Assembly (NCBI GenBank): GCA_028377305.1
Contig: JAONJW010000004.1
Location: forward strand, 1 to 64,000
Direction of reading: 5' to 3'
Origin: Prolixibacteraceae bacterium
Lineage (GTDB): Bacteria > Bacteroidota > Bacteroidia > Bacteroidales > Prolixibacteraceae
DNA: 64,000 nt
The translations under genes were made by a program, and so were the position numbers. The stretch's first letter is position 1, and each line of letters begins with the position of its first letter. Under the pieces are notes generated by a model, which was not told the DNA's origin, ran no database searches, and saw only the letters and a program-made list of their open reading frames with translations. Positions 1 to 64,000 of this stretch are shown one piece after another.

Positions 1-127
1 TATCCTTATTCACCTAAACTAAAAGAAACTCGCTAAAATAAAACCTTTTCTAAAATATCCATCTAACTCTAAGAGTTGAGATAAAAACCACGCTATTACA
101 AGAACATATGTTCTTTCTAAAAAGAAG

Positions 128-200
128 TGGTGCCACCTGGAATCGAACCAGGGACACAAGGATTTTCAGTCCTTTGCTCTACCAACTGAGCTATGGCACC
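128..200 (-). tRNA. tRNA-Phe (anticodon GAA), CCA not encoded
   Basis: Reverse complement reads GGTGCCATAGCTCAGTTGGTAGAGCAAAGGACTGAAAATCCTTGTGTCCCTGGTTCGATTCCAGGTGGCACCA: 7-bp acceptor stem, anticodon loop CTGAAAA, TTCGATTC T-loop. Confidence 0.97.
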
Positions 201-256
201 TCTTGTTTTTCTCAAGTGCGGTGCAAAAGTAAGGATTTATATTTAACCTCCAAATT

Positions 257-2671
257 CTACCACCAACTTTTCTTGTTTTTTTTCGACCTCTCAAAACCGA
301 GTCTTAGAATATATGAAATCTGCCCATAAAGGCCAATAGACTTAGGCACAATCACTTCATTATGTTGCAAACTCCAATATTGATACCCTGCATAAGTCGC
401 ATCAGTCATATTCTCAAATCGCACTTTTATTTGATGTCCAAAGTGTGGAGTGTTGTAAAACCAACTCACATTTGCTCCAACAACCAGAGGAGTCTTTAGT
501 GATCCTGTATAATCCCCTAAATTATCATATATTGTAGTCAAACTCTTTTTCGACTCCTGAATATCCACTTTAAAAACAGAACGATCTCCCATTATGCGAG
601 CATCAACTCCTCCAGTAAAATGAGAGCTTTTAGAAGCATCAATCCTTCCTCCCAAAGCAGCAGTTAGAATATACATAGGATCCCAAGCCATGACTCTAGA
701 CACCCCATCCGATGTTTTCAGTGAAGTTTTAAAATAAGTCCCTGTTATACGAATAAACGTATTTTGCTCCCAACATTTTTCAAATGAAGTAGACAACCTC
801 AACACCGAACCATTTCCTGAAGCAGAAATTTCATTCGGAAGTTCATTAAATGGAGTACTACCCCAATTTACCATTGCAAAAGATGATGGTTTGTTATCAA
901 CCCAAAGATCAGAAAGCTGCTTATAATCACCTTCGACCATCCAATAGATTTGTGTTCCAAGGTGTAAGTCCAACCGACTATTAAATCCAACATATGATTC
1001 CATTGGTAATTCCGAATATCTAACCGGCTCATTATCCTTATCAATAATCTTTTGCGCTCTATGATACAAAGACCAAGGTTGATTCATTTTCCCCATATTT
1101 GCACCTATTTTCCAATGTATAGACGGGGTTACTTCTACTTTGACAGCAGCATTCGATGACCAATAATTATTCTTTAATATGGAGTTTGATGTATATTTCC
1201 CACCAACAAAACTAGAAATACTATTTGTGAAACGGATTAGGTATCCAAAAGAAGAACTCCATTCACTTAAACTTTGCTTATTACTACGATAACGAGATGT
1301 TTCAACTCCTTTGGTCTTTGTCACGTCATCAAGGCCATGAACGTATCTATTATAAGCTACTCCAACATGAAAATGGTGATGCTGAGATGGTTTATAAACA
1401 AAGCGACTGTTCCACCCCAATTGCTTTTGACTTAGTTCATATTTTCTTGCATAATCTAACCGATGGCTATTTTTTTCTGAACCTCTATCATTTTGTTGCA
1501 TCAAAGCGAAACTATTCTCCAATGAAAAATTACTATTATTAAAGAGAATCCGATGTCTTAAACCTCCAGCAGCAAAGGATTTCTGATCTTTCAATTCGCT
1601 ATACGGCTCAACACTCCATGGAATATACAAAGAGTCTCTCGCATTAACACTCCTTTCACTTACTCCTCCCTTAGTCCAAAATAGAAATGCCCCATATTTA
1701 AGTGTTGGTATATGCATCGAAAGATTAAAGTCCTGCGTTCTTGGTAAATTAGAAGTTCTAAACAGTTTCTGTGAAGTCATATTACTGTTAAAATAGTTAT
1801 AACTAAATTTATAACTAGATCGAGCCAATCTCTCATATGCCCTCAAACCTCCTTGCCCTTGGATAGATGCCCCGTCATTTTTCAATGCAATACCCAATTC
1901 ATTTCCTCTAAAATAGCCTGGGTGTATCACCATTTCGCTACTATTACCAAATGTAGACTCAGAACGCAGACTTTGAAAAGAGGTGAAATTATTTTGTCCA
2001 TGTAAAACATACTCATCTCCATACTCAAGTAAGTTTTCTGTCTGCAGTCCATCTATAAACGGAGTAGTAATATTTAACGCCCCGAGCTTTGTTTTATTAT
2101 ATAAAGGAGAGATTGCACCCATAGAATAATTTGAGCCAAACTGATCAACACAAAAAGCTCCTCCAACCGACTCTATTGCACTACTTCTATTCAACGGACC
2201 TTTATTTGGCAACCCATATATTACCTCTCTCGATGCAACGGCACCTGTTAACACATCACTATATGGGACACTATTCACCTGTTCATAACGTGGTATCACT
2301 TTACCAACCTCTTTTACCTCTTTTTCAATATAAACTTGAACAAAAGGCGTATTATTCTCATTCAAGTCAATTCCTGTTACTGTAACTGTCTTATAACCAA
2401 TATACCTTACAAAGATAGTATAACTCCCTACGGGAATTTCGGACAGCTGAAAGAAACCTTTCGTATCAGACAGAACCTCATATCTACGACTTGTATTTTT
2501 AACTAAAATAGATACTGATCTAATGGGCTGGTGCGTATCACGATCTAAAACCATCCCACATATTGTTTGATACTGAGCTTGAGCTAAAACACACCTTGGC
2601 ACAACAAGTCCAAGCAATATCATACAGCTAACGACAAACGGCACTTGAACTACTCTAAATATTTCTTTCAT
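257..2671 (-). CDS. TonB-dependent receptor-like outer membrane protein with N-terminal carboxypeptidase-regulatory-like domain
   Basis: 804 aa; signal peptide, then GMVLDRDTHQPIRSVSILVKNT...DTKGFFQLSEIPVGSYTIFVRYIGYKT (CarboxypepD_reg-like) and a long beta-rich C-terminus. Confidence 0.8.
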   Translation of the reverse strand: MKEIFRVVQVPFVVSCMILLGLVVPRCVLAQAQYQTICGMVLDRDTHQPIRSVSILVKNTSRRYEVLSDTKGFFQLSEIPVGSYTIFVRYIGYKTVTVTGIDLNENNTPFVQVYIEKEVKEVGKVIPRYEQVNSVPYSDVLTGAVASREVIYGLPNKGPLNRSSAIESVGGAFCVDQFGSNYSMGAISPLYNKTKLGALNITTPFIDGLQTENLLEYGDEYVLHGQNNFTSFQSLRSESTFGNSSEMVIHPGYFRGNELGIALKNDGASIQGQGGLRAYERLARSSYKFSYNYFNSNMTSQKLFRTSNLPRTQDFNLSMHIPTLKYGAFLFWTKGGVSERSVNARDSLYIPWSVEPYSELKDQKSFAAGGLRHRILFNNSNFSLENSFALMQQNDRGSEKNSHRLDYARKYELSQKQLGWNSRFVYKPSQHHHFHVGVAYNRYVHGLDDVTKTKGVETSRYRSNKQSLSEWSSSFGYLIRFTNSISSFVGGKYTSNSILKNNYWSSNAAVKVEVTPSIHWKIGANMGKMNQPWSLYHRAQKIIDKDNEPVRYSELPMESYVGFNSRLDLHLGTQIYWMVEGDYKQLSDLWVDNKPSSFAMVNWGSTPFNELPNEISASGNGSVLRLSTSFEKCWEQNTFIRITGTYFKTSLKTSDGVSRVMAWDPMYILTAALGGRIDASKSSHFTGGVDARIMGDRSVFKVDIQESKKSLTTIYDNLGDYTGSLKTPLVVGANVSWFYNTPHFGHQIKVRFENMTDATYAGYQYWSLQHNEVIVPKSIGLYGQISYILRLGFERSKKNKKSWW

Positions 2672-2892
2672 ATCTATCTATAAATCATAAAGCCAAATAT
2701 ACTGCTATTACGCAAAAACCAATATAATTATTATACCAACAAACACTTTATCTACTAATCCGCAGTATGAACACAAAACAAGCCGAACGATCCTTTTATT
2801 GGAAGTATCTATTTTAAAGACTCAAATGAAATCTTAACTTTGTTTCTATGAAAAAAGGAGTTCAAAGTGCTAATTGTAACAATATTAAATCC

Positions 2893-2900
2893 TACTTTTG
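2893..2900 (+). promoter_or_regulatory. Bacteroidota-type -7 box TACTTTTG (TAnnTTTG) with TTG at 2874-2876, upstream of M16 peptidase
   Basis: TTG-N16-TACTTTTG resembles the Bacteroidota TTG/TTTG...TAnnTTTG consensus, with somewhat short spacing; a second TAACTTTG lies at 2835-2842. Confidence 0.45.
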
Positions 2901-2922
2901 CAGATCGATAAAATCATATTAA

Positions 2923-4155
2923 ATGCAATACAACGCTTTTACATTAGCTAACGGTATACGTTTACTACATATACCAACTCTATCAACGGTCGCTCACTTT
3001 GGAGTTGTACTCAACACTGGATCTAGAGATGAGACAGACGATGAGATAGGAATGGCCCATTTTATTGAACACGTCATTTTTAAAGGGACAAAGAAGAGAA
3101 AAGCATATCATATTCTAAGTCGCCTTGAAGATGTGGGAGGTGACCTCAATGCGTATACAACTAAAGAAGAGACAGCAATATATGCCACGTTCTTAAAAGA
3201 TGATTATACAAGGGCTATTGAGTTACTAAGTGACATCATCAAAAACAGCACATTCCCAAAACACGAAATAGAGAAAGAAAAAGAAGTAATTATAGAAGAG
3301 ATTAACTCGTATCTTGATAGCCCATCTGAGTTAATATATGACGACTTTGAGGATCTTATTTTCAAGGGGCATCCAATAGGTCGCCAGATTTTGGGAACAC
3401 CTGAAAAGATCATGACCTATAAAAAAAAGGATATAGAACATTTCATGCAGAAAAATTACAATACCGATCAAATGGTATTGTGTTTTGTTGGAAATATTCC
3501 CTTTGAACGAATGAAACGACGTATTCAATTCTATTTCGAAGATATCCCGGAAAATAGGCGAGAATATACCCGAAATCGATTTACAAACTTTATCCCACAG
3601 AAACTCACTCTAGATAAAGAAACATATCAGAATCACACTGTCATGGGCACGGTAGCACATGAGATGGGAAATAAGGATCGGACTACAATGGTGTTGTTAA
3701 ATAATATTCTTGGAGGAACATCCATGAACAGTAGACTAAATCTTGCAATTAGAGAAAGACATGGGATGGCTTATAATATAGAATCGACCCTAACATCTTA
3801 CTCCGATACTGGATTGCTATCTATATACTATGGCACAGATCCTGAAAATGCTCAAAAGGCTCAAGACCTTATATTCAAAGAGATGAAAAAACTCAGAGAT
3901 ATCAAACTTGGGACCCTTCAACTATCTAAAGCCAAGAGACAGTTGTTTGGACAGATATCTATATCTCAGGAAAACAACGAAGAGATCATGCTATCAGTAG
4001 CAAAGAGCTATATGTTCTTTAACCAACTTTCTTCTTTGGAACAAGTGTATCAAAAGATACAAAGTATTACGGCAGAACAATTGATCGAAGTTGCAAATCA
4101 ATCTTTACAAGAAGAGCAAATGTCCATCCTGACATACCAATCCAAAGAATCATAA
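2923..4155 (+). CDS. M16 family zinc metallopeptidase (pitrilysin/processing peptidase-like)
   Basis: HxxEH motif in AHFIEHVIFKGTKKR and the downstream Glu region; 410 aa. Confidence 0.93.
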   Translation: MQYNAFTLANGIRLLHIPTLSTVAHFGVVLNTGSRDETDDEIGMAHFIEHVIFKGTKKRKAYHILSRLEDVGGDLNAYTTKEETAIYATFLKDDYTRAIELLSDIIKNSTFPKHEIEKEKEVIIEEINSYLDSPSELIYDDFEDLIFKGHPIGRQILGTPEKIMTYKKKDIEHFMQKNYNTDQMVLCFVGNIPFERMKRRIQFYFEDIPENRREYTRNRFTNFIPQKLTLDKETYQNHTVMGTVAHEMGNKDRTTMVLLNNILGGTSMNSRLNLAIRERHGMAYNIESTLTSYSDTGLLSIYYGTDPENAQKAQDLIFKEMKKLRDIKLGTLQLSKAKRQLFGQISISQENNEEIMLSVAKSYMFFNQLSSLEQVYQKIQSITAEQLIEVANQSLQEEQMSILTYQSKES

Positions 4156-4171
4156 AAGCAGAAGGAACAAA

Positions 4172-4813
4172 ATGAACAATCCGTCATTAGATTTAGAGCA
4201 ATATATATTAAACCACATCGACGATGAAGATCCTATCCTAGCAAAGCTAGATAGAGACACTCATGCTAATGTTTTGTATTCAAGAATGTGTTCAGGGCAT
4301 TTACAAGGTAGCATCCTTACTTTCATCAGTAAACTAGTAAAACCTAACAATATACTTGAATTAGGAACTTTCACGGGCTACTCTGCAATTTGTTTAGCCA
4401 AAGGTCTAAATACTGGGGGAAAACTACATACAATAGAAATAAACGATGAACTCGAAGAGTTTGCTTCTAACTATTTTGAACAAGCGGGACTATCTGACAC
4501 AATAATTCAGCACATCGGAAATGCAGAAGATATTGTTCCTTCACTTAACCAGACATTTGATCTCGTATTTATGGATGCTGACAAACGTAGATACGTCGAA
4601 CATTTCGAATTAGTTTTTGAGAAAGTCAAACCGGGAGGGGTAATTCTTGCAGATAACACTCTATGGGATGGTAAAGTGGTCGAACCCGTTGCTAAGAGTG
4701 ACCTACAGACTCAAGGTATTCTTGCATTTAATGATCACGTAAAAAATGATCATAGGCTAGAAACCACCATTCTTCCTTTAAGAGATGGAATCACAATGCT
4801 ACGTAAGAAATAA
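4172..4813 (+). CDS. O-methyltransferase (SAM-dependent, caffeoyl-CoA OMT-like)
   Basis: ILELGTFTGYSAICLAKGL, DLVFMDADKRRYVEHFE, GGVILADNTLWDGKVV. Confidence 0.93.
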   Translation: MNNPSLDLEQYILNHIDDEDPILAKLDRDTHANVLYSRMCSGHLQGSILTFISKLVKPNNILELGTFTGYSAICLAKGLNTGGKLHTIEINDELEEFASNYFEQAGLSDTIIQHIGNAEDIVPSLNQTFDLVFMDADKRRYVEHFELVFEKVKPGGVILADNTLWDGKVVEPVAKSDLQTQGILAFNDHVKNDHRLETTILPLRDGITMLRKK

Positions 4814-4842
4814 TGCGATCATTTTAAAACTCCAATACTATA

Positions 4843-4884
4843 TTTTAAATGTAGGATTCTCATACAAGAATCCTACATTTAAAA
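4843..4884. terminator. Bidirectional intrinsic terminator between convergent genes
   Basis: Perfect 18-bp inverted repeat TTTTAAATGTAGGATTCT-cataca-AGAATCCTACATTTAAAA. Confidence 0.8.
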
Positions 4885-4886
4885 TC

Positions 4887-6650
4887 CTACATGATCTTAT
4901 TCAGCATCTTCTGATATGCTGAAAAAACATTGGCTCTCGAAATATAGCCAAGATATTTCCCCCCCTTATCAACCACTACCATATTATATCGGCCAGAACT
5001 ATGAAACATGTCCACAATCTGCCTCATTGGCAAAGTCGGATCACAAATGATGTCAGGATAATACATCAGATCCTTTATACTCACAGTCTCATATTGATCT
5101 GGTTTAAATATCAAATGTCTCACGTCATCCATCTTAACCATACCAACCAATTTACCTTCCTTATCAACAATAGGGAATAGATTGCGATGACTCTGTTCAA
5201 TACCTGTCACCAGATCTCCTAAAGTAGACTTATCATTCAGAACAAAGAAATCATCTTCTAATATATCAAAGATACACATCATAGAAAGTGCGTTCTGATT
5301 TCTATCGTGTGTCATTAATTCGTTTCTATTTGCCAATTGATAAGTATAAACTGAATTCTTAAAAAAGAATTTGGTCACAATAAAAGATATCACAGAAACA
5401 ATCATCAACGGAACAAACAATGCGTATCCCCCAGTTATCTCAGCAATGAGGAAAATCCCAGTTAGCGGGCCATGCAAAGTTCCTGCGATCATACCTGCCA
5501 TTCCTAACAACGCATAGGTTGTCAGGTCGATATCGGGATACCATAAAGCTTGAATAATTAAACCAAACAATACTCCTGCATGCGCTCCCATAAATAGAGT
5601 AGGTGCAAAGATTCCTCCAACCCCTCCTGCACCAAAGGTAAAAGAGGTTGCAAACACTTTGAACAACACCAAACACAATACAATAACATAAATGCCATAT
5701 TCCCATTGTCCAACAACATCTACAAGGGAATACTTATGAAGGTAAGTGAAATCCCCTCTCAGACATCCGTTGATCGCCTCATATCCCTCACCAAACAATG
5801 GGGGAAAGATAACAATAAGTAATCCAAGAGAAAGTCCTCCTATCAACCATTTCTTTGTCATCCCATTCACCTGCTGAAGCCAATGTCCTACCAACCGATA
5901 AATACGATTAAAATATGCTGTGCACAACCCCATCAACACCCCCAAGATGATGTACCAATGCAAATCCATCAACTCTAATCCATGCGAAATAGGAACCGAG
6001 TAGACTGCTTTCATTCCAAGAAAAGAGTAGGATACTAAAACGGCCGATGCAGAAGATAAAATTAATGGAATAAGAGACATTGCAGTTAGGTCTATCATGA
6101 TCACCTCAACAGCAAAAACAATTGCCGTAATCGGAGCTTTAAATATTGCTGCCATAGCCCCAGCACAGGCACACCCCAACATAATCACCATCTGTTTATA
6201 AGTCAATCGAAAAGATGAAGCCAAATTCGACCCGATAGCTGCACCCGTAGCAACAGTAGGACCCTCCAAACCTACAGAACCTCCAAATCCTACTGTCAAT
6301 GCACTAGTTACTATAGATGAATACATGTTATGTTTATCTATCTTTCCCTCTCTTTGAGAAATAGCGTGCAGTACACTTGGAATACCATGCCCTACAGGTT
6401 TACGGTTAATGTATCGTAAGAATAGGATCACCAGTAGCAAACCAATGGAAGGAAGAACAAAACGAAGGTACTCCTGAAACGCCACAGGAAACGCATAAGT
6501 TACAAAATGATGCATTATCTCTACTGAGTTTTTTATAACAACTGCTGCAAGGCCTGCGGCAATTCCTATGGTAATACTCAACAAGTAGAGAAAAGTTCTA
6601 GGCGAGAGATGTTTCTGTTGCCAGTGATATATACGGTCAATCAATTTCAT
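4887..6650 (-). CDS. ClC-family chloride channel/transporter with C-terminal CBS domain pair
   Basis: GGSVGLEGPTVATGAAIGS, FGAGGVGGIFAPTLFMGAHAG, C-terminal CBS-like repeats; 587 aa. Confidence 0.95.
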   Translation of the reverse strand: MKLIDRIYHWQQKHLSPRTFLYLLSITIGIAAGLAAVVIKNSVEIMHHFVTYAFPVAFQEYLRFVLPSIGLLLVILFLRYINRKPVGHGIPSVLHAISQREGKIDKHNMYSSIVTSALTVGFGGSVGLEGPTVATGAAIGSNLASSFRLTYKQMVIMLGCACAGAMAAIFKAPITAIVFAVEVIMIDLTAMSLIPLILSSASAVLVSYSFLGMKAVYSVPISHGLELMDLHWYIILGVLMGLCTAYFNRIYRLVGHWLQQVNGMTKKWLIGGLSLGLLIVIFPPLFGEGYEAINGCLRGDFTYLHKYSLVDVVGQWEYGIYVIVLCLVLFKVFATSFTFGAGGVGGIFAPTLFMGAHAGVLFGLIIQALWYPDIDLTTYALLGMAGMIAGTLHGPLTGIFLIAEITGGYALFVPLMIVSVISFIVTKFFFKNSVYTYQLANRNELMTHDRNQNALSMMCIFDILEDDFFVLNDKSTLGDLVTGIEQSHRNLFPIVDKEGKLVGMVKMDDVRHLIFKPDQYETVSIKDLMYYPDIICDPTLPMRQIVDMFHSSGRYNMVVVDKGGKYLGYISRANVFSAYQKMLNKIM

Positions 6651-6773
6651 AAAAAGATCTATATAGATGGTTCTATTATTCTTGTCAACACAAAACTATA
6701 AGACTAGTTTTGTTAATTACCACCACTACATATGTTTTATAACCTAAAATTATACCCCAAAAGCGCACATAAA

Positions 6774-6804
6774 AAAAGAGAGGCATATAATACCTCTCTT
6801 TCTC
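6774..6804. terminator. Intrinsic terminator for SusCD locus 1
   Basis: aaagagaggcatataatacctctcttt hairpin just downstream of the minus-strand operon, A/T-flanked. Confidence 0.7.
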
Positions 6805-6820
6805 GTATTTGTCGATATAA

Positions 6821-7825
6821 TTATTTTTTTGTAAATATATATTTTACTTGTTCAAAATAGTTATTGGAAGAAGTATAAATAAAGGTACCACCTGAATACT
6901 TTTGTTCCATCGAATACTTTGAATTTCCGAGCAATCGTTCATATAGATTATACCCACTAGTTGACGACTTATATATGAATGTTGGACCAAGATCATACAA
7001 TTCCAATTCACCTTCGATTGCCAATGCAACACCAAAGTGGGCTTGTACTACGAGTGTTCCTATGTCACCAATATATTTACCTGAAATTGTCATCTTCCTA
7101 CCATCCTTTACAATCTTGACATCGACAGGATCAGTATCAACCCAAGAAGAGTTTGTTGTGTCATAATATGAACCAACCAAACTATAATCACCGGATTCAA
7201 TCATGTTCTCTGCTCCTAAAATTGAATAGTCAATAGTTGGATTAAATATAACATACCCAGTCACATTGTTTGTATAATTATCAATAGTTTTAACGACTTC
7301 TTCATCAATCATCACAGGATCTCCATTCTCATCCAATACTTTATTCCCATCTTCATCAGTCTTATTCTGCTGTTCAATCACCGTATACGTAGTATAACGT
7401 TTAAGAACAGTTCCAGATTCTAGTTTAATGTTATCACCTGAAACATTAATGGTACATCCAGGCAGATTATTCTTATCAACAGCATCCCCAAATAAATCCT
7501 GTAAATCTTTATATGAAAACGAAACCTTGACTGGCATCTCTTTTACATTGGTCAATGTTTTGGTCATTTCTTTACCTTCGAGAGGTCTAAACTTAACAAT
7601 AACATCCATTGAATAAAAAGCATCAGGGAAACGACTAATCATATTGAGATCCAATTCAAACACCGTTTCATCAATATCAGAAAGAACAATATCTAGGGTC
7701 TTTCCTTCAGGCAATTGAAAGTTTGGGAAACTAGCATACTGGTCTGTTTCTAGATCATTTATTATCTCTCTTTCACACGCAAATAGAGACAAAGCTACTA
7801 TCAGTGACAATATTATTTTTTTCAT
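6821..7825 (-). CDS. SusC/D-associated surface lipoprotein, uncharacterised
   Basis: MKKIILSLIVALSLFACERE lipobox; last gene of the minus-strand susCD cluster. Confidence 0.7.
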   Translation of the reverse strand: MKKIILSLIVALSLFACEREIINDLETDQYASFPNFQLPEGKTLDIVLSDIDETVFELDLNMISRFPDAFYSMDVIVKFRPLEGKEMTKTLTNVKEMPVKVSFSYKDLQDLFGDAVDKNNLPGCTINVSGDNIKLESGTVLKRYTTYTVIEQQNKTDEDGNKVLDENGDPVMIDEEVVKTIDNYTNNVTGYVIFNPTIDYSILGAENMIESGDYSLVGSYYDTTNSSWVDTDPVDVKIVKDGRKMTISGKYIGDIGTLVVQAHFGVALAIEGELELYDLGPTFIYKSSTSGYNLYERLLGNSKYSMEQKYSGGTFIYTSSNNYFEQVKYIFTKK

Positions 7826-7831
7826 ATTTTA

Positions 7832-9463
7832 TTACTTTTTTAAACTCCAGAATAAATATGTTTCAGATAAATCACGAGTACCATACCCCTTACCTTTAAT
7901 GGTTATGTTACTAATCAAACTACGATTTGAATACGGCAAAACATTTGGAAAGTCATGTGTTGTATAGGTATCTTTTGAGTCATCTGATGCTGGGTCCCAA
8001 ATCTCAGGGAAACCAGTTCTTCTATGATCACAGTATGACTCATTACTATTTCCGAAGTCAGCAATCCATTTCTCAGTCATAACCACCTCTAATTTACCTT
8101 CAACACTTGCAGCATCATATTTTGCTGTGATATCTTTAATATACTTAGCTGTAATATCATCCTTAATCGCTGGTGCATCCTCATCATATGCGGCCATTTT
8201 GTTACAATAATTGAAAGCCGATTTGATTCCTTTTTCTAAATAACCCTTTGCATCTAGAGTGGCTTTACCCGCTAAAGAAAGTTCAGCTAGAATAAAATCA
8301 ACATCATGCTCATTAAGAACTCTCAAAGGTACCACACCGGAGCCATCTAGGTCGGCATCCTTGCTATTGCCAAACTTAAAAGTCTCATCATCATATTTTC
8401 CTCCACACACATATACACCCAGTGCAGTATATGACTTATAGTTTGTCGACTCAAACTCACCATAATAACCAAACTGGTAAGTCTGAAAACTATACGCTTT
8501 AATTGAATATGGAACTTCTTCCCCTTCGCCTTTATGTTGGCGATAGAAATAGTATGGTATTCTTGGGTCTTTAATCCCCTCTAGAAAACCGATAAACCCC
8601 TTATCCCCTTGCATACTTTGATAAAACCAATGACTAATGTAATAACTTGTAGCCTCTGCATCATCATACTCTGATGCATACATCGGGTTACGATTCTCAG
8701 GTGTAGTAGAAGTACCGAACACCAACTCAAATTGACTATCTTTATCTATGAAATTATTTTCCTCTATCAGAGCATCCAATTGCGATTTATAAGTATCAAA
8801 CAACTCTGTCTTTTTAATCTGATTGAGCATACGAAGTTTCCAAGAGTTAACAAATTTCACCCACTTCTTTGTATCACCACCATAAATAAGATCTCCTTGA
8901 GCTAAGGAAGGGATTGTATTAGATTTTTCATCAAGTAAGTTCTTTTTAGCTTCATCTAGTAAAGCTAAACATCCAATGTAGACATCCTTTTGATTATCAT
9001 ATTTAGGATACATAATTTCTGGAGCTTTAGCTGCTTCAGAAAATGGAACATCACCCCATACATCTACAGCTAAAGACGAAGTAACAGCTTTCATTGCCTG
9101 AATAACCCCCATATAGTGAGTATGGTTTGTTTGGTCTGCAATTACCTCAATCTCAGCTAGCGTATTCAACTCCGACATAAACATATCCCCCCATGCTGCT
9201 TCATTTGCATAGGATGTTGCTTGCACATTGTAACCTCTATGAGGTATATTCACCATATGATGGGAAAGTGTTCCAGTCATAGCTCCCAAAGAAGCTAACA
9301 TATAACCTGCTGTCGAGTTAAAAAGCGCTACCTGTGCCGCGGGCAAAAGTAGATCCATCTTAGGCTCCGTTGGATTATTTGGATCTGTATTTACATCGAG
9401 CCAATCTTGACACCCTACCAAAGGTAGAAGTGTCAATAAAATTATGATATATTTTTTTTTCAT
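7832..9463 (-). CDS. SusD/RagB-like (SusD-like_2 type) nutrient-binding outer membrane lipoprotein
   Basis: LLPLVGCQDWLDVNTDPNNPTEP N-terminus, MKAVTSSLAVDVWGDVPFSEA, ETYLFWSLKK C-terminus; directly downstream of susC. Confidence 0.9.
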   Translation of the reverse strand: MKKKYIIILLTLLPLVGCQDWLDVNTDPNNPTEPKMDLLLPAAQVALFNSTAGYMLASLGAMTGTLSHHMVNIPHRGYNVQATSYANEAAWGDMFMSELNTLAEIEVIADQTNHTHYMGVIQAMKAVTSSLAVDVWGDVPFSEAAKAPEIMYPKYDNQKDVYIGCLALLDEAKKNLLDEKSNTIPSLAQGDLIYGGDTKKWVKFVNSWKLRMLNQIKKTELFDTYKSQLDALIEENNFIDKDSQFELVFGTSTTPENRNPMYASEYDDAEATSYYISHWFYQSMQGDKGFIGFLEGIKDPRIPYYFYRQHKGEGEEVPYSIKAYSFQTYQFGYYGEFESTNYKSYTALGVYVCGGKYDDETFKFGNSKDADLDGSGVVPLRVLNEHDVDFILAELSLAGKATLDAKGYLEKGIKSAFNYCNKMAAYDEDAPAIKDDITAKYIKDITAKYDAASVEGKLEVVMTEKWIADFGNSNESYCDHRRTGFPEIWDPASDDSKDTYTTHDFPNVLPYSNRSLISNITIKGKGYGTRDLSETYLFWSLKK

Positions 9464-9473
9464 CTTGGTAACT

Positions 9474-12400
9474 TTAGAATGAGAATTTTAGATTAAAAGA
9501 GATTCGTCTTAACGAAGGTGCCGAATTGAAGGACATACCCTGGTTATTACTCGAAGAGAAAGAGTTTACTTCTGGATCAAAATTCGTATGTTTAGGGAAG
9601 CCTGGGGCATAATAGAATAGATTGTTCGCAAGCACACCCAAGGTTGCTGAACTAAATCCGATTTTATCGACCCAAGCATCTGGTATATCATAAGATAAAG
9701 AGAGTTCTGATAGCCTATAAACCGTTGCATCATAAACTTTAAATTCATCATAAGATCCATTTCCCATACCACCGTCTTCAAAATAGTATTCATTGGAAGT
9801 TATTTGAATGCGATTGGGAATGGTATTACCATTCATATCCAAAAGTGGCTTAGCTGTGTTTGGATCTCCCAGAACTCCTGGAATAACATGATTGCGTTCT
9901 CTATCTTCAGTATCCTTTGTCACACCTCTTCCTAGCAGCTGTGGAACGACGGTAGTATACATCTCTCCACCACAAGTTGCATTTATGACAGCGCGCATAC
10001 TTAATCTTTTATATCTTAAGGTATTGGTTATTCCAAGAAGGTAATCTGGATTAGGATCTCCTAAAATGGTTTCCTCTTTAGACTCAATCATCATACCAGT
10101 TTGAGGATGAATCAAGATATTTCCATTATCATCTCTTGCTGCACCATAACCTTTAAAGATACCGTAAGGGTGACCCTCCATAATATAAGAGTGAATACCA
10201 TTTGAATAGATATTTCGTATATTCGTTTCAGATAAACCATCCACAAGCTTCACGACCTCATTTTTATTTCTACTATATACGGTGAAAATATTCCATGAAA
10301 AATCTTTAGTTCTTATTGGTGTCAGATCCAAAGAGAGCTCTATACCCTGATTCCTCATCTCTCCTACATTGGTTAAACTAAAATAGTAACCAGATTCTTC
10401 CGGAATAGAAACCCTCATAATTTGATCTGTAGAAGATTTATCGTAATAGGCCATATCTAAAACCAAGCGGCTATTAAAGAGCTCCAGATTCGTACCAATC
10501 TCAAATTCTGTTGTAAACTCTGGCTTCAGATCTAAATCTGCTGTATCATAATTTGGAACCATCATGCTCGTTCCTTTAAATGGGAAACTGGTATATCGAA
10601 CAGCTCCAATAGAACCATTGTTAGAGTAATTCACTCGATATTTTCGAGCAATCTCATATTCATCTGCATCATTACCGACCTTTGCCCAAGAGGCCCGAAC
10701 TAAACCAGAGTTAAAGAAAGAACTCTTTAGATTCAATGCATCACTGAACACAAATGAGGCAGATAGCGATGGATAAAGGTAACTATTGTTATCTTTTGGA
10801 AGGGTCGAAGACCAGTCTCTACGACTTGTTGCGGAAAGCGTTAGATAGTTATTAAAACCCAGCGATGCTTCACCAAAAACGGAAAATAATCGTCTTTCAC
10901 TTGAGGAACTATAACCTTCGGTATCCTTAATATTACTTAACTCATAGATACCTTGTATAATAAATGGATTTCCATACGCCTGCAGAACCCTATAAGTTCT
11001 GGTATTAAACGCCTGCCCCAAGGTTAACCTTAAATTTATTTTGTCAGTTATATTTCTTCGAAAGTTAAGCATTGCTGCACCTTCAAGTTCTCTATTGAAC
11101 CTATCAAACATATTCATTTTACCTAGCTTATCTTTTAGCACATTACTAGAGACATCTACAACTTTTTTTGTAGATCGAATCAACTGGTTCACGCTGAATT
11201 GGTAAGATAATGAGAGGTAATCTGTGATATCCCATTGCGGTTTAACACTTGCCACAATACGATGTTGTTCTTCCGCTCCATAGTTGTATTTAAAAGACCA
11301 TAATGGGTGATCCGTCTCTTTAAAATATAAGTTTTCTTTATTCAGCCCCTCGAAGGGCAAGGAGGTATTCCACGATCTACCCGCATAAAGCAAGTTCCTA
11401 AAAGCTCCTAAATTACCTTCTATAGGGCTTCTTTTTTCGATAAAAGCGTACTGAAGATTTGTACTGACTTTAAACCTCTTAGCTACTTGTGAGTTAACCC
11501 CTAAGGAAATAGTAGTTCGATTAAAGAAGTTGTCTGGAATATACGAATCTTGTCTCATATCAGAAACAGTTAGAGACATCGACGTTTTTTCTCCTCCACC
11601 AGAAATATTAACAGAGTTGTCCCACAGAGAACCCGTTCTCAACATATTCTTTATATTATCAGGCTGAGGCTCATACGGCATCTCTGCAGTATACTTTTCC
11701 GGATAAGCTTTTTGCCACACATCTGTATAAACCAATTTATCCACATCTGAATATCTAGCTCCCCATGACCCCCAATAGTTCGCAGCTTTAAATTCACCCC
11801 CATTCCCGTAAGTATTTTGGTAGTCAGGTAAAGATGCAACTTGTTCCACGCTATATGAAGAACTCACGGTAGTTGTAAACTTCTGTCCTGTTCTTGAGGC
11901 TCCAGACTTAGTGGTGATGATAATCACCCCGTTGGCTGCCCTTGACCCATACAGAGCAGAAGCTGCAGCTCCTTTCAAGATTGTTTGTGATTTGATATTA
12001 TTGGGATCAATAGAAGCCAATACTCCCATATCCATCGCCTTAGTGCGAATACCTCCACTGTTCTGATCATTTGAAAATGGAACCCCATCCACAACAATCA
12101 AAGGCTGATTATTTCCCTTAAATGAAGAGGCACCTCGGATTACAATTCTTGTAGGACTACCCGCGGTTGACTGTGATCCCGAAATCTTCACACCAGCAAC
12201 TTTACCTTGAAGTCCTTTGATTGCATCTGTTTCAGCTTTCATAGCCACTTGATCTCCTCCAACTTCAGAAACAGCATAGGTTATTGATTTAGCCGACTTC
12301 TTAATCCCCATCGCTGTTACAATAACATCATCCGTAACAATCGCATCCTCCTTCAATCTGACTTTGAACTTAACTTTTTTCCCAATTTCTATCAATTCTG

Positions 12401-12638
12401 TCTTCATTCCAACATAAGTGATACTTATATTCTTTGCACTATCAGGGACTTTTAGCTGAAATTTACCTTCAAAATCGGTCACTGTTCCTACAGTCGTTCC
12501 TTCAACGACTACTGAAGCACCTGGAATAGGAGAACCATCTTCAGCTGAGAAAACCTCACCTGTTAATATCCGGGACTGTGCCCAAGAAGTGCTTATGCCT
12601 ATAAAGAGACATAGCATTAGTAGTAATACTCGATTCAT
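9474..12638 (-). CDS. SusC/RagA family TonB-linked outer membrane protein
   Basis: 1054 aa; carboxypeptidase-like domain, plug motifs (PLIVVDGVPFSND, GSRAANGVIIITTKSG), C-terminal beta strand ending in SFNLKFSF. Confidence 0.95.
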   Translation of the reverse strand: MNRVLLLMLCLFIGISTSWAQSRILTGEVFSAEDGSPIPGASVVVEGTTVGTVTDFEGKFQLKVPDSAKNISITYVGMKTELIEIGKKVKFKVRLKEDAIVTDDVIVTAMGIKKSAKSITYAVSEVGGDQVAMKAETDAIKGLQGKVAGVKISGSQSTAGSPTRIVIRGASSFKGNNQPLIVVDGVPFSNDQNSGGIRTKAMDMGVLASIDPNNIKSQTILKGAAASALYGSRAANGVIIITTKSGASRTGQKFTTTVSSSYSVEQVASLPDYQNTYGNGGEFKAANYWGSWGARYSDVDKLVYTDVWQKAYPEKYTAEMPYEPQPDNIKNMLRTGSLWDNSVNISGGGEKTSMSLTVSDMRQDSYIPDNFFNRTTISLGVNSQVAKRFKVSTNLQYAFIEKRSPIEGNLGAFRNLLYAGRSWNTSLPFEGLNKENLYFKETDHPLWSFKYNYGAEEQHRIVASVKPQWDITDYLSLSYQFSVNQLIRSTKKVVDVSSNVLKDKLGKMNMFDRFNRELEGAAMLNFRRNITDKINLRLTLGQAFNTRTYRVLQAYGNPFIIQGIYELSNIKDTEGYSSSSERRLFSVFGEASLGFNNYLTLSATSRRDWSSTLPKDNNSYLYPSLSASFVFSDALNLKSSFFNSGLVRASWAKVGNDADEYEIARKYRVNYSNNGSIGAVRYTSFPFKGTSMMVPNYDTADLDLKPEFTTEFEIGTNLELFNSRLVLDMAYYDKSSTDQIMRVSIPEESGYYFSLTNVGEMRNQGIELSLDLTPIRTKDFSWNIFTVYSRNKNEVVKLVDGLSETNIRNIYSNGIHSYIMEGHPYGIFKGYGAARDDNGNILIHPQTGMMIESKEETILGDPNPDYLLGITNTLRYKRLSMRAVINATCGGEMYTTVVPQLLGRGVTKDTEDRERNHVIPGVLGDPNTAKPLLDMNGNTIPNRIQITSNEYYFEDGGMGNGSYDEFKVYDATVYRLSELSLSYDIPDAWVDKIGFSSATLGVLANNLFYYAPGFPKHTNFDPEVNSFSSSNNQGMSFNSAPSLRRISFNLKFSF

Positions 12639-12982
12639 AGATGTATCATATTTGATTTATACATAGATATAATTGACCCTCCTTACTTAATTAAGGAAGA
12701 GTTAACTTCTATTGCAAAAAGAGGAGAGAATCATTATCACTAATGAAAATTTTGTCCCTAAAATCATGCATCTATGAAATATAGCATACATACCTCTCCT
12801 CTTAAATATTCTATTTTGACACGTAAAATGAGTAACACTAAGAATAGAGAGGAAATTTTCTTTTGAAAATTTTGTAGAAGAATATAATAATCGTAAAATT
12901 ACCGCATAAACTAAAGTACGGGAAGTTATATTCTTATACTTCTCACTTTGACCCAGGTCCGCCAACCTGGGTTTCTTTTTGT
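12634..12982 (-). promoter_or_regulatory. Putative structured 5' leader of susC locus 1
   Basis: Contains arms AAGAGGAGAG/CTCTCCTCTT (12794-12803 / 12719-12728) followed by a T-run, and segments 12769-12778 and 12761-12766 complementary to the susC start region 12634-12643 and 12653-12658. The same layout occurs upstream of the second susC. Confidence 0.55.
12951..12982 (+). terminator. Intrinsic terminator on the strand opposite susC
   Basis: ACCCAGGT-ccgcca-ACCTGGGT followed by TTCTTTTTG on the plus strand; no plus-strand CDS precedes it. Confidence 0.75.
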
Positions 12983-13444
12983 TTTCATCCAATATCAACC
13001 CATCTTAAATTTTAATGAAACCAAAAATGGTTCACTATATCTCTTAAGACTTTAATGCCAAGTTAAGGAATAAAATTCACATTTTTATCTGATTTTAAAC
13101 ATATCACATCAATTATTAACGCCCCAAATCCTCCTAAATCAGCAACCACCCCCCCCAATAATACTATCAATTCGTAACTATAGAATATCATAATTTTAAA
13201 TAACGTAACATAAAAGAGATACAAGCAAATTCTATTAGATTAAGATCAAGATTACAACTACTACTTTTTAATTAGGATCTAAACAAGCCATACATCATAC
13301 CACAATTTTCTATTTCAATCATGCATCAAATATATTATGTACACATAAGGACATCATAAGACAATATATTTTAAAATAAGTCTTATCATAAATAGATGTT
13401 GACAAACCCTTGCTCTATTTAGACTAATTACAGTTAACCTTATA

Positions 13445-13482
13445 TAAAAAAGGGGTTACTTCTTTTGAAGTAACCCCTTAAT
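13445..13482 (-). terminator. Intrinsic terminator after SusD of locus 2
   Basis: Minus strand TAAGGGGTTACTTC-aaaa-GAAGTAACCCCTTTTTTATA. Confidence 0.88.
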
Positions 13483-13506
13483 AGGTATTTATTGTATCAA
13501 GTATTG

Positions 13507-15135
13507 TTAATTTTGGTCCGTATCATTAATATTCGGATTTGCATTAATCTCTTCACTAGGAATCTTAAACAACCACTGAGAATTAGCAGATGGCTTTGCT
13601 TGACGATAACCATTTGAATAAAGTGTCTGGCTAGCACCAGAGCCACTTAGATCTAGAAGCACATCATTCCTTAACATATCCAACCATCGATGTCCTTCAC
13701 CCCATAGTTCGATACGTCTCTGAACAAGAATTTCTTGCAATAAATTATCTCCTGTTTCAGCGCTTTTAACGTATGCATCATCCCTTATAGATACCAGATT
13801 ATATAATGCAGTAGCCGCAGCATCATATTGTCCTTCACGACATAGTGCCTCTGCTTCTATCAAATACATTTCAGATACTCTCATATACATTACATCATCT
13901 GGATCAATAGTTCCAGGACTCTGGTTTAAGAACTTCACTGACATGTAAGGGGTCGTGTAAAATCTACTAGTAATACCATAGGCCGATTGAATCACTTTTC
14001 TATCTGCCTCAAATGCAGTTTTAGCAGCATCTTCTAGCGCCTTCTTCTCCTCTGGAGTAGCACTTTCAGGTATCTCTGGAGCATACCTTGGGTCAGCTAA
14101 AGCTCCTAAGTAACTATCGGGTGCTTCTGACAACCACAGTTTCTTCCGATAATCAGTATTTGAAATCTGAGCATAAAGCTCTTGATTAATCATTTTTGGA
14201 TTGGTTCTATTCTGTGTTCCATTGAAACTTGTTCCAATATAGTAGAACCAAGCATAGAAATAGGCAGTTTGATCACTCACGATATGACCAGACCACATCA
14301 TCTCTGGCAGTGAACTACGATTAAAACCACTTAAATATTGTGATTCTGACATCAAACTATAACCTGTCTGTGCAAGCTTAGCATGCCCTGCTGCTTCTGT
14401 CCAATTTCCCATCGTAAGATATACTCGTGCTGCGATTCCCTGTGCTGCACCAAGTGAGATATTAGATAGATCACCCGAATTAGGCGACGCTGTCAACAGT
14501 GTAATTGCCTTCTGAATGTCAGACGTCACCAAATCGTAAACAGCCTCAACTGTCTCCCTTTTCGTGCCTGCATAAGGAGCCTTTGTCTCCAAAACAATCG
14601 GAACACCTGGATCTGATGAAGGAGTACCCCATGTATAGCTATTAGCATACAACTGCACCAATCGGAAATAAGCAAACGCACGGTACGCATAAGCCTGACC
14701 TAGAACATTCTTCAAATCATCTGTTTGGGTCATCGTTTCACCGGCATTGATGATATTATTCACATTGGCAATCAAGTGGTAGTAGTGGATCCATGGGAAA
14801 CGAGCATCAGTATAATCTGGGTTGATATGTGTCAACCACTTTATTCGACCATTAAACCAACCATTTCCACTTGAAGAGTGTAACATATCGTTACCACCAA
14901 ACTCCAACAAGGGCATAATATAGCCCTCTCCAGCCCTACTGTTTCCAGCATCAATAGGAGACTGCTGATACATCAAGCGGTGTACACCATTTAATGCCGT
15001 TCTCATGTTCTCCGAAGAACTAATTACATCTGCTTTACCTACCGCATCAGTAGGAGTAACTTCGAGAAAGTCCTCACTACAAGCGAAAGTAAATGCAACT
15101 AAGAATATATATATAAACTTTTTCATCTTATTCAT
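13507..15135 (-). CDS. SusD/RagB family nutrient-binding outer membrane lipoprotein
   Basis: FTFACSEDFLEVTPTDAVGKADVISSSENM, AYAYRAFAYFRLVQLYA, RRIELWGEGHRWLDMLR. Confidence 0.95.
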   Translation of the reverse strand: MNKMKKFIYIFLVAFTFACSEDFLEVTPTDAVGKADVISSSENMRTALNGVHRLMYQQSPIDAGNSRAGEGYIMPLLEFGGNDMLHSSSGNGWFNGRIKWLTHINPDYTDARFPWIHYYHLIANVNNIINAGETMTQTDDLKNVLGQAYAYRAFAYFRLVQLYANSYTWGTPSSDPGVPIVLETKAPYAGTKRETVEAVYDLVTSDIQKAITLLTASPNSGDLSNISLGAAQGIAARVYLTMGNWTEAAGHAKLAQTGYSLMSESQYLSGFNRSSLPEMMWSGHIVSDQTAYFYAWFYYIGTSFNGTQNRTNPKMINQELYAQISNTDYRKKLWLSEAPDSYLGALADPRYAPEIPESATPEEKKALEDAAKTAFEADRKVIQSAYGITSRFYTTPYMSVKFLNQSPGTIDPDDVMYMRVSEMYLIEAEALCREGQYDAAATALYNLVSIRDDAYVKSAETGDNLLQEILVQRRIELWGEGHRWLDMLRNDVLLDLSGSGASQTLYSNGYRQAKPSANSQWLFKIPSEEINANPNINDTDQN

Positions 15136-15154
15136 TTTTTATATCCAGGGGTGA

Positions 15155-18100
15155 TTAAAATGACACATCTAATCCCAAAGAGAGCACTCTTGAAGGAATA
15201 AACTGGTTACTTGTAGTACCTGCAAAAGATTCTTGAGGATCCATTCCTTTACGCTTTGAGAACAAAAACAAATTCTCTCCTGTAGCATAAACACGCACCT
15301 TATCAAGACCAATACCATTCAACATTGATTTGTCAAAAGTATAGCTTAAGGTTACATTCTTCAATGCAAAGTAAGAAGCATCTGTCAACCAACGAGATGA
15401 AGTTGGTGATAGATTAGGGTTATCCTTTTCTAAGCGAGGGACACCTGTAATATCACCCGGACTTCTCCATGCTTTAAGTTGATCGACATGCATACCAGAT
15501 CCAAGATCTTGAGAATTCATTAAACCAGCATAATTATAATCCAGAATCTTTCCACCAACGGAATAGGTTGCCAAGATCGAAAGATCAAAATTATGAACTT
15601 TCAAATTAGAGGTAATCGATCCATAAAAGTCAGGTATAGAGGTAGCATCTACATAGCCTTTTCCGGCCTTTGTATAATCCGAGACAAGAATAGGATCGCC
15701 ATTGGCATCTAATTCTCTTACGCGTTCTCCATTGTCTCCGTCCATATATTTATAATACAGAGCTTCTCCATTGTCAGGGTTTACCCCATAGTAATCATAA
15801 GTGTAGAAATCATATATAGAACGTCCAATGTCCCAACGTTTCGATCCATTCACAAAAGGATCTGGGATATCGGTAATCTCATTCTTAATGGTTGAAACTT
15901 GGAAATCTGTCGACCATTTTACATGACGCTTATTTATCCAATTAAAGTTCAATCCCAACTCAACACCACTATTTCTCAACGACGCAATATTTCTACTCTG
16001 ACTTAAGAAACCTTGTGATGGTGGAAGAGGCATCGAGTAAAGTAGGCTTTTTGAATCTTTACGATAATACTCTAACGATCCATCAACAAAACCATTGAAC
16101 AAGGCAAATTCCAATGCAAAGTCATAACTCGTATTCACCTCCCACTTTAGGTCTTCGTTTCCAACTGTACTCCAGATAAGTCCCGGACTCGTCCCATTAG
16201 GATTGGTACCATATAGTGCCTGTGAAGCATAGAAAGCAGAAGAAGAAGTTCCTAGTCTATCGTTTCCTACTTCACCTATTGATGCTCGCAGCTTTAAATT
16301 GTCAACCCAATCTACTTCTTGCATAAAATTCTCTTCTTTGATTCTCCAAGATGCACCTACTGAGTAGAAACCACCCCAACGATTCTTTTTATGGAAAACA
16401 GAAGAACCATCATAACGATAAGATCCTGAGAAGTAGTAACGGTCTTTATAATTATACTCTAACCGTCCCAAATAACTCTCTATGCGCTTCTTGTCTGTAT
16501 AACCATTCAGATTGGTAGGAGTCACAAATTGTGCCAACTCATAAATCCCTTGAGCAATCACCTGTGTTTTGCTCGATGAGATACGCTCGTAGTCATATTT
16601 ATAGCTCTCATGCCCTACCATCAAATTGAAAGAGTGTCCAGCATCAAATGCCTTCTCATATTTCAATAATTGGTTGGCATTGATGGTGGTACTAGTGTAC
16701 CTATTATCCGCAAAACGTCCTGAAGGAGCACCATCTCCTACTATCGTATTCTCAAAATATTGGTACTTATAGTTTCTTACATCAATACCCACATTACTGC
16801 TAAAAGTTAAACCCTCCATCAACTTGATATCTACATTAAAACGATCGCTAATGGTATTGGTCTTTACCTCCTGATTGTTGAAGTTCATTTCTGCAATAAC
16901 ATGACGACCCGGACTAGCTGCCGATGGACGTGAATTGATTCCATATTCCGCATATCCGCCTCCAATATCATACTGCTTTTGACCATTGGCATCCAAGATG
17001 TACTTATTGGTGCCTGGTTCTACTAGATACACAGGATATATAGATCCTACATTTCTAGCAAAACTAAATGGGTTATTATAACTTGAGTTTCCTGTACCCA
17101 CACTAAACTTTGAATTACTAGAGGTAAAGGCTACATTATTACTAATTTTAAGCCAATCATTTACCTTAAAATCAGATGATAATCTTGAATTAAAACGTTT
17201 ATATCCTGTATTCACGATATACCCCTCTTCATCCAAATAACCTACAGACAAAAAGTGAGCACCCTTCTCTCCACTAGTAGAAACATTTGCTGAATAGCTT
17301 TGACGCTTACCTGTTTGCTCCAATGGCTTGAACCAATCTAAATCCGGAGTAATCACTCTTGCTTCAGGATTAACTGTCCCATCTGCCATCATTATTTGGT
17401 CGTTGGCAACATTAAACGGGTTATATCTTAACTTCCCATAAATACCATTCACAGCAAAAGCTTTTGCTTTAACAGGATCAATGGCACTCCCATCTGGAGT
17501 TAGCAATTCGGGCTTAGCATCCGCAGGATTTTGATATAATAATGAATTGTAATATGACTCGGTAGACAACTCATAATAATCTCTTGCTCCCACCTTCTCA
17601 TACTGTGGAATTGCACGGGAAACCACACCATATAATGCTTTAACATTCACCACGGTCTTTTTCCCCTTCTTACCTTTCTTTGTGGTGATCAAAACCACAC
17701 CATTGGCTGCTCTTGATCCATACAGTGCTGCTGAAGAAGCATCTTTCAGAATCGTCATCGATGCAATATCTTCTGGATTAATATCCGAGAGCGTTCCACT
17801 ATAAGGTACTCCATCAACCACATATAGTGGATTAGAATCTCCATTCAGTGACCCAAAACCTCGAATACGGATGGTAGGTGCAGAGCCCGGCTGTCCTGAA
17901 GCTGTTGTAACCTGAACCCCTGTAGTTGAACCCTCTAACGCTTGACTAACACTAGTCAAAGGGCGTGTTTCTAACTTCTCGGCACCCAACACACTTGCCG
18001 ATCCAGTAAAACTAGCTTTCTTAGCTGTACCATATGCGACAACCATCACTTCATCAACATTTACAGCTTCAGATTGTAGCTTAATATCTAAAGAAAGCTT

Positions 18101-18364
18101 ATCTCCGATGATCACTTCCTTAGTTTCTAACCCAATAAAAGAAAAAACCAAGCTCTTTGCTTCCGAAGGAACTTTCAAATTAAACCGACCATCAAAATCG
18201 GTCACCGTTCCGATAGACGTACCTTTCACAATGACAGACGCCCCCGGTATGGTGGCTCCATCTTCTGCAGAGGTCACCACTCCTGAAAGGACTCGTGACT
18301 GTGCTTTTGATTCCAATAGTCCGATGGTAAAAAGGACTACGAACATTAACAATAATCGTTTCAT
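15155..18364 (-). CDS. SusC/RagA family TonB-linked outer membrane protein
   Basis: 1069 aa; SGVVTSAEDGATIPGASVIVKGTSIGTVTDFDG, NPLYVVDGVPYSG, AALYGSRAANGVVLITTKKG, C-terminus RVLSLGLDVSF. Confidence 0.96.
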   Translation of the reverse strand: MKRLLLMFVVLFTIGLLESKAQSRVLSGVVTSAEDGATIPGASVIVKGTSIGTVTDFDGRFNLKVPSEAKSLVFSFIGLETKEVIIGDKLSLDIKLQSEAVNVDEVMVVAYGTAKKASFTGSASVLGAEKLETRPLTSVSQALEGSTTGVQVTTASGQPGSAPTIRIRGFGSLNGDSNPLYVVDGVPYSGTLSDINPEDIASMTILKDASSAALYGSRAANGVVLITTKKGKKGKKTVVNVKALYGVVSRAIPQYEKVGARDYYELSTESYYNSLLYQNPADAKPELLTPDGSAIDPVKAKAFAVNGIYGKLRYNPFNVANDQIMMADGTVNPEARVITPDLDWFKPLEQTGKRQSYSANVSTSGEKGAHFLSVGYLDEEGYIVNTGYKRFNSRLSSDFKVNDWLKISNNVAFTSSNSKFSVGTGNSSYNNPFSFARNVGSIYPVYLVEPGTNKYILDANGQKQYDIGGGYAEYGINSRPSAASPGRHVIAEMNFNNQEVKTNTISDRFNVDIKLMEGLTFSSNVGIDVRNYKYQYFENTIVGDGAPSGRFADNRYTSTTINANQLLKYEKAFDAGHSFNLMVGHESYKYDYERISSSKTQVIAQGIYELAQFVTPTNLNGYTDKKRIESYLGRLEYNYKDRYYFSGSYRYDGSSVFHKKNRWGGFYSVGASWRIKEENFMQEVDWVDNLKLRASIGEVGNDRLGTSSSAFYASQALYGTNPNGTSPGLIWSTVGNEDLKWEVNTSYDFALEFALFNGFVDGSLEYYRKDSKSLLYSMPLPPSQGFLSQSRNIASLRNSGVELGLNFNWINKRHVKWSTDFQVSTIKNEITDIPDPFVNGSKRWDIGRSIYDFYTYDYYGVNPDNGEALYYKYMDGDNGERVRELDANGDPILVSDYTKAGKGYVDATSIPDFYGSITSNLKVHNFDLSILATYSVGGKILDYNYAGLMNSQDLGSGMHVDQLKAWRSPGDITGVPRLEKDNPNLSPTSSRWLTDASYFALKNVTLSYTFDKSMLNGIGLDKVRVYATGENLFLFSKRKGMDPQESFAGTTSNQFIPSRVLSLGLDVSF

Positions 18365-18700
18365 AGATGCATCATATTTGATTTATAAATAGATAGTCAA
18401 ACCTAATTCGTCTTTGACAACGAAAATGGATCCAATAAAAAGAGGAGTGGTACAGTTCTAACTATTGTTTGTTCCCTAAAATCAAACATCTATGAGATGT
18501 AATAAAATTGCACCATCTCCTCCGAATATCAAATAGATTGCTATAAAAAGAAAGTGTAGTACGAAGAAATTATAAGATACAAGTGTGTTATACTTGAATA
18601 ATTGTGATAAAAGAAGTATCTTTCGATCACAACTAGAAAATGCCGATATATTTTCAAAATTGTACTATGAGCCTGGGTCTGCAAACCCAGGTTTTCTTTT
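18361..18700 (-). promoter_or_regulatory. Putative structured 5' leader of susC locus 2, paralogous to 12634-12982
   Basis: Arms GAGGAG-TGGT (18442-18451) and ACCA-t-CTCCTC (18112 offset region 18512-18522), T-run on the minus strand at 18437-18441; CATCTATGA (18487-18495) and AAATCAAA (18479-18486) complementary to the susC start region 18361-18369 and 18377-18384. Confidence 0.55.
18672..18700 (+). terminator. Intrinsic terminator on the strand opposite susC
   Basis: CCTGGGT-ctgcaa-ACCCAGG followed by TTTTCTTTT; same relative position as 12951-12982. Confidence 0.78.
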
Positions 18701-19232
18701 ATAATAGAATCTCACTACTTTAATAATCACTGAATTAACAACTTCAGCGATACCAATACCACATCAAAAAAATTATACATAAATCTCTGTTTGGATATAT
18801 GAGAAAACACATTAGTTGACTCAATTATAAAGTGTCATTTTTTATAGACGCCCTACAACCAAAACAAGACACAATAATCTCTTATTTAATAATAGTATGG
18901 GTATTTATTTCTTAAGGAAAGCTTAATGGAATATCTAAATTGGTTTAGATTTATAGTTTTAAAAGAATCTTATTCAGTTACTCACCAAAAAAGAGACATA
19001 AGCATTAATTATTAACATTATTATTGCAATATATGATAATTTAATACAAAAAACCAAATAAAATGGCACTTTTTGCTCGCATCAAATATATTTTAACACA
19101 AATAAATATCTCTAAAACATTTTATCCCCTCCATTGTTCCGTATAGTTGAGACTATCTGATTGAATTCAATGACGAAACAGACCAGAAGTCGATTCTTAA
19201 TTTTAACTTAACACACAGAATATATTCGCGTT

Positions 19233-20186
19233 ATGAATACAATATGTAAACTATTCAATATACAATTCCCCATCATACAAGGAGGAATGGTTTGGTGTTC
19301 CGGATGGAAACTAGCATCTGCAGTTTCAAATGCTGGAGGTCTGGGACTGCTTGGTGCTGGATCTATGCATCCAGAGATACTTCAAGAACACATTCATAAA
19401 ATGAAAATAGCAACCAACAAACCATGGGGAGTTAATCTTCCACTACTTTATCCTGAATTAGATCGAATTATTGATATTATTATACATGAAAAGGTAAAAG
19501 TCGTGTTTACCTCAGCTGGTAGCCCCAGAAAATGGACGGCGAAACTAAAATCTCATGGGATTACAGTAGTACATGTAGTTTCTAGCTCTCTTTTTGCCCA
19601 AAAGTGCGAAGAGGCAGGGGTCGATGCAATAGTAGCGGAAGGATTTGAAGCAGGCGGACATAATGGACGAGAAGAGACAACCACACTCTCTCTGATTCCT
19701 CAAGTCAGACAAGCAACCACCCTTCCTCTTATTGCTGCTGGTGGCATAGGATCTGGACAAGCATGGATGGCAGCACAGAACTTGGGAGCAGATGGAGTAC
19801 AAATAGGATCTCTATTTGCTGTATCCAAAGAGTCGTCTGCACACACGGCTTTTAAAAAATCCGTATATGATGCCAAAGAGGGAGACACTAAGTTATCATT
19901 GAAGAAACTTGCTCCAGTACGTTTATTAAACAATGAGTTCTATCAAATCATATCGAAGATGGAACAAGATGGAGACTCTTCTGATAAACTTCGAGAAGCA
20001 CTTGGTAAAGGACGGGCTAAAAAGGGAATGTTCCTTGGTGAACTTGAGGAAGGAGAGCTGGAAATTGGACAAGTATCGGCAATGATCAAAGAGGAAAAAA
20101 CTGTACCACAGATATTTACAACACTTCTCAATGAGTATCAAACGGTAAAAAATGAGATCGAAAACAGCTCAAAATACCAATTTTAG
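19233..20186 (+). CDS. Nitronate monooxygenase / enoyl-ACP reductase II (FabK)-like FMN enzyme
   Basis: FPIIQGGMVWCSGWKLASAVSNAGGLGLLGAGSM, VAEGFEAGGHNGREE, IAAGGIGSGQAWMAAQNLGADGVQIGSLF. Confidence 0.92.
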   Translation: MNTICKLFNIQFPIIQGGMVWCSGWKLASAVSNAGGLGLLGAGSMHPEILQEHIHKMKIATNKPWGVNLPLLYPELDRIIDIIIHEKVKVVFTSAGSPRKWTAKLKSHGITVVHVVSSSLFAQKCEEAGVDAIVAEGFEAGGHNGREETTTLSLIPQVRQATTLPLIAAGGIGSGQAWMAAQNLGADGVQIGSLFAVSKESSAHTAFKKSVYDAKEGDTKLSLKKLAPVRLLNNEFYQIISKMEQDGDSSDKLREALGKGRAKKGMFLGELEEGELEIGQVSAMIKEEKTVPQIFTTLLNEYQTVKNEIENSSKYQF

Positions 20187-20304
20187 CTTCTTAATTTATT
20201 ATCATTACATTTGTCCTATAGAGAGAAATATCACAACCTCTATGGGACTCCGTAATTGCAAGCCCTAGTAGGTCGTAACTCTCCAACTTCATTAATAAAT
20301 AAAT

Positions 20305-21555
20305 ATGATCAAATATAAGAAACATACTCTAGACAATGGGCTTAGAGTTATTGTACACCAGGACAAGTCAACACCTTTTGCTGCATTGAATGTTCTGTAT
20401 CGTGTCGGGGCAAAAGATGAGTCTTCGGACAAAACTGGCTTTGCTCACTTTTTTGAGCACCTGATGTTTGGAGGTTCTATTAATATTTCAGACTACGATC
20501 AAGAGCTACAGAATGTTGGAGGAAACAATAATGCATTTACCTCAAACGATATTACCAATTACTATCTAACCGTACCAGCTGAAAACATCGAAACCGGCTT
20601 CTGGTTAGAATCTGATAGAATGCTATCGTTAGCATTCTCTAAAAAGAGTTTTGACACACAACAACAGGTTGTAATAGAAGAGTTCCGTCAAAACTACATC
20701 AATCAGCCATTTGGGGATATATGGCACCTAATTCGCCAACAAGCCTATAAAGAACACCCTTATCAATGGCCAACCATAGGAAAAGAGATCAAACACATAG
20801 AAGAGGCTACCCTTGAAGATGTCAAAGAGTTCTTCTTTCAACACTATGCTCCAAACAATGCCGTATTGGTTGCATCTGGAAATGTTGACTTCGACAATAT
20901 TCTTGCTCTAGCGGAAAAATGGTTCGGCCCCATCCCTCGTCGTGAGGTCAAACAACGCAACTATCCTACTGAATCGGCTCAAAAAGAGTTCAGAACACAG
21001 ACGGTCCATCGTGATGTGCCAAACGATATGTTGATGTGGAGTTGGCATATGGAAGCAAAAAACACAGATAACTATCGCTGTGGTGATTTCACTTCCGACG
21101 TACTAGCATCTGGTAACTCTTCTCGATTCTATCAAAAATTGGTCATCGAAAAACAGCTATTTATTGATATCGATGCTTTTATCTCTGGTGAAGAAGATCC
21201 AGGACTATTCCTTATCATCGGAAAACCTGCGGATAATGTAGATCTTCAAGAAGCGAAGAAGGCGGTCTTCGAAGAGTTAGAACATCTTAAAAACGAAATG
21301 ATCGACACCAAAGAGTTAGAAAAAATAAAAAATAAATTTGAAGCCAACTTACTATACTCTGAAAGCAGCTATCTAGATAAAGCAATGCAACTGGCTGCTT
21401 ATGAGCTCGCAGGAGATGTCGATTTGATAAATACCCAAGTAGACAAATACAGAGCCATTACCACGAAGCAATTACAAGAGTTTGCACAAAAAACATTTGT
21501 CGACACCAATTGCAATGAAATATTCTATTTAAGTAACGCAAAAAAAGAGTCGTAA
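20305..21555 (+). CDS. M16 family zinc metallopeptidase, catalytic subunit
   Basis: HxxEH motif in TGFAHFFEHLMFGGS; 416 aa. Confidence 0.95.
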   Translation: MIKYKKHTLDNGLRVIVHQDKSTPFAALNVLYRVGAKDESSDKTGFAHFFEHLMFGGSINISDYDQELQNVGGNNNAFTSNDITNYYLTVPAENIETGFWLESDRMLSLAFSKKSFDTQQQVVIEEFRQNYINQPFGDIWHLIRQQAYKEHPYQWPTIGKEIKHIEEATLEDVKEFFFQHYAPNNAVLVASGNVDFDNILALAEKWFGPIPRREVKQRNYPTESAQKEFRTQTVHRDVPNDMLMWSWHMEAKNTDNYRCGDFTSDVLASGNSSRFYQKLVIEKQLFIDIDAFISGEEDPGLFLIIGKPADNVDLQEAKKAVFEELEHLKNEMIDTKELEKIKNKFEANLLYSESSYLDKAMQLAAYELAGDVDLINTQVDKYRAITTKQLQEFAQKTFVDTNCNEIFYLSNAKKES

Positions 21556-21558
21556 TAT

Positions 21559-22848
21559 ATGTCTGATTTTAGAACAAAAGCACCGATACATCATCCTGTA
21601 ACACATATCGATCTACCGAAAGTCGATACTCTTAAATTGGATAACGGCTCCATTAGACACAACCTAAGGGCTGGCGAGCAAGACTTGGTAAAATTAGATA
21701 TCATGTTTCATGCTGGGCTAAAAGCCGCGTCCAAACCGTTGCAATCTTCGATGACGGCAAAGATGTTGACCGAAGGGACCCAACAATTCACAGCCCAAAA
21801 TCTAGCAGAACAGCTTGACTACTATGGAGCATATCTTCATATTACTCCTGGCTACGACTATAGTGTCATGTCTTTTCTGACACTATCGAAACACCTAGAT
21901 TCAATGCTACCCTACCTTAAGTCGGTAATACATGAGCCGGTGTTTCCAGAGAAGGAATTTGAAATACTAAAGACAAAACGTCAACACAAATTCCTTGAAG
22001 ACAGTGAGAAAGTCAGTGTTATGGCACAACGACGCTTCTTCAGAAACCTAATGGGGCCTGACCACCCATATGCCCCTTTCGAAGACATCAAAGTCTACCA
22101 AAACATTCAAAGAGACGATCTAATTGACTTCCATCAAACAAACTATCGTCCCAATGATCTAAACCTAATTGTTTGTGGACAAGCATCCGACAAGGCGCTT
22201 TATCAAATTGACAGCCTAATTGGAGACTCCACATGGAAAACAAGTGATACTGCTCAAAACAAGAGTCAAGCATTCGAACCGGTCTATGGTACAGAATGGA
22301 TCGAAAAGAAAGGCGCAACCCAAAATGCCATTGCATTAGGTATACCGCTTCCAAACAAGATCAACGAAGACTACTTCAAACTAAGGGTAGTGATTACGGC
22401 GCTCGGAGGCTACTTTGGCTCCCGACTAAATATGAATATTAGAGAAGACAAAGGATACACCTATGGTATACGTGCATCCTACCTTTCTTTCCAAGCTGGA
22501 GGGGCAATGTTCATCTTCTCTGAAGTAGGATCACACGTATGTCAACCAGCCTATGAAGAGATCCAAAAAGAGATTACAAAGCTCAAAGAAGAGAAGATGT
22601 CTGAGAGCGAACTACATATGGTACGCTCCTATATGATGAGCAAAATCATGAGTGAAGTAGATGGTCCTTTTGCTAGAGCCAATACACTAGAATCACTAAT
22701 TGGTTTTGACCTAGACTGGGATCACTACAAGAAACTGATCCACACCGTTCAAACCATAACCCCAGAAGAGATTCAAGAAACAGCACAACGCTATTTTGAT
22801 CAAAACAAACAGATCACTATTATCGCAGGACAAGTTCCCAACATATAA
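21559..22848 (+). CDS. M16 family peptidase-like protein lacking HxxEH (regulatory/partner subunit)
   Basis: LGGYFGSRLNMNIREDKGYTYGIRASY is typical of the M16 second domain; no HxxEH at the N-terminus; 3 bp downstream of the catalytic M16 gene. Confidence 0.9.
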   Translation: MSDFRTKAPIHHPVTHIDLPKVDTLKLDNGSIRHNLRAGEQDLVKLDIMFHAGLKAASKPLQSSMTAKMLTEGTQQFTAQNLAEQLDYYGAYLHITPGYDYSVMSFLTLSKHLDSMLPYLKSVIHEPVFPEKEFEILKTKRQHKFLEDSEKVSVMAQRRFFRNLMGPDHPYAPFEDIKVYQNIQRDDLIDFHQTNYRPNDLNLIVCGQASDKALYQIDSLIGDSTWKTSDTAQNKSQAFEPVYGTEWIEKKGATQNAIALGIPLPNKINEDYFKLRVVITALGGYFGSRLNMNIREDKGYTYGIRASYLSFQAGGAMFIFSEVGSHVCQPAYEEIQKEITKLKEEKMSESELHMVRSYMMSKIMSEVDGPFARANTLESLIGFDLDWDHYKKLIHTVQTITPEEIQETAQRYFDQNKQITIIAGQVPNI

Positions 22849-22863
22849 GTAAAATAACCCAAA

Positions 22864-22912
22864 CTCCCACCGAGAAACAACCATAAATAGTTATATCACG
22901 GTGGGAGTTCTC
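22864..22912 (+). terminator. Possible hairpin/terminator downstream of the M16 pair
   Basis: ACTCCCACCG...CGGTGGGAGT inverted repeat, weak T-run. Confidence 0.45.
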
Positions 22913-23495
22913 CACAACCTGTTAATAACCTAGAATTAGGTCTTCACTCTACCACATATAATAAGACTATTATAGAGCTCCGATATTGAAAAAATAAAAT
23001 AAAACACTATTGATCTAACAACAATAACGCCTATTACTTACACTGAAGATTAGCCAACGAAATAATTTATCCCTCCCTTGTAGCTAGCATTTATCCTCAA
23101 AGATTAATTCTAAAAAAACTAGATCACCATAAAACATCCCATAATTGCACAAATTAAACAATAACCACCTTATAAGGCAGAGGACATAAAATACAAAAAA
23201 ACAGACCAACCAATCGATATAACTCTCACTAGATCATCACTCCATTAGTCCCGATAATCTTCGTAACAAAACATCCTAACACCTTTGATTTTAGGCTCAG
23301 AATAAGTACCTTAGAAACAAGGTAATCAACACCATATAATATCGGGGGGCAGACAAAACTAATTTCGTACTCAAAGATCTCTCACAGAAAGAATAAACTG
23401 TCTTTCCTCGCAAGAGACAACCCCTTCATAAGGGATTCATCACACTCAAGTAAGTACTTAACCCGTCTTTTAAGCATGGGATAGCCGTGGATTAT

Positions 23496-23567
23496 CCATG
23501 GTTCATCCATCGATTTTAGATTATCGATGGACAAACCATGGATGAACCATGCACATACCATGGACAA
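23496..23567. repeat. CCATGG-rich interrupted inverted/tandem repeat
   Basis: TCCATGGTTCATCCATCGAT...ATCGATGGACAAACCATGGATGAACCATGCACATACCATGGAC; three CCATGG sites in about 70 bp. Confidence 0.6.
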
Positions 23568-23645
23568 AGTACGAACCAAACACCTATCAACCCCTTATCA
23601 GCTCCTCTCTAAACACTTACCGCTCGCCCATAAAGGTCCATTCAC

Positions 23646-23888
23646 GACGGTGTAAGAGGTAGTGTAAATTAAACTCTGTCTGTGTTATTTTTATGTAGTG
23701 TTCTAAATATACTGTTTTTAATTCCCTGTAAGTTCATTTTTGAAAGTTTTCTTCAGACGGTGTAAAATTAACTCTGTCTAGATTTTATTAAATTTAGAAG
23801 ATATGAAAAGAGTTGATTTAGAAGAAGTAAGAGCTAGTGTAAATTAAACTCTCTCTGGTTTATTTTTAGTCACCATTTTAAATATACT
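23646..23888. mobile_element. Remnant of insertion-sequence ends (IS256-like style, uncertain)
   Basis: Direct copies GTAAGAG(G/C)TAGTGTAAATTAAACTCT(G/C)TCTG..TTATTTTTA...TAAATATACT at 23652-23713 and 23827-23888, and GACGGTGTAA at 23646 and 23755. A 14-codon ORF, MKRVDLEEVRASVN*, at 23802 runs directly into the second copy. Confidence 0.4.
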
Positions 23889-24146
23889 AAAAGTGGATAT
23901 GCCATACCTCAAACGACTTAATTCGTGTAAGTAAATTATGAAGAACAAACCCCAACTATCATATTCAGGAAAACAAGATCTAAGGTGCCGGGTCTATTGT
24001 TCTTATATAAAAGAACATATCATACTTCTAACAGATACTACATAAAACCACATATTAAACATTCTATTTATTTATAAACCTGCCACGATAACCAAACATA
24101 ACATTCTAATAACAAGCAGGTTATTATATTGTATATATGAATTTAA

Positions 24147-24187
24147 ATTACTAATATTACTATAACTTAAAATTTAATATTAGTAAT
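24147..24187 (+). promoter_or_regulatory. Perfect AT inverted repeat immediately before a start codon
   Basis: ATTACTAATATTA (24147-24159) and TAATATTAGTAAT (24175-24187), ending one base before ATG at 24189. Confidence 0.5.
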
Positions 24188-24188
24188 A

Positions 24189-26087
24189 ATGAAAAAACTA
24201 ATCTTTTCACTTATTGTATTAGGGAGGGGGTATAATGTCTTGCCAACAAGAAGCAATAGAACCAATGAATCAATCAGTAAATGCAAGTGCTTTTGAGATC
24301 TTGCCTACTATTTCACAGAGCGAAGCACAAACAAAATTCGCTAAGATTCTTTCGAAAGCGGTGTACAATGATGAGACTGTAAGAAGCTTTATTCAAAAAG
24401 AAGCACTGAAACAGTTCGATTGTGACTATGATATCCTTTATGGTAAAGTAAAGAATCAAGAAGTAAAAGAAGGACTTACTTTTAAACAAGCTCTAGATGT
24501 ATATGCTGAAGATGTAAACACATTGGATCAAATCGAAAAAAGTGCTCCACTTATCAATATTCTTCTACCAAACCTAGAATTTGTAGGTGGAATGAGTGCA
24601 GAGAAGTGGGATATATTAGACAATAATATTGGAGTGATTCCAGATATAGGAAATCTAAGTAACTCTGTTTTCAGCAATGGAGATTCGGTTAGTTATATTC
24701 CTCATAAAAGATCCCTATTTTTCCTGTGCTTATTGTAAAAAACAGCGATCGAGTTATTTTAAAATCTCCAGCCACAAAATCCTCAGAAGCCAAATATGAT
24801 TTTAAATATGAACAATTTAACCCAACACTTAATACCTCAACAAAATCTAGAGTATGGATAGAACCAACTTACAAAGATAATAAACATTGGACTGTGTATG
24901 ATCCTTATTTCTATCTAGAGGAAAGTGATATTGACCCTAGACTTATCAAAGCATACAATGAAAATGTAGATGGTCTAAGCCATCGAGAGTATATGTACTA
25001 CAATCTAGATAAGAACCATCGTCTTTTTGAGCATAAAGATTTAAATACTAAAATTCGAGAACGTATTTATGCAATACAAATCACAAAAGCTGGATTAAAA
25101 GCCTTTTCAAATCATACAAAAGAAAATAATGATCCATCTATAAATGGAATGATTGGAACAGGTGTAGGCACAAATGACAGGATCGTTGTAAGAAAAGAGA
25201 AGTTTAGAGGACAAGATCTTTATGACCGTTTATGGAAAGGTGGCGTGTATGAATTTCGATTTGAGATAGGAAAGCTTAAAGGAGGAAAAGTAAATACAGT
25301 AGCGAGTGAAATTTACGCTATAGATATAAGAGATGCATTCGACATTTCACATGTTCATATTGACAGATTAACACCAAATTTTGGCCGAAGAAGTAGGGAA
25401 TATTACACTGTAAAGATGAAATACATTAAACCTAAATGGGTCAAAATGGAATTAGCAAACAGGTTAGACTATTGGGACCCATTTACTGAGTCTAAGAACA
25501 TTAATATTAATATCTTTGAAGAAGATAGTGGTGATAGAATTGAAAGAGAAATAAAATCAACTTACACAACGACTAACAAATTTTCTGTAACTGCTGCGGG
25601 TAGTGCAGGGCCTGTAAACCTAAGTGGAGCATATTCTAATGAAAATACAAGACAAACTTCAACTACCACAAAGATATATTCAACAGATAAAACTGACCAT
25701 GTAGGATATAAGGATCTATACTTTCATGATGAAGTAATATTAATGAATCCCAAAGAGGCACCAATAAGAACAACAGACGGGGAAAAATATTACCCTATTA
25801 AACATCTTGCGATTGGAACCGAATTAAAAGTTGCAATTGCACCAATGGCAACAAATCAGAAACCAAAAACTAAATCCTCAACCAGCAACAATAATCGCAA
25901 AAGCTCGACAACAACCACTAATAATAAACCTAAAATTATTCTACCTCCAGGGTTCACAAATCCAGGATCTCCTTTTGCTAATCCAAACAAAGGGATGTGC
26001 TCTCCTAGTGGTAGACCAAAGAGACATGTAGCACCAGGAGAAGAACCTCCTATCTGCATGAAAGATCCTTCTATGTATGAAGACTAA
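24189..26087 (+). pseudogene. Frameshifted uncharacterised lipoprotein gene (ORFs 24235-24738 and 24726-26087 are pieces of one gene)
   Basis: MKKLIFSLIVLGRG in frame 24189 joins ...IMSCQQEA (lipobox-like) in frame 24235 at a GGGGG run. ...VSYIPHK joins KIPIFPVLIVKNSDRVI at an AAAA run near 24706-24709. The second ORF starts only at an internal GTG. Confidence 0.7.
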
Positions 26088-26104
26088 ATTTTAAATTTAA
26101 GATA

Positions 26105-26140
26105 GTCCGATTGGTGTTAAACCTCAATCGGACGTTATAA
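26105..26140 (+). terminator. Possible hairpin terminator
   Basis: GTCCGATTG-gtgttaaacct-CAATCGGAC downstream of the lipoprotein gene. Confidence 0.5.
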
Positions 26141-26151
26141 AAACTTTCACT

Positions 26152-26706
26152 ATGAAGAAACTAATTGTTATTTTATTTACACTAATTTTCATTTCATCTT
26201 GTTCAAATGATGAGAATCAAAATAATATACCAAGCCATATTCTTGGGGACTACAAGATGGTAGCATGGGAATCTTCAGAAAAAATTGATATTAATAAGAA
26301 TGGAAAATTTGAAGATCTTCTTACGGAATTTAAATCTTCAGGATTAGGATTCGATCCAAGTTCACATCAATTTAAACTTTCTATTTACAATAGTATTGGT
26401 CGTACATATTTCTCTTATGAAATACCTAAAGCTGTTGTCGACCATATCGAATATCCAAATAATGTTACTCCAAATTATGAATATTGGAATATAGATAGTA
26501 AAGAATGTAATCGATCTAAAGATCAAAGTCTTCTTTTTAAGACAAACATTACAACAAAGGGAAATAAGAATGACACCTTTAATTCAATACAATTCAAGAA
26601 TGACACAATTATAATAGACATGACAGCCGAACTTACGAATCTAGAAGATCCTAGGGCTGTTTACATAACTGATATGAAATTATATTATAAGAAGAACAAA
26701 CAATAA
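26152..26706 (+). CDS. Small lipoprotein, uncharacterised
   Basis: MKKLIVILFTLIFISSCSNDENQNN lipobox; 184 aa. Confidence 0.75.
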   Translation: MKKLIVILFTLIFISSCSNDENQNNIPSHILGDYKMVAWESSEKIDINKNGKFEDLLTEFKSSGLGFDPSSHQFKLSIYNSIGRTYFSYEIPKAVVDHIEYPNNVTPNYEYWNIDSKECNRSKDQSLLFKTNITTKGNKNDTFNSIQFKNDTIIIDMTAELTNLEDPRAVYITDMKLYYKKNKQ

Positions 26707-26801
26707 ACTGTACTATGCACGCAAAAAGTACTAGCAAATAAATACATCATTACCATTTTGAGACATATGTACTTCTTAAAACAGAATTAATTAAAACAAA
26801 G

Positions 26802-27662
26802 ATGAAACACCTCCTGTGTATCCTTATCGCCATAGCATGCATCAGCTGCAACCAAACAGAAAGCCCTAAACCACAAGCCAACGAGACGTTAGTCATCTAT
26901 ATGGCAGCAGATAATGACCTCAAAGGCAATGCCCTGTTAAATGTATATGATATGGTTGAAGGAATAAAGAAGGACCAAAAGGTGATCGTTTTTATGGATA
27001 AGGGGGATAAAAACTCCTACCTAATGGAGTTAAATAAAGAAAATGGTACGGCCATCCACCGACAGGTGATCAAACAATATCCTGATCAAAATTCGGCAGA
27101 TAGCCATACCCTCCTTCAGGTACTTAAAGAGGTAATGGAGAGATACCCATCCCAAAAGTATGGATTGATCTTATGGTCACATGGCACCTCTTGGTTTCCT
27201 GCCCCAAAACCCAAAACCAAATCATTTGGTGTGGACAAGCAATCTACTATGGAGATCCATGATCTGGCAACAGCATTGCCAACCAAATTTAAATATATTC
27301 TTTTCGATGCCTGTTTGATGGGAAGTGTAGAAGTGGCTTCAGAACTACAAAACACCACCGATTATCTCATTGCATCTCCAACAGATATATTAACCACAGG
27401 AATGCCCTACCAGAAGATTTTACCGATTCTTCTCAACACACACCCAACGGTGGAAGAACGACTAAAAGAGATATGTAAAACATATATCGACCATTACAAA
27501 CAAAAAGAAGGGAGGATGCAATCAGCGAGCATTGCACTATATAATCTTAATAACAGCAATATGGTTCAAGCCGCCATGCAAAAGATCGTTGTCCATCACC
27601 CTAACACGAAAGTCAAAGCAGCAAATGTGCAGAAATTTCATAAAGAAGCAGACTGCATTTAA
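26802..27662 (+). CDS. Clostripain-like (C11 family) cysteine peptidase lipoprotein, probably C-terminally truncated
   Basis: LVIYMAADNDLKGNALLNV, ILWSHGTSW (His), FDACLMGSVEVASEL (Cys); ends abruptly at 286 aa. Confidence 0.85.
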   Translation: MKHLLCILIAIACISCNQTESPKPQANETLVIYMAADNDLKGNALLNVYDMVEGIKKDQKVIVFMDKGDKNSYLMELNKENGTAIHRQVIKQYPDQNSADSHTLLQVLKEVMERYPSQKYGLILWSHGTSWFPAPKPKTKSFGVDKQSTMEIHDLATALPTKFKYILFDACLMGSVEVASELQNTTDYLIASPTDILTTGMPYQKILPILLNTHPTVEERLKEICKTYIDHYKQKEGRMQSASIALYNLNNSNMVQAAMQKIVVHHPNTKVKAANVQKFHKEADCI

Positions 27663-28204
27663 TTTTCACACCTACATTTACCACTTTCTGCGACATTATA
27701 CCACAAGATGTTAGTATTTAACTCTGCATAACCCCTTTGATTTAAATATGTTTTGAGTTCATCTTCATCGATCACAATCCATATACATTCCCCATTTCAA
27801 CTCTAAGTTTAACAAAGGTTTGGTCAGTGTTTATATATGACCATTAACTGTATTATGACTCGATCTCTGAGACGGCACAGAAAGGTGTATAGTTGAAATT
27901 ATCCTTGATCCCTCTAGGCTGTTATTTTCTTTGTCTATTTAAGAGAGTGTGAAGGTGTTCTGTCCATATCAAAAGGCAGAAGCATAAAATTGGATGCAAT
28001 TTAAACTTTGCGATCGATGAATTGTATTATTAGAGGTAAGGCTTTAGGGACTACTGATTGGTTAATAGTATAATGAGGTTTGTTTCTTTGATGCTTTTTG
28101 GGAAAAGAGTGTGCAATGATTGGTATCATTCTCAATCTAAGGTTTTCGTCATTTTCCAAAGGCTAGTCATAACTTAAGCCCCAAGTGACTGCTCTTTCTG
28201 GGCT

Positions 28205-29506
28205 ATGATACCATATCTAATTAAAATGAAATTGACCGAATTGCATATTCAACAAGCATGGCAACACCGTCTCTATCATACGAAATCACTTCGAACAAGT
28301 GACGGCAAAGAGATTGAGGTGATACACCCTGGTTATCTACATCAGGATGCTGGTCCCGACTTCTTTCAAGCTCGTATTCGTATCGGCGATACGCTATGGG
28401 TTGGGAATGTAGAGATCCACCAAAAGGCGTCGGAGTGGTATAGTCATGGTCATGATCGCCAAGCTTCCTATGATAACGTTATTCTACACGTGGTGATCCA
28501 CAACGATCGTAAGGTGTTTCGTAAGACAGGAGAAGAAGTGCCCTGTTTAGAGATCGTACTTCTACCGGAGTACACCAACAAATTGGATGATTGGGCGTCG
28601 TGCAAGGAGTGGTTAAGGTGTGATGTGGCTCCGGAAAAAATGTCTATACTTCACTACCATTTTATTCTTCAAAGGCATGCCATTGATCGTTTGGAGCGAA
28701 AAGCGGATGAGATGAAATCGTTATTACATTGGAGTATGAATGATTGGCGGCATGTTTTCTACTATCTCTTGGCCCGTAGTTTCGGTTTCCGTATCAATAG
28801 CGACCCAATGGAACGATTGGCTCGTTCAATACCTCTAGCCATTTTATCGAAAGAGAGAGGGAGTCGACAGAGGTTGGAAGCTCTTTTTTTTGGACAATCA
28901 GGCTTACTTCCCTTGGAGAGTAATGATCCTCAGGTGATCCAGTGGATTCTGGATTATCGTTTTTTGCAGAATAAATATGGGTTGAGTCCTATGGATGCTA
29001 GCGTATGGAAATTTATGCGTACCCGTCCTTCGAATTTTCCTACGGTTCGCATCGCTCAATTTGTTGCACTACTTTCACAACGTACCCACCTTTTATCAGA
29101 AACTCTAGAGAAAGCATCGGTAGAGGATGTTGTTACACTTTTCGATGTTGTACCATCAACCTATTGGCAAACACACTATCAGTTTAAGAACAGTAGTCGG
29201 CAAAGCACAAAGCGCTTGAGTAAGACCGCTATCAATAACATTATTATCAACACTATTGTACCTTTTCTTTTGGTTTACGGCGAAAGACTAAACCGTGAGG
29301 ATTGGAAAGAAAAAGCATTGAATTGGTTACAGAGCATCCCATATGAAAAGAACTTCATAACCAAAATATGGCACGAGAGAGGGTTCGAGCTAGAGCATGC
29401 GATGGATTCTCAAGCACTCATTTCACTGCACCACCAGTTCTGTATAAAAAATAAATGTTTAGAATGTGATATTGGACACGTTTTATTGGAAAATATAAAG
29501 CATTAA
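28205..29506 (+). CDS. DUF2851 family protein
   Basis: LHIQQAWQHRLYHTKSLRTSDGKEIEVIHPGYLHQDAGPDFFQARIRIGDTLWVGNVEIHQKASEW; true start probably 28226 (MKLTELHIQ). Confidence 0.85.
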   Translation: MIPYLIKMKLTELHIQQAWQHRLYHTKSLRTSDGKEIEVIHPGYLHQDAGPDFFQARIRIGDTLWVGNVEIHQKASEWYSHGHDRQASYDNVILHVVIHNDRKVFRKTGEEVPCLEIVLLPEYTNKLDDWASCKEWLRCDVAPEKMSILHYHFILQRHAIDRLERKADEMKSLLHWSMNDWRHVFYYLLARSFGFRINSDPMERLARSIPLAILSKERGSRQRLEALFFGQSGLLPLESNDPQVIQWILDYRFLQNKYGLSPMDASVWKFMRTRPSNFPTVRIAQFVALLSQRTHLLSETLEKASVEDVVTLFDVVPSTYWQTHYQFKNSSRQSTKRLSKTAINNIIINTIVPFLLVYGERLNREDWKEKALNWLQSIPYEKNFITKIWHERGFELEHAMDSQALISLHHQFCIKNKCLECDIGHVLLENIKH

Positions 29507-29558
29507 GTGCTCAAAATATGGTACATTTGAGTAAAAAGAAAACTAGTTATATCGCTTA

Positions 29559-30584
29559 ATGAATCAGTTTAAACAGAAATCAACAAAGACACTTCGAATA
29601 GGGATCTCTATTTTTGTATTGATCCACACCTTTGGTATTGTAGGCTATATGTTTTTTGAAGAGTACAGCTTTATTGATGCACTGTATATGACGATTATTA
29701 CCGTGTCTACGGTAGGATTTGGGGAAATTAAACCACTATCGGATGTAGGGCGACTTTTCACCTCGGCATTGATACTAATGTCTCTAGGTAATTTAGCCTA
29801 TTTGGGTACGGCTGTGGTGACCTTTATTGTGGAAGGAGAGTTGTTTGAATATATAAAAAATAACAGAGTGAATAAACGCATACATAAACTAACCGATCAT
29901 GTCATTGTTTGTGGCTTTGGACGTAATGGCGAACAGGCATGCTTAGAACTTCAAGATCACGAGCAAGATTTTGTGATAATAGAAAAACGTGATAATGTGT
30001 TAACACGAATCAAAGAGTCTCCCAACATGTTATTTATTAAGGGAGATGCCACACATGAAGAGATTCTTATTGCCGCAGGTATCGATCGTGCGAGGGCACT
30101 GATTGCTACCACACCCAATGACGCAGATAATGTATTTGTCGTGTTGACCGCAAGAGAGATGAATCCGAATTTAAAGATTATTAGCCGTGCATCTGAAAGA
30201 GGTTCAGATATGAAGCTAAAAAGAGCAGGAGCCAACAACGTGATTATGCCTGAAAGGATGGGAGGTCAGCGTATGTCAAAGCTTGTGATGCAACCCGATG
30301 TGGTGGAGTTTATGGAGTATGTGTTGCTACAGAGCAATAAGGATGTTGCCTTAGAGGAAGTTGGATGTGACTACATGTGTCGTATGTTTGAAGGTCGCAC
30401 CATCGACGAACTAAAGAAGGTGGACGTTTCAGGGATTAATATCGTAGGGATTAAACAAAAAAGTGGTAAATATATCTATAACCCTCAAAATAACTACGAA
30501 CTAGAGCGAACAGATAAGCTCTTCGTTTTGGGTTCAGTAGTTCAAGTTTCGGAATTCAGAACAACTCTAGAAAGAGGGAAATAA
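29559..30584 (+). CDS. Two-TM potassium channel with TrkA-N (RCK) domains
   Basis: Selectivity filter TVSTVGFGE, then HVIVCGFGRNGEQACLEL and TrkA-C-like end. Confidence 0.93.
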   Translation: MNQFKQKSTKTLRIGISIFVLIHTFGIVGYMFFEEYSFIDALYMTIITVSTVGFGEIKPLSDVGRLFTSALILMSLGNLAYLGTAVVTFIVEGELFEYIKNNRVNKRIHKLTDHVIVCGFGRNGEQACLELQDHEQDFVIIEKRDNVLTRIKESPNMLFIKGDATHEEILIAAGIDRARALIATTPNDADNVFVVLTAREMNPNLKIISRASERGSDMKLKRAGANNVIMPERMGGQRMSKLVMQPDVVEFMEYVLLQSNKDVALEEVGCDYMCRMFEGRTIDELKKVDVSGINIVGIKQKSGKYIYNPQNNYELERTDKLFVLGSVVQVSEFRTTLERGK

Positions 30585-30692
30585 AACCATTTTTCTAGAG
30601 CTATTTATCCTATTGGCATTCACAACATTGGACATATAATAGAAATATTCAAAATAAACCTATTATAATGAAGATCAGAAGACAAAAAATAT

Positions 30693-30700
30693 TAGCTTTG
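30693..30700 (+). promoter_or_regulatory. Bacteroidota -7 box TAGCTTTG for rpsO
   Basis: Exact TAnnTTTG about 90 bp upstream of rpsO. Confidence 0.45.
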
Positions 30701-30787
30701 TACCGATTTTCAGTTGATTCTGCGCGGTTGCGATAATGAAATTATCTTGCTGCGTGGATATTGTATCATTAATTAAATTATTCTAAG

Positions 30788-31057
30788 ATGTATTTAACTT
30801 CAGAAAAAAAACAAGAGATTTTTGCTAAACACGGAGAAAAAGCAACAAACACAGGTTCTGCAGAAGGACAAATTGCGTTGTTTACATTCCGTATTTCACA
30901 CTTAACAGAGCATTTGAAAGTGAATCGCAAAGATTTCTCGACACAACATGCACTTATCAAGTTGGTAGGTAAGCGTCGTAGCTTGCTTGATTATCTTAAG
31001 CGTAAAGATATCGAGCGTTACCGTGCGATCATCAAAGAACTTAACTTGCGTAAATAA
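30788..31057 (+). CDS. rpsO: 30S ribosomal protein S15
   Basis: GSAEGQIALFTFRISHLTEHLKVNRKDFSTQHALIKLVGKRRSLLDYLKRKD. Confidence 0.99.
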   Translation: MYLTSEKKQEIFAKHGEKATNTGSAEGQIALFTFRISHLTEHLKVNRKDFSTQHALIKLVGKRRSLLDYLKRKDIERYRAIIKELNLRK

Positions 31058-31061
31058 TTTT

Positions 31062-31088
31062 CTAAAGAGAGGGGTTACCCTCTCTTTA
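31062..31088 (+). terminator. Hairpin between rpsO and pnp
   Basis: AAAGAGAGGG-gtta-CCCTCTCTTT. Confidence 0.6.
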
Positions 31089-31142
31089 CTGTTTTCGAAA
31101 GGCCCCACCCATTTATCTTTCGATTATTAATTTTTTGAAATT

Positions 31143-33356
31143 ATGATTCAACCTGTAGTTAAAACAATCGATCTAGGCGATGGAAGATCAATCTCTATCG
31201 AGACTGGAAAGTTGGCTAAGCAAGCTGATGGATCGGTTGTAGTAAGAATGGGTGATACAATGTTGTTGGCCACAGTAGTTGCGGCTACTGAAGCAAAAGA
31301 CAATGTTGATTTCATGCCACTTACGGTAGATTACCGTGAGAAATTTTCAGCAGCAGGACGTTTTCCTGGTGGATTTACTAAAAGAGAAGGACGTCCGTCG
31401 GATGACGAAATCCTAGTTGCTCGTTTGGTAGACCGTGCCTTACGTCCACTTTTCCCAAGTGATTTTCACGCTGAGACTGTAGTGATGATCTCTCTTCTAT
31501 CAGTAGGAGAAGGAGATATGCCTGATGCCCTAGCTGGTTTGGCAGCATCTGCAGCATTAGCAGTTTCAAATGTCCCATTTGAAACTTACATCTCTGAAGC
31601 ACGTGTTGCACGTATCGCAGGAGAGTATGTGATTAATCCAACCTATGATCAGCTGCAAGAGGCAGATCTAGATATTATGGTGGGTGCAACTTACGACAAC
31701 ATCATGATGGTAGAAGGAGAGATGGACGAAGTGTCTGAGCAGGAGATGCTAGATGCTATCAAAGTCGCTCACGATGCCATTCGCACGCAGTGTACTGCAC
31801 AAGAAGAGCTTGCAAAAGAGCTTGGTGTAGAGAAGCGAGAGTATTGTCATGAGGAGTCAGACGAAGCTTTGGAAGCGTCAATCAAAGAGATGTGTTACGA
31901 CAAATGTTATGAGATTGCAGCCATGGGGCTTGCAGACAAACATAAGCGTAGCCAATTGTTCTCTGAGGTTAAAGAAGCATTTGTTACAGCATATAGCGAA
32001 GGAAAAGAAGAGAGTGAAATTAACTCTTTCCTTATCAATCAATACTATCATGATGTACAAAAGGATGCGGTACGTCGTTGTGTACTTGATGAAGGCCAGC
32101 GTTTAGATGGTAGAGAGACAACAGAGATTCGTCCTATTTGGGGAGAGGTAGATTACTTACCTCGCGTTCATGGTTCTGCAGTATTTACACGTGGAGAGAC
32201 ACAGTCTCTTACGTCGATAACACTAGGAACTAAGTCAGATGAGAAAATCATTGACAATGCAACCCTACAAAGTAGAGAACGATTCTTGTTACATTACAAC
32301 TTCCCTCCTTTCTGTACAGGAGAAGCTCGTACTCCAAGAGGAATTTCACGACGTGAAATCGGACATGGAAATCTAGCATATCGTGCACTAAAAGGAATGA
32401 TCCCAGCGGATTATCCTTATGTGATTCGTGTGATTTCAGATGTATTGGAGTCGAACGGTTCATCATCGATGGCAACAGTTTGTGCAGGTACTATGGCACT
32501 AATGGATGCAGGTGTTCAAATTAAGAAGCCTGTAACTGGTATTGCAATGGGCTTGATTACAGACAATGAGAAATTTGCTGTGTTATCTGATATTTTAGGT
32601 GATGAAGATCACTTAGGAGATATGGATTTCAAAGTGACAGGAACTCGTGATGGTATTACGGCTACACAGATGGATATCAAAGTAGACGGACTTCCATACG
32701 AAATTCTAGAGCAAGCATTAGAACAAGCACGTCAAGGTCGTTTACACATTATGGACAAAGTAGAGGAAGTAATTCCTGAAGTTCGTGATGATTATAAGCC
32801 TTTTGTTCCACGTATTGTGAAGATGGCTGTACCAAAAGATATGATTGGTGCGATCATTGGACCTGGTGGAAAGATTATCCAACAAATTCAAGAGGATACA
32901 CAATCTGTGATCTCTATTGAAGAGAAAGATGGTCAAGGTATTGTAGAGATTTCGGCGACTAACAAAGATACTATTGAGGCTGCACTAGCTCGTATTAAAG
33001 CTATTGTTGCTATTCCAGAAGTAGGCGAAGTTTACAAAGGAAAAGTAAAATCTATTGTTGCTTTCGGTGCATTTATTGAAATTATTCCAGGGAAAGATGG
33101 ACTTCTTCACATTTCAGAAGTTGACTGGTCTCGTCATGAGAACATGGACGGCTTGATGAAAGAGGGAGATGAAATCGAAGTGAAACTGGTAGATGTTGAC
33201 AGCAAAACTGGCAAGTTAAAGCTTTCTCGTAAGGTGTTGCTACCAAAACCAGAAGGTTATGTAGAGCGTCCACCTCGCAGTAGAGAAGGTGGTAACCGCC
33301 GAGAAGGAGGTAATCGCAGAGAGAATGGTGGCAATCGTCGCCCAAATAATAATTAA
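31143..33356 (+). CDS. pnp: Polyribonucleotide nucleotidyltransferase (PNPase)
   Basis: [30 protein letters not shown] and S1 domains, RGG/NRRE-type basic tail. Confidence 0.99.
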
Positions 33357-33404
33357 GTAGAACTTTTAAGATAAAGACTACTTTTACGAACGAACGAACG
33401 GTAA

Positions 33405-33441
33405 AAGCCCACTCTCCATTTATGGAGGTGGGCTTTTTTTA
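33405..33441 (+). terminator. Intrinsic terminator of pnp
   Basis: GCCCACTCTCCATTTATGGAGGTGGGCTTTTTTTAT. Confidence 0.88.
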
Positions 33442-33565
33442 TGATGATCAATAAATCATCTTCTTGGTTATACAATTCCCGCTTGTAAGTTTTTTTTTCT
33501 AATAAAAGTTTCGTATTCTTAACTGACATTTTTCAAGATATTAATCAAAGTAAATATATAATCAC

Positions 33566-34291
33566 GTGAAAGATTCCATCGTTATCATTCCCACTTATAA
33601 TGAGAAAGAGAATATCGAAAAGATGATTCGTTATGTGATGAACATAGATCATAACTTTCATATTTTGGTTATCGATGATGGTTCACCAGACGGAACAGGA
33701 AACATTGTGGAGCAGCTCACCCACGAGTTTTCTACACGATTGTTCATTGAACATCGTTCGGGTAAGCTAGGATTAGGGACTGCATATATTCATGGTTTTA
33801 AATGGGCACTTGCTCATGGTTATGAGTTTATCTATGAGATGGATGCAGATTTTTCGCACAATCCTGACGATCTGATTCGCTTACGCCAAAAGTGTATCGA
33901 TGGAGCTGACTTAGCCATCGGATCTCGCTATATCTCAGGAATCAATGTAATCAACTGGCCTTTAGGTAGGGTACTAATGTCTTACGGAGCATCCATGTAT
34001 GTTCGTATGGTGACTCGTATGCAGGTGATGGATGCTACCGCAGGGTTTAAATGTTATCGCCGACGGGTATTAGAGAAGATTCCATTGGAGAAAATCAAGA
34101 TGAAAGGCTATGGCTTTCAGATTGAGCTGAAGTTTACTTCCTGGAAATATGGGTTTGAGGTACAAGAAGTGCCAATTATCTTTACTGACCGACAAGAAGG
34201 GACATCAAAAATGAGTGGAGGTATTTTCAGTGAAGCTTTTTTTGGTGTGATCAAGATGAAGTTGAGAAGCTTCTTCAGGAGTTATAAATAG
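33566..34291 (+). CDS. Polyprenol monophosphomannose synthase-like GT2 glycosyltransferase
   Basis: IIPTYNEKENIEKMI, VIDDGSPDGTG, YEMDADFSHNPDDL, GSRYISG. Confidence 0.93.
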   Translation: MKDSIVIIPTYNEKENIEKMIRYVMNIDHNFHILVIDDGSPDGTGNIVEQLTHEFSTRLFIEHRSGKLGLGTAYIHGFKWALAHGYEFIYEMDADFSHNPDDLIRLRQKCIDGADLAIGSRYISGINVINWPLGRVLMSYGASMYVRMVTRMQVMDATAGFKCYRRRVLEKIPLEKIKMKGYGFQIELKFTSWKYGFEVQEVPIIFTDRQEGTSKMSGGIFSEAFFGVIKMKLRSFFRSYK

Positions 34292-34308
34292 AAGTAGTCA
34301 TATATAAA

Positions 34309-34351
34309 GCCTAAAGGAAAAATATTCTTACATTTTCCCTTTAGGCTTTTA
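34309..34351. terminator. Bidirectional terminator
   Basis: TAAAGCCTAAAGGAAAAAT...ATTTTCCCTTTAGGCTTTTA. Confidence 0.75.
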
Positions 34352-34363
34352 TACACATAGGCT

Positions 34364-35446
34364 TTATAACGATTCAAGGTTATCTATAGCTTCTCTTCTA
34401 AATACAATAAGACTCGAATCATCAAGATAATCACGACTAATCATCTTTCCTGGGAATTCAGGTGCTCTTACACCTGATTGAAAGAATCCATGCCCTTGGA
34501 ATATTCGTGCTTCGTCCCATAATCCCAATTCAATCAATAATTTTAGCGTCGTTGGTCCACCTTCCACAATTAGAGACTGGATGTTTCGTTCATGCAGATC
34601 TCCAAGCAGCTGAGGCCATAACTCTTTGTTCTTATCAAGTCGAATGAACTCCGTATTCTTCATTGGGGCATGATCCTGATGGGTGTATATCACCGTAGGT
34701 ATAGATCCGTCGAATAGTTTCTGCGATTTGGATACACGTCTATTTAGATCTAAAAGGACTCTGAGAGGGTCGCGCCCTTTGGTCCATTCTCTTACGGTCA
34801 ATGATGGATTGTCTTTTACGGCCGTTTGAGTTCCAACCATGATTGCATCTTCGTCGATACGAGTTTTATGCACTGCTACTTTTGACAATTCGTTTGTGAT
34901 CCACGTCGGTTGACCAAAGTTCTCTTCGGTGCGCTCTATATCCATATAACCATCGAGAGTCTGGGCCCATTTGAGAATGATATATGGGCGTTTGTGATGA
35001 TGAAAAGTAAAGAACCGACGGTTGAGTTCATAACACCTATTTTCCATAAAGGATTCAATCACCTCTATTCCGGCATCTTTCATCATCTGAATACCTTTGC
35101 CTTTAACTTTTGCAAAAGGATCTTTAATCCCTACCACCACCCTGGGTATCTGAGATTTGACGATCAAATCAGCACAAGGAGGGGTTTTACCGTAATGAGC
35201 ACAAGGCTCTAAAGTCACATATATGGTAGACTCACGAAGGAGATCTCTGTTTTTTACTGCAGCGATAGCATTAACCTCAGCATGAGGTCCCCCATAGACC
35301 TGATGAAATCCTTCACCAATAATTTTGTCTTGATGAACAACAACAGCACCCACCATTGGGTTTGGAGCAACACGACTCATTCCTAGTCGAGCAATCTCTA
35401 TGGCACGCATCATATATTTGGATGCTACATCAAAAGGGTAGTTCAT
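34364..35446 (-). CDS. ribD: Bifunctional diaminohydroxyphosphoribosylaminopyrimidine deaminase/5-amino-6-(5-phosphoribosylamino)uracil reductase
   Basis: PNPMVGAVVV, GGPHAEVNAI, YVTLEPCAHYGKTPPCADLI deaminase motifs and RibD_C reductase region. Confidence 0.97.
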   Translation of the reverse strand: MNYPFDVASKYMMRAIEIARLGMSRVAPNPMVGAVVVHQDKIIGEGFHQVYGGPHAEVNAIAAVKNRDLLRESTIYVTLEPCAHYGKTPPCADLIVKSQIPRVVVGIKDPFAKVKGKGIQMMKDAGIEVIESFMENRCYELNRRFFTFHHHKRPYIILKWAQTLDGYMDIERTEENFGQPTWITNELSKVAVHKTRIDEDAIMVGTQTAVKDNPSLTVREWTKGRDPLRVLLDLNRRVSKSQKLFDGSIPTVIYTHQDHAPMKNTEFIRLDKNKELWPQLLGDLHERNIQSLIVEGGPTTLKLLIELGLWDEARIFQGHGFFQSGVRAPEFPGKMISRDYLDDSSLIVFRREAIDNLESL

Positions 35447-35510
35447 AGTAATGATGATAAATTATGTGGCTAATTAAACGATAACTTATCAAATCCACTG
35501 ATAAGATCGT

Positions 35511-35518
35511 ATCTTTGT
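35511..35518 (+). promoter_or_regulatory. Bacteroidota -7 box TATCTTTG upstream of prmC
   Basis: Exact TAnnTTTG, 34 bp before the start codon. Confidence 0.4.
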
Positions 35519-35551
35519 ATACAAAGATAAAAAATGCTGTAAAGTTATTTC

Positions 35552-36391
35552 ATGAAAGAGGATTTCAATTCACTACAAAGATCATTAGCTGCACATTATG
35601 ACCCACAAGAAGCACAAAGTATGATAAAGCATCTTGCGATGCATTATTTAAATATCTCTGCAATTCGTTGGTTTACCAAAGATTTTGAGAATGTCGAACA
35701 GGCAGATTTCCATAAATTATCCGAGGCAGTAGGGCGTCTTCTTCAAGACGAGCCACTGCAGTATATTTTAGGAGAGGCTGACTTTTATGGTTTGACTTTT
35801 CATGTAAGTCCTGCAGTGCTTATTCCAAGACCAGAAACAGAAGAGCTAGTGGAGTGGATTCTTGCTACGCTTGTAGATGGGAAAGAGATCTTAGATATCG
35901 GTACTGGAAGTGGTTGTATTCCCATTTCATTGAAAGCAAACCTTCCGAAAAGTCATCTATCCGCTATCGACTATTCTTCCGCTGCCTTAAGTATCGCAAG
36001 ACATAATGCCGATACTTTAGGTCAAAAAGTGGAGTTTATTGAAGACAATGCATTAGACTTTTCTGCTGAAATGAAGCAACGAGAGTGGGATGTTATTGTA
36101 AGTAACCCACCCTACATCCGCACTTTGGAGAAGGTAGAGATGAGAGAAAATGTTTTAAGTCATGAACCAGATATGGCTCTTTTTGTTAGCAATAATGATC
36201 CATTGATATTTTATCGTGAGATCGGAAGATATGGTATCACAAACTTGAAAGAAAATGGGGTATTATTCTTTGAGATCAACCAATATCTAGGAGAAGAGAC
36301 CGTCTCTCTATTGAATGAGATAGGATATAAAGAGGTGGTGTTGAGAAAAGATCTATCTGGAAACGACCGTATGATAAGAGCGGTAAAATAA
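35552..36391 (+). CDS. prmC: Peptide chain release factor N5-glutamine methyltransferase
   Basis: IPRPETEELVEWI, ILDIGTGSGCIPISL, VSNPPYI. Confidence 0.97.
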   Translation: MKEDFNSLQRSLAAHYDPQEAQSMIKHLAMHYLNISAIRWFTKDFENVEQADFHKLSEAVGRLLQDEPLQYILGEADFYGLTFHVSPAVLIPRPETEELVEWILATLVDGKEILDIGTGSGCIPISLKANLPKSHLSAIDYSSAALSIARHNADTLGQKVEFIEDNALDFSAEMKQREWDVIVSNPPYIRTLEKVEMRENVLSHEPDMALFVSNNDPLIFYREIGRYGITNLKENGVLFFEINQYLGEETVSLLNEIGYKEVVLRKDLSGNDRMIRAVK

Positions 36392-36398
36392 GAGTGCG

Positions 36399-36887
36399 AT
36401 GAGGATATATACAAAAGAACAGGCCTTAAGTAAGGTGGCTGCGCTATGTAGCAAGGCAGAGAAATGCGTATATGATATCGAGAAGAAATTAGTTCTATGG
36501 GGACTCGAGCAGGATGATATCGATGCAATTATAGCCCGTCTTATTGAAGAGAAATTTATAGATCAAGAGCGTTTTGTTCGTTACTACTTAAAAGACAAAC
36601 TTACGTTTAATGGATGGGGTAAACAGAAAGTATGGTTCAACTTACAGCAAAAGCGTATTCCTTCGGATCTTTTCGATAGGTTGTGGGAAGAGATCGACAA
36701 AGAGCAATATAATGAACAACTCTTAATGCTTCTACATAAAAAACGAAAAAGCATTAAGAGTGATAATCCTTGGGAAGAGAAACAGAAACTAATGCGGTAT
36801 GCGGCAAGTAGAGGTTTCCAGATAGATGATATCTATCGGGCATTAGATGCACTAGCAGATGGAGCAGGTGCCGTAGGAGAGGTGTAG
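36399..36887 (+). CDS. recX: Regulatory protein RecX
   Basis: VAALCSKAEKCVYDIEKKL, IARLIEEKFIDQERFVRYYLKDKLTFNGWGKQKVWFNLQQKRI. Confidence 0.9.
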   Translation: MRIYTKEQALSKVAALCSKAEKCVYDIEKKLVLWGLEQDDIDAIIARLIEEKFIDQERFVRYYLKDKLTFNGWGKQKVWFNLQQKRIPSDLFDRLWEEIDKEQYNEQLLMLLHKKRKSIKSDNPWEEKQKLMRYAASRGFQIDDIYRALDALADGAGAVGEV

Positions 36888-37606
36888 CTCTCACCCCAAT
36901 TCAGGTCATAGGTCATTGAAGCTTGCGATTGTATTCTTGAAGAGGTTGCCCCTTCATATATATTCCCAACAATTTCAAAGGTTACAGCATCACCTTGATT
37001 TACTTCAATCCCGTTATATCCTTTCCCATCTGTAAGGTTTATTATCCCAATCGGTTCTCTCGAAAGAGAGGACTGACTTATCATCTCTGTGCCTTTATAG
37101 ACATAAGCTCGGTAGTTTGATGCATCAGTCATCCAACGCCAGGTTAGATTATAACTATTGGTCTTGTCATCAAAAGTAATCGTATATATCTCTGAAGGCA
37201 AAATAACCCTTTGGGATAGAGTATTCTTTTTTAAAACCGCATTATTATCTCCACTACCTACAGCATTAAATTCATAAGTACCTACAATAGGATATGTTTT
37301 TACATATGCGGCGTTTTCAGCAGGTAGATACCATGAGTTATCTTGCCCAACAAACTTAGACATCAAGAGAGTGGTTGGCTTAATGTATTCCTGATTTTCA
37401 TTAGTGTATGCTGGAGTGCTGACTGTTACGTTGGATATGTTTTGGTAAGCGTAAGCATATGCAGTTAATGCATATAACGTATCGTTCCCATCTAAACGTA
37501 TTTTTGTGTATACATCCACATCCCAATCAATGGATGAAGAAGAACTACATGACACGAAAGTCAGTAAAGAGGTGAATATCATTAAAATATCTAAGGTACG
37601 TCTCAT
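36833..37606 (-). CDS. Uncharacterised lipoprotein
   Basis: LTFVSCSSSSSIDWDVDVYTKIRLDG lipobox; overlaps the recX 3' end by 55 nt tail-to-tail. Confidence 0.75.
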   Translation of the reverse strand: MRRTLDILMIFTSLLTFVSCSSSSSIDWDVDVYTKIRLDGNDTLYALTAYAYAYQNISNVTVSTPAYTNENQEYIKPTTLLMSKFVGQDNSWYLPAENAAYVKTYPIVGTYEFNAVGSGDNNAVLKKNTLSQRVILPSEIYTITFDDKTNSYNLTWRWMTDASNYRAYVYKGTEMISQSSLSREPIGIINLTDGKGYNGIEVNQGDAVTFEIVGNIYEGATSSRIQSQASMTYDLNWGESYTSPTAPAPSASASNAR

Positions 37607-37932
37607 ATTTATTCGTTTTGGTCTTATATCTATTTTTGCAACCTATGATGCAAAAATACAAATTTAATGTAATACCAAGACTATATTAAAATGATAGTTA
37701 TACTTACGTCTTATTTTATCGGTACGATACTGATAAAGACACACATATAAAAAAGTCACACATCTATTGGCAAATTGACTAAGCAATGGAATTATAAGTT
37801 AATTCTCAATCTCATCATAGATTTAATATTTACTATTTAAATAAGACGATCAAAAATAAGATAAAATCACTTTATAATATTGTTTTTTAATGCAATAAAG
37901 GGAGAATAATGTCTTATAATTAGGAAAAAATA

Positions 37933-37940
37933 TTACCTTT
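37933..37940 (+). promoter_or_regulatory. Bacteroidota -7 box TACCTTTG for rpsP
   Basis: Exact TAnnTTTG about 45 bp upstream of rpsP. Confidence 0.5.
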
Positions 37941-37983
37941 GCATCGCAAATTAATTAGTTATTATTATTAAGCATTTTTCATT

Positions 37984-38520
37984 ATGCCAGTTAAAATTCG
38001 TTTAGCACGACACGGTCGTAAAAGAAATGCCTATTACTACATTGTTGTAGCTAATAGCAGGGCACCACGTGATGGTAAGTACATTGAAAGAATTGGATCT
38101 TATAATCCAAACACTAATCCTGCTACCATCGAGCTTGATTTTGACAAAGCTCTAAACTGGATGCTAAAAGGAGCTCAACCAACTGACACTGCAAGATCAA
38201 TCCTTTCTGAAGAAGGAGTTCTTTTCAAGAAACACGTTCTTGGTGGTGTGAAAAAAGGAGCATTTGATGAAGCAGCAGCAGAAGCAAAATTTGAAGCTTG
38301 GAAAGTAGCTAAAACAGCTAAGCAACAAGCAGGCAAAGATGCTCTTACTGCAGCTAAAGATTCAGCAAAAGCTGAAAACCTAGCAAAAGAAGCTGAAATC
38401 AAAGAAGCTCGCACACAAGAGTTGGCAAAGAGAAAAGCAGACGCTGAAGCGGAAGCTGCAGCTGCGCAAGCAGAGACTGCAACAGAAGCTGAAGAGAACG
38501 CAGATACTGCAGAAGCTTAA
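37984..38520 (+). CDS. rpsP: 30S ribosomal protein S16 with Ala/Lys/Glu-rich C-terminal extension
   Basis: [43 protein letters not shown]-terminal ~90 aa [14 protein letters not shown]-type tail. Confidence 0.98.
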
Positions 38521-38576
38521 TTTATCGACTAGATCTGCATCGACAGATGTCTGTCAGATAAATTATTTAAAGTATA

Positions 38577-38606
38577 AAAGGCGATGGAATTCCATCGCCT
38601 TTTTTA
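38577..38606 (+). terminator. Intrinsic terminator
   Basis: AAAAGGCGATGGAATTCCATCGCCTTTTTT. Confidence 0.92.
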
Positions 38607-38662
38607 TTTTTGTGTAAATCATTATTTTTTATCCACTGTTTCACCGGAATTAATACAGAAAT

Positions 38663-39202
38663 ATGTGTCGTGATATAGATATAGCAGAATGCACCTCAAT
38701 TGGGCATATACTAAAAACCCATGGTTTACATGGTGAAGTTGTCGTGAAATTTAGTCCTTCTTATGGAGATACTCTTGAAGAAGTAGCATTTCTCTTTTTA
38801 GAAATTGAAGGAGGATTGGTTCCATTTTTAATTGAAGAGGATACCTTAAGATATAGAACAAGTGAGACGGCAAACATCGCTTTCCAAACTTATGATGACG
38901 TCGATGCTGTTGATCCTTATGTTGGTTGTAAGATATATGTCTTCAATGAGGATTTGATCATCGATGAAGAGATTTTGGACTACTCTATCTTAGAAGGGTA
39001 TGATGTAGAAGATGCAGATAAAGGGAATCTTGGAGAGGTTATCCGAGTGGACGACTTCTCTGGAAATATCATCCTTGTTATTGAAATCGATGGTGATGAA
39101 AACATGATTCCATTCAATACGGAGATGGTAAAAAACATTATGCATGACCAAAGGAGGATTTTAGTCGATCTACCAGAGGGATTGCTTGAATTAAATGAAT
39201 AG
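38663..39202 (+). CDS. rimM: Ribosome maturation factor RimM
   Basis: IGHILKTHGLHGEVVVKFSP, VGCKIYV, IPFNTEMVKNI. Confidence 0.93.
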   Translation: MCRDIDIAECTSIGHILKTHGLHGEVVVKFSPSYGDTLEEVAFLFLEIEGGLVPFLIEEDTLRYRTSETANIAFQTYDDVDAVDPYVGCKIYVFNEDLIIDEEILDYSILEGYDVEDADKGNLGEVIRVDDFSGNIILVIEIDGDENMIPFNTEMVKNIMHDQRRILVDLPEGLLELNE

Positions 39203-39923
39203 CAATAAACCACATTACATCATGAGACTAGTTATTACATCATTGCTTGTTATACTATTAGGTGTAGCACAGGCACAGAAGATTGAGAAGAGAGATCTTG
39301 AACCTTTCTCTGAGATTACATTGAAAATTGAAGCACAACTTCATTTTGTGCAAGATGACGAGCAGTCAGTAGAGATTAAAGTTGCCAAATCTAGCACTAT
39401 GTCAAAGGTGATAACGGAAGTAAAAGACCGGAGCCTAATAGTAAAGTATTCTAATAATGACAGATGGCTTAAAGATTGGAGCCCTGGCTTGGTTGAAATC
39501 TATGTTACAGGTCCCAATATCGAATCATTGAATGTAGATGGGTCCGGTTCAATAAAAGTAGAAGATGAACTAGATTCACGTATTGTAGACCTTAATCTTA
39601 ATGGAAGCGGAGACATCACTGTAGACTATCTTAAGACAGAGAAGATAGATGTAAATGTACAAGGTTCGGGTTCGATTAAGGTGAACAACTGTACTGAAGT
39701 AAAAGATTTTAAAGCAATAATATCTGGGTCAGGTGATTTCTTTGGAATTGCAGTTCCGACAGACAAAGCAAACATCAAAATATCAGGATCGGGGGTATGC
39801 GAAATTACTTGTAATGGAAAAATCGATGCAAAGATCATAGGATCAGGGAAAGTACTATATAAAGGAAATCCAGACATTGATACCAAAATCATCGGTAAAG
39901 GCAAGGTTACCATCAAGAAATAA
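39195..39923 (+). CDS. Head GIN domain-containing protein (DUF2807)
   Basis: Repeated IxxSGSGxI/NGSGDI beta-helix motifs; signal peptide. Confidence 0.9.
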   Translation: MNSNKPHYIMRLVITSLLVILLGVAQAQKIEKRDLEPFSEITLKIEAQLHFVQDDEQSVEIKVAKSSTMSKVITEVKDRSLIVKYSNNDRWLKDWSPGLVEIYVTGPNIESLNVDGSGSIKVEDELDSRIVDLNLNGSGDITVDYLKTEKIDVNVQGSGSIKVNNCTEVKDFKAIISGSGDFFGIAVPTDKANIKISGSGVCEITCNGKIDAKIIGSGKVLYKGNPDIDTKIIGKGKVTIKK

Positions 39924-39952
39924 AAAAAAGGCATCCTATGGATGCCTTTTTT
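39922..39952. terminator. Bidirectional intrinsic terminator
   Basis: AAAAAAGGCATCctatGGATGCCTTTTTT. Confidence 0.88.
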
Positions 39953-39983
39953 GCTTTACTCTATAGTATAAAGAAGTGGTATT

Positions 39984-40598
39984 TTATTTTCTCAATATCT
40001 CGATTTGTCCACTAGCACCTAGTTTAATAATCGATGATGATTGTTTCTTGGAGGTATCATCTTGTCTGAATTCAACAATATAGTCCACCCCATTTTTAAT
40101 TTCATCAGATATCTCATCGAAATTAGATGGAGTAGGTTCTCCACTAATATTGGCTGAGGTAGACACAATTGGTCTACGAATACGTCGAATCAAATCACTA
40201 GTGAACTTCTCCGATGTAATCCTGATACCAACAGTCTTTTGGTCTGAAACTAAATTCGTTGCCAAGTTTTTCGCATTAGGGTATATAATGGTTAACGGTT
40301 TATCTGAAACCTCGATTAACTCCCATGCCACCCTAGGCATCTCATCGACATATCGATCAATGAGTCCAGGATTTTCCATTAGTATCAACATACTCTTGGA
40401 ATCCGCACGTTTCTTCAATTCATAAATCTTACGAACTGCCTCTTCATTGATTGCATCACACCCAATACCCCAAACCGTATCTGTAGGATAAAGAATGATC
40501 CCTCCTGCTTTGATTACTTCAATAGCTTTATTGATATCTTCTCTTTCGTACCTCATTTGTCGTGACTTTGAATAATAACGCAAATATACTGAAATCAC
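39984..40598 (-). CDS. Threonylcarbamoyl-AMP synthase (Sua5/YciO/YrdC family)
   Basis: GGIILYPTDTVWGIGCDA, STSANISGEPTP; true start probably MRYEREDINK. Confidence 0.94.
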   Translation of the reverse strand: MISVYLRYYSKSRQMRYEREDINKAIEVIKAGGIILYPTDTVWGIGCDAINEEAVRKIYELKKRADSKSMLILMENPGLIDRYVDEMPRVAWELIEVSDKPLTIIYPNAKNLATNLVSDQKTVGIRITSEKFTSDLIRRIRRPIVSTSANISGEPTPSNFDEISDEIKNGVDYIVEFRQDDTSKKQSSSIIKLGASGQIEILRK

Positions 40599-40996
40599 AG
40601 CTTTGTACCGAAATTATTAGCAATACAATATTAAAATCCAGCTATTCTTTCCTTATCCTGCAGCGCTACGTGATCAAAGATGAACGGTTTGATGTTCCAT
40701 TAATGAGTCTTTTGAATATCTTTAAGTATTGATATCTTGAAAGTAGAGGGGTTAGAGTCAAACAAACGTTAAACATCATATAAAAGCAACGACATATCCC
40801 TTCTTATTTTGTTTTTTTGATATATTTGATAATTCGTCTTACTTAAAAGAATGGATAGAAAGAATCCATATCTTTTATTGCGAAAACATCATAACAACAT
40901 AACAAAACGGTATATCTTATTGTATCTTCCTAACAAAATGAGAGAGAAAAGTAGGGAAAAAAAGGTATATTTGTATAAATATAAAAAAGGCTATTT

Positions 40997-41293
40997 ATGG
41001 GGATGAAATTTTTCCACTTGCCTCGTAATCGATCTTTTAATATTCCTTACCGTTTTCATAATCCAGAAACAGAGGAAAAGAGAGCGAGAGAAGAGCGTAT
41101 AAAAAAAGAGTTAAAAATAGATGATTCGGATGGCATACATGTCACGCAAATCAAGGGATCGTTTCGCTCTGAATCGAAAATGCTTAGCAAAGGAGGATTT
41201 GCTTTCAGTCGTAACGAAAAACGCAAATCCAATCAACGTGTTTTAATTATTATTCTTGTAATGCTAATCTTGCTTTACATTGTCTTTTTTTAA
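40997..41293 (+). CDS. Small basic protein with C-terminal TM helix, uncharacterised
   Basis: 98 aa, C-terminal VLIIILVMLILLYIVFF; immediately upstream of mutL. Confidence 0.65.
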   Translation: MGMKFFHLPRNRSFNIPYRFHNPETEEKRAREERIKKELKIDDSDGIHVTQIKGSFRSESKMLSKGGFAFSRNEKRKSNQRVLIIILVMLILLYIVFF

Positions 41294-41311
41294 AATTCAA
41301 CGTGTTTACCG

Positions 41312-43234
41312 ATGTCAGATATCATACAATTACTTCCAGATTCCGTTGCGAATCAAATAGCTGCTGGTGAAGTTGTGCAACGACCTGCATCTGTGGTTAA
41401 AGAAATGGTTGAAAATGCAATTGATGCAGGTGCTACGAAGGTGACCATTAATCTTAAAGATGCAGGGCGTACTCTTATCCAAGTTATTGATAATGGGAAA
41501 GGGATGTCACCAACAGATGCTCGATTGAGTTTTGAACGTCATGCTACATCAAAAATTCAAAAGGCGGAAGATCTATTTGCAATCCGTAGTATGGGTTTTA
41601 GAGGCGAAGCTTTAGCCTCCATAGCTGCGGTGTCTGAGATCGAACTAAAAACACGAAGAGAAGAAGATGTGATCGGGACGCATATTCAGATCAGTGCTTC
41701 TGAGATGAATGGTCAAGAAGAAGTGGTTTGTGAACGAGGATGTAATTTCACGATAAAAAACCTTTTCTTTAATATCCCTGCAAGAAGGAAGTTCCTTAAA
41801 TCAGATCGTGCTGAACTTAAACATATCATGGTGGAGATACAACGTATTGCACTATCCCATCATGACGTGTCATTTAGGCTCTATCATAATGAGACCATCA
41901 TCTACGATCTTCCTAACTCCAATTTACGAAAGAGAATTGTCAATCTTTTAGGAAAAAATATTAACCAAAACCTGATCCCTGTAGAGGTGGAGACATCTAT
42001 AATAAAGATCACTGGTTATATTGGACAACCAAAATTTGCTCGTAAAACATCCGGAGATCAATTCTTCTTTGTGAACCAACGTTATATGAGGCACCCATAT
42101 TTTCATAAAGCAATAACCAATGCGTATGAGAATATTATCCCTAATGATACGATTCCTGCTTACTTCTTATTTTTTGATGTAGATCCGCAGAATATTGATG
42201 TGAATATACATCCAACTAAAACTGAGATCAAATTTGAAGATGAGAAATCTGCTTGGCATATTATCCATGCCGCTGTTAGAGAAAGTCTTGGAAAATTCAA
42301 TATTGTTCCTTCTATTGAGTTTGATCAAACTGGAGCGATAGATATTCCTGCACTATTAGAACAGGAAGAACAAGAGCTGGCTACCCCTGCTATAGAGGTG
42401 GACCAGACCTATAATCCTTTTGATATCACTCGTAGTGTGGAAGGTAATTTCCGACCAGCCAATCAAGTAAATAATCCACAACGATTTGAGAATAATCAAA
42501 ACAACTGGAACCAACTGTATGATGGTGTAGAGTCGGATAACGTGAACCAAGAGATTCAAGCAAACCTTGAAGCTTTTGAGATGGATATTCCAGATACCGA
42601 ACCAAATAAATCATTTTTCAAGGAACAGAATGACGCAGTTCAACAAACTCTAGGTATAGAGGATGACACTAAATTGGGAAGATTTCTTTATCTGAAGAAC
42701 AAATACATACTTACGCCTGTTAAATCAGGACTAATGGTTATAGACCAACGTAGAGCACATCAACGGATTCTTTATGAAGGATTCCTACAACTAGTTGAAA
42801 CACAGCAAACCGTTAGTCAACAACAGCTGTTCCCTCATACTATTGAACTTGGATTGATGGACAGTGAGGTATTACGATCTATATTGGACGAATTAAATAA
42901 ATTCGGGTTCGATATACAACAGGCCAACGATCATGGCTTTGTAATTAATGGGATTCCAAGCATCCTTGGGAAAATCAATCCTGTAGGATTACTTGAGAGA
43001 ATTATTGAAGAGATCAAGAGTAGACCATTGGACATTAAAGAGGAGATCAATAATTATGTCGCTAAGATCTTGGCAAAAACATCTTGTATTCATAACAATA
43101 CAGCGATGAAAGACCCAGAGGTAGAACAGCTATTTAACGACCTATTCTGCTGTAGTCATCCAACGATCTCTCCTTGGGGTGATCCTGTATTAAAGATCAT
43201 GCCGTTGGACGATCTCGATAAATTTATGAAGTAA
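41312..43234 (+). CDS. mutL: DNA mismatch repair endonuclease MutL
   Basis: IQLLPDSVANQIAAGEVVQRPASVVKEMVENAIDAGAT, DNGKGM, GFRGEALASIAAVS. Confidence 0.99.
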   Translation: MSDIIQLLPDSVANQIAAGEVVQRPASVVKEMVENAIDAGATKVTINLKDAGRTLIQVIDNGKGMSPTDARLSFERHATSKIQKAEDLFAIRSMGFRGEALASIAAVSEIELKTRREEDVIGTHIQISASEMNGQEEVVCERGCNFTIKNLFFNIPARRKFLKSDRAELKHIMVEIQRIALSHHDVSFRLYHNETIIYDLPNSNLRKRIVNLLGKNINQNLIPVEVETSIIKITGYIGQPKFARKTSGDQFFFVNQRYMRHPYFHKAITNAYENIIPNDTIPAYFLFFDVDPQNIDVNIHPTKTEIKFEDEKSAWHIIHAAVRESLGKFNIVPSIEFDQTGAIDIPALLEQEEQELATPAIEVDQTYNPFDITRSVEGNFRPANQVNNPQRFENNQNNWNQLYDGVESDNVNQEIQANLEAFEMDIPDTEPNKSFFKEQNDAVQQTLGIEDDTKLGRFLYLKNKYILTPVKSGLMVIDQRRAHQRILYEGFLQLVETQQTVSQQQLFPHTIELGLMDSEVLRSILDELNKFGFDIQQANDHGFVINGIPSILGKINPVGLLERIIEEIKSRPLDIKEEINNYVAKILAKTSCIHNNTAMKDPEVEQLFNDLFCCSHPTISPWGDPVLKIMPLDDLDKFMK

Positions 43235-43251
43235 ATAGAAAGCAATATTAA

Positions 43252-44055
43252 GTGAATTATCAACGAATACTACCCAATACCCCTCCAGCTGTAAAAGGAT
43301 TACTAGTTGCAAATGTTATCATGTTCATTCTTTCTAGAATGTTTGAGGGAACATTTATGAAGTTATTTGCTCTGTATCAACCTGATTCAGTATATTTCTT
43401 CCCACATCAGATAATTACTCACCTTTTCATGCATGGGGGCATATCTCATATTTTCTTTAATATGTTTGCCTTATGGATGTTTGGGCGCATACTTGAAGAG
43501 GTATGGGGATCTAAAAGATTCTTGGTATATTATTTCATCACAGGAATTGGTGCTGCCATTCTACACACATTGGTTAACTATTATGAGATTAACTCTTTAA
43601 ATGTGGCTGGGCAAGCTTTGATTAATACTCCAACGCCACAACTTTTCGAGAATTTCGTTCATAAATATATCAACCATCCATCGACAGAGCTAACAAAATT
43701 AATGTACCAATTCACAGAGAACCCAGATTCTGAATCCATTAAGGCTGTACTTCCTGATATTGTGCATAGAATATATGAGCTTAAAGTTAATATCCCAACA
43801 GTTGGGGCGTCAGGTGCAGTCTATGGAGTATTGTTGGCATTTGGGGTTTTATTCCCTAATACTGAACTGATGCTTATATTTCCTCCGATACCTATCAAGG
43901 CAAAATATATGGTTATTGGTTATGCTGCATTAGAATTGATACTTGGATTCTCTCAATCAACCAGCAACATTGCACACTTTGCACATCTAGGTGGCATGAT
44001 TTTTGGATGGTTCCTTATTAAATATTGGAATAGTAATAGAAGAAAATTTTATTGA
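43252..44055 (+). CDS. Rhomboid family intramembrane serine protease
   Basis: LFMHGGISHIFFNMFALWMFG, GASGAVYGVLLAFG, NIAHFAHLGGMIFG; GTG start. Confidence 0.94.
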   Translation: MNYQRILPNTPPAVKGLLVANVIMFILSRMFEGTFMKLFALYQPDSVYFFPHQIITHLFMHGGISHIFFNMFALWMFGRILEEVWGSKRFLVYYFITGIGAAILHTLVNYYEINSLNVAGQALINTPTPQLFENFVHKYINHPSTELTKLMYQFTENPDSESIKAVLPDIVHRIYELKVNIPTVGASGAVYGVLLAFGVLFPNTELMLIFPPIPIKAKYMVIGYAALELILGFSQSTSNIAHFAHLGGMIFGWFLIKYWNSNRRKFY

Positions 44056-44939
44056 TTATGAGCTTACTTGATGAGCTTCGCAACGCTTATAAAAATGGGG
44101 GTTACCTTACAAGATTAATCTACATTAATGTAATCATCTTTTTCTTAATTCGAGGATTTGATGTTATCCTATTCTTGATGGGTCTTCCTATGGGAACCAT
44201 CTTGAATTATCTATCCTTACCAAATGATCTTGGACTTTTATTATACAGACCATGGACCTTGATCACTTATATGTTCGTACACTATAGTTTCTTTCATATT
44301 CTTTCCAATCTTCTATTTCTCTATTGGTTTGGTAGGATATTCTTGCAATATCTCGACCAAAAGAAGTTATTATCAGCCTATGTGATTGGAGGCATGTGTG
44401 GAGGAATTTTATACCTAATTGCATTTAACACTCTCAGCGTGTTTAGTGAAAATAACTCTATTCTTTTGGGAGCCTCTGCTAGTGTTTATGCTATCGTTGT
44501 CGCCACAGCAATGTATAGACCCAACTATCAACTTTACTTAATGTTTATTGGCCCTGTAAAGATCAAACATATTGCTCTATTTTACATTGCTCTGTCTACG
44601 ATCATGATTACCTCTAACAATGCAGGAGGAAATATCGCACATTTAGGAGGAGCATTATGGGGGTATCTTTTTATCTACTATTTAAAGAAAGGAAAGAATA
44701 TTGGAAGTTGGATTTACCCTATTCTTGATGGAGTTATCAACTTTTTCAGTCGTTCATCCAACAATATGAAAGTCAAATATCGACGAAGTGCCAATAAAAT
44801 GGACGATCGACAATACAATGTAAACAAGAAACAAAAAAAGGATGAGACCAATCGGATATTAGATAAGATTGCCAAGTCCGGATATGACAGTCTAACAAAA
44901 GAAGAGAAAAATCATCTCTTCAAAATGGGTAAGGAATGA
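44052..44939 (+). CDS. Second rhomboid family intramembrane protease
   Basis: MFVHYSFFHILSNLLFLYWFG, LGASASVYAIVVATA, GNIAHLGGALWG; overlaps the previous gene. Confidence 0.92.
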   Translation: MIMSLLDELRNAYKNGGYLTRLIYINVIIFFLIRGFDVILFLMGLPMGTILNYLSLPNDLGLLLYRPWTLITYMFVHYSFFHILSNLLFLYWFGRIFLQYLDQKKLLSAYVIGGMCGGILYLIAFNTLSVFSENNSILLGASASVYAIVVATAMYRPNYQLYLMFIGPVKIKHIALFYIALSTIMITSNNAGGNIAHLGGALWGYLFIYYLKKGKNIGSWIYPILDGVINFFSRSSNNMKVKYRRSANKMDDRQYNVNKKQKKDETNRILDKIAKSGYDSLTKEEKNHLFKMGKE

Positions 44940-45973
44940 AAAAAAAGAGTAGTATAGTTTCTTTTATTGCGGGGCTTATTGCAACACTAACCATTGTATC
45001 TAGCCTCACCTATCATATTCCCCCAGACCTGATTAGCATAGCTGGTTTCTTCAGTCTGTTATTTCCTCTGTTCTTTATTCTGAATGTATTGATACTTATC
45101 TTCTTTTTCTCAAAGACGAGAAGAAGGTATTTAGTTATAGCGATTATTGTCTCTATCCCTCTTGCCAATAACTTCCTGAGTTTTGATGACGCTAGAGATG
45201 TATATGGACAATCTGATCCTTTTAAAGTTATTAGTTACAATGTTAGATCCCATAGACTCATCTCTGAAGATCATACACTTAACAATAACATATCCAAACT
45301 TATTCAAAACAATAGCCCAGATGTGGTCTGCCTACAAGAGGTTAATATCTCTGGGATCGCAAACAAAAAGCAGTTGAATATTGATGGGGACATCTATTTT
45401 ATCTATTATCCAGGTAAATCCAATGTAATTCTATCAAAATATGAGTACTTGAACAGTGGGAATATTGATATGGGTAATACCAATAATAGCGTGATATATG
45501 CAGACATTAAACTCAACAGTTCAACAGTCAGAATATACAACTGTCATCTACAGTCCTTTAGAATAAATCCCTCCGAATATAAGTTATATGATACCCTGCA
45601 GTTTAAATCAAAGAAACAACGGTTTTATAAGGCAAAAGAGTTCATTAAGAAGATGAACGATGGATTTAAGGTTAGAGCAAATCAAGCAAGAATCGTCAAG
45701 AACCATATCAATCGATGTAATACCCCATTATTAGTTTGTGGGGACTTTAACTCTACGCCATCATCATATACCTACCATGAGATAAAAAAAGGCTTAGAGG
45801 ACTCTTTTGTTGAGAGAGGCTATGGATACGGAGCAAGTTATCGAAGAAATATTATTGGGATAAGAATCGACTATTTGTTACACTCTGAGGAGATATCCAC
45901 TAGTAGTTACACCACGTTGCAAGAGAACTTTTCAGATCATGTACCGATTATGGGTACCTATCATATAAAATAA
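44936..45973 (+). CDS. Endonuclease/exonuclease/phosphatase family protein with N-terminal TM helices
   Basis: FKVISYNVRSH, DVVCLQEVNI, LLVCGDFNSTPSSYTY, FSDHVPIMGTY. Confidence 0.93.
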   Translation: MKKKSSIVSFIAGLIATLTIVSSLTYHIPPDLISIAGFFSLLFPLFFILNVLILIFFFSKTRRRYLVIAIIVSIPLANNFLSFDDARDVYGQSDPFKVISYNVRSHRLISEDHTLNNNISKLIQNNSPDVVCLQEVNISGIANKKQLNIDGDIYFIYYPGKSNVILSKYEYLNSGNIDMGNTNNSVIYADIKLNSSTVRIYNCHLQSFRINPSEYKLYDTLQFKSKKQRFYKAKEFIKKMNDGFKVRANQARIVKNHINRCNTPLLVCGDFNSTPSSYTYHEIKKGLEDSFVERGYGYGASYRRNIIGIRIDYLLHSEEISTSSYTTLQENFSDHVPIMGTYHIK

Positions 45974-46002
45974 GAGGAGATATAATACATCTCCTCTTAT
46001 CT
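45968..46002. terminator. Bidirectional terminator
   Basis: ATAAGAGGAGAT...ATCTCCTCTTAT between convergent genes. Confidence 0.8.
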
Positions 46003-46048
46003 ATTTATTTTTAGCGAATTAAATTGCTAAACTCTTTGTAAAAAAATA

Positions 46049-46366
46049 TTACAACATAGAGTCTAACTTGGTAGCTAAACTAGTCTTAGGAACCGCACCA
46101 ACCTGCTTGTCTACTACTTCACCACCTTTAAAGAAAAGGATTGTAGGGATATTACGAATCCCATATTTAGCAGCAGTACCTTGATTGTTGTCCACGTCCA
46201 TTTTTGTAACAACAACTTTTCCTTCATACTCCTTAGCTAACTCTTCAACAATAGGAGTTAACATACGACAAGGTCCACACCATTCTGCCCAAAAGTCCAC
46301 AAGAACAGGCTGTTCAGACTGAATAACTACTTCGTCGAAATTCGCATCAGTTACTTCAATAGCCAT
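46049..46366 (-). CDS. trxA: Thioredoxin
   Basis: VDFWAEWCGPCRMLTPIVEELA, YGIRNIPTILFFKGGE. Confidence 0.98.
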   Translation of the reverse strand: MAIEVTDANFDEVVIQSEQPVLVDFWAEWCGPCRMLTPIVEELAKEYEGKVVVTKMDVDNNQGTAAKYGIRNIPTILFFKGGEVVDKQVGAVPKTSLATKLDSML

Positions 46367-46428
46367 GATAATATAATGTTTAAGTTTTAAAAATTCTATT
46401 CTTTTGTCTACTTGTTCAAATTTACAAA

Positions 46429-49400
46429 TTAATTTAGTTTAAACGTAATCTCTTCATATTTTTGTAAAAATGACAAAAAACTATCAGACAAAAATACACG
46501 TTTATTTCTAGATTTCAGTGAAATCTTCTGTTTTTTACTCTTGTTCACAAAAGATAACGTTAAGAGTGTCTGACCTCTATTTTGATCCACAACATTTTGA
46601 AACGCATTATTAAAATCTGCATCAATAATGTCATCTGGAATTTCTACTTCTAGGTTCTTCACCTTATCTCTTAAGTTGGACAAGAATTCAACAAAAGTGA
46701 CATTAAACTCTAACTCTCCCGGTCTAAACATACTTTGCTCTACTCGCCCTTTGACAAGTAATAACGACCCAATTTTACAAAATTTTGAGTAATTATCATG
46801 GTTTTTACCAAAGAAAAAGAATCTAAAGTCTCCTGAAAAATCTTCTAGAGTCATATTAGAAAAAGGCTTCCCTGTTTTGGTCATTGCTTCTCTTGCATCC
46901 GAAACCATTCCCGCAATAGCCACCTCTTTACCCAACAGTTTATCCATATTAGATAGATTACTCACCTTAAACTCTTTCGAGGCAAAATGCTCTATCTCGA
47001 AACGATAATCATCTAAAGGGTGAGACGATAGGTAAATACCTATTAACTCTTTTTCTCTTTCAAGAAGCTCTAACTTAGGCCATTCATCTGCAATAGGGAT
47101 ATTGGGTTTCTTTACCTCTATTAAAGCTAAATCTCCAAATAATGATCCCATACCATTACCTTGCTTGTCCGATTGTATCTTATTTCCATATGCAATAAGA
47201 TCCTCAATGAACATCGAAGCAGATCGTGTTGGTTCAAAGAACTGTGCTCTATTAATCTCTTTAAAGAGATCGAATCCACCAGAAACAGCCAATCCCTCGA
47301 TATTCTTCTTATTTACTGTTTTTAAAGGGACACGCTCTACAAAATCAAAGATATCATTGAATATTCCATTTTGATCACGCTCTTCAATGATAGCATCGAC
47401 AGCGCCTTCTCCAACACCTTTTACTCCTGCTAAGCCATAACGAAGTACTCCTTCTTTGTTTACGGTAAATTTACGATATGACTCATTCACATCAGGGCCT
47501 TTAACATCTAATCCCATATGGCGACACTCTTCCATAAAGTTAGATAACTTCTCGATATTGCTTAGATTCCGACTCAACACTGCCGCCATAAACTCCGCAG
47601 GATAGTGTGCCTTCAGATATCCGGTTTGATACGCGATATAAGCATAACAAACAGAGTGCGACTTATTAAATGCATACGAAGCAAATGCCTCCCAGTCACT
47701 CCATATCTTACCAATCAAGCGATCTGGATCTAAGTTTCCAACTTCACACCCACTCATAAAATCAGGGTTACTTTTACATCCATCGATGAATTTAGCTTTC
47801 AGCTCACCCATCAACTTCATATTCTTCTTACCCATCGCTTTACGTAAGGTATCCGACTGCCCCCTAGTAAAGTTTCCAAGTGCGCGAGATTGAAGCATCA
47901 CTTGCTCTTGGAAGACCGTAATACCATAGGTGCTCTTCAGAAATGGCTCCATCATTGGATGGTCATAAATAATCTCGGCCACCCCATGCTTACGATTAAT
48001 AAAGTCGGGAATATATTCCATCGGCCCAGGACGATACAACGCATTCATGGCAACCAAATCTTCGAAACGGTTGGGTTGTAATAACCGTAAGTACTTCTTC
48101 ATCCCAAGAGACTCAAACTGAAAAATTGCTGTTGTATCTCCTCTACTAAAAAGATTATATGTCTCTTCGTCATCCATAGGGATACCATCGATATCAATAT
48201 CTATCCCTTTTGACAACTTAATATTATCTAATGATTCTTTAATGATAGACAGCGTCTTTAGTCCTAAAAAGTCCATCTTTAAAAGACCTATATCTTCGAC
48301 AAAACGACCATCATACTGTGTAGTCAACAACGATTCCCCTTTGGTAGGCATCACAGGAATGTTCTGAGACAATGTATCCCGTCCAATAAGCACACCACAA
48401 GCATGCACCCCTGTTTGTCGCACACATCCCTCTAAAGATTCTGCTAACGTAATGGTTTTGGCTATCAGTTGGTCGGCACCTCTTTTCTCTTTCTCGAGAT
48501 CGGGGTTCTCTGCATATGCTTTCTTTAAGGTCATTTTAGGTGCCTCAGGCACCATCTTAGCCAATCTATTTGCTTCAGGTAAAGGGAGCTTCAAAACTCT
48601 TGCGACATCTTTTAATGCCATCTTTGCTGCCATTGTACCGAAAGTACATATATGTGCGACCTTATCATCGCCATACTTCTCTGTCACCCAATCCAAAACC
48701 ATCTGTCGACCGTCATCATCAAAGTCGATATCGATATCGGGCATAGATATACGATCAGGGTTTAGGAAACGCTCAAAAAGAAGATCATACTTAATGGGAT
48801 CAACATTGGTAATTCCAATAGCATAAGCGACAGCAGAACCTGCTGCAGAACCACGCCCAGGACCAACAATCACACCCATCTCTCTTGCAGCACAAATAAA
48901 ATCCTGTACTATCAAGAAATACCCAGGAAAACCCATCGATTTGATTGTCTCCAACTCAAAATCAATACGCTCCTTCTTATCGTCTGTAAAGTCGTGAGGA
49001 TATCTATCTTTAACCCCTTCATACACCAAATAGGCTAGGTAGTCAGACTCCAGTTTTACACGTAAAGCACCTTCATAGCCTCCCATACGATCTAATGACC
49101 CTTTAAATTCAGTCTCTAAATCTTCTTGGGTATATTGCTCCTTATATACTTCGAATGTTGAGAACTCTAAGGGGATAGGGAACTCTGGCATAATGGGAGC
49201 AGAATCTAACTCATATAATTCGATCTTTTCCGCAACACTGTCTGTCTCAGCTATTACATGAGGAATATCTGAAAAAAGCTCATGCATCTCCTCGGTGGTT
49301 TTAAACCACTCCTGTCTAGTATAACGCATTCGATTAGGGTCATCATAATCCTTTCCTGTGTTCAAACAGATAAGAATATCATGTGCCTCTGCATCCTCCT

Positions 49401-50061
49401 TATTGACAAAGTGAACATCATTAGCTGCAATAACTTTTACATCATGTTTATCCGCCAGCTCTAATATCTTGTTATTCACCAGAACCTGGTTGTTATAGAT
49501 ATCTACTCTTAGACGTGGATCTTCACTTGGATGACGTTGAAGTTCAAGATAATAGTCATCTCCAAAAACACTCTTAAACCATTGAATCGACTCCTCTGCT
49601 TTTGCAATATCTCCTTTCATGATCCACTGAGGGATCTCCCCTCCCAAGCAAGCCGAAGTAACGATAATTCCTTCATGATATTTCTCCAATAGCTCTTTAT
49701 CAATACGAGGTCGATAATACATCCCATCCGTATTTGCAACAGAGATAATATGAAGAAGGTTCTTATACCCTTGTTCATTTTTAGCTAATAGGATCAAGTG
49801 ATGTCCGGAGCGATCTACCTTATCTTTTTTTGTAGATAAGCTTCTTGAAGCAACGTAGGTCTCACAACCTAATATCGGTTTTATATCATTGGCCTTACAT
49901 GCTGCATGAAACTCTTTAATTCCAAACATAGTTCCATGATCGGTTAAAGCAATGGCTTTCATCCCATCTTCTTTTGCCTTTGAGACCAAAGCCTTAACCC
50001 CCGCAGCACCATCTAATATTGAGTATTGTGAGTGAACATGTAAATGCGTAAATGGTGTCAT
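46429..50061 (-). CDS. dnaE: DNA polymerase III subunit alpha
   Basis: PHP domain HLHVHSQYSILDGA, VGPGRGSAAGSAVAYAIGITNVDPI, PDIDIDFDDDGR; 1210 aa. Confidence 0.99.
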   Translation of the reverse strand: MTPFTHLHVHSQYSILDGAAGVKALVSKAKEDGMKAIALTDHGTMFGIKEFHAACKANDIKPILGCETYVASRSLSTKKDKVDRSGHHLILLAKNEQGYKNLLHIISVANTDGMYYRPRIDKELLEKYHEGIIVTSACLGGEIPQWIMKGDIAKAEESIQWFKSVFGDDYYLELQRHPSEDPRLRVDIYNNQVLVNNKILELADKHDVKVIAANDVHFVNKEDAEAHDILICLNTGKDYDDPNRMRYTRQEWFKTTEEMHELFSDIPHVIAETDSVAEKIELYELDSAPIMPEFPIPLEFSTFEVYKEQYTQEDLETEFKGSLDRMGGYEGALRVKLESDYLAYLVYEGVKDRYPHDFTDDKKERIDFELETIKSMGFPGYFLIVQDFICAAREMGVIVGPGRGSAAGSAVAYAIGITNVDPIKYDLLFERFLNPDRISMPDIDIDFDDDGRQMVLDWVTEKYGDDKVAHICTFGTMAAKMALKDVARVLKLPLPEANRLAKMVPEAPKMTLKKAYAENPDLEKEKRGADQLIAKTITLAESLEGCVRQTGVHACGVLIGRDTLSQNIPVMPTKGESLLTTQYDGRFVEDIGLLKMDFLGLKTLSIIKESLDNIKLSKGIDIDIDGIPMDDEETYNLFSRGDTTAIFQFESLGMKKYLRLLQPNRFEDLVAMNALYRPGPMEYIPDFINRKHGVAEIIYDHPMMEPFLKSTYGITVFQEQVMLQSRALGNFTRGQSDTLRKAMGKKNMKLMGELKAKFIDGCKSNPDFMSGCEVGNLDPDRLIGKIWSDWEAFASYAFNKSHSVCYAYIAYQTGYLKAHYPAEFMAAVLSRNLSNIEKLSNFMEECRHMGLDVKGPDVNESYRKFTVNKEGVLRYGLAGVKGVGEGAVDAIIEERDQNGIFNDIFDFVERVPLKTVNKKNIEGLAVSGGFDLFKEINRAQFFEPTRSASMFIEDLIAYGNKIQSDKQGNGMGSLFGDLALIEVKKPNIPIADEWPKLELLEREKELIGIYLSSHPLDDYRFEIEHFASKEFKVSNLSNMDKLLGKEVAIAGMVSDAREAMTKTGKPFSNMTLEDFSGDFRFFFFGKNHDNYSKFCKIGSLLLVKGRVEQSMFRPGELEFNVTFVEFLSNLRDKVKNLEVEIPDDIIDADFNNAFQNVVDQNRGQTLLTLSFVNKSKKQKISLKSRNKRVFLSDSFLSFLQKYEEITFKLN

Positions 50062-50129
50062 ATTATCTTGTAGTATTAACTCTATTCAAAATGATACGAT
50101 ACTCGCCTAAGTGAGCCGTATTCTATATC

Positions 50130-50795
50130 TTATTGAGCAATTGTATTTATTTCCTCATTCAACTCCTCTAATCTCGTCATGTGCTTACCAAAAAGCAAAT
50201 CAAATACCCACACATACAACCGACGAGCCAAAAAGAATACCGTGACAAAAATAATAATTGAAGTAACAATATAGATCAATAAAAATAGTTTATCTCCATT
50301 ATTAACGATTATATTCCGATCCTCAATGATACTTTCATATATAGAATACACTGTTCCCAAAGCTCCACTCAACAACAACGAAAAGACACAAAAGAAATAG
50401 CTTCTTTTAAACTTCTTTAGCACGAATAAAAATTTGTTTATCGAACTCTTCACTTGAGAAGATGGAATGGTATGCCAAGCAATCTTATTTACCTTATACA
50501 CAAAAGACAAAAGTGCAACCGAACACAAAACAGCCAAACCGTAATCCACAATAGATAAGAACAGTGGTAGTTTTACATGCATATAGTAAACAATAAAAAA
50601 GTCTAGTGCAAACTGAAGAATCCAGAACAACACAACCAAGATATAAGCCACTCTAATGCTCTTTTCAATCTTAGCAAACTGAGTAACTCCTTTAGTATGA
50701 ATGATCCCATCTAACTCCTTTACAGAAACCTTTTCAATACGATCCTCTTTTTCTGATAAGGCCTTCCAGTTATTTTTTAAATCTTCTAATTCCAT
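50130..50795 (-). CDS. Membrane protein co-located with ECF sigma factor, putative regulator
   Basis: N-terminal soluble helix MELEDLKNNWKALSEKEDRIEKV followed by four predicted TM helices; directly downstream of the sigma gene. Confidence 0.65.
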   Translation of the reverse strand: MELEDLKNNWKALSEKEDRIEKVSVKELDGIIHTKGVTQFAKIEKSIRVAYILVVLFWILQFALDFFIVYYMHVKLPLFLSIVDYGLAVLCSVALLSFVYKVNKIAWHTIPSSQVKSSINKFLFVLKKFKRSYFFCVFSLLLSGALGTVYSIYESIIEDRNIIVNNGDKLFLLIYIVTSIIIFVTVFFLARRLYVWVFDLLFGKHMTRLEELNEEINTIAQ

Positions 50796-50808
50796 TTATT
50801 ATGATATA

Positions 50809-51294
50809 CTAGCTAGGGTTCATTATTTTTTTTAGCTTGTCTTTTATCCTCGATATTTTCACCCGAACATTATTCTGGGTTATCCCCATAATTTCGGAGA
50901 TCTCATCATACTTTTTCTCTTCAAGAAACAATAGTATGATGGACTTCTCAATAGAAGACAATGTACTTATGGCACGATGTAGGAATTCGATTCTCTCTTC
51001 AAATTCTTCATCTTTACCCTCATCGGAAATATAGAACATCTCACTTTCTATACTTTGAGTAGAAACGTTCCGTTTCTCTTTCTTAAAATAGGTGATCGCA
51101 GTATTAAAAGCAACACGATACATCCAGGTACTAAATTTTGCCTCTCCTTTAAAAGATGGATATGCCCTCCACAGCTGCACCAAGATCTCTTGAAAGAGAT
51201 CTTCTCGACACTCTTTATCGGCACAATAGACACTACACACCTTATGTATAATCTTTTGATGTTCGGATATATTATCTAAAAATTCTTGTTTCAA
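50809..51294 (-). CDS. RNA polymerase ECF-type sigma factor
   Basis: CREDLFQEILVQLWRAYPSFKGEAKFSTWMYRVAFNTAITYFKKEKR, YDEISEIMGITQNNVRVKISRIKDKLKK. Confidence 0.95.
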   Translation of the reverse strand: MKQEFLDNISEHQKIIHKVCSVYCADKECREDLFQEILVQLWRAYPSFKGEAKFSTWMYRVAFNTAITYFKKEKRNVSTQSIESEMFYISDEGKDEEFEERIEFLHRAISTLSSIEKSIILLFLEEKKYDEISEIMGITQNNVRVKISRIKDKLKKIMNPS

Positions 51295-51510
51295 AATAGA
51301 CTATTTACAATTAAGAACCAATGAGTTAATTCTCTTACAAAATAAAACATGATAAAAATAAATAATTTTATTTCACATTGGTAAATAATTCTTCAAACTT
51401 AACATCAAAAGATAACAAACGCTTAAATAATGATCAATTTTATCTACACCAAAGTATAATATTACAAAGAACATTGTTTCAATCATACTTGTTCATATAG
51501 AGTAATCAAT

Positions 51511-52404
51511 TTGTATAAAATCATGAGATACCTCTTTTTTCTATCCTTTGTAATGTTATTCTTTTCATGTATTCCAAATAACAAGATGCGTATTGATATG
51601 ATTCATCCATATCCGTCAAGTTATATTGAAGATAGAAATGTAGACATATGGCTGCCCCAGAATTATAGCAAAGATAAACGATATCAAGTTCTATATATGC
51701 ACGATGGGCAGATGCTACATGATAGCACCTCTACGTGGAATCAGCAGGCATGGATGGCTGGACCTATCATGCAAAAACTGATTTCGAACCGGGAAGTACC
51801 TGAAACCATTATCGTGGGGATATGGAATATTCAAGACCATAGAACTTCAGACTACTGGCCAGCGAAACCGTTTAATATGCTTCCCAAATCTCTACGAAAC
51901 AGCTTAATAGAGAAACGCCTGAAGCGAGCACCAAACTCTGACAAATACCTTAAGTTTATTGTGGAGGAGCTCAAACCCTATATAGATAGAACCTATGCTA
52001 CCTATACAGATCAAAAACACACTTTTATTGCCGGATCTTCTATGGGAGGGCTAATATCGATGTATGCAATCTGTGAATATCCTAAAATATTCTCTGGTGC
52101 TGCTTGCTTATCGACCCATTGGATAGGGGGGGATGATACCAATAATGCAATCGCGAAATCGTTCATTAACTATATCGATCAATATATTCCATCAGCTAAA
52201 AACCATAAGTTCTACTTCGATCATGGGACAGAGACCTTAGATCAACACTATGGACCATCTCAACTAAAAGTAAACGCTGTGTTTATAAAACACGGATACA
52301 CAAAAACAAATTTTAAAAGTGAAGTATTTGTTGGCGATAAACACGAAGAGAAATACTGGGCTCAAAGACTTCATATTCCTTTTAAATTCATATTAAACAG
52401 ATAG
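51511..52404 (+). CDS. Alpha/beta hydrolase, putative esterase (enterochelin esterase-like) lipoprotein
   Basis: YQVLYMHDGQMLHDSTSTWNQQAW, FIAGSSMGGLISMYA, FVGDKHEEKYW. Confidence 0.9.
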   Translation: MYKIMRYLFFLSFVMLFFSCIPNNKMRIDMIHPYPSSYIEDRNVDIWLPQNYSKDKRYQVLYMHDGQMLHDSTSTWNQQAWMAGPIMQKLISNREVPETIIVGIWNIQDHRTSDYWPAKPFNMLPKSLRNSLIEKRLKRAPNSDKYLKFIVEELKPYIDRTYATYTDQKHTFIAGSSMGGLISMYAICEYPKIFSGAACLSTHWIGGDDTNNAIAKSFINYIDQYIPSAKNHKFYFDHGTETLDQHYGPSQLKVNAVFIKHGYTKTNFKSEVFVGDKHEEKYWAQRLHIPFKFILNR

Positions 52405-52472
52405 AGTTCATCCCAAAAACATCTTTGTATAGAATGCAATTCTTATGAATAATCAATTAAAAAAACAATGAT

Positions 52473-53114
52473 ATGAAAAACATCTTAATAATAGGTTGTG
52501 GACCAGGGTTAGGTTTATCTCTAGCCAAAATATTTGGGGCTAATGGCAACCACATTTCACTAATCAGTAGAAATATAAACAAACTCAATAGCTACAAAGA
52601 GATACTACAAAAGAATAACATACCTGTCATCGTACACCAGGCCGATGTTGAACAATTTGATACCCTAAAGAAAGCCCTCGATAAAATTCGAGAAAAAGTC
52701 TCTCATTTTGATGTAGTCATATACAATGCAGCCTCACTAAGGCTTAATGATATTATGGAGGACACCCCCGAACAAATGCTCAAAGATTATAAAATAAACA
52801 CACTACATGCATTGGAGACAGTTAAATACTTATACCCAGAACTTAAAGCAAACAATGGTACCGTTTTACTAACGGGAGGTGGATTTGCTCTTCATCCTAA
52901 TCCACGTTTCGGATCACTCTCCATGGGTAAAGCCTCCCTTAGAAATCTATCCCATCAACTATACAAGAAACTACGTAGAGATAAGATATATGTAGGAACA
53001 GTAACCATAACTGATTTTATCAGTAAGGAGAGTACCAAATATTCTCCAGATAAGATTGCCGAGCAGTTTTACAATCTCTATCTCAACAAAAGTCAAAATG
53101 AGACAATCTATTAA
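52473..53114 (+). CDS. SDR family NAD(P)-dependent oxidoreductase
   Basis: NILIIGCGPGLGLSLAKIFG, VVIYNAASLR. Confidence 0.85.
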   Translation: MKNILIIGCGPGLGLSLAKIFGANGNHISLISRNINKLNSYKEILQKNNIPVIVHQADVEQFDTLKKALDKIREKVSHFDVVIYNAASLRLNDIMEDTPEQMLKDYKINTLHALETVKYLYPELKANNGTVLLTGGGFALHPNPRFGSLSMGKASLRNLSHQLYKKLRRDKIYVGTVTITDFISKESTKYSPDKIAEQFYNLYLNKSQNETIY

Positions 53115-53159
53115 AAACCAGATTTTTACACTATAAACAACTCATTTGTGTAATTTAAA

Positions 53160-53918
53160 TCAGAACCGACACCCAAGATATATCTGCTTCATATGATATC
53201 TCTCCGACATCATATCATATGGGTTCCCCAATTCATATTTAAACCCAATAGGCAAAGATATTGACTTTGTAATTTTCCATGAAAAACTAACATCATGAGA
53301 GTACACCAAATCAGATGGCCCATGAAAAAAGAACTCCTTTTCATCGTCATAATAAGAATTCCACGCAGATTCATTAGATAAATTCCATAAACTCAGATTA
53401 CACTGAAAACAGACCTCGAACTCATCCCACTCCTTCCTTACAACACATAATATACTCTGACCAAAAGTCCAATAGTTCATTTCTTGTGAAAATGCATCAT
53501 CCCCGCCGTTGTACATAGAAGCTCTAATGTTTTGATACAATCCAGACCCCACATATACCCCCAAACCAGACGTGACATTAGTCAATCGAAATGACAGCTC
53601 TTCGGTAGCTTGAAAACGAAGAAATATCAAGTCACTCTGTTTATTTAAGGCGTTATCATGAAACTTATGGATCATATTCCCTCCTACATAATCCAACTTA
53701 TAATGCTGAAGCCATCGGTTTGAATATATATGTCCTCCCACAGTAGCTGCGCTAACTCTATCTTTAAATGAATAAGAAGCCACTTTTTGATCTTGTCGTT
53801 TGAGCTGAACAATGCCAATATTAAAGTACAGATCTACTTCTTTCTTCCCCTCAGCATTCACTACAAGCACCGAAGCAAGCAACAAAAACAATGCTCTAAT
53901 AAACCCTCGCATATTCAA
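53160..53918 (-). CDS. Uncharacterised exported protein
   Basis: 252 aa, signal peptide, beta-rich with C-terminal ...MKQIYLGCRF typical of outer-membrane proteins. Confidence 0.55.
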   Translation of the reverse strand: MNMRGFIRALFLLLASVLVVNAEGKKEVDLYFNIGIVQLKRQDQKVASYSFKDRVSAATVGGHIYSNRWLQHYKLDYVGGNMIHKFHDNALNKQSDLIFLRFQATEELSFRLTNVTSGLGVYVGSGLYQNIRASMYNGGDDAFSQEMNYWTFGQSILCVVRKEWDEFEVCFQCNLSLWNLSNESAWNSYYDDEKEFFFHGPSDLVYSHDVSFSWKITKSISLPIGFKYELGNPYDMMSERYHMKQIYLGCRF

Positions 53919-54972
53919 TAGCTTTTATTAGTGTAGGATCTTCAAAATTCGAAAGGTTGATGTTCTTCATTTCAATATCTGGAGTTAATCCAACCCCTTC
54001 ATAGCTTTTCCCTGTAGGCAAACGAACATCACTAACAGGAATTCGTACAAACCATCCATTAATGAGTTCTCGATACATTGACGGAGAAAAAATCCCAAAG
54101 GTCCTCGAACCTAAGGTAATAACGTTGGGTAATCCTTTCATTACAACAACAAATATCTCAGCAGCACTTGCGGTAGATTTGTTCGTTAGAACAACACAAT
54201 CTCCTTTAAAGGTAAAAGAAGACGAAGGCTTCACGACAAAACTACTCTTTACCTTCCTCAAGTCAGTTCTATTATCATTATATCGAACCCTTTCAATTAA
54301 ATACTCTCGAGTCTCTGAATAGAAATAACCTGCTAGATACTCTGACCAAGCCGAGAAACCACCCCTATTATTCCTCACATCAAGAATGATAGAGTGGCTC
54401 GTTTTCAAAAAATCCATAGCATTATCCACTTCATCTTTGAATTGATTAAACGATTGGGGTTCTTTGTTTGGCATAAATGCATTTACCTTTATATAACCAA
54501 TGGGAAGAGATGGCTTTGCCTTACTAGACTTAATGTATCCATATTCAACAAAATCCATCTTGTCAGTGACAAGATCAACTTCATATTTATAATACCTTTC
54601 TGAAACCATATAGGTATCGTCAAATCCAGTCCTAAGAGGCTGATAGGAAGATAAAGCCTCTTTTGTTTGAGCAATATAAGAGTGCCCATCCCTTAACTCT
54701 TTCAACTCTATCTCATTCAAAATATGGTAAAGTTCTTCAGGAGTCGTATGCTCATTTATCCTGCTTCTATATTTCACATACACGTGATCCCAATCGATCG
54801 ATTTAACGAGAAAATTAGCGTAATATAGATCATAAGACCTCCAAAAATCATCAAATACATCAATTGAAGTATATCCTTTACTATAATCATCCCATGTCGA
54901 ACTACAAGATGAGAATAGCAACAGTAGCAAAAACACAAAACAGTTTACACTTCTTTTCATATATTTAAACAT
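53896..54972 (-). CDS. S41 family peptidase lipoprotein
   Basis: LLLFSSCSSTWDDYSKG lipobox, ILDVRNNRGGFSAWSEYLAGYF, LTNKSTASAAEIFVVVMK. Confidence 0.92.
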   Translation of the reverse strand: MFKYMKRSVNCFVFLLLLLFSSCSSTWDDYSKGYTSIDVFDDFWRSYDLYYANFLVKSIDWDHVYVKYRSRINEHTTPEELYHILNEIELKELRDGHSYIAQTKEALSSYQPLRTGFDDTYMVSERYYKYEVDLVTDKMDFVEYGYIKSSKAKPSLPIGYIKVNAFMPNKEPQSFNQFKDEVDNAMDFLKTSHSIILDVRNNRGGFSAWSEYLAGYFYSETREYLIERVRYNDNRTDLRKVKSSFVVKPSSSFTFKGDCVVLTNKSTASAAEIFVVVMKGLPNVITLGSRTFGIFSPSMYRELINGWFVRIPVSDVRLPTGKSYEGVGLTPDIEMKNINLSNFEDPTLIKAIEYARVY

Positions 54973-55064
54973 TATATGATTACAGATTCACTCAAACAAT
55001 AAAGTTAGGATAAAAAAAGAATATTAGTTACCCTAACTCTATTTAATGGTTTTTCTATCCAAAA

Positions 55065-55940
55065 CTATTCCAACGCCTTTTCATAAGAAGGTGCAAGTTC
55101 ATTATACCAACTCAGAACCGACTTCTTTAGATCCCAATCGTTCTCTCCCATCTTCTGTATTAAAATGTCCACTTGCTGCTTATTAAAAGCATATGACTTG
55201 AAGAATTTCTTTAACTTAGGGTGATTACTAGCCCATGATCTAGTACAGTATTTAACCAAAGCATAGTTGGTATCAAATGCACTATATGGATCTTCAAGCA
55301 TCTTAATATATTTATGATCTAACATAGGATGTGGCTCCCAACCAGTGATACAAAATGGGACACGATTCATATATAAATTCTCGAAAACTTTAATCATTTC
55401 GACTTCAGTAACATACTCCGATTCGACATTTAAATCATATCTTTTACGAACCTCACTCACACCAGCAAAAGATTCTGAATCATGATTTATTGCAATAGAG
55501 TAGATTTTTCCACCAATTTCTTTTTCAAGTCCTTTAAGCTCTGCTATAGAAGTTATATCCATATAGTTTGGAACGACCAAACCTATCTTTCCTCCCTCAT
55601 AGATATTCCCTAATACGGCTAGTTTTTGGGTGCCCTGAACATGAATACTATGAGACATCCATTTCTCTAGAAAGACATCTGCCTTTCCGCTGTTCAACGC
55701 TTTAACTCCATCCTTCACAAGGATAGTCTTCACCTGATATCCATTGGATTCAAGCAGTCGTTTGGCAAACATCGTGAATGCCTTATTTTCACTCCAATCC
55801 TCATATGCAATCACCACATCTGGCTCTTTAGATGAGCCCGTACTCTTTGTGGTTTTATTACATGAGAATAATAAAAGAGAAATAACAATTAAAAGTAATA
55901 ATTTAGGTTTCATAGTAATTAATGATAAATAGTAAATCAA
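55065..55940 (-). CDS. Glycine betaine/proline-type ABC transporter substrate-binding lipoprotein (OpuAC-like)
   Basis: LLLFSCNKTTKSTGSSKEPDVVIAYEDWSENKAFTMFAKRLLESNGYQVKTI, FCITGWEPHPMLDHKYIKMLEDP; true start probably MKPKLLLL at 55913. Confidence 0.88.
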   Translation of the reverse strand: MIYYLSLITMKPKLLLLIVISLLLFSCNKTTKSTGSSKEPDVVIAYEDWSENKAFTMFAKRLLESNGYQVKTILVKDGVKALNSGKADVFLEKWMSHSIHVQGTQKLAVLGNIYEGGKIGLVVPNYMDITSIAELKGLEKEIGGKIYSIAINHDSESFAGVSEVRKRYDLNVESEYVTEVEMIKVFENLYMNRVPFCITGWEPHPMLDHKYIKMLEDPYSAFDTNYALVKYCTRSWASNHPKLKKFFKSYAFNKQQVDILIQKMGENDWDLKKSVLSWYNELAPSYEKALE

Positions 55941-56404
55941 TTATTCAAAAACCATCGCATTCTAAGGATATTACCAAATATAAACAATACCAACTATTTT
56001 CCGTAACGACCTTCGCTTTTTATGATATATATTTTAAACCACAAACATTGTGCAGGTTCGACTTAATAATTACCAAACACTAAAACCGGCACCCAAAGTA
56101 TCCACAGAAGTTATGACTTTTAATTAGCCTATTCATATCAACAAGACTAAATGACGATCTTTAGCAACACGAAATCAAACCTATTTTCCTCTCTCAAAAC
56201 AAAGCTCGATAGTCTTTGTTTATTCAATCATCTATACATGAAATCATCTACTTACATACTTAAAACGACCTTTAAGCCCTAGAATAATATGTTTTATGAC
56301 AACACTCATCTTTTAAATTATATTAATTCTATTACTTGCGCTTCTCTTTCACTCCCAAAATTTATGTTAGAAAGGGCTATACTAATTAAAAAACAAACAT
56401 ATCT

Positions 56405-57031
56405 ATGGATACAACAACATTAGTAGAATGGGCAGGCTATACAGCTTCTGTAATTGTGGCCATCTCACTTACGATGACCTCAATGATTAAACTTCGATGG
56501 TTTAACCTTATTGGTTCTCTTATCTTCACTATCTATGGCTTTATCATTGAAGCTTATCCTATTGCTCTTGTCAATGCTTTCATTGTAGGAGTAAACATCG
56601 TATTTCTATTTAAGATGTACACCAAACACGACTACTTCACATCACTAGAAGTAGACCGGAATGACCCTTACTTCAAAGGATGCCTCAAATTCTATAGAGA
56701 GCAACTTCTACAAGAATACCCAGAAATCGACACCCCTTTAAACAACGAATCGATTGTATTAATCCTAAGAGATATGTCTGTAGCTGGATTCTGTATTGGA
56801 AATATCGAAGGAGACACCTTAGATCTAAAACTTGACTATGCAACCCCTCCATACAGAGATTTTAAGACTGGTAAATACCTTTTCGAAAATAAAAACTCGG
56901 TATACAAGAGCAAAGGAATTACCACAGTGAAAGCTGTTCCACCAGCAGAACATTATCACAAATACTATAAATCGGTAGGATTCAAAGAAGAAGAAATTAA
57001 CGGTAAGACTTGCTTTACAAAGTCAATATAA
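56405..57031 (+). CDS. YgjV-like membrane domain fused to a C-terminal soluble domain, GNAT-like by eye
   Basis: N-term WAGYTASVIVAISLTMTSMIKLRWFNLIGSLIFTIYGFIIEAYPIALVNAFIVGVNI; C-term ...LDLKLDYATPPYRDFKTGKYLFE...HYHKYYKSVGFKEEEINGKTCFTK. Confidence 0.75.
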   Translation: MDTTTLVEWAGYTASVIVAISLTMTSMIKLRWFNLIGSLIFTIYGFIIEAYPIALVNAFIVGVNIVFLFKMYTKHDYFTSLEVDRNDPYFKGCLKFYREQLLQEYPEIDTPLNNESIVLILRDMSVAGFCIGNIEGDTLDLKLDYATPPYRDFKTGKYLFENKNSVYKSKGITTVKAVPPAEHYHKYYKSVGFKEEEINGKTCFTKSI

Positions 57032-57109
57032 CCACCGTAGTGTTAGAGAGGTTTGTTACAGAACCTCTCTAAATATTTACTCTTCTTAATAAAAAAAATT
57101 CATCCCCTT

Positions 57110-58564
57110 CTACTTCATAAACCAAGATCCAAAACGATTTACAAACCACGAAACGATACGACTTCTATTCATACATGATGGGAGATTCAACCCCAACATC
57201 TTTTTCATCATTGAGATCTTCTTTTCCGTAAATGGTGGATAACGTTTGATCGTATCGAAACCAGTATGGTGATCATATACCGCTTTGGCATTAGACAGAT
57301 CAAGAAAGCCATGCTTCCCATGGTATTTACCCATTCCTGCAGGACCAACGCCTCCAAAAGGCAGATCAGGAATGGCCAAATGATACAGGCAATCATTCAC
57401 ACAAACTCCTCCAGCAGTAGTGTAATTTAAAATATGGTCTACCACCATTCTATCCTCCGCAAAAACATATAGTGCTAATGGCTTGTCTTTTCCTTGAACC
57501 ATATCGATCCCTTTCTGCATAGAGTCAATCTCTATTACGGGTAAGATAGGGCCAAATATCTCACCCTCCATTACCATAGCATCTGGCGAAACATTCTTTA
57601 ATACTGTCGGAGCAATATATTTGGTATCCCGATCATATTCTCCTCCACATAACACCTCTTGACCTTTCATCAACGATACCAAATCATCGAAAGCCCGATA
57701 ATTGATGATCCGACTATAATCTTTACTCTGCTGGGGATCTCCTTCAAAGAACTGGTCAATCACCTTAGGGACCATATCATAAAATTCATTAGCAATGGAC
57801 TTGTCTAACAGCACATAGTCTGGGGCGACGCATGTTTGACCAGAATTCATTAGTTTTCCTTGGATCAAACGTCGTACACTCACCTCTAGATTACACGAAC
57901 CATGTATAAACGCAGGACTCTTCCCTCCTAGTTCAAGCGTTACTGGAATCAATCTCTTTGATGCCGCTTCCATCACCACTTTCCCTACTCGTCCACTTCC
58001 GGTCACAAATATCTTGTCCCAATGAAGGTCAAGTAAGGACTCATTAGAAGTACTCTCTTCTGTAACCCAGAAAGCATTCGAATCTAAATATCTTGGCACT
58101 AGATCTCGAATCAATGATGTCGTAGCCGATGCCGTTCGCGGAGGTTTAATCACGGCACCATTTCCTGCTGCAATAGCTGGAATTAATGGACCTAAAGTCA
58201 ATTGAAGAGGGTAGTTCCAAGCTCCCATAATCAGAATCACCCCAAGGGGTTCATATCGAATATAAGATCTAGCTGGCTGTAGCGCAGCGGGAGTATCCAC
58301 CACCTCATCTTTCATCCAACGCTTTAGATGATCTAAAGTGTGATCTATTTCCGCAATCAATAGATTTATTTCTGTAAGATACGACTCAAAACTACTCTTG
58401 CCAAGATCAGCAAAAAGTGCTTCCTCGATCGCTTCACTAGACTCCCCCAGCAAACGTTTTAGTGCATAAAGCTGTGTCTCTCGCCATGAACGATCTAGGG
58501 TATTACCTTGACCACAATAACCTCTAATCCCTTCAAATTTACTATTTAGCATATCTTGTATCAT
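57110..58564 (-). CDS. Aldehyde dehydrogenase family protein (ALDH3-like)
   Basis: VTLELGGKSPAFI, MNSGQTCVAPDYVL, GGVGPAGMGKYHGKHGFLDLSNAKAVY. Confidence 0.95.
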   Translation of the reverse strand: MIQDMLNSKFEGIRGYCGQGNTLDRSWRETQLYALKRLLGESSEAIEEALFADLGKSSFESYLTEINLLIAEIDHTLDHLKRWMKDEVVDTPAALQPARSYIRYEPLGVILIMGAWNYPLQLTLGPLIPAIAAGNGAVIKPPRTASATTSLIRDLVPRYLDSNAFWVTEESTSNESLLDLHWDKIFVTGSGRVGKVVMEAASKRLIPVTLELGGKSPAFIHGSCNLEVSVRRLIQGKLMNSGQTCVAPDYVLLDKSIANEFYDMVPKVIDQFFEGDPQQSKDYSRIINYRAFDDLVSLMKGQEVLCGGEYDRDTKYIAPTVLKNVSPDAMVMEGEIFGPILPVIEIDSMQKGIDMVQGKDKPLALYVFAEDRMVVDHILNYTTAGGVCVNDCLYHLAIPDLPFGGVGPAGMGKYHGKHGFLDLSNAKAVYDHHTGFDTIKRYPPFTEKKISMMKKMLGLNLPSCMNRSRIVSWFVNRFGSWFMK

Positions 58565-58872
58565 CTATAATTTCTTGATTGAATGAGTTCATCTCTACTA
58601 TAGTAGCGACCTCAACAAATTAAGTATTAATAGCCTCTTATTTTGAAATAACATATAATACTAATTTAATAAATATGAACGACATTTCATGTCATTACAT
58701 GATGGTAAAACAGATATTGATCTTGCGGTCAATATTTGACATAAGTAATATATCAACAGACATCTAACGATATGTAGTTTCTCTTTCTAACACATCTTTA
58801 TCATAAAGAGATCTGCAAAATAGCTTAGATATATCTATTTTTACCCTGTGAAACAACGAAGAAACCATACTA

Positions 58873-60042
58873 TTGTCAAGATATATGAAAATCACTCTGA
58901 TCATACTATACCTCATTATCATACCGATAATCATCGCTTATCTTCAGCGAAAATCTTCTATTATTCGTAAAATTGGAGCCATACCATTCCTTTACCTATT
59001 AGGTATTGGGCTTCACGAGATTTTTCCTTTCGACAGATGGATAGACGCAACCAAACTCTACCAAATAGAAGAGTCATTCTCTTCCGTGATGTTACTTTTG
59101 GCCATTCCTCTTTTGCTCTTCTCTATCAACATTAAAGAAGAGATCAAAAAAAACAGAGGCATTCTCTCTTCAATTACCATCGCACTTGTATCTCTTATTT
59201 TATCCACCGTTACGGCATTTTTTATTTTTAAAGATAAGGTAGCAGAGGCATACAATGTCTCTGGGATGCTCACTGGATTATATTCTGGAGGATCTCCCAA
59301 CTTAGCTGCGATAAAGAATGCACTGCAAGTCGCACCACAAAGGTTGGTATTGATCGTTAGCTATGACTTTGTCATTGGCATAGGAGTTATTCTATTCTTT
59401 ATCACCATCGCAAAATATATATTCCGTGCGATATTACCCCACAGAGACCAAACGAAAGAACATCATAGTAAGCATATTCACATGGAAGACGAAACCAATA
59501 TATTTGACCGAAACAGATGGAAAGAGATGTTGGTAGGCCTATTTTTTTCATTCATTGTTGTTGCTATCAGTGTTCTGATAGGCAAAGGATTCTCGGAAAC
59601 AACAGGTCCAATTATTACGATCTTAACTGCCACTACACTTGCAATCACACTTGGTCAAATCCCTAGAATAAACCACCTGAAAGGCACTTTCTCTTTAGGG
59701 ATGATGTTTATTCTTATCTTCTCTTTTGCCATCGCAAATATGGCAGATTTCAGTTCCATACAAAAAATAAAGAACCCCTATTTGCTACTCATGATGCTAT
59801 GGGTAATGGGGTGCAACCTAACCACCCATTTTATTCTAGCCTATCTTTTCAAAAAAGATGCAGATAAAACCATGGTATCCATGATTGCTTTCACCTACTC
59901 CCCTGTGATGGTACCAGTGGTCTGTGCTGCCATTAAAAACAGAAAAGTATTGGTCTATGGGATCACCTTTGGTCTATTTGGCTACCTCGTAGGAAACTAT
60001 TTAGGGATATTACTCGCAACTCTTCTTCTGCAGGTAGCCTAA
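58873..60042 (+). CDS. DUF819 family membrane protein
   Basis: About 10 TM helices, MLTGLYSGGSPNLAAIKNAL, MVSMIAFTYSPVMVPVVCAAIKNR. Confidence 0.88.
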   Translation: MSRYMKITLIILYLIIIPIIIAYLQRKSSIIRKIGAIPFLYLLGIGLHEIFPFDRWIDATKLYQIEESFSSVMLLLAIPLLLFSINIKEEIKKNRGILSSITIALVSLILSTVTAFFIFKDKVAEAYNVSGMLTGLYSGGSPNLAAIKNALQVAPQRLVLIVSYDFVIGIGVILFFITIAKYIFRAILPHRDQTKEHHSKHIHMEDETNIFDRNRWKEMLVGLFFSFIVVAISVLIGKGFSETTGPIITILTATTLAITLGQIPRINHLKGTFSLGMMFILIFSFAIANMADFSSIQKIKNPYLLLMMLWVMGCNLTTHFILAYLFKKDADKTMVSMIAFTYSPVMVPVVCAAIKNRKVLVYGITFGLFGYLVGNYLGILLATLLLQVA

Positions 60043-60050
60043 GAACAAAA

Positions 60051-60085
60051 AAAACGTCTTATTCCCATTCGAATAAGACGTTTTT
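60051..60085. terminator. Bidirectional intrinsic terminator
   Basis: AAAACGTCTTATTC-ccattc-GAATAAGACGTTTTT. Confidence 0.9.
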
Positions 60086-60103
60086 CTTGTAATATTCTAT
60101 CAA

Positions 60104-60832
60104 CTAAGCATCTTGCTTAGTATCTGTAATCACAATCTCTCTAAGAGATACAGCCTGTGGAAGCTCAAAAGTAAATTGGATCGTCTTTGCAACATCCTCT
60201 GCAGTGATATTTACAGCACCAACATCCTCTTTCCACTCTTTATATCCATCAACAATACTCTTGTCTGTTGTATGTTCAATCAACTCAGTCTCTACAGCAC
60301 CAGGAAGTATCGACAAAACACGTACATTGTGTGGGGACATCTCATTTCTTGCGACACGAGTCAATCCAACCACACCAAATTTGCTTGCACAATAAGCCGC
60401 ATGATTACCAAAAGGTTGAACTCCTGCGATAGATGACACGTTGATAATCGTTCCTGATTGACGAGCTTTCATATCATTCATCACGATCTGCATTCCATGC
60501 ATCACTCCCATTACATTAATGTCTAACATCCTCTGCCACTCTTGAGCATTCTGGATACTTAGATCGCCTAATAGCATCACACCAGCGTTGTTTACTAGCA
60601 ATTCAGTCTTGCCATATACAGCTTCCGCTTCTCGTACCGCTTTTTCGAATGTTTCTCTATCGGTTACATCCACCTTACGACACATAGTCTCTGGGAGATT
60701 CAATGCTTCCATCTTTTCAACTCTTCTCGCCAATAAAAGCAATGGATAACCTGATTTACTAAAAGTCTTAGCCATCTCCATTCCGAAACCAGAGCTTGCG
60801 CCTGTAATTACTATTAGTTTTTTGTTAGTCAT
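60104..60832 (-). CDS. SDR family oxidoreductase (YdfG-like)
   Basis: VITGASSGFGMEMAKTFSKSGY, LVNNAGVMLLGDL, YCASKFGVVGLTRVARNEM. Confidence 0.95.
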   Translation of the reverse strand: MTNKKLIVITGASSGFGMEMAKTFSKSGYPLLLLARRVEKMEALNLPETMCRKVDVTDRETFEKAVREAEAVYGKTELLVNNAGVMLLGDLSIQNAQEWQRMLDINVMGVMHGMQIVMNDMKARQSGTIINVSSIAGVQPFGNHAAYCASKFGVVGLTRVARNEMSPHNVRVLSILPGAVETELIEHTTDKSIVDGYKEWKEDVGAVNITAEDVAKTIQFTFELPQAVSLREIVITDTKQDA

Positions 60833-61025
60833 GATATGAAGTTTATTTAATTTAGATATTGAAATAACAATATTTTTCTTGAATCAACAAAACTACCATT
60901 CTATTTTTCATTTACACACTACCCAATCTTAGATAACCGTATTAACAATCACAAAGTTCAAATCAAATTAGTAACTTATGCCAATTCACCTGATATACAA
61001 TCACATTCAAGAATAAAAAACAACG

Positions 61026-61841
61026 ATGAAAACATCCCTATTTATCTTCACATCACTACTAATTATTGCGACACAAAGCTGCAAAGATAAAACTCCTATA
61101 TGTCCTCTAGATCACGGCGAATGGGAATACATCGCTCACCTTAGCGATGAGTTCAATGGCGACTCCATAGACAGATACAAATGGTACGACTTTAATCCGG
61201 GATGGAAAGGACGCAAACCAGGTTTTTTTTCACCCAAGAATGTTCGTCTCGAAGATGGCGAACTTATACTTACCTCAAAAACAGAAACTCTAGATGGACT
61301 TCCCGAGGGGTATCAAACCTTCACCACCGCCGCAGTGCAAAGTAAAACCCGAATGTTATACGGCTACTATGAAATAAGATGCAAACCTATGAAATCACGC
61401 TGCTCCAGTGCTTTCTGGTTTTATGCTGTGGATGGGAATCTATGGACAGAGATTGATGTATTCGAGATCTGTGGAAAACATCCTCAAAAAGACTATGACA
61501 AGAAATATTTTGCCACCACCCATGTTCTTAGATCACCTGAAACTGGCGATACTCTCAAATCAGATCATGTCGAATGGCACTCGAAAACTCCCTTAGCTAA
61601 CCATTATCTAATTAGTGGGCTGGAGTGGAGAGAGGATTCCATTATTTGGCACCTAAATGGTGAGGTAGTCCGTAGAAGAGAAAACACCCAATGGCACCAA
61701 CCATTATCAGTCAATTTTGATAGCGAGGTAATGGCAAACTGGTTTGGAATGCCTGATCCAAAAGATCCTGAAGGAGAATTCAAAATTGATTATTTAAGAG
61801 TGTGGAGAGATAAAAACTATCAAACAAGGTATAACTACTAA
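61026..61841 (+). CDS. Glycoside hydrolase family 16 lipoprotein
   Basis: Catalytic motif WTEIDVFEICGKHP (E-I-D-x-x-E), YGYYEIRCKPMKSRCSSAFWFYAVDG, C-terminal FKIDYLRVWRDK. Confidence 0.93.
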   Translation: MKTSLFIFTSLLIIATQSCKDKTPICPLDHGEWEYIAHLSDEFNGDSIDRYKWYDFNPGWKGRKPGFFSPKNVRLEDGELILTSKTETLDGLPEGYQTFTTAAVQSKTRMLYGYYEIRCKPMKSRCSSAFWFYAVDGNLWTEIDVFEICGKHPQKDYDKKYFATTHVLRSPETGDTLKSDHVEWHSKTPLANHYLISGLEWREDSIIWHLNGEVVRRRENTQWHQPLSVNFDSEVMANWFGMPDPKDPEGEFKIDYLRVWRDKNYQTRYNY

Positions 61842-61910
61842 AATGGCTATCTCACGCTATATCAAACAACAAGAGAAAAGAAACTTTATTGAATCACTTA
61901 TTAATTCCAC

Positions 61911-61942
61911 AGACATGATTTACGGTCATGTCTATTTTTTAC
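61911..61942 (+). terminator. Intrinsic terminator after GH16 gene
   Basis: AGACATG-atttacggt-CATGTCT followed by ATTTTTT. Confidence 0.85.
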
Positions 61943-62161
61943 ACACATAATATTAAATAATGTTATTGTGTGTCGCAAACAAATATTTTTTTATTACTTT
62001 GCGCCTACAAAATATCCCTAGTCTAAACAGAAATGTTTAGGCAAATTACATCTATTTATCCCCCTTTACATTTCATATGTAAAAAACCATTTACACCCCT
62101 GAATGCAATGCGATAGTGTGCACTTTAAAGAATGTAAACAAACAACATTTATTAAAGTAAA

Positions 62162-63175
62162 ATGGGAAATGTAACCGTAATTATTACAGGTATAATATTT
62201 GGCTGGTTAATGCAACATTCCAATGTGAACAAATTTAGTTCCATCGCAGGATGTTCCATTCTGAAGAACTTCATCGTACCAAAATTAATGCTAACAACCA
62301 TTGGGGTTGGTATTATCCTTTTTGCCATTTCTGTTCAGATGGGATGGGCTACTTTTCATATCAAACCATTAATTACAGAGAGTCTCATTCTTGGAGGGCT
62401 ACTATTTGGTATGGGGATGGCTATATTAGGAAGCTGTCCTGGTAGTATCATTATATCTAGTGCACAAGGAAGTGTCGATGCCATCATCGGTCTCACAGGA
62501 GCTCTTTGTGGTGCATTTACTTTTAGTCACATCTACCCGTTCTACTCCTCTTTTTTCTCAAGATCATATGGAAACCCATACCTTGCAATGTATTTTTCCT
62601 CTCCTTCATACTACACTATGGCGGTCTTCATAATTGGTGGATTGATGATTCTTGGAGCCTTCTTAATCCATCAGGTAGAAGGAAAAAAACGAAACAAAAA
62701 ATGGCTTATATCGGGAATCACCCTTGCTATTCTTAATAATATTCTTTTACTGAAGCCGCTAGCCAACCGACCAATAGGTGCCTCCACAGCGTTCACCTAT
62801 CTATCGGGGATTGTAACCAACACCCAATCGAATAGCTATTGGAAATTCACACAAACCACTGGAAGCTGGGAACTACTTTTTTTAATCAGTGCTTTTATCT
62901 CAGTTCTCTTCATCTCGATCATCCAAAACCGTTTCCGATTACGAATAATGGATGAGGGGTGGACACGAATGAGAGATTCAAGTATACTAAAAAGGGGCGT
63001 ATGGGCTTTTGTAGGAGGATTCCTTCTCCTCTTTGGTGCGAGAATGGCTCGAGGATGTACTAGCGGTCACATCATCTCAGGGATGATGCAAGGAGCTATC
63101 AGTAGCACCATCTTCTGCATTACTATGTTTATAAGCTTTCTAGCCACAGGACACATCTTTTACAAAAGGAGATAG
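62162..63175 (+). CDS. YeeE/YedE family membrane protein (putative thiosulfate/sulfur transporter)
   Basis: Two-fold repeat with conserved Cys: AILGSCPGSIIISSAQGSVDAIIGLTGALCGAF and GARMARGCTSGHIISGMMQGAISS. Confidence 0.9.
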   Translation: MGNVTVIITGIIFGWLMQHSNVNKFSSIAGCSILKNFIVPKLMLTTIGVGIILFAISVQMGWATFHIKPLITESLILGGLLFGMGMAILGSCPGSIIISSAQGSVDAIIGLTGALCGAFTFSHIYPFYSSFFSRSYGNPYLAMYFSSPSYYTMAVFIIGGLMILGAFLIHQVEGKKRNKKWLISGITLAILNNILLLKPLANRPIGASTAFTYLSGIVTNTQSNSYWKFTQTTGSWELLFLISAFISVLFISIIQNRFRLRIMDEGWTRMRDSSILKRGVWAFVGGFLLLFGARMARGCTSGHIISGMMQGAISSTIFCITMFISFLATGHIFYKRR

Positions 63176-63396
63176 ATTAATCGAAGTGATCCAACAAGAA
63201 TATCGATATATCTTCTAACCTAATGACCTTTCCTGTCTATATTCAAAACCATCCTATATATTGAAGCATCGCTGTTTCCGTAGATTCTACATTGTAATTC
63301 ATAACTGGTAAAGAAAGCCCCCATTCCATATTGAGATAAATGGTATTGGGGGCAACTTTTTATTCTATCTGTATGTTCTAATACTCCATTACAAAA

Positions 63397-64000
63397 CTAC
63401 TCTACGACAACACCTATTTCAGAAGCCGAAATCCATGAGATATTATCAATGGCTGCCAAACTCGTAAAACGGAAATATCTAGCTTTCGTACGATTAAACA
63501 TGATACGTTGCTTCACTGGATTGTTCTCAATATTATCGAAACGATCTTTTTTGACCACCGTCCAATGATCTCCATCCATACTTACCTCAAATTGATATTG
63601 TGAACAGATACCACTCTTCGACCCATCTTGTCTTGGAATATAAGTTAGTCCTACTAAACTATGAACTTGCCCCATATCTACAGTCATAAAGTGCGGATGA
63701 CCTTTTACCTTCTCACCCCATGGCGTATGCCACATCGTACGCACACTGCCATCAATAGCCTTTGATGCTTCATAATTTGGTTGTGCTTTGTCTGATGCAA
63801 CCACTTTCCATCCAGAGGCACAAAGATCATATCGCTGACTCACCACTTCGCTCTTTTGCTGATCAGAGTTAATGGTCGCAATAGCTTTCACCTCTCCTCC
63901 TTTACACAAAGGGAAAGCACCACGATAGACCTTAGAACGAACCGTAGGCTCACTACCATCCACGGTGTAATAGACCTTAGTATCTTCGCCTCTCACATCA
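63397..64000 (-). CDS. C-terminal part of a secreted glycoside hydrolase (chitobiase/hexosaminidase-like beta-sandwich plus F5/8 type C domain); truncated by window end
   Basis: VYYTVDGSEPTVRSKVYRGAF (CHB_HEX_C-like), then discoidin-like ...SKAIDGSVRTMWHTPWGEKVKGHPHFMTVDMGQVHSLVGLTYIPRQDG. Confidence 0.8.
   Translation of the reverse strand, partial: DVRGEDTKVYYTVDGSEPTVRSKVYRGAFPLCKGGEVKAIATINSDQQKSEVVSQRYDLCASGWKVVASDKAQPNYEASKAIDGSVRTMWHTPWGEKVKGHPHFMTVDMGQVHSLVGLTYIPRQDGSKSGICSQYQFEVSMDGDHWTVVKKDRFDNIENNPVKQRIMFNRTKARYFRFTSLAAIDNISWISASEIGVVVE

Follow-up and report, generated by a model that had tools for sequence, protein, structure and literature searches.

A putative sense/antisense RNA control region ahead of two susC genes in a Prolixibacteraceae bacterium, with leader loops complementary to the start site of another susC

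What does the conserved intergenic DNA ahead of two susC genes of a Prolixibacteraceae bacterium encode, and on which strand would it act? The question bears on how Bacteroidota rank dozens of SusCD transporters; at the RNA level, most of what is known has been learned in Bacteroides (DonS, and FopS with RbpB). The window, by which we mean the whole 64,000-nucleotide stretch of DNA analysed, belongs to contig C89 of a 3.16 Mb genome (G000) that is 77% complete, so that further targets of the RNAs considered here may be missing from it. A preliminary description of the region had proposed a functional leader RNA built of two helices, A and B, and its coordinates for both helices are correct at every position. 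The features of the second susC locus are listed below, where C94 is another contig of the same genome.

15155-18364, minus strand: susC homologue 2 (1069 aa), to which the leader belongs; open reading frame with Plug and CarbopepD_reg_2 domains, TIGR04056 at 790 bits
18361-18384, minus strand: genus-specific start-region motif AAATCAAATATGATGCATCTATGA of susC 2, with the start codon inside it; the target site of the antisense seeds
18397-18435, minus strand: hairpin C, in the linker that joins hairpin A to the start site, kept in all seven leaders that have hairpin A
18437-18441, minus strand: terminator-like T-run directly 3' of hairpin A, found in the five seed-bearing leaders
18442-18523, minus strand: hairpin A from folding, with GGAGGAG...CTCCTC arms around the anti-start loop
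18474-18495, minus strand: anti-start loop, or seed, TCATAGATGTTTGATTTTAGGG, a 22-nt two-block complement of the C94 susC start site
18527-18536, minus strand: CTATTTGATA, a promoter-like stretch just 5' of hairpin A that may be the -7 region of susC
18669-18701, plus strand: hairpin T, the putative intrinsic terminator of a predicted antisense RNA, from a terminator scan, its presence in 8/8 homologous leaders and covariation

Read along the minus strand, the second locus thus runs from CTATTTGATA through GGAGGAG, the TCATAGATGTTTGATTTTAGGG loop, CTCCTC, TTTTT and the linker to the start region AAATCAAATATGATGCATCTATGAA, which contains the start codon of susC 2. The promoter-like CTATTTGATA is kept only in this leader and in two others, G002a and G003a. 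Helix A joins GAGGAGTGGT (18442-18451) to ACCATCTCCTC (18512-18522) and, as the preliminary description stated, is followed by a T-run on the susC strand, where AAAAA at 18437-18441 of the plus strand reads as TTTTT on the minus strand. Helix B would pair TCATAGATG (18361-18369) and TTTGATTT (18377-18384) at the start region with AAATCAAA (18479-18486) and CATCTATGA (18487-18495) in the loop. A Prolixibacteraceae MAG with a SusC of 76% identity is the nearest named relative. Elsewhere in the window, a gene of 334 aa follows the first susCD pair (6821-7825, minus strand) and has no convincing Pfam match.

The first susC locus carries its elements in the same order.

9474-12638, minus strand: susC homologue 1 (1054 aa); open reading frame with Plug and CarbopepD_reg_2 domains, TIGR04056
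12635-12658, minus strand: start-region motif, from a motif search
12673-12705, minus strand: hairpin C (z = -2.7)
12716-12801, minus strand: hairpin A and T-run, from folding and a covariance model
12756-12777, minus strand: anti-start loop TCATAGATGCATGATTTTAGGG, -30.2 kcal/mol with the C94 start site
12950-12981, plus strand: hairpin T, the putative terminator of an antisense RNA, found in homologous leaders

SusC 1 and SusC 2 are 44% identical over their N-terminal 242 residues and 24% identical over the barrel and are, by this divergence, old paralogues; the duplication is therefore not a recent one.

Hairpins A and C favour the susC strand. Summed over the leaders, hairpin A folds at -163.6 kcal/mol on that strand versus -134.7 on the other, and hairpin C, present in 7/7 leaders with hairpin A despite sequence change, at -72.7 versus -57.7 kcal/mol. 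In all five seed-bearing leaders CTCCTC is followed by TTTTT, TTTCT or TTTTG, and with its G+C-rich stem and a T-run on the same strand hairpin A has two of the marks of an intrinsic terminator or attenuator. Its loop, of about 60 nt with inner structure, is long for such a terminator, and a simple terminator scan missed the hairpin. The ten pairs of helix A are 92% paired across five sequences, with the 5' arm held in register by N padding of the alignment. Compensatory differences had been proposed for this helix; they exist at two of the ten pairs, where both sides change with weak shuffle support, while the six core pairs are invariant in the five sequences. A further genome of the genus, G001, has GAGAAG/CTTCTC where the others have GAGGAG/CTCCTC. 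Hairpins C, in the linker, and T, far upstream, were absent from the preliminary description and show better covariation. Further hairpins lie between T and A, for example at 18540-18665 of the window (CAAGTGTGTTATACTTG), with pairing kept and sequence changed. A small open frame, MFDFREQTIVRTVPLLFLLDPFSLSKTN (18403-18489, minus strand), starts in the hairpin loop and runs over the T-run, and locus 1 has a similar MHDFRDK frame; its length is not conserved.

How far this element reaches was assessed by pattern, by covariance model and by protein. The loop TCATAGATGnnTGATTTTAGGG, antisense to the susC start region, occurs in both susC leaders, and with up to three mismatches its pattern has two copies in the whole of the bacterium's own genome, both inside the window. 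Among 119 relatives, real further copies exist only in the same-genus genomes G002 (two) and G003 (one), each upstream of a susC. A covariance model of hairpin A gave five strong matches in 140 family genomes (E 2e-17 to 2e-13), all of them susC leaders of three congeneric genomes, and four weak matches (E 0.01-0.05) that have no susC link and are expected by chance for 140 genomes. These matches support a conserved RNA element over a chance repeat. A link to susC was present in every strong match, and the element is no broad Bacteroidota family, its strong matches being confined to three genomes of one genus; both the loop pattern in 119 relatives and the covariance model in 140 family genomes gave nothing convincing outside it, and we rejected the wider family. 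A SusC protein search of genome contigs returned three loci, one congeneric and two from Tenacibaculum. The comparison set comprises eight homologous susC leaders from four genomes (G000, G001, G002 and G003), of which seven have hairpin A and five the seed loop; those five, from three genomes, share hairpin A, T-run, seed loop, hairpin C and start motif, and all lie upstream of susC. The earlier impression that no named Rfam family applies is borne out: neither the window nor the sRNA loci match any family at gathering score, and a search of the leaders up to E = 10 gave no relevant match. A long near-perfect palindrome near a G002 leader (L004 2641-2750, contig G002:C5) is matched only by unrelated microRNA models, and these weak Rfam matches were set aside as irrelevant.

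The start region is a motif in its own right. The pattern AAATCAAATAT-N(0-14)-TCTATGA has 22 sites in the four genus genomes, 17 at susC starts and five elsewhere, with none in 115 other genomes and none in a reversed-pattern control, and by this distribution it marks a genus-specific set of susC genes. Reading the motif as an antisense promoter (TAnnTTTG) was rejected because its first base misfits most sites and the terminator of the sRNA loci lies within a few bases, and other CCCTAAAATCAAA sites in the genus were discarded because they are not at start sites.

When loop pairing was computed against the start regions of the 29 susC homologues in the bacterium's own genome, the best partner by far of both loops was the C94 susC start, at -28.0 kcal/mol for locus 2 and -30.2 kcal/mol for locus 1, values reached in 0/400 shuffles each (best shuffle about -20 kcal/mol). 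The predicted duplex consists of 14 contiguous bases, TTTGATTTTAGGGA with TCCCTAAAATCAAA, and a second block, TCATAGAT with ATCTATGA, that spans the start codon. Compared with these trans energies, the cis pairing of the loops that constitutes helix B amounts to -14 to -18 kcal/mol. Helix B can be paired exactly where it had been placed, but it is not exceptional in cis (z = -1.0 and -1.6 versus shuffled upstream sequence), and other susC genes score as well in cis duplex energy, on only 20 shuffles each. In the predicted ensemble the seed is unpaired only in part (0.27-0.70). In G000 and G002 both loops are intact and the target TGTCCCTAAAATCAAATATGTAAATCTATGA is present at a syntenic locus. 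In G003 one loop has a point change, the other has decayed or been lost, and motif and protein searches found no TGTCCCTAAAATCAAATATGTAAATCTATGA-type target; in G001 CCCTA is missing from the syntenic-type target, and the seed from the leaders. This co-occurrence of loop and target, a correlation over four genomes with at most two independent losses, supports pairing in trans. The syntenic susC genes of G000 (L141, contig C94) and G002 (L142, contig C4) share the same leader end and 59% identity at the N-terminus, with barrels 29% identical; here the transporter body seems to have been exchanged and the start region kept.

The five motif sites away from susC are reverse complements that adjoin intrinsic terminators. 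They point to further RNAs with anti-start seeds, to which a third element, found by reading loci, is added below.

C133:23127-23264 of the bacterium's own genome (L047; motif site C133:23209), also L051, L061 and L122: predicted sRNA1
C133:65734-65794 of the same genome (L048), also L054: predicted sRNA2, with seed and terminator
C98 of the same genome, upstream of 12664 (L046 and L030), also L063: predicted sRNA3, the third element

Predicted sRNA1 combines a 5' hairpin whose sequence varies with the seed TCATAGATTTTATATTTGATTTG and a terminator; it occurs in 4/4 genus genomes, the G001 copy being found by model R2, and is syntenic beside a sulfatase-like neighbour in three of the four. Just upstream of it, in all four genomes, stands TGTAAC-N16-CGTC, which fits an ECF sigma promoter; within the genus the pattern is also found ahead of envelope-protein genes and of a gene for an ECF sigma factor, a modest enrichment of 11 matches versus 4 in a reversed control. 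The stop codon of a gene for a beta-barrel outer-membrane protein immediately precedes predicted sRNA2. Predicted sRNA3 lies in the 3'UTR of the operon of the upstream C98 susC (C98a), whose last gene ends ...KLWWDVN, and combines the seed TCATAGATTTACATATTG with a strong terminator; the best partner of this seed is again the C94 susC start (-21.5 kcal/mol, 0/300 shuffles).

The other strand has a conserved element of its own. Hairpin T (CCCAGG..CCTGGG) is found in 8/8 homologous leaders, spelled quite differently in G001; three of the four genomes have no other copy. Five of its pairs covary, with nine cells changed on both sides, a number of cells reached in 0/500 shuffles. Of the cells, 85.4% pair on the plus strand versus 78.1% on the minus strand, the difference arising because minus-strand mismatches are G-U pairs on the plus strand, where the T-run also lies. 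At locus 1 hairpin T stands between two minus-strand genes, so that only an antisense transcript could use it. This covarying plus-strand terminator indicates a predicted DonS-like antisense RNA, and the earlier picture of a sense leader alone had to be given up. We conclude that both strands probably carry RNA, a structured susC leader on the minus strand and an antisense RNA on the plus strand.

Our preferred interpretation, held with slightly less than even confidence, is that the region is a susC sense/antisense RNA control region that acts partly in trans, its leader tuned to a rival susC. The susC transcript would start near GGAGGAG and fold hairpin A, ending in the T-run, and some transcripts would stop there, freeing a leader RNA of about 85-95 nt whose loop presents the anti-start seed; it is the T-run that suggests termination at hairpin A and release of the small RNA. 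The seed would then pair with the start region of the competing C94 susC mRNA and block its translation, and more weakly with its own and the sister susC start sites, while read-through transcripts would serve as susC mRNA. On the plus strand, an antisense RNA ending at hairpin T and complementary to the leader would either neutralise the leader or repress susC as DonS does. We infer where transcription starts, that it terminates at hairpin A, that the leader is released and blocks translation, and in which direction the effect runs. What the analysis itself shows is that parts of the region are conserved, that loop and start site are complementary, that loop and target occur together, and that the plus-strand terminator covaries. 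The reading has a published precedent in the FopS sRNAs (PMC11697453) and is also favoured by the predicted folding of hairpins A and C, which is better on the susC strand, and by sRNA1, sRNA2 and sRNA3, independent predicted RNAs that would direct equivalent seeds at the same start sites. Against the reading count the loop of about 60 nt in hairpin A, the invariance of its core pairs among five sequences, a seed that is predicted to be only partly unpaired, and the small number of genomes, four, that the co-occurrence covers.

These observations could also be accounted for by a leader that acts in cis, with the loop of hairpin A pairing with its own mRNA start region in a pseudoknot that hides the start codon, perhaps under the control of a ligand, an antisense RNA or transcription speed. 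The complementarity exists at both loci and in all seed-bearing homologues (-12.5 to -17.3 kcal/mol), and hairpin C would draw loop and start region together. However, any seed that targets the shared start motif is automatically complementary in cis, the cis energy falls among the values given by shuffled upstream sequence and by other susC genes, and half of the seed, TTTAGGGA, has no partner at its own start site and is paired at C94. We rejected the cis pseudoknot as the main function on these energies, and a cis leader as such seems unlikely to us. It is similarly improbable that the plus-strand antisense RNA does the work by itself, as in DonS-type systems, with the conserved blocks of the susC strand as its mere shadow. 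Terminator T is there in every leader, including the seedless G001, and Bacteroides has many DonS-like antisense RNAs that run divergent to susC (PMC7366714, PMC10994844); yet the preference of hairpins A and C for the susC strand, the T-run of A on that strand and a seed that is complementary to the C94 start site only as read from it would then be left aside. Nor does a role of the antisense RNA as a decoy help this explanation, since its pairing with sRNA1 or sRNA2 is weak (-11.7 to -15.5 kcal/mol versus about -24 for real targets), and we discarded the decoy.

We give very little credence to a leader peptide encoded in the loop (MFDFREQ... / MHDFRDK...), whose translation would govern termination at hairpin A. 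At locus 2 a frame of 28 aa begins at an ATG within the loop, and the first residues are similar between the two loci, but frame lengths range widely (about 9 to 28 aa), G002b has GTG as its start, changes alter amino acids, and TCATAG before the ATG is conserved as much as the frame. Shared descent without function appears hardly more plausible: the leaders would be alike as parts of old duplicated N-terminal blocks of susC, and the greater likeness of the SusC N-termini (44%) than of the barrels (24%) suggests that leader and N-terminus may have been copied as a block. That explanation sits poorly with a seed, arms and start motif that are nearly invariant where the rest of the leader can hardly be aligned, and with antisense seeds to the same motif in unrelated loci.

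Returning to the sense/antisense reading, its broader form is that susC operons of this genus cross-regulate by a shared antisense code in which TCATAGAT-type seeds face a common susC start motif. The seeds would be carried by susC leader loops, by the 3' ends both of susCD operons and of a further outer-membrane gene, and by an ECF-controlled sRNA. We regard such a code as somewhat less likely than not. Importer genes may silence one another through RNA, and a seed in one susC leader that matches the start of another suggests that a distant relative without detectable RbpB has a layer comparable to that of Bacteroides. If true, there would be direct RNA crosstalk between importer operons: translation of other transporters would be shut off when one is made, or under envelope stress, and the leader loop, derived from a 5'UTR, would act as a regulator tuned to a single rival. 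The reading predicts the seed, its target and their paired losses.

Among known systems, the closest are those of Bacteroides, where antisense RNAs of the DonS type lie divergent to susC and act as its repressors (PMC7366714, PMC10994844), by a mechanism described for DonS as unknown (PMC11697453), and where translation is repressed by FopS sRNAs that bind close to susC start codons and are antagonised by RbpB (PMC11697453). The predicted antisense RNA resembles DonS in being divergent to susC, in overlapping the leader (in 8/8 leaders, given an antisense start inside or before the leader) and in having its own terminator; it would differ in its predicted length, up to about 220-330 nt versus the 78-128 nt reported for the DonS type, and in facing a sense strand with its own conserved hairpin and anti-start seed. 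The likeness to the RbpB-associated FopS/GibS RNAs of Bacteroides thetaiotaomicron lies in a seed antisense to the susC start, here in the loop, sRNA1, sRNA2 and sRNA3, in several paralogous RNAs with one common seed and, as with FopS-14, in the 3'UTR origin of two predicted RNAs. Compared by seed position, our case differs in that the seed is also built into a susC leader loop, and the promoter of sRNA1 is ECF-type, not sigma-ABfr; an RbpB-like RRM_1 domain (PF00076) was found in 0/4 genus genomes, with a positive Bacteroides ihuae control. By analogy the region would work like DonS and FopS regulation, though we do not claim membership in either family. The pairing of an ECF-type promoter with a seed antisense to outer-membrane transporter starts in predicted sRNA1 calls to mind a further class of regulators. 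MicA and RybB are envelope-stress sRNAs that repress outer-membrane proteins; they belong to another phylum, and ECF control of sRNA1 is suggested by TGTAAC-N16-CGTC only. The Listeria SreA riboswitch RNA is a trans-acting terminated leader, and here too a terminated 5' leader would base-pair in trans with another mRNA, although the susC leaders have no known ligand-binding domain and Rfam finds no riboswitch in them. New with respect to all of these are a susC leader that contains the seed, the match of that seed to another susC and the ECF-type promoter of a related sRNA.
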